A stretch of 64,000 nt of DNA, from NCBI RefSeq assembly GCF_021134715.1, contig NC_060017.1, forward strand, positions 4,898,001-4,962,000, given 5' to 3'. Positions 1 through 64,000 of the stretch are shown here, one piece after another; position 1 is the first letter of the stretch; each line of letters opens with the position of its first letter. Below the pieces are notes generated by a model. That model made no database searches, was not told the DNA's origin, and was given only the letters and a program-made list of their open reading frames with translations. The DNA comes from Daphnia pulex. Its lineage: Eukaryota > Arthropoda > Branchiopoda > Diplostraca > Daphniidae. Position numbers and translations under genes: made by a program.

Positions 1-751
1 TCGTGCAACTTTTGGCCACTATCGCTTCCATGTTTTTGGTGGACAGGGCCGGTCGACGACTTCTTCTCCTCGTGTCCGGTGTCGTCATGGCAATCTCTCT
101 GGCCGCTCTTGGAGCTTTCTTCTACATGCTGGAAGTCTACGGTAACGATGTGCAGCTAACACTCGGATGGCTTCCACTAGCTAGTTTGCTACTCTTCATC
201 ATCGCCTACTCTAGCGGTTTCGCTAATGTTCCTTTCCTCATCATGGGCGAACTCTTCCCTGCCAAATTCAGGTAATTGCTTCTTTTCAAATTCTTAATGC
301 GGAGCACAAATCTAAATCTATTTTGTTTATTCCATTTTTCAGGAGCATTTTGGGATCTCTTGCTTCTTGCTTCAATTTACTCTGCACATTTACAATCATT
401 CGAAGCTTCGGAGACATGAACAAGACCATGGGTGAATACGGCACCTTTTGGTTTTACATGTCTTGGTGTGTCGTGGGCGTTTTCTTCGTCTATTTCTTCC
501 TGCCTGAAACCAAAGGCAAATCATTCGAGGAAATCGAGCGCATGTTCGCCAACAAGAAGAAGCAACAGTTGTATGCGGCTGGTGCCGAGACAACGATCGG
601 CGCAGCAGCTGACAAGAACGATGTTTTCACAGTAGAAACCATTCCCCGGGCGCACATTGATGAACGATCGTCCCAGTCGCATTCAAATGACGGGTATGAT
701 ATGGATAGCGACGAAGAGGATAACGGAGAAGTTGTAGCAACTCCACTGTAA
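1..751 (+). CDS. MFS sugar transporter, Tret1/GLUT-like (3' part)
   Basis: This is the C-terminal half of a major facilitator superfamily sugar porter; the 5' exons lie before the window. Exons are <1-271 and 343-751; the junction AG|G encodes Arg and keeps the frame. The first segment carries the loop motif DRAGRR, typical of sugar porters after a transmembrane helix, then hydrophobic helices. The second exon carries two more helices followed by the hallmark PETKG motif and FEEIERMF, where family proteins end their last helix. A hydrophilic, acidic cytosolic tail of roughly 75 residues follows. Insect facilitated trehalose transporters (Tret1) and GLUT-like transporters share this layout. 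The family is clear; the substrate (trehalose, glucose or other hexose) cannot be decided from these exons. The protein would act in the plasma membrane. Confidence 0.9.
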
Positions 752-1262
752 ACTTAATTATTAGATTTTTTAAAAAATGATTTCCGTAGCCATCACGGCC
801 AACATGTTTTCATCGTGATTGATTTTTTTTTTGTATGTGTTTTAACCCGTAAACAAAAAAGTGCATATTTTAATTATTTTTGCTATTATGTCGGATACAA
901 TTATGTCTTCACTGACGGAGCGTGTGTTTAAAGGGTTGCTAGACGTGGTTTGGCAGCAAAATTGAAAATGAACGGGAACAATTTCGTTTTGTTCGTAATT
1001 TTTAAAATGTGTAAATGATGTTTTCAGACGCGGCACCAAAAGCACGTCAAACTGTAGCCATAGATTAACCTCATAACATATTCTACATTAACTTCAAAGT
1101 TAGTTTCCATGTACATAGTATAATGCCAATATCTTTGAATTAAGACAATGGATGTAATTAAATACAAAGAACAAAGTACAAAATCTATGCTAATTTTGTG
1201 TATTTTTATTGGATTTGATGGTGACACACTATTCATTTTACAACAGTTCACTAGTGGAGGTT
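752..1262. other. 3' intergenic region, transporter / DAPIT-like gene
   Basis: About 510 bp lies between the transporter stop and the stop of the minus-strand DAPIT-like gene, so the two genes are convergent. It holds both 3' UTRs. It is AT-rich with no supported coding sequence; the open frames here lack family resemblance and splice support. Confidence 0.6.
1205..1210 (-). terminator. Poly(A) signal AATAAA of the DAPIT-like gene
   Basis: The plus strand reads TTTATT, which is AATAAA on the minus strand, about 53 nt downstream of the DAPIT-like stop codon. Position and sequence fit a canonical polyadenylation signal. Confidence 0.6.
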
Positions 1263-1747
1263 CTAGTGAGCGGGTTTGACTTCTTTCTTGCTGGGCTTCA
1301 CCATATTGTACAGAATAATGACACCAATGAACCCATATGTGGCCAAGGCAACCTGCATAAATGAAGACAAACAAATTTTTAAAATGAAGAAAAGCTATCT
1401 ATCAATAAAACATGGAAATAGGAAAACGGTAGATTCAATGTGTGGATCTATGAGTGGAAAGTAGAAATGCTTAGGGCCACTCGTAATTTTGCTAAGTTTC
1501 CCAGACTAAGCTCAGAGTCAAACAACACAGAAGAAAGTTAAAAATTTGATGGTGAAATTTTAAATTATAAATTTTAATTAAAAAAATTCTACTTAAATGA
1601 ATTGACGATGAATACATAAGAATGGAACAATTGTTTTACATAACAATAGAGTTAACTACTTACATTCGCTCGTCCGCGAAGGGTGGTGGAGTTGAAGATT
1701 CTGGACATTCCAGTGAATTGGCTTTCGGCAGCGTGATCTCCAGCCAT
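1263..1747 (-). CDS. ATP synthase membrane subunit DAPIT-like (USMG5/ATP5MK family)
   Basis: Two-exon gene for a 57-residue protein. Exon 1 is 1747-1664 (28 codons, MAGDHAAESQFTGMSRIFNS then TTLRGRAN). Exon 2 is 1352-1263 (29 codons plus stop, beginning VALATYGFIGVIILY). The intron is GT-AG, phase 0. DAPIT is a small single-helix subunit of mitochondrial F1Fo ATP synthase that supports dimer assembly. Family traits seen here are the N-terminal MAG, the QFTG...FNS.T..GR.N block, the ATYG helix start, one membrane helix and a Lys-rich C-terminus. The length matches the 58-residue human protein. The gene is head to head with RRP5. A TTATTTCAG acceptor just upstream of the ATG suggests a 5' UTR intron. 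It is easily missed because neither exon makes a long open frame. Confidence 0.9.
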
Positions 1748-2100
1748 TTTAAAGTGATTTATCTGAAATAATTAACCTGGTGTTATTTACTAAGTTCAGT
1801 GTAAACCACAAATGTCGTATATACGTGATTTTAAGCGGCGAAATGGAGTCGAGAAGATCACGAAAGTGATGGCGAAGACAGACGAAGTGCAAGGCAATGT
1901 TGCCAGACGATGAAATTCGACTTATCATTTAAATCAATTACGGAAAATCGGCAACGGAGGCTTTTTTACGTTGAAAACTCAATTTCTTCTGCTGTTAGGT
2001 ATCATAAACACGTGCTTTTCAAACCTCGAGTAAAACTGTAAAACTGATTTTCAATTGATCAAATTTCATTGGATAAAGCTGTGAAATATTATTGACTATC
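1748..2100. promoter_or_regulatory. Divergent promoter region, DAPIT-like / RRP5
   Basis: These 353 bp separate the ATG of the minus-strand DAPIT-like gene from the ATG of RRP5. The two genes diverge, so the segment should hold both promoters and 5' UTRs. No TATA box at the expected distance was recognised on either strand, in keeping with housekeeping genes. A likely 5' UTR splice acceptor of the DAPIT-like gene lies near 1763-1771 on the minus strand. Confidence 0.55.
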
Positions 2101-5100
2101 ATGGCTATTGTGGAAGAAAATTTTCCTCGTGGTTCAAAAACTAAAGATGACAAAAGAGAACGTCACGCAAATGAGAAAAAGAGGAAAGTTGAAAGCTTGT
2201 TTAAGGTAAGGAAGCCAAGTGATTTTCATGTTATGTTGTATCAGCCAGTCAAATTACATTTTGAATCGGTATTAATGCATCTGTTTTGTAATTAGAATTC
2301 TGCTACAAAGAAAGTCAATAAGAGACGCTTGAACCAGAAAAAGAAGCATTCAAAATTGAAGAAGGAAAAGCAGGAATTGCAATCATTAACCACCAAAGAG
2401 AAAAAAGTTATCGAGAAGGAAAAAATAATGCTTGAATCCATCGAACCCTTTACATTCAAAGTAAATCTCTATTAAATTGTTAATGAACTGTAGATAGGAC
2501 AACCTATTCATGATTTTTTTTTAGATGCTTGCTGAAGGCATGCAGGTTTTGAGTAGAGTACAAGAAGTCAGAGAATTGGATGTGCTTCTGAGTCTTCCTG
2601 GAAGGATTCAAGCTGTTGTCCCTATTACAAATATTTCAGCACCATACAGTAAATTGATTGACATGCTGGCCCAAGATGAAGAAGTTGAGGCTAAAGGATT
2701 AAAAGAAATCCTGACTGAGGGAGATTTATTTCCATGCAGCATTAAAGAAGTGACTAATGATGGCTCTTTTAAAGTCACAGCATCTTTAAATCCAGTTGAT
2801 GTCAACAGTGACATTCCATCAACAGCCCTCTGCAAAGGAATGGTATGTTATTTCGCTTGTTTTTGGATTGTGATATGTGATCACTAACTTTGTTTTACAT
2901 TAGAAAATGACTGCAGCTGTGCAAAGTGTGGAAGATCACGGATACGTTATGGACGTTGGCATTCTAAATGTACGCAGTTTTTTAACAAAAGTACCAGATC
3001 AAGACTTGGCTGTAGGTCAAATTGTATCTGTCTGTGTGACTGGCTGTCAAATTGATGGCCATGTAGCAACATTGACTCTTTCAACAGTTGAATCTGTCAA
3101 ATTCAAGCAAAATGTGGAACTTAATCTATCCACTCTTATCCCAGCGACGAAACTTCATGTGACTGTGAACAAGGTAATTTCTGCAATTTATACAATTCAA
3201 AGCAACTGCTGTAATTAATTTCATATATTAGGTTCTTCCCCAAGGTTTGACCGTTACTTTTGGTAACATGGTGGGTTACATCCATAAAGATCACCTCGTT
3301 AATATTAATGACAGCGTATCAGCATATGAGAAGAGTGCCAACTATACAGCTATCGTGTTGTATACGTTGCCCCTGGTTAATGCAGTCTATCTCAGCTTGA
3401 AATCGTCGCTTGTTAAGCCCGACTTGAGTGTGAATGAAAAGGCTACCATTGCCCTTGGTGAATTCTTTGAAGCCACTATAACCGAGTCCACTTCTGCTGG
3501 ACTTTTCGTGCAATTGAACAAAAAGGCTAAAGGATTTGTTCCACTTCGACATCTCAGTGACAACCAAGATATTTTCGAAGATACTAGAGCTCTGTTTCCG
3601 GTTAAATCACGTAAGAGATGTCGCGTACTCTATCATGCATCTCTTGACGACATATACATCTGCACAATGAAAAAGTAAGTGTTTTAAGGACCATTAGTAT
3701 AAGAGGAATGAAGGCCTAACTTATGTTTTTTTTTTTTCAGATCTCTCATTACTCAGAAGGCGTTGCGATATGAAGACTTCACTGTCGGAGAGATACTGGA
3801 AGGCAAAATAGATTCGGTTTCACCCGCTGGTGTTTCAGTTCACTTGGGCGTCAATTTGAAAGGTTTCATTCCAAAACTGCACTGGGCGGACGACCCTAGA
3901 CTGAAAAAACCAGAATTAAGATTTCGTGTTGGTGAGCCTATTACTTGCCGTGTTCTCAAGGTGATGATCGACAGAAAAACAATTCATTTGACCTGCAAGA
4001 AATCAATGCTCGACGAAAAAGTTGTTGCCTACAGTTGTACGAGCCAGTTGGAGACAAATCTTGCTTTGAAGGGAACTGTTGCTCTCATAGAGAAAGGTGG
4101 AGTTCTAGTTTCATTTTTCGACGGACTCACTGGATATATTCCAGGAAACAGACTGTTGAAGAATGGGATTACCGATATTCATCATTATTTCTACATGGGG
4201 AAAGTTATTGATTGCAAAGTTGAGAGCATTAACGAATCTGGCAAAGTTATCTTGACACTGGCCGGGTCAGGCTTGACTAAACCAAAAAGTCTTCCAGAGA
4301 AACCAATTCTAAATTTGGGAACTATTGTGGAATGCAAAGTTGAACGAGTTTATGATGCGGTTGAAGGCAACAGCAGAGGACTCGAGGTATTTCAGTTTCA
4401 TTTCGATCATAGCACTTATAACAATTATATTTGATTTTTTTTCTACAGGTTTCAATTCCATCGTTAGAGACTACCGGAATCATCCCAGTGGAACATTTGT
4501 CGGATTTCCCTAAAGCTGCATCCCATCTGCTTGACTGTTACCGTCCAGGTCAGGTCATCAAAGAGGCCGTCGTCTATATGTCCTCTAAACTGCAAACGGT
4601 GTTGACTCTCAAACCCAACATTATCAATTTCATCAAGGGAAATGGTTACCCCAAATCTGTGGATGAGGTCGCTATGGGTTCGACCTTGCCTTGCGTAGCT
4701 ACACTCCACAGACCTTTCGGAGTCTTTGCACAACTGCTGTGCCCTCCCAACAAGTTCGATGTTCTCTTCCCACCCGGCAAGATGTCCCCGAATCTTTATT
4801 CTTACATGGAAAACGGCACCATGCATATGACCTTGGAAGGCGAAGTTATTAAGATCGAAAAAGAGGAGAAGAAGATTTTTCTGAGTGCACTAAATGCCTA
4901 CGCACCGGAAAACGCAGCCCGTGTACTGGAAGCTTATCTAAAGATTGAAGAAAAGATTAAGGTCCACTTAAGGGAGAGCTCAGACGAAGGATTGAAAAAT
5001 CTAGCCAGCTTGAAACTTGGTGACGTGGTTGTTGGTAAATTGCTAACAGAATTTGACTCATCCGCCGATTTGGAGTTTGAATTGCCACACGGAATAAATG

Positions 5101-8100
5101 GAATTGTTCCGGCTTATCATCATGCCAAAAAGGACTTCAAGAAAAATGACTTGATCGTTGGTTCTGTTATGTATGTCGACCCGATTATGAAGAAGGTTTA
5201 CGTCACAACAAGAGAAGACGTCATTCATTGCATCACAGGCACCGCCAAGTTTGATCCCAGAGGCAAGAAACAAAGAGGAAAAATTATTTTGAATATGGAC
5301 TACTTTAGTTTGGTGTCAATCACTGATGGAAACGCCAAAGACGTAGCTTTCACTTCCAATATTAGGAGCATCAATGAAACTTCTGTCCCATTACCGCCTC
5401 CATTCGAAGTTGGAGCTGTAGTTCATGTGGCTATTAACTTCGACACGGAACTTGGGAGAATTGCTACGTACCACACGACTCCTAAAAGATGGATTATTCT
5501 TGATCTCTCTCACATCAAGCGCACTTCTTCTTCTTCAGATGGCAGCCCAAACAAGAAAAAACTTAAAAAAGATGCTGTTTCTATTGAAGGCAAAACAACA
5601 AAAGACAAAAATAAGAAAACACAGCAAGAGCAGTTATCCGACTTAAATGATACAATCGATTCTGAAAAATCAGCCGTATTGGAAGTCAATAATAAGAAAA
5701 CGAAGACAAAAGCCAAGAAGAATGAAAATAAGAAAAAACAGGAAGCCCAAGAACGTGACGTTTCCCACAAGAAAAAATCTGTATCAAATGGAAAGAGAAG
5801 TACGCCGGAAGACAAAGAAACTGCGCATCCTGAAGGTGAAAAGGCTCTTTCTCCATCCAAGAAGAGACGAGTTGAACCACCTACCCCTAGGAAGTCGAAG
5901 AAAATCAATCATTTAGAATTGCCGCGGCTATCGATCACGTCAACATTCAAATGGGACGATGACATTACGACTCTACCACTGTCGACTTCTCACATCGCCG
6001 ATAGTTCCGATTCAGAAGATGATGACGCGGAAAAAGAAAAGGCGGTGGTTAAAGATCGCCGTGAAAGGGCACGTGAAAAATTGGAGGAAGCCAAGGTGAA
6101 CGAAGCTAAATTGTCGCAAATTGAAGAAGAGCTGAACAATCCGGAACGAGCGCCCGTGACCACAGACGACTTTGACCGTATGGTGCTCGCCTCGCCCAAC
6201 AGCTCTATTTTGTGGGTCCAGTACATGGCGTTCCATCTGGAGAACGCCGAGATTGAAAAGGCGCGGACAGTGGCCCAGAGGGCACTCAAGATCATGAGCT
6301 TCCGAGAGGAACAGGAAAAATTCAACGTCTGGATTGCTTGGCTCAATTTGGAGCACATGTACGGCACAACCGAAGGCTACGAGTCCACTTTGCAGGTAAT
6401 CATCATAAATTAAACCAAGGCATTGGCTATGGTCGTGTTGTGCATAATAATGTGATGAGCAATGTGTTCCCTCTTGTCGCCCACAGGAAGCGATCCGCTA
6501 TAACGAGCCTTTCAAAGTGTATCGCCAGATGGCTTTGAACTTCGAACAAAGCGGCAAGTTTGACGATGCCGAGTCGCTCTACACCACAATGCTGAAGAAA
6601 TACAAGCAGAACAAGTCTGTGTGGATAAATGCCTGCCTTTTCTACGTACGAAATTCAAAATTGGACACGGCGCGCGGTGTTTTCCAGAGGGCATTGTCGA
6701 TCCTCGACAAAAAAGAACGTAAGCGCATTTTTTTAAGTAATACAATCCATTCAACGCATCCGCAGTTTGGAGAGGCCCCCGCAACGTTTGTTTCATGGCC
6801 GTTGATAAATGGAGTGACTTGTTCTTGTTCTTCTTCCTCCTTCTTGTTCTTCTACCTATTCCTCATTCTTCAATCACTCCCACTCCCACCCTCTAACCAT
6901 TACTTCACCACACCGTGAGTCTGGTTGGTGTCGCCTCTCCTTATCTTTATTTTGATTTCCATCCTAGCGCCATGTTCTCTAGGTGCGCATTCACTAACTG
7001 GGTTAATTGTTGTACTCTGGTTCTGAATGTCCAAAAACGTTCTCGTGTCCTGTTCATTTGAATTTCCTGGCCCCTTTTAATTTTCTCGTATTTCTGGTTT
7101 GACAGACATTGACTTGATCAGTCGGTTCGCTCAACTGGAGATGAAGTTTGGACAAGTAGGCCGTGGCAAAACGCTGTTTGACACCTTGATGATGTCCTAT
7201 CCCAAGAGGACGGATCTCTGGCTGGTGTACATCGACACGCTTACCAAAGTCGACGATATAGAAAGTGCACGGTGAGAAATTTCGACATTATTAAGACTTT
7301 TGTTTGAGTCGTGTTTCTTTTTTCGTTGTTATCCCCTCTTCTTTTCATTTTTTTAAAATGTAAAATCTCCCCACGGCCACTTCACTGTGATGAGAAAACC
7401 GTACGTAGGCGAGCCTCATTTTTTAAAAAGAGTCGTTTCTTGCGCCGCTGTGTATTTATACGTTGTATGATTGATATTCCCGAACAATAACTTCTAATCC
7501 CCCCGCAACCCATTTCCTTCTCTCCAAGTTCCATTTTCCCTCTGTCCCTCTCTTTTTTTTCTCTCTCTTCTCTCACTTTTTATTATTTTTATTTTCGTTT
7601 CATTCTTTAAATTAGTATGTATTGAGGTAAAGAGGATTTGTGTTGTCCAACCGTCGGAAAAGAGAGGCTCTCGGAGTTGAGGTAGTTGTAGTAGTCGTAG
7701 TAAGAAAAAGATTCCTATTCTTTTTGGCCGTTCGGCACTGGCCAGCGCGCATGCTGGTTGGATAGAAAGAGAGAGAGTTGTTCGCCCAGTTTTTCCAGGT
7801 TGTTGTTTTTGGCGTTTGCATCCTACTTGTAGATGCAGAAAATTTTTATCTTGTAGTTGAACAAACAAGATTTGCCACTCAAAACTATTTCTAGATTTGC
7901 CATGGTCAAAACATTCTGCCCAAGACAGGCGTTAAGAAGATAGCGTAACGTGTTTCTCTTAACAAAAATTCAGCTTGACATATCAATCGTCATTTTTTTC
8001 ACCTTTTACTTACGGTATGTGAAAGAAATGGGGGGAACGGTTGTCTTAATAGTTTGTTCCGATGGCCGTTCTTGGCTGATTGAGGTTTGTGACCCAGATT

Positions 8101-8814
8101 ATCAAACTGGTCATCGGTTCAGCCCTTTTTTTTATTGCTATTATTTTTAACTACCACCTTCCACAACCCGTGTGCTCCGTTTTTTTGTTTGACCGAGGCG
8201 CTCCCAATTCTGTATTGCGCCATGTCCAGGTCGGCGGCCAGCACTTCGTCTTCATTAATTTTTTCCTAGCTCTTTTTTTTGTTTTTGTTTTTTAATTTTT
8301 CTCTGGCTCCCCCCTTTTCCTCTGATAATTCGAACTCGTGACATGTTCATTTTCGAGTCTCGGTTCTCCGCTTCCGTCGTCATTTGCAAAGGGGGAGAAA
8401 AGTAGGAAGACGGAGTGATTATGACTTCACGCACAGGCCCAAAAAGAATGCAACTCCCATCGCTATAGGGTCCCTGTCTGTCTTAGTCTCACGGAAGCTT
8501 ATGATTTTGTTTCCTTTTTCTTATCTTTTTGCCTTCGTGATTAATTCTTCTTCCACTTTTTGTTGTTGTTGTTGATGTTGTTGTGTGCTGGTGGGTGTAC
8601 TTTTCCTTCCCGACTAATTACGGTTGATTGTGCAATTTGTAGGCAAGTCCTGGAACGCTGCATCACTCTGCAGCTGCCAGCCAAAAAGATGAAGACGATC
8701 TTTCAAAAGTTTCTAGAGTTTGAAACGCATCACGGCGATGAAGAGAAGCAGGACTACGTTCGAAAGAAGGCGCTCGACTACGTCGAGTCGAAAACCGAAG
8801 CTGTCGACGAATAA
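2101..8814 (+). CDS. rRNA biogenesis protein RRP5 / PDCD11 homologue
   Basis: Ten exons join in frame to 1487 codons plus stop: 2101-2205, 2296-2460, 2525-2842, 2904-3173, 3232-3674, 3741-4386, 4449-6395, 6487-6718, 7106-7271, 8643-8814. RRP5 is a nucleolar SSU-processome/pre-60S factor needed for pre-rRNA cleavage at A0-A3. A basic N-terminus is followed by about nine or ten S1 RNA-binding repeats (from residue ~90 to ~960), several with the clear GxxxxGxV...GfiP pattern such as GVSVHLGVNLKGFIP. A Lys/Glu-rich disordered linker follows (roughly 970-1150). The end is a HAT/TPR-like helical array (DFDRMVLASPNSSILWVQYM, then FQRALSILDKKE and ARQVLERCI) typical of RRP5 C-termini. It is shorter than human (1871) and yeast (1729) RRP5, probably through fewer or degenerate S1 units. 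ATG 2101 opens exon 1; an upstream in-frame TTG was not used. Confidence 0.93.
7272..8642 (+). other. Long last intron of RRP5
   Basis: A 1371-bp GT-AG intron, far longer than the 60-400 bp introns in the rest of the gene. It is pyrimidine-rich with T-runs and (GTT)n near its end. No coding exon or recognised RNA gene was seen inside. The flanking exons join as CG|G = Arg. Confidence 0.7.
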
Positions 8815-9013
8815 ACCCAACAACAAGATTTGGAGATTGTACGTATGTGTGTCGGATCAGGGGAAATACCCACACACATCTTTCTTCGTTGGTCGCCGCC
8901 GTCGTCTCATTTGCTGACATGTGGGTTTTTTTTTAAATATTTCCTCCTACATTCTATTACCATAAATCGGTCGATGTTCTTTTTGGTGTTAACATGACTT
9001 GAAGCGATTCGCC

Positions 9014-9019
9014 AATAAA
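9014..9019 (+). terminator. Poly(A) signal AATAAA of RRP5
   Basis: AATAAA lies 200 nt after the RRP5 stop, in CCAATAAAACATTG. It is the first canonical signal downstream and gives a plausible 3' UTR of about 220 nt. Confidence 0.55.
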
Positions 9020-12000
9020 ACATTGAGCGTCCCGTCGCTGGCCGAAACTCTGAATGACAGATACTTGTACTGTGCGTTTGATTAATAATCCAAAATTTCG
9101 TTTTTACTTTCACGATCGATTGGTCTGCGACGAGTCCCTTGGTCCGTGATGAATGCGATGATCCTCTTCAGTTGGTAAGTCGAAGAAAAACAAAAGGAAA
9201 ATGCCATTGTTAGCCTATGGCTCTTGACGAGCCATTCATCTTTCCTTATTTTTTCCAAATGAGAATATTCACTATGCAATCACGTCGTCTTTATTATTAG
9301 GTAGACACATTTGGGAAGAGAAGAAGAAGAAAAAAACAAAAAAAGGAATCTTTTTTTCTTCTTTTTGGCTGTCTAATATCATCGATCCATCATTGGCGTT
9401 TGCGTGAGTCAGAGTGATCTGCGTGCTGGTTGCTGCCGCAGCTGCAGAGAGAGTGATGGACACCCGTGAGCGGCGCTCCTCTTCTCCCAGCTCCCTTCAT
9501 CTGCAGGTGAGCTGTTGTGTGTAGCAGGCCATCAGCCATCAGCCGAGTGAGAATCTCCCCGAAATAAAAAGGTTCTCTTGATTGTGCCGTAAGGGAGAAG
9601 AGAGAGTTGCTGACTGACTGCTGTTAGTTAGTCTAATTCTTTCGCCGTGTTGGTAGCAGTGTGTGTGTAAAGTTGAAACGGGGGGGGGGGGGGGGAAGAG
9701 GAATGCCCTCGTATATATGCCGACGCTATCGGATCATCAGAAGGGCTGGCCGAGTATCCATTTGAGAGTTCTCAATCGGGTCGTTGAGGCAAACAGCACA
9801 GCCGTCTAGCGTATATTCATCACAGACACTTTGGCGCGCTCGTGTAGCTTCTTTCTTTCTCCCTTAACTCGCCTCGTCATAACAGAGGTGGGTAGGGGGG
9901 AGAGAGAAAAGTTTAAAAGGAGAAGAGGAAGTGTGGCGCCTCCAGGTGTGTGTCAGTAGATTTTCGGGTTACGGGCTGAAGTATGTGTGTGTGTGTATCT
10001 ATCTGGGCTTTAGAGAAAAGTCTTTTTGGAAACATTAGAGAGTGAGCTACCACCTCTTCTATCTTCTCTCAAGATGTTTCATCGTTTCTCTTCTTGTCTT
10101 GCGTCTGCCCTCTTCTTCCTTTGAGTTTAAAGCGATGGGGTCGGTCGCCTCTTGCGCCCGTCCATTTCGGTCCATCTCCATCCCTCCCCATTTATTCGGT
10201 ATAACAGCCTCCTTCCTTGTTTGGCCCATACTTTCCCGTTTTGTCGATTTGACTGGCTAATATTTTCTTTTCTTCTGAAAGCAACAGAAAAAAAAGACTT
10301 ATTCAACAGGGTCAGGTGTGTTGTGGTGATGCACCTTGTCCTCTTATATGGATAGATTCTCGTCAGTCCCCCTCTTGACTCATGTGCTATATCCTATAGT
10401 GGTGTGTACATACCTGTTGGCTTTAGACTCCTTTATTTTCTTTTTCCTCCTGCATCTTGTCCAATCTCTGCGGGCTGACAGAAAAGATGTAACACACAAA
10501 CCACACGTGGTATATAGCACTCAGTCTGGCAGCATCGTTTTGAGCTCTTTTCTATTTTACGACCGGTCCCCGGGATTTACTGTCGTTCTTTTTTTTTTTT
10601 TTGTTACAGTGCGTCGTATATTATTATTATTATTACTATGATGCTATAGCGGCATCGTCCAGCGCGGGTGAGAGAAGCTTTTTGCCGGCAGCCGGCTACT
10701 TAAAGATTTCTTCGCCGTTAAAAATAGGTGAAATGTTGAAATCTGGGAAAATTGGAGGAATCGAGGAATAATAATAATAATAACTTATTCAGAAATTCCC
10801 CCCTTTTTTCGCATTGTTTTCGCATTTCTGTGTTGAGATTCGATCCACTATTTTTTGTTTGCATAGAATTTTTAAAATATGGAATACCGCTGGCCGATGG
10901 CAGCCTATTGCTAACGGGCGGCTCGGTCATGGCCCCCATCGCGCTCGCGCCAAAGAACTGCCAGATCTTGATATGAATTTTTCTTGTTGGTTATTTTTTT
11001 CTTCTTTTTTTTTTGTTGTTGCCTTTCACAAGTAGTCGGCAAAGTCTTCTTTTGCCTTTGTTAAGCAAACGACAGAATGGGCAGCAGCAAGAGAACGAGG
11101 CGGAACTTTTGGTCATCCGCCGCCCGGGATGCGGATGGATGCGGAGACCAGCCGCCGAACTAAGTGAACAACCCCAAAAAGGAAACAGTCGATCGATTGT
11201 TTTTTTTTTTTTTCCTTCTTTGTCAGAAAAAGCTTTTGTAGCGGCCTCGCCTCTGCCAAGTTGCGATGAGTTGTCGACAACTCCTCGCTGCGCGCTACTT
11301 GAACAGCTACAAACCGACAAGCAAAGTCTCTTGTAATAATAAAAACATTTCAACGAAATGCAAGTGAATCACGACGCTTGTGTGTGTTCAAATATAGTCG
11401 TGCCTTACTTCCAGATGATGTTGGAAAGAAAAAAAAGAAACGCTAGACTTTGATTCTTCCCAGTCACATAATTTCTGTTTGTTTGATAGTTGATTCTTGA
11501 TGGCAAGGGTTTTCGGTTGGTTGGAGTGTGGCGGAGACGAGGTGAAGGCTGGCGGGCCCAATATGGAAAGGAATTAGGGAACCGGTGACAACTTTGGAAA
11601 CACGGAAAAATGGGACCTCGTTGCGGTTGTGTTATTCAGCTCCTCTTCAATTCAGCCCGTCCCTGTCCCCAAAAGAACTTGTTTATTTTTTATTAATTCC
11701 GTGTATTTTCCTTTTTTTTTTAAATTTTCTGTTTTAATGATTTGTGTGTCCTGGGTGGTTCATCTTTTTCTCTATGGGGAATCGTCACGTTCGTATGTAA
11801 AAATACATAGGAAGAGATTACGGACATCAGAAACTCAGTCGAGCAACGGCCAATTGTACGGCGTGAAAAAAATCCAGTCCAGCTCACGTCGTATAATGCT
11901 GGAAAACGGGCCGTTCAAGTTGGCCAGGCACACACGCTCACGATCGGACAACTGACCAGATACAAAAAAAAAATTGACATTTTTATTTCATTTTTTTTTT

Positions 12001-14555
12001 GTTTTTTGTCTTGTGGCTTAATAATTCGCGTGCCACCACCACCACCACCAACCGCCACCAGTTGATACGCCCAGTCGGTGGCGTTGCGTAGATCATCTGC
12101 AAGGCGTTCCTAACTTATTTTTTTTCCCCCTCTTCCTACCCATTCCAGTCTGTAGAGGTATTTAACCAGAATTCACGGGAATTGCGCACGACAACGGAGG
12201 CAGAAGAAAAATGATCGTTTTGGTTGCTGCTGCAGACTTTCTTCCGGGGTATGCGGCGGCTCTGTTGTTTTCGGCAAGGAAAAAGCGGAGCATCACGTAA
12301 CAGCAGCCAGAGGAGTTCATTTGCCGAGAGAAAGATAGGATCTAACTATTCGTGTTTTGGTTCCGCATTGTCAAGTTTTCCGAGGGGATTTTTCATCGTG
12401 TAGTAGCCCCTAGACCAGTCGGCGTGCTGGCATCGCAATTGTATTCTTGTGCTCATCATCATCGTTGACTTGGTCGCAGCTATTTCCTTCATTGCTGGGC
12501 GGGGGGAGACGAGGGAGAGAAAAATGACTTGAAACAACAAAGAACTCGACTCGAAAAGTTGCTGCTGGAAAAAGATCAAAATTGTGTTTGGTATACGCCG
12601 AGAAGAAGAGAAAACGAAAACAAACTCACGACTAATCATTTAATGGGAGGAGAGATGAGACCCCAAAAGAGTTGGGTCGAAATAGAGGGAGGTCCGTCCC
12701 GCGGGAGTGGTCCCGAAAAAGAAAAAAATCCCCAAAAAAAGAAAAGATGAAAATAGGAGGTGAATCGATGCAGAAAGAATGCTGGTGGAAAGTATTTGCA
12801 CCAGTCTGTGTAGGTGAGTGTTTTAATGATAAGCCAGTTATTTTGCTTTTATTGTTTGTCTTTTTTATTTTATTTATTTTTTCTACCTTGGAAAAGTGGA
12901 CCGCGCGATGTTGTTGCGCACGTCACCCATTCAGTACCGATGGGGAATTGTATTGGGTTTGACGGGATGTGACGGCATCCATTCTTTTGGGCGATTGTCT
13001 ATTGAGATATTGTTGGAAGACGACCCGAATTTCGGATTCTTCTTTTTCTATCCTGTAGAGAGGGAAAACTGAAAAATTGTTGTTTTCTTTCGTATGACGT
13101 GGGGGGGGGGGAAGAAACCTTCGGAAAACACATTCAACGGAATGTAATGTGATATTAGGGTCTCCAACTCTTGGCATATCCTCGATTTCTTTTCTTTTTC
13201 TCACTCTCACACTCCCATTATCATTAGGGTTTTCTTCATTCATCCCACTTCAGCGTTATTTAGTGTACGCGTGTTGTCATCTTTTTTCTATTCTTCTGTT
13301 TGACTTTCTGCTGTCTCTTCCTTTCTCTCGTATTTATTTTTTCTCGCTTTCAATTGCCATTTTTCATTTCGAGGTGACACAATGGTGAGCGCCAGTTTCT
13401 CCTTTTATTATTCCCTTCGCTGAAAAGAAGTTGTAATAATGGAAAGAAATCGTTCTGCGTCGTTTTCGTGTGGGCACACGCGTTGCCTATCCAATTGGCT
13501 GCGCTCCGGAGATTCCGGATGTGCTAAAAAACACACACACGAGCGTTATATGCGGTGACGTGTTTCGCTCAATCGACTGCAATTCATCGAAGAATGTTTC
13601 CAGTATCAAACCGAATGAATTCAATCAATACGCTGGGCATATTGTATAGAAGGAAATGGAATTTTAAATGGAAAACTCTCGCGTGTTCCTCGTAGATTAT
13701 ATGTGTACCCCCTTTAAAGAAAATATGGTCAGCCCCCATGTAAAACGGCCTGACATATTTTGTTTTTCCGAATAAAAGAGTAGAGGGTGGTGGAGAGGGT
13801 TGGTTAAAAAAAGGAAAGATTCACTCCACCACCTTATTTTTTTGTATTTTTTCTTTGTGCCCAAAGAAGTGGAAGGTGGAGGAGGTTCTCGACTTTGGAA
13901 TGGTAAGAGGGCGGGGCCTTCTTGTAGCACACTGTGGCATTCGGTCTCGTGTGTGTGTGTTAAGAAAAAAAAATTTTCTTTCTCTCTCTTCGGTCTGTAA
14001 CTTTGGTTTGCCTTTACCTAACCTATTCCTCCTCCTCTTTTCCCCCCTTCTTCGCTCCCCCACCTTTGGATTCCTCAACCACCTCTGAAGACAACAAGAA
14101 AGTGGAAGTTTAAGGCAGGAGGAGTGTACCCCCCCTTTAGGGGAAGAAGAAAACGAGTCAAAAGTAGCCGAGCCGTCCGACTGGGCTAGCAGTTGTATGT
14201 TGGTCGCCGTTCATTCAAGACTGTCATCGGTTTGTGTCGTTAAATTCCTCTTTTTAACCCGTTACAGCTGATGCTCGGTCACGATAGACTTCTCGTCGGC
14301 CAAAACAGGAGTTGAGAGAGAGATAAAAACCACCGTCCACCAAGAGAACTTGAATCTTCTGTTAGTTTTTCTTTCTTTCCTGGGTTATTGAACTCATCTT
14401 ACCCCAGTCCGAGCCGTTTATTTAATTTCGCGTGACCTTTTCAAGTGTGTGTTTGTGTATCCCATCTGCTGCTGCTGTTTGTCAAGTGACGATCCAGACA
14501 TTCCTTCACCAGTCCACTGACTGACTGGTCAAAGTACAGCCGGAACGACGAAAAA
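9020..14555. other. 5.5 kb non-coding, upstream region / 5' UTR of the Mieap-like gene
   Basis: No coding exon can be supported. The DNA is dominated by low complexity: T-runs, GAA/TTC tracts, GT runs, a 16-G run at 9680-9695, a (CCA)n tract near 12031 and many poly-pyrimidine stretches. A TATATA-like element near 9711 (GTATATATG) could be a core promoter but has no clear initiator. The region probably contains the promoter, non-coding first exon(s) and a 5' intron of the plus-strand Mieap-like gene; that is inference from position only. Confidence 0.5.
9680..9695 (+). repeat. Poly-G run (16 nt)
   Basis: Sixteen consecutive G residues in otherwise mixed sequence. Such runs can form quadruplex-like structures and are prone to slippage and sequencing error, so the exact length is uncertain. 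Confidence 0.8.
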
Positions 14556-17500
14556 ATGGCGCCTATTCATCAGCGGATGGACAGGTATCACGACCTGCCG
14601 CCTCCGCCGCCGATTCCGCTCAAGTTGAAGCCGAAAACGTTGAAGAAATTGTCGCAACAGGCAGCCAGAGGACAGCCGCTCTACTTGATTGTCGGTCCTC
14701 ATGCTGCGGCCGCTGCAGCTCCGCGTCCCATGGGCGGATCGATGCATCCGCCGCCATTGCCACCCCATCCGCCTCACGCAGGACATCCTAATCAGCATTC
14801 ATCGCGTAACTTTGCCGTTGTTCATCCGCGAATCGAACGTCAGCAGAGAATGCCGGGAATGCCCGGACCAGCCAACAGCGTCGGAACGGCCGCGTCCGGC
14901 AGTGACTCGATGAAAAGTATGAGTTTTTCTTCCGCCCAAGGCATGATGGACAGCCAGAACCGATTCCGTCCCGACAACTTTAACCTGCGCCTACGCGCCC
15001 ATCAGCAGCTGTTCCCGTGGAACCCGCACAATCAGAGCAATCAGAGCCACAGCAGCAAAAGTTCGGCCAATTGGGTGAGGCATTTGACCAGCGACGACGA
15101 CGTCGAAGAAGAAGAAGAAGAGGAGGAAGAAGAAGAGGAAATCAGCGCCGGCAATCGTAATAACAATAAAGTAGACATCTCCTCATTGGATGCTGTGACT
15201 CCAAGGGCCAGCAGCGGTGTCCGACCCGAATACCAGCTCGGCCCATCCGACCGCAACGCCCGCCTCGTCGGAGAGATTCAATTGAGCTCACGGGTGGCCT
15301 CCATGACCATAGCCGATGTCAGCCCTCGATTTGCCTTCAAGGTGAGCCCCGTCGTTTACTATTCATTTTATTGAATTTCATTTTTCAAAAAAAAAAATTT
15401 CGTTTCCTCTCTCTCTGTGTGAGTTCTCCCCTATTGTCACATTTGACAGTTTCGTAAAAGAATAAGGGGAAAAAAGAGACAGTTGTTAGTGGTAGTCAAA
15501 TTATTCTTATTCCACGATTTCTTATTTAAAAAAGAAATGCAAGGCCCAGATTTCCTTTTGGTTTACGTTGGTTTAAGTAGTACTATTACGGGAGACTATT
15601 AGACTTGTGCTGGTCCGTCAAGGTCTAGCGATGGCGACTCTCTTTCCGTCGATTGTCTTCGATAATTATTTTTTTTTTCCTTGCGTGTTTCATGCATAAC
15701 TGAGCGGAACCAAACTGTGGCACTCTCCAATAGGGCTTGGAGCTTCCTTCAAGCTTTGATTCGATTTGATATAGTCGGATGTCATTGTGGTGGAAGGAAA
15801 CAACAAAAAAAGAAAAATGATGGGACCGTTTTTTTTATGTATATGGCCCAAATTCGACAAGGAGAGTCCATTTTTGGTGACGATCGTGACGCTTTATAGA
15901 CTCGCCTTAAAAACAAAAAAAGACCCTTTCCTATTGTTAAAACCAAGTACAGCAGTATGTTCATTTTTTTCTTTTCTTTCGATTTTGTAGAAAATTATGA
16001 TGCTGTCAGATAACAAGCAATACCGCGAATCTGCCAATTTTATTAACCGGCTAAGTGGTGGCACGTTCGGCGTCATCGTCCACGACTTGCCCGTCGATCA
16101 GTTCATCGAGGCCATGCCGCAATCGCTGCCCATCATCGAGTCTCTGTACACTAAAGTGTTTCTGTCGGACGGAATGACTCGCAACTCTATCCAGTTTCTC
16201 CGTCCGGAGAACGTCGTCCAGCAGATGGTCAAGTATTTCGCTCACCAGGAAGATCATCCACCTGCGCCCAATGGAGGATCAGCGACCGGTTGGCCGCCAA
16301 ATGTCTGGCGTTGGGACTACTGCGGTCCGTTCATCTCCAGCTGCAAGAAATTATTGCGCGTCATCGTCCTCACCGAGCCCAAGATCCGCAAAAGTCTGTT
16401 CCAGAAGCGCCGGGCTCTGAGCAAAGCCATCGAGGGCTTGGGCCAGCACGGACTGGTTGGCACTTCGGACGAGAATCTCATGAATTTACACGATGCCTTA
16501 CAGGTACGTACAGTATGCGCGAAATGTACATTTTTTGGAGGGGGCATTCTTTTTATTCCGGAATTTCGACCGGAATTCAGTGCGGAACGCTAGGGTCTTC
16601 TTCTCTGTAATTTGATCAAGATTTTAATCATTTTGCTTTGTTGGCTTTGGTTGCGGTCGTGATCTAGGACGAGTTCAATCGTGTGGTGCAATCGTACAAG
16701 AGCGCCCTGGACAAGATGGTAGAACTGGAATTGGCGCAGAAGAAAGGCGCAAACCGGACGGTATCAAACGGGCCGGCTCCTATCGCCGCCTCGCATCAGC
16801 GCCTTTTGTCGTTGAAGCAATCGGAAATCCAGGAGCGACTCATAAAAAACAAGACGCTGCTGAATGTCGTTGAGCCGACTTTGACCAACCACTCGCTGGA
16901 CCTCTTCCTGGGCATCCTGCAGCGACGCATCGAACTCGACAAGGAAGCCCTGTTCCAGTTCAGCCAGCTGAAACGTGACCAGCCCACCAAACCGGGCGAA
17001 ACCACTCCGCACATCGTCATCGCTCCCATCCTGATGAAATACTCGCACGGATGCCAACAGGTCAGCATCCTCAATTCAATTCCATCGACTCTTCTCTAGT
17101 ACTATACCTAAACTAAGTGAAGGTAAAGGGTCGGAACCGACCATGTTGTTCCCCCAAACTGGGCCGTTCTCTTATATGTAGGGCGATCGGTGAATGAACA
17201 CCGAAAAATGTAAAACACACCGCCGCCAGTCCGTCACGAAATTCCGGTGTCTGTATTATATCCCCCCATTGCACGGCCTCGTGTGTGTGTGTGTAAATAT
17301 CGAGTTCGACATCGTGATTCCTCCAGTTCCGATCTAGTAGAAAGGCATCAAAGCCATCAACACCGTCAGGTATACAACAACAACAATGAGCGCGCTGCTG
17401 CCGCTCGTTTCCCTTTTTTCTTCTTCTTGCGGCTGCGACGGCGGTGCGAACAATCAAAAACAATTGCAACACGCGAATAGGAGCGACTATGAATGAAATG

Positions 17501-20500
17501 AATGCGATCCGTCGCTCCCGAGACCCGGGTGATTTGGTGAACAATGGAACATGATGAAGAGAATGATGATGTGAGCCGAGGGAAGGTTCTTCTTCTTTTT
17601 CCGTTCATGTTTTGAACCCCAGCAAGTGTGACGTGACGACGACGAAGAAGGTGGTTTGGTGTGATGGAAGGTTTTGAAGAAAAGGCTTGGGAAGAGACAA
17701 CAAAACATTGAAAGTCTATCAAAGAAACAACGTGTCTCTCTCCCTTTGGGTTTTCTCTTTCCAATTATTTTGATCGATCGGAGTCCGGGCGTCACGCGTT
17801 CCTTCCCGATGACTTTTTTTTTTTTTTTTGCTTCGTGATCTCCTGCAGCATTCTTTTCGGGCTTTATTTGAATGTCCTTTACGTAAAACACAGAAACAAC
17901 AAGAAAAAAATCGTCGTCGCAGCAGTTTCGTGACGGATGTTTTTATTTTCTTCTTTTTCACATCAAACGAACCACAAAGAAACGAAAAATATCAGAACAA
18001 AAAGAATTAAAAAAAAACTTTCGTTTGTTACATCGTCGTCGTCGTCGCAGTCCAGGTGATTATTGGTTAGAAGATGGGGGAGCCAAATTACATGCAATTA
18101 CGGCTAATTGCTCCCAACCGCGGTTCGTTTTAAACCTCCCAAAAAATTCTTCTTGTCTCGTTTTTTTTCTTCTTCTTCCCTCCCGTGTCTGCGTTTTTTC
18201 GGTGGCTCTTCTTTTCCCCTTTTTGAGTTGTTGCTGTTGTTGTCTTCTTCTTTCTGTAATTTTCCTTGGGTGATCGCGTGAGCCAACGCAGTGTGAAAAT
18301 GGCAGAATGCGCATCGCGTGAGACGGTCGCCTTCCGAAACGCGCTGATGAAATTAAAAGCAAAACAAAACAAAAATATTATTTATAAGCGAGTGAAATGA
18401 ATAAGAAGATTTCCAGCCGCCCGCAATTGTTTCAATCGACCCAACAAAACAAACAAAACTCTTGACTTTTGATTGATTTGATAGTGATGAAACATTTTGA
18501 ATTGGATTTTAATTGATTTCTTTTTGTTTTGAAATGATGACGGAAATTTAGGTTTTGGATCTGATGAGAGAAGTGAGTTCGGATCAGGGCCACCAAGATG
18601 AAGATTTGGAAGATTCCAGCGACGTTTCGGGCTATCATTCGGACTCTGATTCGGCGGTGATGATGTCGGGCAATTCACCTTTCGTATCCAACAGCGCCCG
18701 CTACAATTTCCTTTCGCGATCAGGTAAGAAAAACATGTACAATTGTCTTCTTCTTCGTCTATTTTTAAAAATAAGCTAGGAAGAACCTGATTACCTTTTT
18801 TTTTCTTTTTGGTTTTACTTTGCGTGTGTGTGTTCGCCCTGATTCCTTATTAGCTTTTGTTTTCTTCCTCGGCTATAGCTGTTTTTAATTCCCCCTTTCT
18901 CTCGCTTTCCCAGCTCAGATAGTTACATGTTTTAGTGTTTAAGCTTTCGTAGATGTTTTTTCGCCGTCGCTCTTGTTCTTTCTCCTCTTTTGGGAAAATA
19001 ATGAGTTTGACCTTATTTTTATTTCATTTTTATTCCGTTCGACGGCCAAATACGGAAGACTTTTTTAGCCGCGTGCATTTTTCTTTTTCCAGCAGTTTTA
19101 ATGATATGCTAGTCGCTCGAAAACTCAAATAAAAACTTGGCAAGGCGAGGCTCCTTCGGGGATGATGATGAAGAAGAAGCGCGATCGCTCGCAATGATAA
19201 GAGAGTATATACCATTGTTTCTATCGTGATCCGATCACCGTTATGAACTTAACGGTGTGTCGTCTTTAGACGGAATCGAGCCATCAGGAATCATTAATTC
19301 GGCTCACATCGTCACACAAGACACACAACACGAGATGATATGCATGAGGAAGGGGAAAAGAGAACCGGTTGATCGGGTTTGTTGTTTTGCGGTTCATAGG
19401 TCAGAATTATATAGGTCTGACAGGTTGCAACAGATTGAAAAAAAAAGATACCGGGAAGAAAACAAGTCGGTAAAATTTATGTTTTTTTCGAAACGAGGAA
19501 ACAAACCGAAGAAGGACGAGTTCTGTGTTACTTTTGTCAAATTCGAGAAAATACGAGTTTTGCGTTGTTTTGGGGAAAATCCACCACGCCTTGTTTGGAA
19601 AATGAATTTGGAATCGAACAAATTTAGTCTGAAAAATCAGTCACGCGTTCACGTGAACAACATTCCCTTCGCGCCGCAGCAACTTCCTGACCTCAATGTA
19701 TTCGATACACTGAGGGGGGAACAAAAAGAAATTTTCTTTTTAAAAAAATAAATTTGATAAATAAAAATGGGGAGTAAGCTTCGACTGGGAACTCACACCA
19801 AAAAACGACGCCCCTCTTCAATTCGTTGAATAACTTAGGAAAAGATCAAGGATTTGTTTCTTCTCTTTTTACTAAAAGAAAAAGAAGAAGAAGAAGAGAA
19901 ATAAGATCAGAAATCCCTCCTCTTCCTCATATCCATATTCCGATTTTTTCTCATTAACATGATCGAGTATGGAAATTGCGTAACAAAGTATACGCAGGTT
20001 GGAAGCGGGGAAAAATTGCCGGTTCCACGCGAAAAAAAAAAGTTTTCTCGGCCGCAGAAAAACCAGTGGGAGTTTTCTGTTGCCTAGTTTGTGCCGCAAG
20101 GTTATGGGACGACTCTATTCCAATTACACACTGTTGAAACAAAAAGCGGTTACAACATTAACGTGCCAGTCATGCTCTCGCGTGTATTTACGTTTACGCC
20201 GGTGTAGTACTACCAGCAGCAACTACGGGCTCTACATATAGTAGCCCATATAGTAAAGCAGTGGGGATATAACAATAACACTTTTGACACAAGTGCGTAC
20301 ACACAGCCAGGGGTGTACGAGAGTTGCACCTCTGGTTCAACTGCCTAAAGGCTATAGTACATGAAACCTTCCAAGAGACTCATTATCATTTTTCGCCGAA
20401 ACATTTGTGCTCTCCGTGTGTGTGCGACTTTTTGAAATATTTCGACCTAAATCTTTTTGTTCCGGAAACGAGCAGAAAAGAAAGGAAGGTGATGCGAGAG

Positions 20501-23500
20501 AAAGATTTTTACCTTTTTCTTTTTACCTTTCTTTCTGTATATGTGTTTGTATTATTATTTAGGCTACTATCGAACAAGGAGATAAGAAAAGAAAATCAGC
20601 CAGGATTGGGTCAGGTGCTGTTCTTGTTTCCCTTTTTTGGTGAAAGAAAATAGGGGAGAAATGACACAGCGACAAACAAATAATAACAAAAAAAAAAAAA
20701 TGTGGCCAGAGTTAATTTGGGTCGTGTTTTTTTCTTCCAAAATATTTTTTAAGTGAATGTTTTTCTTTTCAGAAATAAAAAATAAAACGAGACCAAAAAC
20801 AACAGAACAAAATCGGGGGACCATTTTGCGGTCTTCCGCAGACACAGGAAGAAGGTGTACATTGTACACAACGAAAGAAATGTTATTGAAGAATTTATCG
20901 CCGATTCGTCGCAATAATTTTACCCCCGCGTCGCTATTCAAAGGCTATTTACTCGCTGGCGCGCTTCCTTTCGTATTTAATAACGGGATCCGGGTTTAAT
21001 CGACTATCGAAATTGCTTCAACAGCCGTTTTTGAAAAAAAAATTATTTTTGGACATTTTGCGCGAACGGCAGTTGCGTGTAATGCGCTGGAAAGAAGAAA
21101 TGGCGCACGCGAAATTTGGATACGGGAAGTTGAATGAAGTAATTGAGACGGCTCAGTCAAGCTGAATTGAATCGACATTCATGCGGGAGGAATGTTCTCG
21201 TGCATTCGTCAGCGGCGTCGAGATTCTGAGATAGCCAAGTTTTTTTTTATCTAATGTAATAAAAACGAGCAGAGATAAACAGCCATGATAGCGCACTGCT
21301 TATGGCCAAATGCGTATGCACGCGTTATGAATTTCAGCCGGTTTTTAATTCGAGATTTTTTATCATTATTATTCATTTCTACAAGTTTTGACATCCCATT
21401 ACCTGATTTCCTGTTTCTGTTTTTACGGTTCGATTGCGATCAAGCCGACTTGGAAATGACTTTATTCACGAGTACATAGTCCGACGAAAATTAAAAATTC
21501 CGACAGTGAATTTTTTTTTTAAACATGACGGGAACGCATGACCTACTGTATAATATAAACTCGTCGACTTCTGCTGTGTATAGAGCTATGTTATGTATGT
21601 AGCTGCTGACTGACCTAGTGACGAGGCTATTTGCCTTCGACCGAGCGACCCTCCCGGCCATCACCCTTTCTTTTTCTTCATTCTTCTATTGGTGAAATCT
21701 CAGGTGAAAAACCGTCTGCGCTCCATTTCTTTGTGTCTATTTAATTGCCAGTAAATTCTAGATTAGTATTCTTCCCATTTCTTTTCGTCTTTTTTAACCG
21801 GTGGGGATATTGAAATTCCAACAAAAAAACAACTCACAACAACCAATGAAGCAACTGGAGAGAGAAAAAAAAATACCTGTAAGTATGCGTAATTATCCAG
21901 CGTAACATGGTGAACATCCGGATCGAACGTGAACAAAGGGTCGAACCCTTAACGTAACGGCTATACATGCGTAGTACATGAATGTAGTAGTGTTTGAGAG
22001 ACAGGGGGAAAAAAGGAACGGGTGTGTTGTTCCATTCCATCATTCTCTTTATTTGTCTGTTGTATTATTCGAATTGCTAATGGTTACTTTTGGCTGTAGT
22101 TCCTTTTGCGTGCTAATGGCAGACTGTGGAACTTTGGGAAGACTAGAAGTCATCGTCTTGTGTGCCTCTGTTGTTCTGTTAAGGTCCTGAGAAGTAAAAA
22201 CGAAGCCAAAATTCATCGGATGGCACAAGATGATGATATAAGTGAAGGCGGTTTTTCGTATGAGAAGATAATTGACGTGATGTTTTTCTGTTCCTTTTTT
22301 TCTCAAGTTCGGTTGGGGAGCCGTGCGAGCATCCGGGCGTCGTTGCTCGTCAATTCGCTGGGATTGGAAGCGGTCGAGATCAAAGGGCAGAACGGTCAGG
22401 GCCAAGGCCAATCCAGAAACGGCCGTCGAATGCTGATGGCTAAAGCTAAAAACTCGTCTTCAATGTCATCGTCGACGGGCTCGAATTCGCCCAGCAGCGA
22501 ACGGGAGATCGACTACCGTTCGAGTGGAATTTCATCTGGAACCGGATCGCCCGATTCCCGGCAGGCTCTTGCGAAAGATGGAGGTCGTCTGACCACTACC
22601 ACCACGACGACGACGACTACGACTCCTCCGTGTCAGCGGTGCCAAGTTCAGAATTTGAATAACACGATCGTCGGCACCCATGGCGTCGACCCGGGACTAC
22701 AGGCCGAATTGGAATCCATCAAAGCCGAGATGAACAAAGCCAATGCAACGATATGCGCCCTTCAGGAACGCGAGAAGAAAATGAAAGCCAGGTAATAATT
22801 TTAAAAAACCCCGGTGAAACGTCAAATCAAATTAACGATAATCTAAACCGTATTGTATCTCTTAATGGTCACGGAAGCAGGATGGCAATCCAAGCCCAGA
22901 AGATGGTGGAACGAGGTGTGGGGCCCAGCAAATTCGAATCGACTTCGACCGAGCAGCGATCTGAGCTGATTCAAAATTACGGCGGGCTGTACACTCAGTC
23001 GCGCGTCGAAACGCTCGATTACCTCGACAAATTGGAAGAGCTTCGCGGCGCCGATGAGCTCAAATCCAAGCTGCTTTTCTCCGTCATTGTGGTAAGATAT
23101 TCGAATCGATTTCTATTATTTGATCTTATTGTTTGTTCTAACCGAGTTATCACTCTTCTGAACACTTTTTCCAGTTGGCGTTCCGTTCCTTGCAAGCTAC
23201 ATCGACCCAAATGAAGGATCACATCAAGAGAATCTTGCAGATTCCGCCGGGCTCGACGCATCAGCCCATGAATAATAACAGCGCCCTATATCTACCGCCA
23301 CCTCCTCCACCGCCGCCGTCAATGTTGACTGCGCCATCGCATAATAAACGCCAGATCACGCCGCCCGCTAAGCCGACCAAGCCGGCCAAACCATTGCGCA
23401 AAGAGCGCAATCCTGGATTTGAGGTGGAACAAGCCGTGGCTTATTATCTGAGGGAGTCTGTCGCCACGTTTGATCTGACCAAAAACACAGAGGTAGAATT

Positions 23501-23948
23501 ACTAAAAATCTCAACCTGATTTTATTGCGCAAGATGTAATCATCTTTTTATTTGTTTTTGTTTTCCAGGATGTTTGCAATCAAATCTGGGCAACTTTGTA
23601 CGATTATCCTTGCCTTCGCTCTTGCGACCCGCTGGTCAAATACATCAAGGACTCGGTCCGTCTGGCTTGGTCCCTTGTTAATCAGGTAAGCATTTTCCTC
23701 GCATCTAATCAACCGTCAAAGTCGATCGATCTGATTTTAATCATTTGGGTTTTTTTTATTTTTACGCGGAATTTCCATAGTCACCTCCATATGTGCTTGA
23801 CTACGAGGCCAGAAGTTTCAATGCCGACTATCACATCCGCTTCCATACTTCCGATCCCAACGACAATTCCATCAAGACCTACCTGTGGCCAGCGCTGGTC
23901 GAAGGCCACAACGGACCATGCCTCCAGAAGGCCGTAGTTATCACCTAA
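14556..23948 (+). CDS. Mieap/SPATA18-like protein (mitochondria-eating protein C-terminal domain)
   Basis: Nine exons join in frame to 1053 codons plus stop: 14556-15341, 15991-16503, 16668-17060, 18552-18723, 22308-22791, 22881-23091, 23175-23492, 23569-23685, 23781-23948. The last five exons hold a conserved globular domain (residues ~785-1053) with YTQSRVETLDYLDKLEELRG, SPPYVLDYEARSF and a terminal YLWPALVEGHNGPCLQKAVV. I recognise this as the Mieap C-terminal domain; vertebrate Mieap (SPATA18) acts in mitochondrial quality control and binds cardiolipin. The N-terminal half is unlike vertebrate Mieap: Pro-rich start (PPPPPIP), poly-Ala, a 16-residue-class acidic Glu run near residue 190, then a folded-looking block in exons 2-3 with no family I can name. 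Exon 7 has an eight-Pro run. The domain assignment is from memory of the family; the function in this animal is inference. Confidence 0.7.
15105..15139 (+). repeat. GAA/GAG microsatellite encoding poly-Glu
   Basis: A run of GAA and GAG triplets inside the first coding exon of the Mieap-like gene encodes about a dozen consecutive Glu residues. A triplet repeat in frame can vary in length without breaking the protein. Confidence 0.8.
17061..18551 (+). other. Intron 3 of the Mieap-like gene (1.5 kb)
   Basis: A GT-AG intron bounded by CCAACAG|gtcagc and atttag|GTTTTGG. It is rich in (GTC)n, T-runs and GT runs. No exon was recognised inside it. Confidence 0.65.
18724..22307 (+). other. Intron 4 of the Mieap-like gene (3.6 kb)
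   Basis: Bounded by GATCAG|gtaaga and ttctcaag|TTCGGTT; the joined codon G|TT (Val) keeps the frame. It is AT-rich with many simple repeats. An open frame of about 164 codons near 19257-19751 lacks an ATG start, is Lys-rich and A-biased, and has no splice logic, so I do not call it a gene. An unseen small exon or alternative promoter is possible. Confidence 0.55.
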
Positions 23949-24519
23949 ACGATAACAGCAGATTAGACAAGGTGCTCCAAAACCTGCTGAAACGAAATTT
24001 GTAACTTGACAAGTTGGAACTTTTGCCCGCCTTCTACCCGCATCTAAAACTATCTAGTATATAATTACTACGTCTTTCCTTCTATCTATGGATAACCTTG
24101 ATCTGTCGGATTCTGATACTGTATATCTTTTTGTTTTTCTTAATTATGTATACTTTTTACATTTAAAATATTTTTCTTATTATGCTCGATCCATCATTTT
24201 ACGTTTTTAAATTTTTACTATTCATCATAATATCATCAGTCAGTCTGGATAGCGGGATTGATTCTGTAACAATTTATCCCATTTTTTCTAAACCAACTAT
24301 TTTATTACGTGATTGTAATCAAAATTCCACTGTAATCAACGAAATTATTCTTCTTCCTCTACCCGTGAAATGACGATTGATCACGAAATCTGATGGGCAA
24401 TCCAGATTGGCTTCTTGACGTCAACCAGGAACATTTACCGAAAGACGCCCCTTTTGGGGCTCTTTATTTGTTTTTTAATTATTTTTCTAAGGCAGGTAAT
24501 TCCCCCGTTTTATACATAC

Positions 24520-24540
24520 AAAAAAAAAAAAAAAAAAAAA
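24520..24540 (+). repeat. Poly-A run (21 nt)
   Basis: Twenty-one consecutive A residues downstream of the Mieap-like gene. No retroposon body was recognised upstream, so this is treated as a simple homopolymer. Confidence 0.75.
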
Positions 24541-25987
24541 CATAATTAATTTTATATAACGCATTTGTATCAAACCAAGTTTCTCGTCTTATTATATCTT
24601 GGCGCTGTTGAATGTAATACAAAAGCTCCTTATTGTATTCCCCATAACGTCTCTGAAGTTGCGTAATAGTATTTCACGTCAAATGGAAAGTAAATCAACA
24701 AGCTGAAAATTATTATTATGAAAATCACTTTTGGGTTTACTGGAGTGCTACGAACCGATGGACGTGCATTGCACCTGTGGTCTTTTTGAAAAAAAAAATC
24801 AGAACCACGAAGGTTACTCGTTAGATGGCTGGTTGGTGCTCAAAACAAAATAAACGAGAGCCTTTGCAGTTTTACCACCACGATCAAAATTTCGAGGTGA
24901 AAGTAGCCATCGCCGTAGGCGCATTTCGTGTTTTTCTATTTATTTTATTTTTTTGTTCATCTTCGTTTGATCAACAACCGTGATCTCGCGACATGGGATA
25001 ACTATGATCCGGTGAATAAATATATTTTGATACCAGCGTCCAAAAAAAAAAGCTTATCAAAAACACCTTTGCCCGATATTAGTCGTTTTGAATTTTAGTT
25101 CACTTGTACCGAACCTGTAGCTTCTTAGTTCGGTAATTGCGTTTGTTTGATGTGTGACTACGCACTTGTGAAAAATTCTGTGCCGACTGATAACGACGTC
25201 AGTCACATCTCTTTTCTGTGATAAGAACGAACGCATTAGTATTTGTCTTCGAAATCCCATATCTGCTCTTGAAGGGACTCTTTCGTAAAGTATAAGCCAT
25301 ATGGTCTTCGGTCAGTGAAAGTTCGGACAAGCGCCTTTTTTTCAAGTGAAAGTGTAAGTTCAAAAGGCTCTATTTTGGCATCAGTTCAAAATTGCTTACT
25401 GGGCTAAAACTTAATCCTTCAAACTCTTAATTTCCCTCCGAAAAGTTTGCGATCGGAGTCGGCGCACTAGCTCCTAATTTTACTGCGTATGCACATGTCA
25501 GTTTAAGGGACACGTTGCTGTAAAAAAAAAAATCTGAATTATCTTATTACAGCTACCGTGAGGCAGCAAACTGAATTTGCTTTTCAGTGTCTTCGCTGCT
25601 GTTGCTTACAATTCTTGCTCGTAAAAAGACAACGAGCCATAGCCTGGAAACTACGCCGTGCATGAAGCAATAGTAGGACTATATTCTTTCACGTGATCAA
25701 TCAAGCAATCAAGGAAAAAAGAAATAAGAAGCTTGATCTAGTCATTTGAAGCGGGGGGAGAAATCGAGATGCGCTGACATTAAAATCTTTCGTGATTCAG
25801 AATTGTATGGTTTTCTCACCAGCAGCTGCTCGTGTGTGTGTTTAAGAGTTACCACCAAAAGGAGGTCAGTGGTACTCTAGAAAACAGCTGTAAGTGAAAA
25901 CCCTCTAGTTATTTGCAAGCAGTTTCCCTCCGGACTAAGTCGTGTGCTATACCCATATAATTTGTTTATCATCAAACGATTTCTTGA

Positions 25988-27024
25988 ATGGCTACAACGA
26001 CATTCTTCGAATTTGTAACAGGTACGCCTTTATTTTTTCTTTCGCAATTTGTTCGTGCAAAGTTATAATTTGGGTTAACGCTTTTTAATTCGACCAAGGG
26101 CTAATGAAATCCGAAATGTCGTGAAAGTGTGCGCTTCAGAGTCCTCTGGGGGCAGTCACGTGCTACACAAACAAAAAGAAACGGGAAATCTAAAATTTCC
26201 TAAAAAGCTATCCCATGATTTTCTTTATCTAATATTTTTTTGAAAAAGGAAAATTTACCATCTGTTCACAATTTTATCTTGAGTAATGCAAGTTTGTTTA
26301 ATTAAATGTGAAGCGTTATTTTCAATAACAACAATTCGTATCGATTGGTGCTTTCAATCGATTTATGAGTTATCCATTGCCAAAAATATTGACAAGGAAA
26401 TTGCTTAACCTTGCATCAATCTGGCGAAATCAGTATTATTTGACGGTAAGAAACCCTAACTTGGTCGTAAAACTTGAATGTGTGTTTTTTTAAGATTAGA
26501 AGAACCAAGATCTTTCCAAAAGTATCAGCTGATTGATTTGTGATCCCCTAGTTTCATAGTCCTTTGTTTACTCAAAGGCGAAGGTGTACTTCGCCCGTTG
26601 ACAGTTAGTCAGCCAGTTTGCCTTATCTTTTGTGTCTCCAGACGGCTTATTGTAACCGGCTGAATATTTGTTACATCCTTTCTCCATTTGCTTTTTAGAC
26701 AGATCATAGGAAGGTGCTACGCTATAGGTATTTTTTCTCCTGGCAACAGTTTTCCTTTTTTTGGGTCAGGGTTGCTAAAACATCCAAGAAGGAAGTTTCT
26801 CTTCTCTCTCACACACATGTTTTGGTCACCAGAGAATAAAGACTATTTGAATTCATGCTAGTGAGCTGTTTTGACGTGGATGCACACACTTTCTTGTTTT
26901 CAGTCACCGGGTACACTGCTTTGGTGGATTGTCTTTTGCATGATGAAAGTGGCTCTTCATCCAAGATCAATGCAATCAATTATCTCTCCTCACTTGTGCA
27001 AAAAGTTATTGTCAATTCTAGGAA
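25988..27024 (+). CDS. Putative upstream coding exons of the RING-CH gene (tentative)
   Basis: Exon 25988-26021 starts ATG and encodes MATTTFFEFVT plus one base before ACAG|GTACGC. Exon 26904-~27024 begins after TTTTCAG and continues that phase as VTGYTALVDCLLHDESGSSS and a further ~27 codons. Ending the second exon at AGGAA|GTTTGC would fit the phase of an acceptor at 27403, and the frame from there runs open into the RING-CH protein. So an N-terminally extended isoform is possible. The last donor is weak and the encoded segment resembles no family I know. These may equally be untranslated leader exons. Confidence 0.25.
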
Positions 27025-27455
27025 GTTTGCCTTGATTTATTTGTGTATTTTATTCAAAGCAATCATGAACTGGAAACCCAATTTAAAGAGTGGTGATACT
27101 ATTTTTAGCATCTTCTTAAGTATTTGTGAAAGATTTATTTACAATTAGAATTAAGCTTTTATTATTGCTATACATCTCAATACTTCTGTGATGTTATTGT
27201 GAGTTGTCCTCAGGCAATTTTTTTAAAATCTAACGAATGGTTGTGTACCTTGGTTTTTATCACATAGTTTATCTTTAAAATGGTTGACTGAACTTGTTAA
27301 GCAATATTTTGGTTTGTGAATCACTTTTAAAATGAATTATGAAGACATATTTTATCTATTGTATTTCTTATCGAAACTAATCGTTGATTCATTTCCTACC
27401 CAGGGCGAGAAAGGCCGATTCACTCTCCATTCAACTCATCCATTTTACCACTACC

Positions 27456-30356
27456 ATGGTAGGAAGTGTCTCTCGGCTTACTACGGCCGTTCACTCTTTG
27501 GGGATCAGAGCCATCACAAGTGGTAGTAACATTGGGAGAGGTACTGTTGGCAATTTTGGAGTTGGTTCAGTCAGTGTGGGAGTCAAGTTGCTCGGACAAC
27601 TAATGGGTTGGAGTGAAAATTCGTCGGATTTGCAGTCCCACTGCCAGGCAAACTGCTCACATGGGGAGTGCTACAACGGAACTTGTTTTTGTGAGGTCGG
27701 TACAATATAACGCTTCAATTATCGACGATTTGCTAATATTTATATCCCCATTTTTATATCCATAGATTCAATTTGAAGGGGTTCAGTGCGCAGAACCGAG
27801 TGTCGGCTATCATGTTGGTTTTGCAAGTGTTTTCCTTCTAGTTGCGGCGACATCATTGATTCAGTTATTTATCTGTATTCATGCTGAATACGCTCGACTC
27901 AAGACACCATCCTTTTTCAAAGCATGCAGGATAACAAACCAAAAGTTTCTATACATTTTGGTTTTTCTAGCGGCTCTCTTACGAGGACTATACTTCGCAT
28001 ACCCTGTAATTTATTTTGCGTCACATTTAACATATTCAGCTTTAACATTCTCAGCTTCTGTTTGAAAAATTCTAGGCGTCAACAGATGAATGGTCATCGA
28101 GTTTACTCAGTGCGTATTATCCGGTTTTGTTAACCGGAGCATCTTTGATCGTCTGCTTCTGGGCAGAGGTAAGGAACGCGTTTTATTTTATGAATGTGGA
28201 AATGCAAACAAGGAAGTCGCGTGCAAACTGACCTTTTGGGCTTGGGCTTTTTTGTATTCCTTTTTTTTTAAATATTAGGTATTCCACCTGCGTGACGTTG
28301 AAGAGAGACCGCCCTTCCTATCCAAATCCTTCTTGGGCTTTTTAGCCTTCAACATCATCACGTACAGTTTATTAATTGCAGAACTCGTCATCACCAATAC
28401 GCAAATCCATTCAGAGGAAGATAAGGTACGGAAGCAGTTTTCTAACCTCAGTCTAAAGTTGATAGAGTCCCCTAGAAAGTTAGAAACCCTTTTAAGGCAT
28501 GGTCTTTGTTTTGGAAACTCCTATAAAACTGGTTGGAACCATTCGACCGGTTTTTGTGAGAAAGGTCAATGATAAATACTAAAAACCCCTTTTTTTAAAT
28601 CTGTTGCAGAGATTCTTTACCAACGTTTTCAATGGATGTTACGCCATTCTGATGTTTATCGTGGTTATTTTCTTTCTAATCTATGGCGTCGAAGTCTATT
28701 TCAAGGTTCGTATTTGTTTGTTTACTCTCCTCAATGTCATTGTTCGGGATTTTGTCTATGTCGCGCGAAGCCCCAAATTTGTCTCTGTTCTGGAAAGTCT
28801 AAATTTTCTCTCCACAGGTCCGTGGAGGTTTTTTGCACGAGGGAGAAAGCAGCATTCCGTTGGGGATTATTTCGTTCAAAACCATTTCCTCGTCGTCTTC
28901 ACCTGCGTGTGTGTCCTCGTTTGCTTCCGCTTCTTCCCCGGATCACGCTGACCACGTTAACGACAAAGATTCAGAAGAAAAGGAAGTCACTGTGCATCTG
29001 ATGAAAGAAGAGGCAGGCCATTATTCTTTGTTTGTCTCTTGTCCTTGGAATTCTTAATTTATTCCTCACCCTGGGCTTTAAAAGACGTAATTTATTTCCG
29101 AATGGTATGTCTTATCAATATGTCTTGTTTGTTTGTTTTTTTCTATTTGAAGGTGATCCATGGACGGAATCCTGTTCCGTTTAGGCAGTCCATCGATACA
29201 GCTCAGCTGCACCAGTCACGATTAGGTCTCGTTTCACAAGCTATGATGCTCCTCATCACGGTTTGTTTCCTACTTTCTGAAATCCTTGGAGAATTCTGGA
29301 AAAAGAAGGTACCACTAGAGAGTCGCAATGTTTTTGACGTCTTGTTCCGCGTGGTTGAACTCGGCGTTGCTTTATGGTTTCCTTGTGTCCTCTGGAATTG
29401 TATGAGGTGAGAAAAGAATTCCAAATTTCTTTACTCGCATGTAATAATGTTTTTCTTTGAAATGGTTAGACCGGATCAGTTATGGATTTTGAATCCTAAG
29501 AAAATATTGAAGCGACTTGACATTGCTACGTCTCTCGAATTAACATCGCGTAATGCTGAAGACGCTTCGCCCAAAATTCCAGGTACAATATTTCTCGCAT
29601 TTCTGCTATAATTACAGTTATTCATGCATTCCAAATTAGATGAAAACGGTGACAGGAAAGCCGAGTGCTGGATTTGCTACGATACTGATACTACTGAAGC
29701 TGGGTCAATGATCTTCCCCTGCGCTTGCAAAGGCGACGTTGGAGCTGTTCATCACGAATGTCTTAAGCGCTGGCTGATTGAGGTATGAGAGCACAAAAGA
29801 TATTTATGTAACTTGATTCATTCTACATCGTCATTTGTACAACAGAGCGCCAACAATCCTTCCGCTTTGATTTGCAAAGTTTGCCAGACACCGTATCAAG
29901 TAGAAACAAAGGCTCGTTCTTGGAGTCAAATTAACGTTGCCATCACGCCTTGGCATTGGGCTCAGACAGCCGGTCTTGTACTACTCATGTGCGGATCCGT
30001 AGGAGGAGCTTGTGCTATTATTAAGTTTTATGAAGACTCGGGTATTCGGCTTTTGGCTGTTAGTGTCGCTCTTCTTATCGTCTATATATGCTGCAGGTAA
30101 TGCTATTTTTTTGTTGTCATAGTTACACGAAATAATAATTTTTTTGATACATCCTAGATTTTTGGGATTAAACACGGTGATGGCTTATCAGCGGGCCAAA
30201 GTTTCAGCTTTTAAGATTGTTAGTACTCGGACCGGGCACGCCTCGGTAAATGAAATGGGTGAGTTTCCGACAGTTCAGGATCTCTCGGTAGACGGAAGGA
30301 CTCAAGATAGCATATTCAATTCAAGTCGGCCGGCACTGCCAACCATGGAAATGTGA
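27456..30356 (+). CDS. RING-CH (MARCH-type) E3 ubiquitin ligase-like multi-pass membrane protein
   Basis: Eleven exons give 656 codons plus stop: 27456-27695, 27766-28005, 28076-28168, 28279-28425, 28610-28705, 28818-29012, 29153-29406, 29470-29582, 29640-29782, 29846-30096, 30158-30356. The N-terminus has a compact Cys-rich EGF-like segment (CQANCSHGECYNGTCFCE, residues ~64-80, closing at a later Cys). Seven hydrophobic helices follow (about 95-430). The RING-CH zinc domain is complete: C469, C472, C487, C489, H497, C500, C517, C520, with C-x-C-x7-H-x2-C spacing. Two more helices and a cytosolic tail complete it. RING-CH proteins transfer ubiquitin to membrane targets. The donor at 29012 would be a GC donor (GAG|GCAGGC); other in-frame ends are possible, so that junction is uncertain. 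ATG 27456 is the first in frame after the 27403 acceptor. Confidence 0.85.
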
Positions 30357-31078
30357 ACATTAAGAAACGATCTCGACAGTCGTTCCTCGTCCCAGTGAAA
30401 GAAAAAAACTCGATAGAATGAGGGAGAGAGAGTCTTTTATGCGTACCTAGTCGCTGCGATACATTTGGCATATACGTTACGTTCCTTCTCTCCCTCACCG
30501 CATTTCTTATTAAATCAGTGCGAAATCTTTGTGGAAACGATAGATTGTTTTATTTCTATCTCTCTCTATATATTCAATTCGTATTTGGATATGTAATACT
30601 GTACCCTATAGTATTGGAAACGATTTTCTTTTGTTCAACCGTTTATTATTATATATTATGTGTACATATGATTCAGAAATGTCTATACTCGGATCGATCG
30701 GAGAACGATATAGAAAGAAGCGAGTCATCTACTGGTATCACAAATGTGACGTTTAAGGAGCCTTTTTTTCAGCTGATGGAACATACGCCAGGATTTAATG
30801 CCGGTAGCGTGTAAGTTACTGTTAACGACTATCAAGTGAGAAATTCAATCAACCATAATTTTTGTGTCTGTATTCACAAACACTTATATTATCCCGTAAT
30901 ATTCTTTGGGTAGAACGCTAGATTTTTATCACCATTTTTCTTGGAATAATTCGGCGTGATACCGACGCAAACTTTTGTCATCGATTGTAGAAGTTAATCA
31001 ATACAAAAAAAATACTGTAGTCATTCAAGACACATGTATGAACTTCTTATGGACGGCTCGTAAAAAAAAAAAACCCCT
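30357..31078. other. Convergent 3' region, RING-CH / zinc-finger gene
   Basis: About 720 bp between the stop codons of the plus-strand RING-CH gene and the minus-strand zinc-finger gene. It holds the two 3' UTRs. ATTAAA occurs near 30509 on the plus strand. No coding sequence or RNA gene was recognised. Confidence 0.55.
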
Positions 31079-33627
31079 TCAGCTGTTTTGGCGGTGTGTT
31101 TTTTTGTGGTTTATTAGGTTGCTGGCGTCGTGGAAAGATCTATTGCAGTCGTCACATTTGAATGGCTTCATTCCCGTATGTCTGTTGAGATGCATCTCGA
31201 GCGCCTGACGCCTTGCAAATTTTTTCCCACAAATTTCGCAGACATATTTTCGCTCATCGGCGTGAGTTTTGGCGTGGCTGTTGCAATTTCCGATGCTAGA
31301 AAATGCCTTACCACAAACTGGACACTGGAACGAATTTCAAAACGATAACACTAGGTAATTATTTTAATGTCTTTAATGTGAAAGTTACTTGATAAGGTTT
31401 TTCTTTCGTATGGGTCCGCTGATGCGCGATAAGGTGACTTCTTTTCGAGAATCTAATTTCAAAGGTAAAAAACTAAAATTAATGTATATGTTAAAAACAT
31501 AGAAACTCTTAATTACCCCATGCCACATTCGTCACATTTCACGGCAAACTGTCCTTGATGGGCCTGTAAATATTTGTCGACAGTTAGATATTTTAGAACT
31601 CGTAGAAGTGCACAGTAGTCAAGAAAACAAATTACCTTAACGTGAGTTTGGTACAATGATCTCGTGGCAAATGCTTTTTCGCAATGCTCACATTTAAACG
31701 GCAAGGCACCAGTACACTTGGGCACGTGCGCGAGCAAGTTGCTGTTGACGTTAAATCGTCGTCCACATGTCTCACACTCGTACGGTTTCTCTCCAGAGTG
31801 AATACGTCCATGTGTAGTTAATGCTCCTCGACTGACGAATGCTTTGTCGCAAATCTGACACTTGAATTCACGTGGTCCGTGGTGGATTTTGATGTGGTAG
31901 TGGTAGTGCGAGCGACGTTGAAATTGGCGTGGGCACTGTTGACATTGAAGTGGGACAGATCCTGCGTTAGAGGTTCTTTGACCAGCAGTATGGTTTTCAT
32001 TTGATTCTTCTACTCTGTGAGTTTTCATGTGGCGCTGCAAACTCCGCACATCAGAATAAAATTTCCCACACTCGTGGCAACCATGAGCTTTGATGACTTC
32101 TTTATCAATTGTATGCTGTAATGCTTTGTTAGTTTGATCTGGTTCCGTGTTGTTGATGACGACAGGATCCATGACTTTTAGTTGGTGTGCCGGTTCAAAT
32201 TCCTCGGGAGTTGAAGGTTGTTGTTGTTGAACTATTCCCGTTGTAGGTAATGGATTTCCCAGTTGGGAGGTAGCATAAGATCCATCGAGGCACAAATTTT
32301 GGTTAGTTTCTTCAGGTGGTAAAGTTCCTTGCAGAGAACAGTACTCGGCTTCGTCCTGTTTATCAGAATGTTTGTTATTCTGGTACATGGACTGAATCTG
32401 CGTTTGTAAAGACTGGACTTCTTTTTCTAATGACAAGTAACGTTCCAACTATTAAAATAAAAAATTTTATGATTAATTAAACAATAAGAGTCACCGAAAA
32501 ATTTGAATTACCATAAGATCACATTGGGTGCAAAGTAAAACTGACGATTTTGAAATGGGCTCGCCTACAACAGGTTCTAGTTTAATAGCTATGTCAAGTC
32601 TAGGGATAAGATGATCGAAATTATTGCACAGCAAACACTGAAGGTCGTCGTCAACCAAATCTTTTGCACGGTCAATATCCCCAAACGAAGTGTCATTTAA
32701 AATATTGTCTGGCACATCCTCCAAAATATCTTCATTTTCTATGGGGATCAAGTCTTCACTGGAATACGATTCGGTATATGAAGACGTGTAGCTCGAAGAT
32801 GAGTCTTCCTCCTGATCTAAATCATCTTCAGATTCTTCAAGTGATTCTTTATCTATTACAGAGCTTTCATCGTCACCGGGCGATTCGGCTGTTTCGCACT
32901 TAGAAGCAGGTCGGTCTAACTCAACACACATAAAATCTGTCTCCTTTGCTGATTCTACTGCTGAGGAAGAACACTCTGGCAAAGGCTCTAAGGTGAGTGT
33001 TGATGCTTCATCTGGTAGTGCTGTAGTTCTTGCTTCAGGCAATGCATTTGTGATAGGCATAACTGATGAAGAGACTTTACTGCATGCAGGAAGTTGACTA
33101 ATGTTACCAGTTTCATATGAATATGACCTTTTGGCAGGAGCTGGTTGAGAATTTGAGTTGCTGTTAGGCCACATGGTTTCATGATTCTGCATGTAGAGTG
33201 ATGGTGAATAATAATTTATGGGATTGATAGGGGGTTGACTACTTGGATAAACTGAAGGAGAATTTGGATTATAAAATGTCCCATAAAATGCTGATGAATG
33301 ATGAGAAGGTGGTGGTAAAATTGTTCCATAGTAGCTACTCATACTGCTTTGCTGTGAACCAGCGAGCATTGAGCGATAATAGGGACTTGGGTAATTTGAA
33401 TACATTTGTTGTGTTGTTAGGCAGCTAGAAGGTGATGCCATCGATGGAGGAACTAAATAGTTTCCAGGTGCTTGACTCCCATGATTTCCATCAGCCAAGG
33501 GTGAACTAAGAGATGGTTGAGGAGGATAGCACATAGCAACATTACTCGGATAGGGTAGATTAGTTGCGATCTGCATGTTGGTCGGTCGACTGTCCACTGA
33601 ATCCATTTTGCCTGTATTATTCTCCAT
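31079..33627 (-). CDS. C2H2 zinc-finger protein, nine fingers, ZAD-like segment
   Basis: Five exons give 761 codons plus stop: 33627-32512, 32448-31636, 31563-31517, 31452-31389, 31324-31079. Residues 1-330 are low-complexity (Ser, Pro, Tyr, Asn, then acidic). Around residues 340-395 sits CLLC...LCTQCDLM followed by LERYLSLEKEVQSL: two CxxC pairs and a helix, like a divergent zinc-finger-associated domain (ZAD), split by intron 1. From about residue 495 come nine fingers: CHECGKFY, CQQCPRQF, CQICDKAF, CETCGRRF, CEHCEKAF, CDECGMGF, CPVCGKAF, CEICGKKF and CDDCNRSF. The fourth ends in Cys instead of the last His (C2HC). The sixth is assembled across an intron. It should be a nuclear DNA-binding regulator; target unknown. 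Confidence 0.88.
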
Positions 33628-34070
33628 GATAAAAACACAAGCAATAACTGGTCTAAATCCAACTATTTTAAAAAACAATTCTCATGACGAACAACCGAAA
33701 ACAATTTGGTCATTTTATGTTAATGTAAACAGTCGACGGCGCCATCTGACGTCTACGCTTTCCAACTTCCAAGATATTTGACTTTTTTTTGCAAAGTAGA
33801 AAAACCACGGAATCATTGATTGGTATTTTTCTGAATTTCCATACTCATTATTAACTTCCTAATTTCAATTATTAGTTCCATACACAAAAAATTAAACCAT
33901 ATTTTTGAATCGGTGATTCCACAACTGCCATTTAGAAACACCCTCACTGAGGTCACGTGACTTCCCCACCTTATTTCTTCCGCCATTGCATTGTTTTGGT
34001 TCGTTTATTGTTTATTTTTCCTCCAATTTAATATGTCCTATAGTTACTCGTACCATTTGCAAGTCTAAAA
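33628..34070. promoter_or_regulatory. Divergent promoter of two zinc-finger genes
   Basis: These 443 bp separate the start codons of a minus-strand nine-finger gene and a plus-strand four-finger gene. A 10-bp palindrome GTCACGTGAC (33952-33961) contains the CACGTG E-box bound by bHLH-Zip factors. A GGCGCCATCTGACGT block lies near 33738, close to the minus-strand start, and TTCCGCCATTGC near 33978. No TATA box was seen. Shared regulation is inference. Confidence 0.5.
33952..33961 (+). promoter_or_regulatory. Palindromic E-box GTCACGTGAC
   Basis: A perfect 10-bp inverted repeat centred on CACGTG inside the divergent promoter, about 110 nt from the plus-strand start codon. CACGTG is the class binding site for Myc/Max, USF and MiT/TFE factors. 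Occupancy is not shown. Confidence 0.5.
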
Positions 34071-35184
34071 ATGCCATCACATCGGCGTGACAATAAAGAG
34101 GTAGAAATCATTGCATCTTTATATTTTTCAAATATATATCTGCACAATATACATTAGTTTTGTGTAACAAATTTCTGATTTTATGCATATTTTTAAAAGT
34201 TTGGTTGGAATAATTTTTTTTGTAACAGCAAATGAAATCTGCAATTTCTAAATGTAAATAAATATTGTTTTTGTTTCTGGTGTAGCTTTAGTCTTCTTCT
34301 ATTATTTACTTAATTTATTATAGTATTTAACAAACTATGCTGTCATTACTTAAATATTCCTATTTCGTTACAGTCATCCACAGTACGAGAAAGCAGCAGC
34401 AGCAGTTCTGATGATGATGATCCCAGGAAAAACCATCTTCAATCAAGTGCGTTAAAAATACGACTTTCTTTCAACCCCAGGTAGTTGATTGGTGTTTGTT
34501 TGGTAAAAAAATTTATTGCCTTATTGGTTTTACTCTGTGTTTTTGTTAACAAAGAATTTCAGAAATTCTTGTAGCATGTAGCATTTTTTTTACATACTCA
34601 TGTTTGTGCTTATTATCAGTTACAGGGCTGGGATGTCTAGATTAGAGCCTTCACCAGGAAGAGATTCATATCCACCAATTAACTTTTGCTCCCGTCTCAG
34701 TGAAGATAGCCACCAGACAGCACAGATGTCATCTTCAAGACCATCTGCAGCTCATACTTTTCCTGTACCAACTCCTAACACCGCCTGGAGCCGACGACAC
34801 TCAAATCCCACAGAAACTGCATCACCGCCTCCACGCGATCGTTCATTTCAATGTCGGGAATGTGGACGTGCCTTTTACGATGGCAGTCGGTTGAGAACTC
34901 ATCTGCGTATTCATTCCGGAGAGCTCCCCTTCGAGTGCGGGTTTTGCTTCAAATCCTTCATAAGCAAGTACCGACTCGATCGCCATCAGCTTATTCACTC
35001 AGGAACAAGAGCTTTTAGATGTGAAGTATGTGGACAGACTTTTGTAACCAAAGACAAATTAAGTCGTCACCACGTAATTCACACCGGAGAACGATTAAGT
35101 TGTGACCAATGCGATAAGACTTTTTCTCGGAGAGACAAACTCTCTAGACATCGATTAACGGTTCACTTTCCTAAGGCTAGCTAA
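34071..35184 (+). CDS. C2H2 zinc-finger protein, four fingers
   Basis: Three exons give 231 codons plus stop: 34071-34100 (MPSHRRDNKE), 34374-34480, 34626-35184. The second intron uses the donor CCCAG|GTAGTT and acceptor TTACAG, joining AG|G = Arg; an alternative donor at 34447 would shift frame into a stop. The N-terminal 110 residues are Ser/Pro/Asp-rich. Four tandem C2H2 fingers follow: CRECGRAF, CGFCFKSF, CEVCGQTF and CDQCDKTF, with TGE-type linkers after the third. The short length and four fingers suggest a sequence-specific DNA-binding regulator. It shares a divergent promoter with the nine-finger gene but is not an obvious duplicate of it: finger sequences and exon structure differ. 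Confidence 0.82.
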
Positions 35185-36167
35185 TTATGATTTAATTGTC
35201 GTTTGAGTATTTCAACTCATCTAAAAGCCTTATTAAATTATATTTTTTTTCGTGAATCAGTCAACTGTGGTACACATTTCGGTGAATGAATCAGTGTCAA
35301 GTAACGCTCTCTTATGTGTGATATATTGGCCTGAATGCTGTCCCATCAAAATCATTCCCATCTACTGGTTGACGATGTCAAGAACATTTAAAATAAGTTT
35401 AACTGGCATAAGCGTACTTCCCTGTGCAGCCTTAAAAATAAGGCTCTGTATTTAATTGGATATATCAGTGAAATACAAAGACGATATTCTTAAAAAAATG
35501 GTGCAAAACTATGCGCTGTTTAAGTATGTGTGATTTCAGGGAAAACTGATTTTTGGCTTCAACTTGCTTACCTTTACTTATTTATCCATGCGCCATCTCT
35601 ACCTTTTACTCCTCTTTTTGAGAAATAAAAAAAAACGAAATGAGAAGAAACGTGTGTTAAATATCTTAGTATTTTATCGTTCTAGGAATTAATAGAATAA
35701 ATTAATCCAGATGATTCTGTATTAACCTATTTACCTGGCGACAAACAGCAGAGCTGTAGCGAATCCTCAATTTGATTGATTGAATATTATAACTCTGCAA
35801 GCAGTCACAAGTTCGCCAATCAGGATTCAGAAGTGCTAACTGCTAAATGTAAAGTAAGAGGACGGAGATGTTTTCTCCAGAGTCTATAGCTCTGGTTTTC
35901 TCTAATGAGTATTATAATTTTTAACAAATTGCTGTTTAAAGACGACTTGTAGATTTAGTAAAAATTAAGGCCTTTTTTTTCATCTGATTTTGACAATTAC
36001 TTCAATCGCGAAATAAACGCGTAAAAATGTTATTAGCACCACTGTCAAATCAACAGGTATTAGCGTATTTCGACAGTTATTTTGAACGGCGTGAGACCCT
36101 ACTGGTGAAAAAGTGACGTCTCGTGTAAAGTGATATTGATATTGTCATAAAATGTTACACATGGTAA

Positions 36168-36175
36168 TGACGTCA
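36168..36175 (+). promoter_or_regulatory. CRE palindrome TGACGTCA
   Basis: A full 8-bp cAMP response element consensus, with a half-type GTGACGTC about 55 bp upstream. CREB/ATF bZIP dimers bind this sequence in animals. It lies 3.6 kb upstream of the transglutaminase start; any role is inference. Confidence 0.4.
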
Positions 36176-38920
36176 AATGATTTCATCACTCCCAGGTCCC
36201 AGCAGACACAACGGCCCGTTCGTATTTTCAAAATTTTATTGCTAGTTGTAAACACGAATTTTCGATCATGTCATAGTGATTAATTTAGTGCCACCATACA
36301 ATTTTTTACTGAATTAGTTAGTTCCTTATTATAATCAACAAATTTATATCACAAGTCTTCGGCAATTGAAACGTGCAACATAATCTATGCACATGCCCAG
36401 CATTTCAGTCTCAGTTAGAATGCTGACTCTCACTTATTGAGCAAGTTGAACAACATCTGCTAAACTGTAGTGAGTGATGAAATCACATGAACTTCCCCTT
36501 TTCTAACCACTATCCTAATTATGCTTTTTGGAAAAACCAGCAGCAGACACATCAAGTCTAGACTTCTTGTTCTGATTCCCCAGAATTTTGATGTCGCAAT
36601 AATTTATTATTCATATGGTTATAAAACTCTCATATGGCAAAAAAAACTGAGACTACTGATTGAAATTCAATGATGATGACAGATGTAAAAAAGACTTATT
36701 AAAAAGTGCATGATCAGAATTTTGGATGACATGTATGAACAGTTTTGCTGGCCAAAAAACTTGGGGAGTTTTAAACAGAAGTATTTTCTTATTTTAAAGA
36801 GCTGATTTATCTAAGATAATATTTAAAAAAATCGATCTTTTTTAAAAGTTTTCTATGATGAAAATAACTTTTTCAAATTTGTTGACAGCGGTTGAGTGCC
36901 GAAGAAATCGAGCTTGTTTGATAGCCATGCAAGTTTCTCCTCTGGGTTTATTCTGTAAATAGATTTTCGTGTTCACTTTATACAGTTGTCATGTGAGACC
37001 GGAGTGACGATGGATAGTTTAATAGTTTATGTTCTCACATTTTTCCCCCAATGTTTAGTTTAGACGCACGGACATTCAAGCAAAACCGAGATTAGAAAAA
37101 ACAAACAATGTTTTAATTGACATAATTTCCGTTGGAATATGGCCTCGATGCTTAAAAATTCTGGGGCGTGAAGGAAGTTTTGGAATTTCATGAAGAAAAT
37201 AGTTTCTTAGAAACACCCCATGACGAGTTCATTCAAAAATTTTGGCTGGCGGGCAACAACAAATTTTCAACCATCATATACGGTAATTCAAATTTAATTG
37301 TAATTTAATTCTGAAGAAGATAAAAAAAACACATCCTAATTTGGAATTGTTTGAAAACAAACGTTATGTCGATTCCAACTAAACTTTGTTGCCAAACAAA
37401 CCTTTTTCGTCCTTGAATTGACCGTTCCTTAAGTCCTTCATTGGAATAGCTGGAAATCGTCCAACTTGATGCTCCTTGGTTGATACTAGCCAATAATAAA
37501 CTTTGAAGAGGCATCTACACTAAATTACGTTTTTCTATTCCCAGATGACTCTTGCTGGACATACTTCCTGATCCCGATCCAAAAAAAATGTCGAGCAAGT
37601 AAACAGAAAACTTTCAATCATTTCGCGATTTGAAAATTGGGCATTCCGGACAATGTTTAAATGAAAAATATTTCGCCAGTATTGCCAGGGGACTATTCAC
37701 TATCATCGATCTCAAACCCAATGTCAAGTTCCTGAATTCCTACTCAACCATATCAAACAAATGGATAAAAAAAACCCTGCGGTACGTAGTTCTAAAGGTT
37801 TTAAGTAAAATTTCCATAAACTCAAATATTCAAAAGCAACCATTGAGAAGTGATCCACCTACCTACGCACGTATTTGAACAGTTTCCACTCCATCTTTAT
37901 CTCTCGTGTAGCGTCTCGGTGCTGCACATTATAAAATCAAGACAACCCTCAAGTGTTTTTTTTATGCAGGCGACCCTTGGGCGAAGTAAAAGTTCGACAT
38001 TCGATACCGGGCAGATTCACGCTTGCGGTCCGCAAAGTAGTAGTTAACGGAACGATGCCTTTGGCAAGGATTTTTCAAGATACCAGATTTTTCTTGTGCC
38101 AAACAATTCGTATTTTCATCCTTGTCTCGCAGACAAATTCTCGACCCTCAAGTTAAAATAACTATATAAAGGTTTTCAGCTTCCACACAGCTATTGATTG
38201 ATTTACATGCTTTAACATTTATTTTCTACTCTGTCGTGTATTATAGGTTGTAGACAGGATACTTTTGGTCAAAGCCAAACTTTCATAAAGACTTTGATTA
38301 TCTGCCACAGCAGCTCGCCCATTTTTGGTAAGTATTGCGCATTCAACATTTTTTTCTTTTTTCTTTTTACATTCTTGTCTCGTCTGGTGGGATTTGGTCA
38401 TTACCGAAATTTCATCCCTGTCGGCGTTATCCGAGCCGAATTCGCCGCCGTATGCATGTGTCGATGGGGGCTCGTGTTTTTCTCTTTTTTAGCTTTTCGT
38501 TCGAGCCTTAGAATTAAAAAACAAACTCCCCAAGGTCAAGAAGCTGACTGTAATTTAAGCCTGCTATTCTACACCTCTGTCCGTGTTTGAGGTCCGCGCG
38601 TGCATTAGATAAGCGTTTCGGCCGATGACAAATATTTCGTGTTTTAATCCAATGCGTTTTAGCGTCCACTCTAGGGCACTAAACTGTCGTGCAGATAACG
38701 TAAATAGATTATTGTTTACCCAAAAAGCAAACAGAGATCGTGAATTCTTGACGGCTGAAGGATTGCTAACCACAGGAAGTTTATACTAAAGTGCTAGAAG
38801 GAACATTCAAGGAAAATAATTTAAACAACTGTAGACAGGCGGAAAAAATCGGGTGCGGAAGATTTTTTCTTTTTTGTGTTAATTCTTTTCTTTCATCCTG
38901 AGGCGTGATGAACGATAGTG

Positions 38921-38928
38921 TGACGTCA
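38921..38928 (+). promoter_or_regulatory. CRE palindrome TGACGTCA, transglutaminase-proximal
   Basis: A second exact 8-bp CRE consensus, about 825 bp before the predicted transglutaminase transcription start. Two perfect copies in 2.8 kb is more than expected by chance for an 8-mer. Function untested. Confidence 0.4.
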
Positions 38929-39713
38929 CTTTCAATGTTTGCGGGATGCCTTCGTGCTTATTACGTGTAGCAGTATATACTACATGCTTACGAGATTCTT
39001 TTTGTTTTTTTCTTTGCCGAATTTCTGGGCGGTTAGGTAGTACCGGATTCTTATTATTCAAATGAGATGCAGAAGCAGACGTTTTTCTTACCATAGGTTG
39101 TTGAGTTCTCTCACTTCTTTGGTTGCGAGAGATTTTCTTTTCTTTTTGACTGCATTGTCTGAATATATTTGGGCTTTCGTCTATCCGTCTTCTCGTTTGT
39201 GCAGCCACATGCTCTCGCAAACAGCCATGTGTGTGTGTGTGTTTCGCCTTTCCTTCTTTTAAAAAAATACGAAACAGAGCCAACCTCTAGTCTCACCGTT
39301 CGTTCACAGAAAGAGCTGTCGTACGTTCCGTCGAGCCAAGCATCAGCAACCCCTAGGTTGCATCAGTGTAGCCAGCGGACCCAGCCTCAGCAGGCGGGTT
39401 AGAGCCGTCTTCAAGATTCCTTTCCCTTCTGTCTCTATAACGAAGGAATCTCTTTCACCAAATAATCGCTGCCATTGTTTCGTTGATTTCTCGTGAACGC
39501 GTTGCCTTATTAAGGCACAGCAGGATTAAAATCGGTGACGTAGTGTTCCCGCGCGACCTCATTTATTTTGACCGGACGTTAAGTAAACTCTTCTGAAACG
39601 ACAAACCGACTAACAACAAAACGACGTTTCGAAAGGGCTAGATTCAGTGCTAGGATCCCGGAAGTGTACTCGTCGTCGGAAGCGTGTGACTCCATCCGTT
39701 TTATTTTGCTCTT

Positions 39714-39750
39714 TATAAGAGAGTAAACGCACTTGATCACGAATCAGTTA
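39714..39750 (+). promoter_or_regulatory. TATA/initiator core promoter of transglutaminase
   Basis: TTTATAAGAG has its TATAAG starting at 39714. An arthropod-type initiator ATCAGTT has its A at 39746, exactly 32 nt from the first T of the TATA box. The ATG follows 80 nt later at 39826. Spacing and sequence match the arthropod core promoter rule. Confidence 0.75.
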
Positions 39751-39825
39751 AAACCTGTCACTACCAGCGTCGAGTAAGGACGACGATTGACATTAAGAAA
39801 AGAGAATTCCAAACCACCGATTGCA

Positions 39826-42800
39826 ATGGGCAATCGAAATTCGTCTGGCAGAACATCTCGTGCTACAGCAGTGTTTACCAGCTGCTGCAAGTGCCGCACC
39901 TACAGCATCGATGGCCATGACAACGGCCGCGGCCACGATGGCGCCACTGCTGTGCAGCCAACTACCTCCGGAGAAATGAACGAACTACAACCTGTTGCCC
40001 CGGGTAGTGGAGAGCCAGTCGACTCCAATCAACCGCCGACTGTAAACCCTCACGAAAACCTGCCCAACTCTGAGAGCCCAGAAATGTCGAGAATAAGGCT
40101 GCCAAGACCACCTAGACGTCCAGTCGGTAAGCATTAGTCTTTTCTCTTGTCTTTTCTTTCTCTTGTCTTTTCTTTTCTTTACTTTTGGTCAACGTTAATG
40201 GCCAAGCAAGCCAAAGAAAGTCAACGAATGACCGATTAACTTGCGATTCTCCAAACCACAACATAGATTTGTTTTCCTTTCTGCTGATTGTGGATAAGCG
40301 AGATGCACATTTTAAAAAATAAAAATAAAATAAAAGTTATCACGGAACATTTTCTGCGTGTTCGCACAAGTCGACTCGCCATTCGTCAAGTACCGTAGAT
40401 ATGTCTGTGCACTTAAGCGAGTTAAATAAGTGGGTAATAATACTTTGCTCACTTAATTTATATGCGGTTATTTACAGAACCAGTTTTATTTGAAAAGTTT
40501 TCTTTATAATAAATATGTTGACTACCGGTTCATGTTGCGACATATCTGTCTCACAAGGTTTACCAAAAAAAGATATCGTGTTGCGAGGCTAGATAAAATA
40601 AATTTTTCCTTCACGTTTCCACATCAAATGTAAATTATCATCAGAATTCTTGTGAAAAGACGCAGTTTCAGATTCCAAGCCAAAATTGTTATTTGATAAC
40701 AGAAAGGAGGTAGAAATAAACTGTCAAACGTCTTAACACAAACTGTTAAGAACCCGTCTCAAAATAAAACACGTCAGTTAAGTTCGTCGGGTTTGTCTAG
40801 ACTGCCCCCGGTAAAAATAGAGTTCAAGACGTGATCCACGCTACGTTTTTCCCCCCTCTTCTCGAAAGCCGTCACATTTATCATTGGTATCCCTATCGAA
40901 GCGTGGAAAAATAAATAATTCTCCTTGTTTTCCCAACCGACAGATGAAGCAGGAAAAGCTGCGCTAAAAGTGGGTTTGGTGGATATCCTTATTGCCGAAA
41001 ATGGCAAGGACCATCATACGTTCGATTATGAAATGATGGAGCGACCAGTCGACGCCAATCTCGTAGTTCGCCGAGGCCAGCCTTTCAATCTTGTATTGAA
41101 ATTTAACCGCAACTTTGATCCGGCCACAGACGCCGTTTCCTTGATTTTCACCGTCGCCGGTATGCGGGAGACCCGTCTCGACGATTTTTGCATATGAGAC
41201 ATCTTGATTTATTTTTTATTCAAATTGTTTCCTTTGTTTGAAGATGCGAAAATGCCGAGTCCGAGTAATGGCACGACTATCGCCATCCCCGTGCTGAACG
41301 ATAATAGCAGTTCGTTGCCCGCTGGAGGCTGGTGGGCTAGACTTGTAGCCTCTAGCGAACTCTCTATTAAAGTGCAAGTATGTCGTGATTATTATGACAA
41401 ACGTTAGGTCGACCTTCTAGCCTTTCCCTCGTGCACTTTATAGGTCTGTACCCTGGCAACAAGCGTCGTCGGCGTCTGGAAGTTGGATGTTGACACCAAA
41501 TTTATTCCCACAAGCACTTCACTGTCATATTCTTTGCCGTCGAGAATCTACCTTATCTTCAACCCGTGGTGTCGAGGTAAATGTTGAAATATTCTTCGTC
41601 GCCTGTTGGAAACGTGACTCACGAATTCTGAGACATAATTAAATGTTACTCTTTTATAGAGGACCTCGTATACATGGAAGATGAAGAATGGAAGAAAGAA
41701 TATGTCATGGCGGATTCGGGACTCATATGGCGTGGAAGCCATAACCGCATGCGTCCGTGTGCCTGGAACTTTGCACAATTTGAAAAGGACATCCTGGAGT
41801 GTTGCGTTTATTTGCTGAGCAACGTTGGCAAACTAACCATTGCCGGAAGAGCCGGTAAATACATTCTAGCTACACCCTCTAACGCCAAAACTAACAGTTT
41901 ACACATTGACAAAATAACTTAACACTTCTTTTGTTGTTTATCTTTCAAAGATCCGATTCGTGTCGTTCGTGCTATTTCTGCTGCGGTAAACTTTTAACAT
42001 TTTTTTTTGTCTGCTAGTGTTTGAACAGTTTAAATGAAGAAAACATTTCTTTTGATTTTGTAGGTGAATTCTTCGGATGATGACGGTGTGTTGATGGGCA
42101 ACTGGTCCAATGATTATGCAGGTGGTACTGAACCCACAAAGTGGCAAGGATCTATGTTGATTTTACAAAAATACTGGGCAACAAAATCGCCAGTCAAGTT
42201 TGGCCAGTGCTGGGTCTTTTCCGGCGTGACTACGAGCGGTACATTTTGTTTTTAAATAACAGTCTAGGTAAACATGATGAGACAGCTGGAATAATATTTC
42301 TTCTTGAATTTTGATTTAGTTTGTCGCGCTCTTGGCATCCCTGCTCGTTCCATCACCAATTTCTCCTCGGCTCACGACACCCACGGTGGGCTGACTATTG
42401 ATACATTCATTGGCGATGACGGCAAAGTGGTAGAGGAGCTCAATTCCGATTCAATCTGGAATTTCCACGTCTGGAACGAAGTATGGATGCAGAGACCAGA
42501 TCTGGAACCCGGAAACTACGGAGGATGGCAAGCTATTGACGCTACGCCACAGGAAGAAAGTGATGGCGTCTACAGGTAAATTTTAATTACACAAATATTT
42601 TTTTTACAGATGATGAGAAAATATTTATCTAATCTACAGATGCGGCCCGACATCGGTGGCAGCTGTAAAGCGTGGCGAAGTGAAAAAGGCCTTCGATACC
42701 GCCTTTCATTTTGCTGAAGTCAATGCTGACAAAGTTTACTGGAAATTCAAAGGCAATGGCCAGCCATTGAAGCTCATTGACAAGAGAACTGACGAGTAAA

Positions 42801-43888
42801 TTTTCTTTTAATTAAAACAATGTGTTATTGGAATTGCTAATTGAGATTTTCGTTTTGCGTAGAATTGGCCTGTTTATCAGTACTAAAGCTGTTGGAAAGT
42901 TTCAACGCGAAGACGTGACAGATCAATACAAGCACAAAGACAGTAGGTGTCCCTATCAAATTTCAAAATTAGAACTCAATAATGAAATTCTGTTCCATCA
43001 TTTTGTTTCCTTTAGACTCGGCCGAAGAGAGAGAAGTAGTTTTGAAAGCCCTTCGACAGTGTGGACACTTGTATAGTCGATATTACCTCAATGAGGCTTT
43101 AGAGGATGTGCGTTTCGATTTCCAGCTGCGTGATGACATCGTTATTGGATCCCCTTTCAGGTTTGTTTAAACTGCTTTTGTAATTTTTATTGCATAATAA
43201 AACAACTTTGTTTAACTGGCACCGTGCAGTGCCGTCGTGACTGTAGCAAATCGTAATCGCTCCAAGGACTACACCGTAGAAGTTACCCTACGCGTTGACT
43301 CGGTGCTGTACACTGGAAAACTGAAGAGCGTGATCAAAAAAGAAGTCTTTCAACGTACCATCAAAGCTGGAACTGCCCAAAATATTACTCTTCCCGTTTC
43401 CTACGACGAATACGCTCCTGAACTTAGTGACCAATGTGCCTTCAACATTGCCTGCTTGGCCAACGTCAAAGAAACCGAGTTTGAGTTCTTCTCACAGGAT
43501 GACTTCCGCGTTCGTAAGCCTGACATTGCTATCAAGGTAAGATTATCTCTTAAACAAAAGCATATCTCGGTAAAAATTTATGAATCTATTTCAATAGGCT
43601 CCTAAAGAAGTTCCGCTGGGAGAGCAGTTTGACGTGACTGTTTCAATAATTAATCCTCTTCCGAAGGAATTGAATGGCGCTAAATTCGTCATCGAAGGAG
43701 CTGGTCTAGGCGTGCCTCATAAAGTTAGCGTGCCCAACAAAGTGGCGCCAGGCAAGGAGGCCCGTGTTGTTGTTAAAATGACGGCTGCCAAAGCTGGACA
43801 GAAAACTGTCTCTGCCAAATTTTACTCCAAGGAGCTCAATGATGTTGACGGTTATCTCAATATGGATGTAATCGACCCAACTGCCTAA
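39826..43888 (+). CDS. Transglutaminase (annulin-type, protein-glutamine gamma-glutamyltransferase)
   Basis: Thirteen exons give 807 codons plus stop: 39826-40126, 40944-41159, 41244-41377, 41444-41576, 41660-41854, 41951-41985, 42064-42238, 42320-42575, 42640-42795, 42863-42942, 43016-43160, 43230-43536, 43598-43888. The enzyme makes Ca2+-dependent Gln-Lys isopeptide crosslinks. The triad is intact: C387 in FGQCWVF, H446 in [11 protein letters not shown]470 in [10 protein letters not shown]. An N-terminal beta-sandwich precedes the core and two beta-barrels end the protein. The N-terminus MGNRNSS is a myristoylation consensus, followed by a Cys cluster (SCCKCR) that could be palmitoylated, as in insect annulin and Drosophila Tg; membrane anchoring is therefore likely. 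In crustaceans transglutaminases act in haemolymph clotting, cuticle and immunity. Exon 6 is only 35 nt. Confidence 0.95.
40127..40943 (+). other. Intron 1 of transglutaminase (817 bp)
   Basis: The longest intron of this gene; all others are 62-95 bp or little more. It separates the myristoylation/Pro-rich N-terminal exon from the catalytic body (joined codon G|AT = Asp). That layout would allow an alternative first exon without the lipid anchor, but no such exon was identified. Confidence 0.6.
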
Positions 43889-45660
43889 AAATCAAGCTCC
43901 CTTTTTTATATTTTTTCGTTCTGCACCATTTTATTTTTCTCGAGTTTATCTAACTTTAAAGAAGTTTACGCCGGTGATAAAATGTTACCAAAATTAGAAC
44001 AGAGAATTCTAACTCTGAAAAACGATTTGACAGTTATATCAGTTTGACTTTTGATGCGCGCGTACGTTCAATTGGTTGTTGGCAAGCTAAAATAATGGTG
44101 TTTGTTTTAACCGACTACTAATGTGTACTTATTATTATTAATACACGCTAGAGCTATAGCCACCCATGGGCACGACTTGATGATGATTCAAACGATTAAC
44201 TCTCATCAATCGTATGAAGAGAGTAAAAAAGTGTATTTTCGAAAAACAGTAATCTAATGTTGCCACGAATCCCCCGATGGATTGCGGTTGTAACCTCCTT
44301 TCACGATTTTCAATACGAATAATATTTGCAGTTGCAAGTATACAGACAAGGAAAAACAAGTAAGAAGTAAGGCTCACGTGTCACCGCGACTCATTTTTTT
44401 TAACCGTAAGCTTCAATTAAAAATTCGTTGGATGATTCTGGGGAAATACAAAACATTAGCTACATCCATGAGTCATGACTGGTGGTTTAATTTATCTGCT
44501 GTTCTTCTTTATCTTTGAATTGATTTTGTTTTTATGGTGGTCGAGTAAGCCAGTAAGCAAAGTTGCATAAATTGGCAACGCCGCTTTCCAGTTGATTGGC
44601 AACGTGCAGACGATGTATTGGTGTGATTGTGTATTGTGATACTAAAAAAAAAAAATTGCGAACTCCAAATACTTCTTGGTTCGTGCTTTCAAAGGCACGA
44701 ACCTAGTTATTAATTATTAGTTATTATAAACAGTTGTTTATGATTTACACTCATCGTTTTGTTCCACTTTTCTTATTTCTACATAATGTTTGCAAGAAGC
44801 CAAGAAAACCTGTTGTCTCATCAAAGTGTTATGTCAGTGGAGAATGGACATTCCTACTGTTCAAACCAAGTGCTGAATATTTCCCATTACTCACAACTTC
44901 AACCACAAAACTTCAACTTTATGTCCTAAAGTTGTGGATTCAAACTGCATGTGCCCAAACTGCTTGTTCCTCTCAGTTATTGGTACTTCTGATGCAGTGA
45001 TCAAGTAGTGAAATTCTATGGGTTGCCAATTGCCATTCTCTGCAGTTTCTGCCCATCTGCTTCTGCCAGAAAGAAGGAAACAAAAAACATCTGATGACGG
45101 ATAAAGGTATAGTTTTGTTGCTATTTCAGTTTAATCCTTAACATAATTGACAGCATTTGTCTAGTTTTTTTTTAAGCTAAGAAATCAATAGCCACAAAGA
45201 GGTTCTGGTTATTCATTTATATTGATTGTGCAATATATATCATATTAGGGAAATGTTTTAGATCTTTGTTGTTGGTTTAGTTAAGATTTTCCGGTGATCT
45301 AAAACAACTTCAAAATATTCTGAAAAAGTTGATTAATTCTATTTGGCTACTCAAAAATTTTTTACACATCTCTTAAATAATAAAACTTAAATAATCGCGA
45401 TTTGCGTCAGTAATCTAGATGAAAATAAATTCCACATACGACATACACTTGTTAAATTAGAAATTGTTTGAATCGTCTAATGCCTTTTCCGTAAAAACAT
45501 ACCATCGTTTTTTGTCTCATTGGATTGCATATAACTTGCTTAAGACCCACAAAAAAAATTGTTTAGAACCGGGCGCTTTGTTTATTGAATTATGTATTTG
45601 TTTCTTATTAAATTTGGTGTATACAAGTTTTAAACATCGACATTTTCTTTTCCAATTGTA
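43889..45660. other. Intergenic AT-rich region
   Basis: This 1.8 kb follows the transglutaminase stop. It contains the 3' UTR and then AT-rich DNA. No exon, promoter or mobile element was recognised. It ends where the ~207-bp repeat units of the palindrome locus begin. Confidence 0.5.
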
Positions 45661-46050
45661 GAGTTCATCCTGCAGACGCCAGACGGGCCGACCAGTTTGC
45701 ATGTCCTTCACGCTTGAAAATCGCGGGGAACATTACGTGTAAAACTGTCAATGCGGAGGTGAAGAGGTTGGGTGAGAACTCGACGTTTGCATCATTATCA
45801 AACAGGTACAATAGCCGTAAGGCTTAGCCATTTGGTCTTCATTTGATATTGGTTGTTGTAGACCCATCCCCAGCAACGTCAACCTGCAGAAAGAAAAAGG
45901 CCAGTTTGCGTTTCCTTCACTCTCGAAGGTCACGGAGATCTTAAAGTAAAACGTGTCATGCGACGGTGAAGAGGTTGGGTGAGGACGACACGTGTTGCAT
46001 CGTTATCAAGAGCCACAATACCCGCAAGGCTTAAGAGGTGAGGGTGATCA
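45661..46050 (+). repeat. Two outer units of the ~207-bp tandem repeat family
   Basis: Two divergent units lie just outside the palindrome; the second begins ACCCATCCCCAGCAACGTCA at 45862. Shared words are GCCAGTTTGC, CGAAGGTCACGGAGAT, GAGGTTGGGTGAG and CGCAAGGCTTA. The last unit runs directly into a TATA box, just as the array inside the left arm does. Confidence 0.75.
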
Positions 46051-46058
46051 AAAAATCG

Positions 46059-46093
46059 TATAAAAGGAGAGAGGAAAGGCGTTTGAAATCAGT
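46059..46093 (+). promoter_or_regulatory. TATA/initiator promoter of the outer YYTEAP-family copy
   Basis: TATAAAAG at 46059-46066 and initiator ATCAGTTGAG with its A at 46091 (32 nt apart). A conserved leader follows (CATCTCCGACACGGCAACAA), then CAATCATGG|GTAAAT, the short first coding exon of the family. Confidence 0.7.
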
Positions 46094-46178
46094 TGAGTGA
46101 GCATCTCCGACACGGCAACAACTGCTGTGCACTATTTGTCACCAACTGGATTCTTCATTGTGTAATTAGTTCGCAATC

Positions 46179-46696
46179 ATGGGTAAATATATTCTGTTAG
46201 TTGTGTTTTTGTATCAATTTCTATTGTATTTCTCATTTCTTTATATGCCAGTTTTTAAATATTAATGTTCCCAATTGTTTATTGTCTAGTTGTATCAAAG
46301 GAGAGAAAAGACTAAATAATCAGTCGAGTGATTACCTGCGACACGATAACAACTGCATCCTTCGTCGCATTACCAGTTAACAATCACAGGTAAATATTGT
46401 ATTTTTACATGGGATTGTGTATGTATTCATGTTTTTTTTTTTTCTATTTGTTGATATGCCAGCTATTATTGAATGTTTAATATTGTCTAGTAAACTATGG
46501 TGTCATGCTGCACTGCTGCTGTTGGTTGTTGTATCGTTTATGGCTGGTGACGACCACTGGTGTACCGATGTCTTCTGGGTATGGTGAATATTAATGCACA
46601 ACACTGCCGCCTTATTACTCAACATCAACCAACGCTGTTCCAGCTTACTACACCAGGACTCTAAAGTACTACACCACCAAGGCTCCAGAGTATTAA
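46179..46696 (+). pseudogene. Decayed Tyr/Thr-rich secreted repeat gene, outer copy
   Basis: The first exon is intact as ATG G at 46179-46182 with a GTAAAT donor. The expected second exon appears at 46491 (AACTATGGTGTCATG...) but frameshifts disrupt the signal peptide, and only one repeat block remains (KYYTTKAPEY, then stop at 46694-46696). A second leader-like copy (46293-46400) lies inside the intron, with its start codon lost. It reads as a rearranged remnant, not a working gene. Confidence 0.55.
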
Positions 46697-46697
46697 A

Positions 46698-46812
46698 AGT
46701 TGTATCAAAGGAGAAAAGAGGCGCAATAATCAATCGATTTATCCCCGACACGACAGCAACTGCCGTGCACTATTTGTTACCAACTGCATTCATCATCGTA
46801 TATAGGGGTAAA
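46698..46812 (+). repeat. Leader module spanning the left palindrome edge
   Basis: A third copy of the family leader (AATAATCAATCGA, CCCCGACACGACAGCAACTG, then CCAACTGCATTCATCATCG and GGGTAAAT). The homology to the right arm starts at 46771, in the middle of this module. The module is complete here but truncated on the right, which indicates the left copy is the older arrangement. Confidence 0.6.
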
Positions 46813-46953
46813 TTTTCAGTTTTCTACATGGAATTGTGTATCAACTCTCCTTTTTTTTAATTATGCCCGAACCCGAACCCGAGTACTACATCGTGATTCC
46901 ATTCGTTTTAAGCCAAAACCATTTGGTATTAATTTTGATATTGTTTCTTGTAG

Positions 46954-47736
46954 ACCCATCCCCAGCAACGTCAACCTGCAGAAGGAAAGGCTAGTTTGTA
47001 TGTCCTTTACTTTCGAAGGTCACGGAGGTCATTACGTAAAACTGTCAATGCGGTGGTGTAGAGGTTGGGTGAGAACGGGAAGTGTTTCATCATTATCAAG
47101 CAGGTATAATAGCCGCAAGGCTCAGCCATTTGGTATTCATTTTGATATTTGTTGTTGTAGACTCATCCCCAGCAACGTCAAGCTGCAAAAGGAAAGGGCA
47201 GTCCGCCATTCCTTCATGCTCGAAGGTCACGGAGATCAATACGTGAAACGTGTTATGCAGTGGTGTAGAGGTTGGGTGAGAACGGGATGTATTACATAAC
47301 CATTTGGTATTCATTTTGATATATTTTTATGTAGACCCATCCCCAGCAACGTCAACCTAAAGAAGAAAAGGCCAGTTTGCATTTAATTCCTTCATGCTCG
47401 AAGGTCACGGAGATCATTACGTGAAACGTGTTATGCAGTGGTGTAGAGGTTGGGTGAGAACGGGACGTCTTTCATCATTATCAAGCAGGTAAAATAGCTG
47501 CAAACCATAACCATTTGGTATTCATTTTGATATTGGTTTTTTGTATGTCGACCCATCCCCAGCAACTTCAAACTGCAGAAAGAAAGGCCAGTTTGACGAT
47601 CGAAGGTCACGGAGATCATTACGTAAAACGTATCATGCGACGGCGGAGAGGTTGGGTGAGAAAGGTACGTGTTTCATCATTATCAAACAGGTACAATACC
47701 CGCAAGGCTTAAGAGGTGAGGGTGATCAAAAAATCG
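46954..47736 (+). repeat. Tandem array of ~207-bp units, left arm
   Basis: Four units start at 46954, 47161, 47335 and 47551 (steps of 207, 174 and 216 bp). Each begins near ACCCATCCCCAGCAACGTCA and contains CGAAGGTCACGGAGATCATT and GTAGAGGTTGGGTGAGAACG. Each unit is preceded by a TTGTTGTAG- or TTTATGTAG-like acceptor and most contain AAGCAG|GTACAAT, so units look like exon cassettes. They abut the promoter at 47737. Confidence 0.85.
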
Positions 47737-47774
47737 TATAAAAAGGAGACGAAAAAGGCTAGAGACATCAGTCG
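47737..47774 (+). promoter_or_regulatory. TATA/initiator promoter, left arm
   Basis: TATAAAAAGG at 47737 and initiator ACATCAGTCGAG with its A at 47770, 33 nt apart. The flanks match the outer promoter at 46059 closely (GTGATCAAAAAATCG upstream and GCATCTCCGACACGGCAACA downstream), so the promoter module was duplicated with the gene. Confidence 0.7.
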
Positions 47775-47857
47775 AGTGAGCATCTCCGACACGGCAACAA
47801 CTGCAGCGCACTATCTGTCACCATCTGCCTTCTTCACCGTATTGCCAGTTCGCATCC

Positions 47858-48871
47858 GTGGGTAAATATTTTGTCTTTACACGGAGATTTCTATTAATGT
47901 CAATTATTTTCTGTTTGTTAATATGCAAATTCTTATAGAATATTAATCTTAAATTTGTTTACTGTCTAGTTAATAAGGCGTCGTTTGCTGTTCATGAGTG
48001 TTGTATCGTTGATTGATGGGTCGACCACTGGTGTACTGATGTCTCCTCGGTATGGCGGATACCAAACAACAACGCCGCCGCCGCCTTACTACCCAAAAGC
48101 AACTTACGCAACGACCAGTTCCTGCACCGAAGTCTTCAAGTACTACACCACTAAAGCACCGGACTTTAATAGCACAACTTACGCTGCCCCGAGCCACTAC
48201 ACTGACGCCATGAAGTTTTACTCTGCCCCGAGTTACTACACCACCAAGGCGACGTAGCATGACTACGCATGCTGCCCCATCCTACTACACCGAAGCTCCT
48301 AAGTATTACTCTGTTCTCATCTACTTATTGCACCGATTTTCCTAAATACTACTCTGTTCCCAGCTGCTACACCGAGACTCCCGCTGATTACTACACCGAA
48401 GCGGTAAAGTACTACTCTGCCCCGATCTACACAACCACAACTGAGGCGGCCAAGTATTACGCTGCCCTGACTCACTGCACAGAAGCTGCTCTTTCGTACT
48501 ACGTTGAACAGAAATACTACACCGATGCTCCAGTTCACTACACCACGGCCTACGCTACACCACGGCCTACGCTACACCACGGCCTACGCTACACCACGGC
48601 CTACGCTACACCGCGGCCTAAGCTACACCGCACCCTCCAAGTACTACACCGAAGACGCCGCCTACAACAACGTATGCTGCCTAGTTTACTACACCGAGGC
48701 TCCCAAGTACTACATCACTAAGGCGTCGGAATTCTACACGTCTATGTATGCTGCCCCTGCCTACTCCACCGAGGCCCCGCATTATATAACACTGAAGCGC
48801 TCAAGTACTACACTACAATCTGCGCTGCCCCGAGCTACTACACCTACGTCCCGGAGTATTACTGTGCGTAA
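47858..48871 (+). pseudogene. Decayed Tyr/Thr-rich secreted repeat gene A, left arm
   Basis: The expected first exon reads GTG G at 47858-47861 where intact copies have ATG G. The second exon begins after CTGTCTAG at 47970. A frameshift lies at the start of the signal peptide, then the frame is readable as LMSPRYGGYQTTTPPPPYYP followed by repeats such as KYYTTKAPDF, YAAPSHYTDAMKFYSAP. A TAG stop at 48255-48257 and further shifts around the 17-bp minisatellite break it again. The last repeat ends YYCA-stop at 48869. Intact relatives would be secreted Tyr/Thr/Ala/Pro repeat proteins, possibly structural; the function of the family is unknown to me. Confidence 0.6.
48540..48624 (+). repeat. 17-bp minisatellite, five units, left arm
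   Basis: Four exact copies of ACACCACGGCCTACGCT and one variant unit (ACACCGCGGCCTAAGCT) in tandem. The right arm has four units in all (54813-54880). Because 17 is not a multiple of 3, each unit moves the reading frame of the repeat gene. Confidence 0.9.
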
Positions 48872-48959
48872 AAGGAGTCGTAAGAAAAAAGAAGTGCCCG
48901 AACTGCAGTGCCCTTTCTGTCACCAACTGCATTCCTCATCGTGTAACCGATTCGCAATT

Positions 48960-49719
48960 ATGGGTAAATATTCTTTTTCTATTTGTTAATATGCTTGTTA
49001 ATATTTAATATTAATATTTCAATTTATTTACTGTTTAGTCAACTATGGCGTCGTGCTCCTGTTGGGTGTTGTATCGTTGATGGCTGGGTTGACTGCTGGT
49101 GTAGCGATGTCTCCTTGGTATGGCGGAAACTGAACCGCAACGCCGCCGCCTTCCTACACAACTAACGCAACAACCAGTTCCTGCGCCGATGTCTTCAAGT
49201 ACTACACCACTAAAGCACCGGAGTTCTATAGCACAACTTACGCTGCCCCGAGCCACTACACTGATGCCCTGAAGTATTACTCTGCCCCGAGTTACTACTC
49301 CATCTAGGAGACGGAGTACTACATGACTACGCATGCTGCCACATCCTACTACACCGAGGCTTCTAAGTATTACTCTGTTCTCAGCTACTTATTGCACCGA
49401 TTTTCCTAAATGCTAGTCTGTTCCCAGCTGCTACACCGAGGCTCCCGCTGATTTCTCCACCGAGACGGTCGAATACTACACCGAAGCGGCAAAGTACTTC
49501 TCTGCCCCGATCTACACAACCACAACTGAGGCGACCAAGTATTACGCAGTCCCGACTTGCTACACACAGGCCGCTCTTTCGTGCTACGTTGAACAGAAAT
49601 ACTACACTGATGCTCCAGTCTGCTACACCACGACCCACGCTACACCTAGCTTCAACACCGCAGCCCCCAAGTACTACACCGAAGAAGCCGCCTATTACAC
49701 AACTACGTACACTGCCTAG
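48960..49719 (+). pseudogene. Decayed Tyr/Thr-rich secreted repeat gene B, left arm
   Basis: Exon 1 is ATG G at 48960-48963 with a GTAAAT donor; exon 2 begins at 49039 after TGTTTAG. The product would be MVNYGVVLLLGVVSLMAGLT, a good signal peptide, then AGVAMSPWYGGN and a TGA stop at 49131-49133, giving only 32 residues. Beyond the stop the same family repeats continue (KYYTTKAPEFYSTTYAAP, YTDALKYYSAPSYY), with more stops and shifts, to a TAG at 49717. The start and signal peptide are intact, so this copy is dead mainly through one small frame change after YGG. It is the better preserved of the two in the arm. Confidence 0.6.
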
Positions 49720-51294
49720 TTTACTACATCGACGAATTTAAGTATTGCCCCGCTCCAAGCTACCAAACTTAGGTTCATATGTATTGCAATTTTCATGACT
49801 ATATCACCACTGCTCCGACCTACCTAAGTTCTGAAGTATTTCTCTGTATTTGTGAAAGATTGCTGAAATACAAGATTGATTTTTAAATCACAAGTGCATG
49901 TTTCTATTTTCTCCTTAAATACCTTCTCCTGCTGACAATTGCATGATGTGAGAAAATATTTCTGAATGGTATGTAAACTTACAAATAATTGATCTTGCCA
50001 AAACACTGATAAAAATTCAAACTCTTTTACATTTCAATAATATTTAAACTCTTCCCTTTTTATAAACTCAAGATTGAAAGTCCAACAACCAATAATTTTC
50101 TGAAAAATTCAAAGTCCACCACACCTATTTTTCTGCTAAGTCCAGACTTTTGTTTTTGAAAAAAAATTTAAAAAAATTCCCCTTACACGAGATTTTAAAA
50201 AATTTATCGCGAAAAAGATTGATACGAATATTTTATTGCATACCAAATTTATTTTTATAACATTTTACATACATCATATTCATTTTTCCTGTGGCCCCCA
50301 GGGGGGGGGGGCCTGTCGCTTTCTCTACCGCGATAATAACATGATGCAAGTTATATGCAAGTTATTATTTGTTTGGCGCAGAAAGCTTGTTTTATCTAGC
50401 AGTTCTCGACTGTTTCAAACCTGACATTGATCAGTTTGCCTCAGTCGTATACTGCATGATTGAATGAAAACTCAAGACAACAGATCAAACTTTTAACGCA
50501 GCAACACAAAATATCACTGGCAGAGCAATTTCATATGGCATGGATGAAAACGACAACACAAAATTTTTGAAGTCAGGAACCCAGATGGAACAGCTCAGCT
50601 ACAACAGCACAGCAACTTCTGGATTACACTGCAATCGCATTCAGCATACAACGGTGCAATCTGTCTTTGTCACACCTTTCACCATTTGGCTGCAACAAGG
50701 TAACCACCACCAGCGTTAAAGAAGTGTTTGTTATACCTGTTCAAGAAAATCAAGAAAAGAAAATTTAGTTTCGAGAAACACAACTGTGTACATATGCATA
50801 CTCATTATAACAAAAGAATACAAAGAGAAACAGAAAACTACGCAGACTAACAGAATAACTTTGATATCTGATTCAAACTTTCTATAGAAGCAGAGCAAAT
50901 CGGTCTACTCTCTAGTCATGTTAACTAAATCTGTAGTACTTTTGTAAGACATTTCATCAAAATAATTACTTTTTGCTGTTGCATGGGATGAGACGTACGC
51001 CTAAGAACAGGCAGCTAGACACACGAGGCACGCCATTTCGGAAATGTACAGGCACTTCCAAGTCTGAGTTGAATGACTTGGCAAATTGGTTTCTACGTGC
51101 TAAATCATCTGTAAATTTTCACATCAACATTTTACGTTCAATAACAATAGGAAATTAACAGTTAATACCTTTTAATTTTCATCGTGAGAAACGTCACAAC
51201 CGGTCACAACCAACAACCCATTTCTGCTGCGTCTGGGAACAAAATGGCCGGCCGTTGAGCGTCCCTGAAGACACTCGCGCTACCTGGTGGACAT
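49720..51294 (+). other. Inner part of the left arm, no gene recognised
   Basis: AT-rich 3' flank of gene B followed by about 1 kb of mixed sequence with a C5-A-G11 block near 50295-50311. Short open frames here have no family resemblance. The inner edge of the arm is at 51294, in TACCTGGTGGACAT. Confidence 0.55.
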
Positions 51295-52142
51295 CATTTC
51301 AGCCATTTATTCACAGCCACCTGTTGACAGCCATTACTCATCAGATACTTGTGTCGAGTGGTTGTCAAAAGTTTTCCTATTTTTTCATGAAAATTACCGA
51401 TGAATTCATAAGTAAATTCAAGTTCGTTTCTGTGCAAATTGATTGTGATGTGATTTATTCCGTATGTGTGCTGGATTAAATTCAAAATTCCGCAATCTAA
51501 CCTGTAGGAAGGAACAGGAAAGGAAGCAGTAGCATATCATGCAGTTAATACAGGTAAAAACCAATAATGTCTTTAATAGTCACAATTTTTTAAATACTTG
51601 TTCCAAGGCTTAGTTAATATTCGTCTAATTATCAGAAGTTTCTATTGATCTTGGTAGGTCACTACCCCAGTGTGGACATGTTTGTTTTTCTGAACATGTT
51701 TTTCAACGAATAATTCATTGATGTACAAGTATTATTCTTCTTTTAGTTTTAAACTGTTATTTGATGACATAGATTGTATATTCTGTCATAGGGAAAGCTA
51801 TGAGAAATATCATATCATCTAGGCCATGGGTAATCTTCAGGTCTATTTCTATTGCAGCAGCTTAAGAGAAGAATATGAACAAATGCAGGACACATACCAA
51901 CATGTGTTGTATTTTTCTGAATGTTAAAGACGAGCAGTAGGTAGCAATTAACTTTATTTTATTGGAATATTTATTGACATATTTCCTTTAGATTCAACAT
52001 GACTAACTGTTTGATGCCAAAGTTAGTCGGAACTCAACTCACTGTACATACTCTAACACAGATAACTGGTGCTGTTGCCTTTCAGCCACAGGCAGGAATA
52101 TTATTCTTTAGTTCAGAAAATTGTAGTTTATCTTGAACTCCA
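51295..52142. other. Unique spacer (loop) of the inverted duplication
   Basis: These 848 bp separate the two arms and are not part of the inverted homology. The spacer is AT-rich, with no open frame of note, no transposase-like coding and no terminal repeats recognised. It gives the whole structure a stem-loop topology. Confidence 0.75.
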
Positions 52143-53717
52143 ATGTCCACCAGGTAGCGCGAGTGTCTTCAGGGACGCTTAACGGCCGGCCATTTTGTTC
52201 CCAGACGCAGCAGAAATGGGTTGTTGGTTGTGACCGGTTGTGACGTTTCTCACGATGAAAATTAAAAGGTATTAACTATTAATTTCCTATTGTTATTGAA
52301 CGTAAAATGTTGATGTGAAAATTTACAGATGATTTAGCACGTAGAAACCAATTTGCCAAGTCATTCAACTCAGACTTGGAAGTGCCTGTACATTTCCGAA
52401 ATGGCGTGCCTCGTGTGTCTAGCTGCCTGTTCTTAGGCGTACGTCTCATCCCATGCAACAGCAAAAAGTAATTATTTTGATGAAATGTCTTACAAAAGTA
52501 CTACAGATTTAGTTAACATGACTAGAGAGTAGACCGATTTGCTCTGCTTCTATAGAAAGTTTGAATCAGATATCAAAGTTATTCTGTTAGTCTGCGTAGT
52601 TTTCTGTTTCTCTTTGTATTCTTTTGTTATAATGAGTATGCATATGTACACAGTTGTGTTTCTCAAAACTAAATTTTCTTTTCTTGATTTTCTTGAACAG
52701 GTATAACAAACACTTCTTTAACGCTGGTGGTGGTTACCTTGTTGCAGCCAAATGGTGAAAGGTGTGACAAAGACAGATTGCACCGTTGTATGCTGAATGC
52801 GATTGCAGTGTAATCCAGAAGTTGCTGTGCTGTTGTAGCTGAGCTGTTCCATCTGGGTTCCTGACTTCAAAAATTTTGTGTTGTCGTTTTCATCCATGCC
52901 ATATGAAATTGCTCTGCCAGTGATATTTTGTGTTGCTGCGTTAAAAGTTTGATCTGTTGTCTTGAGTTTTCATTCAATCATGCAGTATACGACTGAGGCA
53001 AACTGATCAATGTCAGGTTTGAAACAGTCGAGAACTGCTAGATAAAACAAGCTTTCTGCGCCAAACAAATAATAACTTGCATATAACTTGCATCATGTTA
53101 TTATCGCGGTAGAGAAAGCGACAGGCCCCCCCCCCCTGGGGGCCACAGGAAAAATGAATATGATGTATGTAAAATGTTATAAAAATAAATTTGGTATGCA
53201 ATAAAATATTCGTATCAATCTTTTTCGCGATAAATTTTTTAAAATCTCGTGTAAGGGGAATTTTTTTAAATTTTTTTTCAAAAACAAAAGTCTGGACTTA
53301 GCAGAAAAATAGGTGTGGTGGACTTTGAATTTTTCAGAAAATTATTGGTTGTTGGACTTTCAATCTTGAGTTTATAAAAAGGGAAGAGTTTAAATATTAT
53401 TGAAATGTAAAAGAGTTTGAATTTTTATCAGTGTTTTGGCAAGATCAATTATTTGTAAGTTTACATACCATTCAGAAATATTTTCTCACATCATGCAATT
53501 GTCAGCAGGAGAAGGTATTTAAGGAGAAAATAGAAACATGCACTTGTGATTTAAAAATCAATCTTGTATTTCAGCAATCTTTCACAAATACAGAGAAATA
53601 CTTCAGAACTTAGGTAGGTCGGAGCAGTGGTGATATAGTCATGAAAATTGCAATACATATGAACCTAAGTTTGGTAGCTTGGAGCGGGGCAATACTTAAA
53701 TTCGTCGATGTAGTAAA

Positions 53718-54477
53718 CTAGGCAGTGTACGTAGTTGTGTAATAGGCGGCTTCTTCGGTGTAGTACTTGGGGGCTGCGGTGTTGAAGCTAGGTGTAGCGT
53801 GGGTCGTGGTGTAGCAGACTGGAGCATCAGTGTAGTATTTCTGTTCAACGTAGCACGAAAGAGCGGCCTGTGTGTAGCAAGTCGGGACTGCGTAATACTT
53901 GGTCGCCTCAGTTGTGGTTGTGTAGATCGGGGCAGAGAAGTACTTTGCCGCTTCGGTGTAGTATTCGACCGTCTCGGTGGAGAAATCAGCGGGAGCCTCG
54001 GTGTAGCAGCTGGGAACAGACTAGCATTTAGGAAAATCGGTGCAATAAGTAGCTGAGAACAGAGTAATACTTAGAAGCCTCGGTGTAGTAGGATGTGGCA
54101 GCATGCGTAGTCATGTAGTACTCCGTCTCCTAGATGGAGTAGTAACTCGGGGCAGAGTAATACTTCAGGGCATCAGTGTAGTGGCTCGGGGCAGCGTAAG
54201 TTGTGCTATAGAACTCCGGTGCTTTAGTGGTGTAGTACTTGAAGACATCGGCGCAGGAACTGGTTGTTGCGTTAGTTGTGTAGGAAGGCGGCGGCGTTGC
54301 GGTTCAGTTTCCGCCATACCAAGGAGACATCGCTACACCAGCAGTCAACCCAGCCATCAACGATACAACACCCAACAGGAGCACGACGCCATAGTTGACT
54401 AAACAGTAAATAAATTGAAATATTAATATTAAATATTAACAAGCATATTAACAAATAGAAAAAGAATATTTACCCAT
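53718..54477 (-). pseudogene. Decayed Tyr/Thr-rich repeat gene B, right arm
   Basis: Mirror copy of the left-arm gene B. The start codon is at 54477-54475 and the same early TGA follows the signal peptide (GGN-stop). No difference from the left copy was noticed in the coding part, which suggests that the stop predates the duplication or was spread by gene conversion. Confidence 0.6.
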
Positions 54478-54565
54478 AATTGCGAATCGGTTACACGATG
54501 AGGAATGCAGTTGGTGACAGAAAGGGCACTGCAGTTCGGGCACTTCTTTTTTCTTACGACTCCTT

Positions 54566-55562
54566 TTACGCACAGTAATACTCCGGGACGTAGGTGTAGT
54601 AGCTCGGGGCAGCGCAGATTGTAGTGTAGTACTTGAGCGCTTCAGTGTTATATAATGCGGGGCCTCGGTGGAGTAGGCAGGGGCAGCATACATAGACGTG
54701 TAGAATTCCGACGCCTTAGTGATGTAGTACTTGGGAGCCTCGGTGTAGTAAACTAGGCAGCATACGTTGTTGTAGGCGGCGTCTTCGGTGTAGTACTTGG
54801 AGGGTGCGGTGTAGCTTAGGCCGCGGTGTAGCGTAGGCCGTGGTGTAGCGTAGGCCGTGGTGTATCGTAGGCCGTGGTGTAGTGAACTGGAGCATCGGTG
54901 TAGTATTTCTGTTCAACGTAGTACGAAAGAGCAGCTTCTGTGCAGTGAGTCAGGGCAGCGTAATACTTGGCCGCCTCAGTTGTGGTTGTGTAGATCGGGG
55001 CAGAGTAGTACTTTACCGCTTCGGTGTAGTAATCAGCGGGAGTCTCGGTGTAGCAGCTGGGAACAGAGTAGTATTTAGGAAAATCGGTGCAATAAGTAGA
55101 TGAGAACAGAGTAATACTTAGGAGCTTCGGTGTAGTAGGATGGGGCAGCATGCGTAGTCATGCTACGTCGCCTTGGTGGTGTAGTAACTCGGGGCAGAGT
55201 AAAACTTCATGGCGTCAGTGTAGTGGCTCGGGGCAGCGTAAGTTGTGCTATTAAAGTCCGGTGCTTTAGTGGTGTAGTACTTGAAGACTTCGGTGCAGGA
55301 ACTGGTCGTTGCGTAAGTTGCTTTTGGGTAGTAAGGCGGCGGCGGCGTTGTTGTTTGGTATCCGCCATACCGAGGAGACATCAGTACACCAGTGGTCGAC
55401 CCATCAATCAACGATACAACACTCATGAACAGCAAACGACGCCTTATTAACTAGACAGTAAACAAATTTAAGATTAATATTCTATAAGAATTTGCATATT
55501 AACAAACAGAAAATAATTGACATTAATAGAAATCTCCGTGTAAAGACAAAATATTTACCCAC
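54566..55562 (-). pseudogene. Decayed Tyr/Thr-rich repeat gene A, right arm
   Basis: Mirror copy of gene A, with the same GTG in place of the start codon and the same early frame breaks. It differs by lacking one 17-bp unit and by one substitution in the minisatellite (ACGAT for ACGCT), so its downstream frame differs from the left copy. Confidence 0.6.
54813..54880 (-). repeat. 17-bp minisatellite, four units, right arm
   Basis: Counterpart of 48540-48624 with one unit fewer and one substituted base. This is the only length difference noticed between the arms and accounts exactly for the 4524 versus 4507 bp arm lengths. Confidence 0.9.
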
Positions 55563-55647
55563 GGATGCGAACTGGCAATACGGTGAAGAAGGCAGATGGT
55601 GACAGATAGTGCGCTGCAGTTGTTGCCGTGTCGGAGATGCTCACTCG

Positions 55648-55683
55648 ACTGATGTCTCTAGCCTTTTTCGTCTCCTTTTTATA
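55648..55683 (-). promoter_or_regulatory. TATA/initiator promoter, right arm
   Basis: Mirror of the 47737 promoter: TATA begins at 55683 on the minus strand and the initiator A is at 55650, 33 nt away. It points into the right-arm gene A, towards the palindrome centre, as in the left arm. Confidence 0.65.
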
Positions 55684-56466
55684 CGATTTTTTGATCACCC
55701 TCACCTCTTAAGCCTTGCGGGTATTGTACCTGTTTGATAATGATGAAACACGTACCTTTCTCACCCAACCTCTCCGCCGTCGCATGATACGTTTTACGTA
55801 ATGATCTCCGTGACCTTCGATCGTCAAACTGGCCTTTCTTTCTGCAGTTTGAAGTTGCTGGGGATGGGTCGACATACAAAAAACCAATATCAAAATGAAT
55901 ACCAAATGGTTATGGTTTGCAGCTATTTTACCTGCTTGATAATGATGAAAGACGTCCCGTTCTCACCCAACCTCTACACCACTGCATAACACGTTTCACG
56001 TAATGATCTCCGTGACCTTCGAGCATGAAGGAATTAAATGCAAACTGGCCTTTTCTTCTTTAGGTTGACGTTGCTGGGGATGGGTCTACATAAAAATATA
56101 TCAAAATGAATACCAAATGGTTATGTAATACATCCCGTTCTCACCCAACCTCTACACCACTGCATAACACGTTTCACGTATTGATCTCCGTGACCTTCGA
56201 GCATGAAGGAATGGCGGACTGCCCTTTCCTTTTGCAGCTTGACGTTGCTGGGGATGAGTCTACAACAACAAATATCAAAATGAATACCAAATGGCTGAGC
56301 CTTGCGGCTATTATACCTGCTTGATAATGATGAAACACTTCCCGTTCTCACCCAACCTCTACACCACCGCATTGACAGTTTTACGTAATGACCTCCGTGA
56401 CCTTCGAAAGTAAAGGACATACAAACTAGCCTTTCCTTCTGCAGGTTGACGTTGCTGGGGATGGGT
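55684..56466 (-). repeat. Tandem array of ~207-bp units, right arm
   Basis: Mirror of the left array with the same unit count and spacing. Because two adjacent units are free of stops, a 207-codon open frame (56744-56121, minus) runs through them and beyond the arm's outer edge into unique DNA; it starts at a non-family sequence and is probably fortuitous. Confidence 0.8.
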
Positions 56467-56649
56467 CTACAAGAAACAATATCAAAATTAATACCAAATG
56501 GTTTTGGCTTAAAACGAATGGAATCACGATGTAGTACTCGGGTTCGGGTTCGGGCATAATTAAAAAAAAGGAGAGTTGATACACAATTCCATGTAGAAAA
56601 CTGAAAATTTACCCCTATGTACGATGATGAATGCAGTTGGTAACAAATA

Positions 56650-56977
56650 ACTAAAACTAACCCTCCCTTTTGACTAAAATTATAAACCCAACCACGCCCC
56701 AATACCTTCTGACAAAAATTATAAGTATCTAACTCTAACCCCACCTTTAAACAAAAAAAACTTTACGACCTTCATTTTAATTCAAAGCAAATGACGTTTC
56801 TGACATAGTCCCTCTATCGGCAATTATAAGAACAAAATGTAATGCGTTCATCTGCTTGACAGTTGAGACGTTTGTGTGTTTGAGCGATCGATCACGTCTG
56901 TTGTCCTTTTCAAAAAATGACTTTCTATTCAAGCTAATCCACTTTCAACGAAAATTGACTTTCTTGAACAGCTAGCG
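56650..56977 (+). promoter_or_regulatory. Upstream region of HS2ST
   Basis: About 330 bp between the palindrome edge and the HS2ST start codon. The first 110 bp are simple A/C-rich sequence with repeated short words (AACTAACCCT, TCTAACCCC). No TATA/initiator pair was recognised. The promoter of HS2ST must lie here or within the right arm. Confidence 0.4.
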
Positions 56978-58321
56978 ATGGCGATGAGAACTTGTAACAT
57001 ATCTGCACGATCCGTTTTCCTGTTTAATATTATAACAGTTTTAGTACTTGTGACCTATCTTGTGGATTTAGAGAAAAAAATTGCCAATGCTAAAGTTAGT
57101 TCACAACACAACTCAGATCTGCTCAATACCCAAGTCAATGGTATTAACTCAAAATAATATTATGAATACAAATGTTACATTAACAGAATATCTTGTGAAT
57201 AGGTGCTTTGTTACCTAGTAGTTTTCCATCACAGAATCCAACTTTATTTTACAACCGTGTCCCTAAAACTGGATCAACCTCTTTTGTGGGTCTGGCATAT
57301 GACTTGTGTTCAAGAAACAAGTTTAAAGTGCTTCATGTAAATGTTTCAAAAAATGCACACACCATGTCTTTGAATGATCAGGTAATAATTTTTTTTTAAA
57401 TTAAATTTTCCTGCAAGTAATTGTAGCCTGTTTGTATTATTTGAAGTTACGATTTGCAAGGAATCTAAGCAGTTGGGATTTAAAGCAACCATCATTTTAC
57501 CATGGACATATAGCTTATTTGGATTTCACAAAATTTGGATCCACTGCACCAATATTTATTAACCTTATCAGACAGCCACTTGATAGAATGGTGTCATATT
57601 ATTATTTCCTTCGCTATGGAGATGATTTCCGACCACATCTCATCAGAAGAAAGCAGGGGAACAAAACAGTAATTTAATTTGGAGATGTTGATAATCAAGC
57701 TGGAGTCTAATAGTTGCATTGAAATTCTAGTCATTTGATGACTGTGTGAAAGAAGGACAAACTGAGTGTGATCCAAATAATTTGTGGCTGCAAGTGCCTT
57801 TTTTCTGTGGACATCATGCAGACTGTTGGTAAGAATTTATTTTGGTAAAATCTTAGTCCTTTTTTTGTTAAAATATCGGACTTTCAATCTAGGGTACCGG
57901 GCAGCAGTTGGGCATTTGAACAAGCAAAGAATAATTTAATTAAAAACTATTTATTAGTGGGAGTGACTGAGCAGATGGAAGAATTTGTTGCTGTCCTAGA
58001 AGCAACTTTACCTATTTTTTTTAAGGGATCTCTTAAATTGTACAGACAAGGTAAGTAAGTTCTCGTTTGTGGACAAATGAGCAATTAAAAATATTAATTT
58101 GACACTTAGGATCAAAATCTCATTTACGGAAGACAAATCTTAAGATTCCTCCAAAAGCTGAAACGATAGAGCGGTTTAGAAACTCTACTGTGTGGCAGCT
58201 TGAAAACGAGTTTTACGAATTTGCACTTAGACAGTTTGAATTCGTGAAATCACGAACCCTAAATCCGGATCTTTCTGGCAAAGGGCAGCAGTTTTTTTAC
58301 GAAAAAATTCGTCCAAAATAA
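56978..58321 (+). CDS. Heparan sulfate 2-O-sulfotransferase (HS2ST homologue)
   Basis: Six exons give 343 codons plus stop: 56978-57140, 57203-57381, 57447-57668, 57731-57828, 57893-58050, 58110-58321. The Golgi type II enzyme transfers sulfate from PAPS to O-2 of iduronic acid in heparan sulfate. Seen here: a short cytosolic N-terminus and signal-anchor helix (residues ~12-31), the 5'-phosphosulfate loop [12 protein letters not shown] with K76, the catalytic region [11 protein letters not shown] (H133, H135, matching human H140/H142), and the 3'-phosphate motif [20 protein letters not shown]. Paired Cys ([19 protein letters not shown]) and the C-terminal SHLRKTNLK block also match. Length is close to human HS2ST1 (356). 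The alternative, Drosophila Pipe-like enzymes, is less likely because the heparan-type catalytic block is intact. Confidence 0.93.
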
Positions 58322-58322
58322 A
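58317..58322 (+). terminator. Poly(A) signal AATAAA overlapping the HS2ST stop codon
   Basis: CCAAAATAAATT contains both the last codons and AATAAA; the TAA stop (58319-58321) lies inside the hexamer. If used, the 3' UTR would be only about 15-30 nt. Confidence 0.5.
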
Positions 58323-58354
58323 TTATTTATCGACATCAAATTTGTCCGTCATTT

Positions 58355-58360
58355 TTTATT
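58355..58360 (-). terminator. Poly(A) signal AATAAA of UCHL5
   Basis: TTTATT on the plus strand, 32 nt downstream of the UCHL5 stop on the minus strand. Cleavage 10-30 nt later would fall in or near the end of the HS2ST coding sequence, so the two transcripts probably overlap slightly. Confidence 0.5.
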
Positions 58361-58391
58361 CCATGTATGAATCTTACTTATAGCATGTTAA

Positions 58392-59662
58392 TCAGCTTTT
58401 TTTCTGAGTGGTAGTTTTAGCAACTGCTCGTTGTTTAGCCTTCTCATACAGTGGCAGCAATTGACCTTTCTCACCAAGCATGCGAAGAAGTTGAACAATT
58501 AAAGGGAGATAGTTGTGCTTGCGCCGAACATTCTCAATTTTCTGACGCTTTCGTTTGCTCTCTTCTTCTTCACATAGCATCAAGAGTCGCTGGATTTCGG
58601 TCTGCATATCGGTGCTGACGACAGGTTGTGACTGAAGCCTTTCAATCTCCTTTTGCCACGCTAGTTTCCGATCAGGAACGATTGCCATCAAGTTGAAATG
58701 AATTTCTCCTTCGCTGTACCTACATTGTTGAAAAATCACATGTTGATCATCCGTCATCCAATCATTAGTACAATGAGATAACCTTTGAATGCGTTTTTCA
58801 ATTATTGGTCTAACAACGTCAATCCAATCAGTTTCGGCTGGGACAGCGCCGAGATCGATAGGACCTTCTTTCAAGCCATCAAGTTCATAGAGGCGGCCAT
58901 CAACGGGGACATATCCAACAAAGTGAAAAGTATCGTCATCCTTTGACGATGCTTTGGAATCAAATTCAAAAAGAGTTTGTCTGCATTTAAAACATCAAAA
59001 GAATTAAAATCACAAGTTAACCCATCTGAAAATGCTCACATTGATGTGCAATGCTATTAAGGGTTGGTTACCTAGCAAACGAGTTGTGTACACTTCGAAT
59101 TGTGTCAGAATTGCTGAGAGCAAGTCCCTTCATGTTGGCATCGAAAGCCTGAGTAAATTCTTTGAATTCACCAAGTGTGGGCCCTAGATGAAGATCAGGA
59201 TGTTTGCAGTTGAGCAGGATACTGATGATGGCTTGGGTTGCACAGGCATTATTGATGACCTGCTTGGCAAAGAAAATTTTGTCCAATCGGCTATCCTGAA
59301 CCACAGTACCCACAACCTCTTCATTGGGTACCCATTTGAAAAGGAAAATGAGTCCATGGATCGGCCTGCAATGATTTCAATGCTGAATTGAATTTCCCTG
59401 TTTTATGTACTACCAATACTCATTTATCAAGAATTACTTTAAGTTATCAAACTGTTCAGGATCCAAACTCCACAGTTCTTCCACTTGAACTCCTTGGACT
59501 TCTACAAAGAAAAATCGAGATAAAACATTACTTCGTGCAAACCTTTGTGACTATTTTCTCATTTCTCATGTGACATTTGCGTGACATACCGAAATCTCTG
59601 ATCAATTCAGAAAATACGCCTGGATCACTTTCGATCAGACACCAATTACCAGCGTCAGCCAT
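58392..59662 (-). CDS. Ubiquitin carboxyl-terminal hydrolase UCHL5/UCH37
   Basis: Five exons give 318 codons plus stop: 59662-59590, 59501-59438, 59365-59072, 58980-58783, 58719-58392. UCH37 is a cysteine deubiquitinase of the 19S proteasome cap (through ADRM1/RPN13) and of INO80. The triad is at the family positions: C87 in NACATQ, H163 in DTFHFVGYVPV, D178 in LYELDGLKEG; human residues are C88, H164, D179. The N-terminus GNWCLIESDPGVFSELI and the LWSLDPE block are typical. The C-terminal half is helical and ends in the ULD-type KEKGQ...YEKAK and basic KTTTQKKS tail that binds RPN13. Intron 4 (58720-58782) is 63 nt and free of stop codons in frame. The gene is tail to tail with HS2ST. Confidence 0.96.
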
Positions 59663-60363
59663 ATTTTAGTTAGTTACAAATGATGTCGTGTCGTTCAATT
59701 GAGATTATAAAAAGTGAACCAACTAAAACAACTATAAGCAATAAATTGACAGACCGGGGCAACGCGAACAAAAACTGCGTCCAATGTGTCGTCTGCTAAC
59801 TACTACTCTTCCACAATATGGAAGCCTTTTCAAACTCGAAATCTATTCAATTTTTGAAGAAGAAAAAAACAATATTTTCATCCACGTTTTCACCTGAATC
59901 CTCCGATAACCTTCGAACATAGTTTATCGTAAATTCGTAATAAACAGGTAATCGGTCGTAACGGATTGCATGTCATTTATAACTGAAAGTCTGAAAACAT
60001 GATACGCTCAGCGGCTCAGCAGCCTGACAGGTCCTGGGTACAAAGTCTATATACGTGTGTGTGTGTGTAATCGCATCTTCAATTGGTTTGGCCTGCTGGC
60101 TGGCGGCTTTTTCATCACAAGCCAAATTGATAACATCCCAGCTCGCTCTCTCATCCCCAACGAGACAATGCGTCATTTTGTGGGAAAAGGTATTCGTTTC
60201 CGTTGGTATTTGGTGGGTTTATTTTTTCTTCCAAGAAAATAGACGCAGATACACAAGAGAAAAAATAAGCCGGAGGTCGCACGACGGCAACAACAACCAT
60301 CAGGATTCAGGAGCCTCGTATTCAATTGCGGATCGCTGCGTTGCGGCAGGTAGTACCCGTCTC

Positions 60364-60397
60364 TATATAAGTAACTCAACTATACACACTGCTCATC
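60364..60397 (+). promoter_or_regulatory. Possible TATA-type core promoter
   Basis: TATATAAG begins at 60364 and a TCATCT initiator-like word has its A at 60395, 31 nt away. No coding exon is seen in the next 3.6 kb, so it would need a non-coding first exon. Confidence 0.3.
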
Positions 60398-63300
60398 TTA
60401 TATAGACGGCATTCTACTTCGACAACACAATCGTTCGCATTCCCACTCGGTTCATCATCATCATCAGCAGCAGTCTGGGATACACTGCACTTTCAACTGC
60501 ATTTGCTAATCTCGAGAGTCAGACAGGCGTGCAGCCACAATAGATGCGCCAGGGAAATGCGTTTAGCTACTTCCTTTATGATTCGCTTCTACTAGTACTT
60601 CACTTGACATTCTCTCTGGCTCTATAAGGACGGCCACATATAAGTTTCCTATTATTCAAGGAAAAGAATAGGACAAGAGAAAAAAGAAGAGAGAAATATA
60701 ATAAGTAGTTCATAAAAGGGAATAGAAGAAACCCGGGCAGAGCCAGCAGCAGCAGGTATATAGGCGAGAGAAAAGAGATAAAGATATGCCTTGGCCTTCC
60801 CATCATTTTGTGTGTCTTCTCTCGGATTCTTTTCAACACACAAAAAAATAAAATAAAAGAAGCGGCGCTTCGCCGCGCACCAGGATGTTGTTGCTCCTGC
60901 TGCTTATTATATCAGCGCCCAAGTAATTCTTTGCATGTGAAGATGTGAAGGCGAATCGACGACGACGATCCCACTAAATGGCAATTCAGGAAACAGAAGA
61001 AGACGAACGAGGTTTATTTTATTTTTATTTTAAAAAAAGAAAAATTCTTTTTACTTCTTTTTTTGCTGATTCAGCGACGAGCTGGAGCCGCGTCCAGACT
61101 GACGGGAGCAAAAAAATAGAAGGTAGTAATACAAGAAAGAAATAATAAAATATATATTTTTTTAAAAGCTGCCAACAACCTTGACGTTTACGGTAGTGTA
61201 ATCACTACTATACGCTCGTTACAAGAAGAGAAAAGAAAAAATAAAAAAACATCAAAACAAAATTGTAAAAGATAAACTCGAAACTGTCCGTTTTCCAGCT
61301 TTTGACAAGAAAATGAAATAAAAGAATTGAAAATTGATGTTTTCACTTTTGCTGTGGGGGAGACATTTCAGCTCCTTTTCGAAATGGAGGCGCAGAGAGT
61401 CGCATAAGATTTCCCTTTTTATTTATTTTTTTATTTTTGGTGTGTTGAGTAAATGGATCCCCCACCTGGCGACAGTGACATATTTCACGAGCATATCATC
61501 ACTGAAATAGCCACAGACTCGGAGGTTGGTCCTCTTTTGTTCCTTCAAATGTAACGATGCTGCGCGTTTAGGGGGCCCAGGCTGGAAACAAGAAGAAGAA
61601 GAAGATTCCTTAGCTTCTTTCAAGGTGGCGTATAGTTTTTCTTTTTTTTCCCCAGCTTGGGGAGGTTAAAATAAATCGAATAGATTTCTCCCTTTTTTTA
61701 TCCGCAGTCCGCCACCACCACGGGCACACGGGTTGGTTGGTATGGCCTGTCACCGGGGCCATAAAAATAAATAAAACACACGGGAACCGCGGGGCACGGG
61801 AAGTCGGAACCCAGCAGACACGACACACACAAGGACGAGTACTAGTGTATACAACACACACACACAAAACGAAAGACTATACAGCGCATATGCACGCTCG
61901 TATGGCGCTCACACAAGTCCGTCGCACTCCAAAAAGTTCCTCCACTAAAAAATGCCAAGGCCAAGGAACTTTTTGATTGATAAGAGAGGGCAGCACCTCT
62001 GAAACAGACTCGTAAAAAAACAACCCAAACGTGTGAGTGTTTGTTGGGGGCAACAAGAAGAAGAAGAAGAAAAGGTGGTTGGTTATCTGATCCGATTTCT
62101 CTCCCCTCCAGAAAAAAAGTCACTCAAAAAACCATCCCCTTATTTCACCTGCGTTTCCCTATCCGTTGGCATTTAAACCCCATAAAAAGAGAAAAATAAT
62201 CTTAAAAATTTCTCGTGAATTTTCGGTTTTAATCGTGAAATTGGCGCCAACGGTAAAAAATACAAACTCGGTTGAGACTGTCGGTCAAGTTCAGTGAATC
62301 CAATAGTAGTAGCGGGTCGTCGGTGTATGTCGAATGAGGAATATATATTCAATGTTACTCGTTAGTTAGAATCGGAATCGGCGTGAAAATTTCGATCCGC
62401 TCGGTTAACAAGTTCCCGTTTTCTTTGCTTTTACTTCCGCCCATGCGCCCCCACACACCACCGCTATCATTCGGACCACTGAGTTTCTTGAACACTCCCA
62501 CCCCCGAAGGAAACTGAACAAAGAGATAAAGCCAACGATAGGAAGAAAATAATAACCATAACTATAAATAATTCCTCTTCCCAGTAGAAAGAAAAAATAA
62601 AAACGACCTCCGAAAAGGACAGGAAAATCTAATTTGCCGGTCAATTTTATTTTTTATTTTTTTTTTCCAGTTCCCGTTTTTTTGTTGTTAACTTTAAAGT
62701 TATTTTTGTTTTCCATTTTACCTTTGGTTCCCCTCGGTCGGCCTCAACCGCAGCACGCCAACATGTTTCACGCAAATGGAGCGCAACCCGTTTTCTCACC
62801 GTCGTCAAGAAAAAGAAATAAGAGGGAGGAAATGAATGTCCCAATAACGTCCGACGAGTTCATTTCGGACGCACCAAACCGTCACGTTACGTTACGTATA
62901 TGCAGTAGTAGTAAACTATTAAGACTTACGCCGTACGTCCACCTTTCGCTCTCATCAGCAGAGCAGCCCAGGTAGGACAAGAAAATACATTTCCCCATGT
63001 GAAAAAAAGGACTCGGGGCGATTTCGGCGGCCATTGTTATGACACTCGCTACGAATTCGGTGATATTTTATTGCACCGCCTCAATCAAAAAGAACAATGC
63101 AGCCGATTTCACACACAAGTTGGAAATAGTTTTTCAAGGTTTTCTTTCAGAAGAGGAATTGATGGAACGAATAAATTTCAGGTGTAAAAGCTAAGGTGTT
63201 CCAGAAAAAAAACGGTAGGTTCTCTTTTGGATACCTTTGAATGGGGCGAACACAATCCGGAATCCGGATAGCTCTTTTCCCTGCTGCCGTGTGGTAAAAA

Positions 63301-63985
63301 TAAGTTTTAAAAAAGGGGGTTGAAAACTGGATGGAATGTTTCATTCAATCTAGTGCATAGTATATCCAACATATGTATAGACATGCAGCTCTCAAGAAGT
63401 CCAGGGGGGTAAATCAACGGATTTTGGTTAGAAAGAGAGTAACCCTAAACCGAAAAGGCGAAACCCCCTACTAGTCTCTCTCTTTTTTGGGGGGGTTCTC
63501 TGATAATAAAAACCGAATGAGAAGAAGAAGAACCTGTAAAATGCCGCCGCCTCATGTCAATCCGTCCTGTAAAAGTCTACAGCTCTTTTCCAGTCGTTTC
63601 CCTTTTCTCTCTTCTGCTTGTTGCTGTTGTTGTTGTACTAGTTCTTCTCCTTTTGTGCTTTCAACGAGGTCCCATTTTTCCTGTTTAATCATGGGAAATT
63701 TGGTTTCGCTATAGTATAGTGCGTATACACAACATCTTCCATGTTTTCTCCTCTCACTTCCGCCATTGTGTTTGGGGATGTTTTGGGGGATCCCAAACAA
63801 CAGCAAAAATAGAAAAAAAAAGAGAAAAGAGTTCCTGACAAACAAGACAACAGCGTATACTATATACTATTACTACCCCTCGTCTAGATCTTTTTATTTC
63901 CTCGCAGTTTTATATCCCCGACGACTCCGCGTGGCAAATGGCCGTCTCGTGGGAGAATCACGTGAGTCCCTTCCATCATCAAAGG

Positions 63986-63994
63986 TATAAAAAG
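63986..63994 (+). promoter_or_regulatory. TATA box at the right edge of the window
   Basis: TATAAAAAG, identical in core to the arm promoters. The initiator position (~64018) falls outside the window, so it cannot be checked here. Confidence 0.35.
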
Positions 63995-64000
63995 ACATTG

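What the first reader, a model, noticed from the sequence alone, without database searches (positions are those of the whole stretch)
46771..56649. Near-perfect 4.5-kb inverted duplication with an 848-bp loop
Arms 46771-51294 and 52143-56649 are reverse complements with one 17-bp indel and only a few substitutions noticed. Palindromes this large and this similar are either very young, homogenised by gene conversion, or assembly artefacts. The substitutions argue against a simple artefact of a duplicated read set, but a false join of two haplotypes remains possible.
Basis: seen in the sequence. Interest (0 to 1): 0.8.

Follow-up and report, generated by a model that had tools for sequence, protein, structure and literature searches.

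The report
Self-homogenising pseudogene palindrome, many genomic copies
A 10-kb mirror-image stretch of what looks like water-flea DNA is one of a family of mirror-image copies, made of dead gene fragments, whose two halves appear to keep correcting each other while different copies drift apart.

Summary
The inverted duplication is real and exactly where stated: arms 46771-51294 and 52143-56649, 99.5% identical (5 substitutions, one 17-bp tandem unit lost), spacer 848 bp. It is not unique. The held genome (133.19 Mb, 13 contigs; probably Daphnia pulex, inferred) carries a dispersed family. The 150 listed matches to one Tyr-rich query form 94 clusters; 34 are inverted pairs, 33 of them convergent. 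I read 15 palindromes. Arm cores differ by 0-0.42% within 13 of 15, but by 1.4-7.7% from the nearest other palindrome. Within-palindrome substitutions pile up at arm ends (96 of 171 against 29.2 expected), although inner ends are no more divergent between palindromes than the interior. That is the pattern of arm-to-arm gene conversion, not of a uniform young duplication. Spacers are related within groups of palindromes, and the inner-end motif is present on both sides in 13 of 15. The Tyr-rich copies read are broken, so symmetry is kept without evident coding selection. How copies spread, and why some palindromes have their own symmetrical outer DNA, is unresolved. Artefact is unlikely but untested with reads.

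The parts
46771..51294 (+). left arm of the palindrome
   Evidence: 99.5% identical to the right arm, sharp outer junction
52143..56649 (-). right arm of the palindrome
51295..52142 (.). spacer; shorter than the ~1.25-kb spacers of related palindromes C5_11.24 and C12_9.40
   Evidence: 77 matches listed in the genome; 88.8% to the C5_11.24 spacer
51909..52009 (.). spacer piece of about 100-112 bp also present in 9 of the 14 other spacers read, in either orientation
   Evidence: position 655-755 of a spacer query that includes 40 bp of arm
51272..51290 (+). inner-end motif CACTCGCGCTACCTGGTGG, left arm
   Evidence: (C1:4949272-4949290)
52147..52165 (-). inner-end motif, right arm, mirror copy
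   Evidence: (C1:4950147-4950165)
47970..48718 (+). Tyr-rich pseudogene A, left arm (frame with signal-like start stops after ..SYYTTKAT; similarity continues in other frames)
   Evidence: mirror copy in the right arm at about 54719-55450
48961..49720 (+). Tyr-rich pseudogene B, left arm, 83% tandem relative of A
   Evidence: mirror copy in the right arm at about 53717-54476
48538..48629 (+). 17-bp tandem array, 5.4 copies (left)
54808..54882 (-). 17-bp tandem array, 4.4 copies (right); site of the only arm indel
46900..47710 (+). degenerate ~180-200-bp tandem units at the outer part of the left arm; mirror copy about 55710-56520
49900..51294 (+). inner part of the arm without long frames; 85-93% identity in the long matches to other loci
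   Evidence: 44 matches listed, best 40 of 201 candidates scored
45690..46770 (+). truncated extra unit of the same family outside the palindrome, left flank only

Best explanation
The feature is one member of a dispersed family of convergent palindromes on many chromosomes of a Daphnia-like genome. Each arm holds two broken copies of a Tyr-rich, probably secreted protein gene plus about 1.4 kb of DNA without long frames, and the arms face each other across a spacer. Once a palindrome exists, its arms pair with each other (intrachromatid hairpin or cruciform, or between sister chromatids) and are overwritten by gene conversion, so mutations in the arm interior are erased or copied to both arms, while differences survive near the arm ends where pairing runs out. 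Different palindromes accumulate differences independently. Loss of one arm from near the centre would give the single-arm copies. Shown: the family, within-versus-between divergence, end-concentrated differences, related spacers and inner ends, broken frames. Inferred: the conversion mechanism, the direction from palindrome to single arm, the species. Unresolved: how palindromes reached new loci.
For: Arm cores differ by 0-0.42% within 13 of 15 palindromes, against 1.42-7.74% to the nearest arm of any other palindrome; these 13 pairs each join in the tree. Of 171 substitutions in 14 palindromes, 96 lie in the terminal 500 bp against 29.2 expected, 0 of 20,000 simulations; all 12 palindromes that have substitutions exceed expectation; 43 of 54 against 10.7 without the three largest contributors. 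Taken apart: inner ends 34 of 109 against 12.5, outer ends 62 of 80 against 10.0, 0 of 100,000 simulations each. Control for the inner end: between palindromes the inner 500 bp are not more divergent than the interior (6.2% and 6.3%, 120 pairs). Inner-end motif on both sides in 13 of 15; a spacer piece shared by 10 of 15. 34 of 94 clusters are inverted pairs, 33 convergent, 25 with equal top scores. No Tyr-rich frame over 225 residues in the 18 loci read. The implied conversion rate, 2 x mutation rate / interior divergence (19 substitutions in 45,375 bp; mutation rates 2.3-4.5e-9 quoted in PMC12926508; relation recalled), is about 1-2e-5 per site per generation, within the range of Daphnia rates quoted there for conversion or loss of heterozygosity (6.5e-6 to 1.8e-4).
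Against: Two of 15 palindromes do not show it: C11_1.99 (1.8% within, 1.76% to its neighbour) and C12_9.40 (8.5% within, 7.3% to the nearest other). Inner-end differences are seen in 7 of 12 palindromes with substitutions, not all. For outer ends no mutation-rate control was possible; they lie in or beyond the tandem units. C7_11.2 and C11_1.99 have symmetrical outer DNA that the other loci read lack, which copying of one palindrome does not predict and which suits formation in place. C1_5.23, C5_8.04 and C5_8.30 have a spacer type of their own. Site patterns uniting arms across two palindromes, expected from an old left/right split that escaped conversion, are absent in 9 of 11 comparisons (at most 4 sites); this fits conversion but fits repeated formation as well. 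The palindromes read were chosen from the best matches to this window; outer ends were not reached in 4 of 14 counted. One genome, no reads.
Confidence: 0.75

Rival explanations
1. Each palindrome formed in place and recently, by fold-back synthesis at the conserved inner stem of a dispersed single-arm unit, copying the arm and some local flank; arms are alike because they are young.
For: Symmetrical outer DNA peculiar to C7_11.2 and to C11_1.99; the inverted inner-end motif flanks the spacer in 13 of 15 palindromes and also in two single-arm copies, C9_0.81 and C9_0.95.
Against: A young uniform duplicate should not have its differences piled at the ends; C9_0.61, for example, has no substitution over 5 kb and 24 in the last 600 bp. 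Of 8 single-arm copies read at the inner end, two stop at the same base and the others differ or were not reached, and three keep right-side remnants, as expected from loss of an arm. Formation in place followed by conversion remains possible.
Confidence: 0.15
2. Assembly artefact: false join of haplotypes, or consensus polishing that erased real differences in the arm interior.
For: No reads could be checked; one genome only. Inverted duplicates are reported to lower nanopore base-calling accuracy (PMC7229812, search listing with start of abstract only).
Against: The same architecture recurs at 15 loci read, each with its own variants and flanks. C12_9.40 and C11_1.99 keep many interior differences in the same assembly.
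Confidence: 0.07
3. A fold-back type transposable element whose long inverted ends are the arms.
For: Matches to one Tyr-rich query lie on 11 of 13 contigs, relatives outside the family included; arm matches come in tens of rows on several contigs; some groups share outer limits, for example C11_1.99 and C7_11.2.
Against: No outer terminus common to the groups among the limits printed; no Pfam match in the 3 arm frames tested; arms contain broken relatives of a family with long open frames elsewhere. Target duplications were not tested.
Confidence: 0.1

Closest known systems
Convergent and divergent inverted-repeat gene pairs of Caenorhabditis (Zhao et al. 2007, PMC1803023; abstract, Results part 1 of 2 and Discussion read)
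   Same: Inverted gene pairs with near-identical arms, where symmetry is better conserved than sequence; a four-gene convergent case (HSP16) resembles the A-B-spacer-B-A layout; gene conversion is proposed there.
   Different: There a few loci with annotated genes compared between species; here many loci in one genome, with broken genes, compared between paralogous palindromes.
Human Y and X chromosome palindromes kept alike by arm-to-arm gene conversion (PMC3723533, PMC8981503; search listing with start of abstract only)
   Same: Arms over 99% identical; homogenisation by conversion.
   Different: Those are sex-linked (and mostly much larger, recalled); these are dispersed over many contigs and carry pseudogenes.
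Palindromes reported in parthenogenetic animals, Adineta vaga and Folsomia candida (Jaron et al. 2020, PMC7953838; passages read)
   Same: Palindromes discussed as sites of conversion where meiotic recombination is rare.
   Different: That survey used gene annotations, available for 23 of its 26 species, D. pulex not among them; it counts 19 palindromes in A. vaga and 15 (table) or 16 (text) in F. candida.
Maize Mu killer (PMC3440606; search listing with start of abstract only)
   Same: Inverted duplication of a gene proposed to yield a long hairpin transcript.
   Different: No evidence of transcription or silencing here.

Membership tests
Gene-conversion-maintained palindrome | Long arms, more than 97% identical, around a short spacer | tested here: met
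   for this window
Gene-conversion-maintained palindrome | Arms more alike within a palindrome than to related palindromes | tested here: met
   13 of 15 palindromes, this window included (0.11% within, 3.49% to nearest); C11_1.99 and C12_9.40 fail
Gene-conversion-maintained palindrome | Differences concentrated at arm ends | tested here: met
   this window alone has 3 of 5 substitutions in the terminal 500 bp, too few to test by itself
Gene-conversion-maintained palindrome | Palindrome older than the divergence of its copies | tested here: inconclusive
   Shared inner ends and related spacers fit; symmetrical local outer DNA does not; no second species available
Gene-conversion-maintained palindrome | Conversion seen directly among individuals or in pedigrees | not testable with these tools
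   one genome, no reads
Fold-back or other TIR transposon | Fixed outer termini shared by the family | tested here: not met
   limits of homology shared inside some groups, different between groups (looked at by eye)
Fold-back or other TIR transposon | Target-site duplications | not tested
   no empty sites compared
Fold-back or other TIR transposon | Transposase or tie to an autonomous element | tested here: inconclusive
   No Pfam match in the 3 arm frames tested; other family copies not screened
Hairpin-RNA (hpRNA) locus | Long inverted repeat with short exact matches to a target gene family | tested here: met
   91 and 35 positions of exact 21-base match to two relatives with long open frames, 0 in window 1-44000 (unrelated DNA, a weak control)
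Hairpin-RNA (hpRNA) locus | Transcribed and diced into small RNAs | not testable with these tools
   no RNA data

The most novel reading that the evidence does not exclude
The palindromes are a genome-wide set of long hairpin-RNA loci: broken inverted copies of the Tyr-rich gene family, transcribed through, whose small RNAs repress the intact genes, with arm-to-arm conversion keeping each hairpin perfect.
Probability: 0.07. Interest if true: 0.85.

Novelty: new variant of a known kind. Interest (0 to 1): 0.55.

Why it matters
Arm-to-arm conversion is best known from sex chromosomes (search listings, and recall), where palindromes carry selected genes. Here one kind of palindrome exists at many places in one compact genome with broken genes, so conversion rate, tract length, end decay, arm loss and dependence on spacer length (120 bp to 2.7 kb in the 15 read) can be measured on replicates without evident coding selection. 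If the genome is Daphnia pulex, it is a cyclical parthenogen (recalled), the setting in which palindromic conversion has been proposed to matter, and one that the published survey of parthenogens lists among those it could not screen (PMC7953838, passages).

Tried and rejected
tRNA and Rfam scans found nothing (on the window, on 45000-58000). Pfam found nothing in the 3 arm frames tested; of two relatives with long open frames, one (548 aa) has a Cornifin match below the curated cut-off and one none, which I take as low complexity. GC content does not separate palindromic arms from the 3 single-arm copies (by eye), so GC-biased conversion is not supported. I first thought C9_0.95 showed a lost right arm because it shares the right flank of C9_0.61; that flank proved to be a dispersed repeat, so I dropped the argument. 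Site patterns of an ancient left/right split shared by two palindromes were absent in 9 of 11 comparisons; this does not decide between an old palindrome with conversion and repeated formation. One fixed end for the single-arm unit was rejected: 2 of 8 stop at the same base (both on C9), 5 elsewhere, and 1 was still in spacer at the end of the stretch read. Literature: the rows shown by searches (15 of 216; 10 of 62; 11 of 11; 7 of 7; 12 of 12; 12 of 106) include no report of this family in Daphnia, judged by titles and starts of abstracts; one search (three peptide strings) returned no paper. One search was for the assembly; passages of PMC12102780 and PMC7023750 added nothing used here. Subscription journals and most preprints are not held.
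Full report
Observation. The inverted duplication is present exactly as described: arms 46771-51294 and 52143-56649, 4524 alignment columns, 5 substitutions and one 17-bp deletion, spacer 848 bp. The deletion is one unit of a 17-bp tandem array inside the arms. The window lies at C1:4898001-4962000 of a held genome of 133,188,837 bases in 13 contigs. I take it to be D. pulex; that is an inference. Labels such as C9_0.61 are mine: contig and position in Mb.

It is a family. Searching the genome with the spacer, the inner arm and the outer arm returned 77, 44 and 88 rows. Many are pairs on opposite strands a few kilobases apart with near-equal scores. These searches score only the best 40 candidates, so counts are lower bounds. 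A 78-residue Tyr-rich query gave 156 matches from 150 scored of 1461 candidates; 150 rows were listed. Grouped within 12 kb they form 94 clusters on 11 contigs; 34 hold both strands, 33 convergent and 1 divergent, and 25 of 34 have equal top scores in both orientations. Some clusters are relatives with long open frames, not members of the palindrome family.

Palindromes read. I fetched 20 stretches chosen from the best matches. With the window they give 15 palindromes and 3 single-arm copies. Over 2.0-2.7 kb of arm core, the two arms differ by 0-0.42% in 13 of 15 palindromes, while the nearest arm elsewhere differs by 1.42-7.74%. The window copy is 0.11% within and 3.49% from its nearest relative, C1_4.44. 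The exceptions are C11_1.99 (1.8% within, 1.76% to neighbour) and C12_9.40 (8.54% within, 7.32% to nearest). The tree joins the two arms of each of the 13.

Gene conversion. If arms were alike only because they are young, differences should be spread evenly. They are not. In 14 palindromes (C12_9.40 left out because its arms align only in pieces) 171 substitutions were counted, 96 in the terminal 500 bp against 29.2 expected; 0 of 20,000 simulations reach this. All 12 palindromes that have substitutions exceed expectation; 2 of 14 have none. For 4 of 14 the outer end lay beyond the fetched DNA, so only the inner end was counted. Without C9_0.61, C11_2.07 and C11_1.99 it is 43 of 54 against 10.7. 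Taken apart, inner ends hold 34 of 109 against 12.5 (present in 7 of 12 palindromes) and outer ends 62 of 80 against 10.0 (above expectation in 9 of 9); 0 of 100,000 simulations reach either. Only the best aligned block per palindrome was used; in C1_5.23 a further outer block has 12 differences in 716 bp. The inner ends are not mutation hot spots: between palindromes the inner 500 bp differ by 6.2% and the interior by 6.3%. No such control exists for the outer ends. C9_0.61 is the clearest case: no substitution over 5 kb, then 24 in the last 600 bp. The interior holds 19 substitutions in 45,375 bp (C11_1.99 and C12_9.40 left out), 8 of them in C11_2.07 and 5 in C7_11.2. With the mutation rates quoted in PMC12926508 and the equilibrium relation divergence = 2 x mutation / conversion (recalled), conversion is about 1-2e-5 per site per generation, inside the range of conversion and loss-of-heterozygosity rates quoted there (6.5e-6 to 1.8e-4).

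Common anatomy. The motif CACTCGCGCTACCTGGTGG and its mirror flank the spacer within 4 edits in 13 of 15 palindromes; in C10_13.6 and C5_8.04 it remains on one side. A spacer piece of about 112 bp is shared by 10 of 15, in either orientation; C10_13.6 and C2_1.21 share other spacer pieces with these; C1_5.23, C5_8.30 and C5_8.04 have a spacer type of their own beyond the first tens of bases. Spacer lengths run from 120 bp to 2.7 kb. The window spacer matches the 1.28-kb C5_11.24 spacer with losses near both ends. Some groups share outer limits, such as C11_1.99 with C7_11.2. In the window each arm carries two tandem Tyr-rich copies (83% alike), so the layout is A-B-spacer-B-A.

The genes are broken. 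In the 13 of 18 loci where a frame with the signal-like start was listed, it is 90-165 residues long; it ends at the same ..TTKAT in 8 of 18. The longest Tyr-rich frame in the 18 loci is 225 residues (frames of 90 or more were listed, introns not modelled). Relatives elsewhere have open frames of 357 to 617 residues, so I call the copies read pseudogenes. Copies not read may be less broken: one search lists open frames of 257 residues at the C5:10.04 pair and 391 at C4:4.35.

Single-arm copies. Inner ends of 8 were read (C9_0.81, C9_0.95, C7_8.87; five more). C9_0.81 and C9_0.95 stop at the same base, about 23 bp into the mirror arm; L048 keeps a short right-side remnant; C7_8.87 stops at the far end of the spacer; L046, L047 and L050 lose similarity within about 30 bp of the arm end (L046 has later short spacer-like matches); L049 was still in spacer when the stretch ended. 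This fits loss of an arm near the centre rather than one fixed end, but numbers are small.

What does not fit. C7_11.2 and C11_1.99 have about 1 kb or more of symmetrical outer DNA that the other loci read lack, short stretches apart. In C7_11.2 it is low-copy, its best relatives lie on the same contig, and one of them is 1.3 kb from a Tyr-rich open frame of 347 residues. Copying one palindrome to a new site does not give this. Formation in place, outward growth by copying past the end of homology, or copying of the core into an existing inverted gene pair would. I cannot choose. Conversion after formation is supported under any of them.

Other readings. A transposon with long inverted ends is not supported: no outer terminus common to the groups (target duplications not tested). 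An assembly fault is unlikely, since 15 loci show the architecture with their own variants and two keep interior differences, but reads were not available. A hairpin-RNA role is not excluded: the window arm shares exact 21-base matches with two relatives (91 and 35 positions, 0 in window 1-44000).

Known work. Caenorhabditis inverted gene pairs (PMC1803023; abstract, Results part 1, Discussion) are the closest parallel. The survey of parthenogenetic animals (PMC7953838, passages) states that no annotation was available for D. pulex, which was not screened. The rows shown by searches hold no report of this family. I rate it a new variant of a known kind.

Noticed in passing
window 51272-51290 and 52147-52165; 96 places in the genome: The inner-end motif CACTCGCGC(T/C)ACCTGGTGG occurs 96 times at up to one mismatch, 0 for the reversed control, ten of them on contig C11 away from the two C11 palindromes read; the spacer search listed nothing on C11, but it scored only 40 of 162 candidates. 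Its complement resembles the CTCF core CCACCAGGTGGCGC (recalled, binding not tested).
   Followed up: partly
L044 (C1:4611500-4618800): A divergent palindrome with a Tyr-rich open frame of 357 residues in each arm, arms at least 3.5 kb and 98.4% alike, lies about 0.3 Mb from the window.
   Followed up: partly
C5, C4 and C1 of G000: Family copies recur at roughly 0.1-0.3 Mb steps over long stretches, by eye.
   Followed up: no
C9:1338894-1363357: Five equal-scoring copies of a repeat, two on the plus and three on the minus strand, mostly at about 5.46-kb steps: possibly another palindrome of tandem units.
   Followed up: no
C6 and C3, six pairs: A 211-bp repeat next to C9_0.61 occurs as equal-scoring opposite-strand pairs 4-12 kb apart: perhaps an element with long inverted ends.
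   Followed up: no
window 45690-46770: A truncated extra unit of the family lies outside the palindrome on the left side only.
   Followed up: partly
window 43237-43605 and 58392-58874: Flanking gene fragments: transglutaminase C-terminal domain and ubiquitin hydrolase UCH_C.
   Followed up: no
L025 and L020, outer parts: Symmetrical outer DNA that the other loci read lack; origin unexplained.
   Followed up: partly
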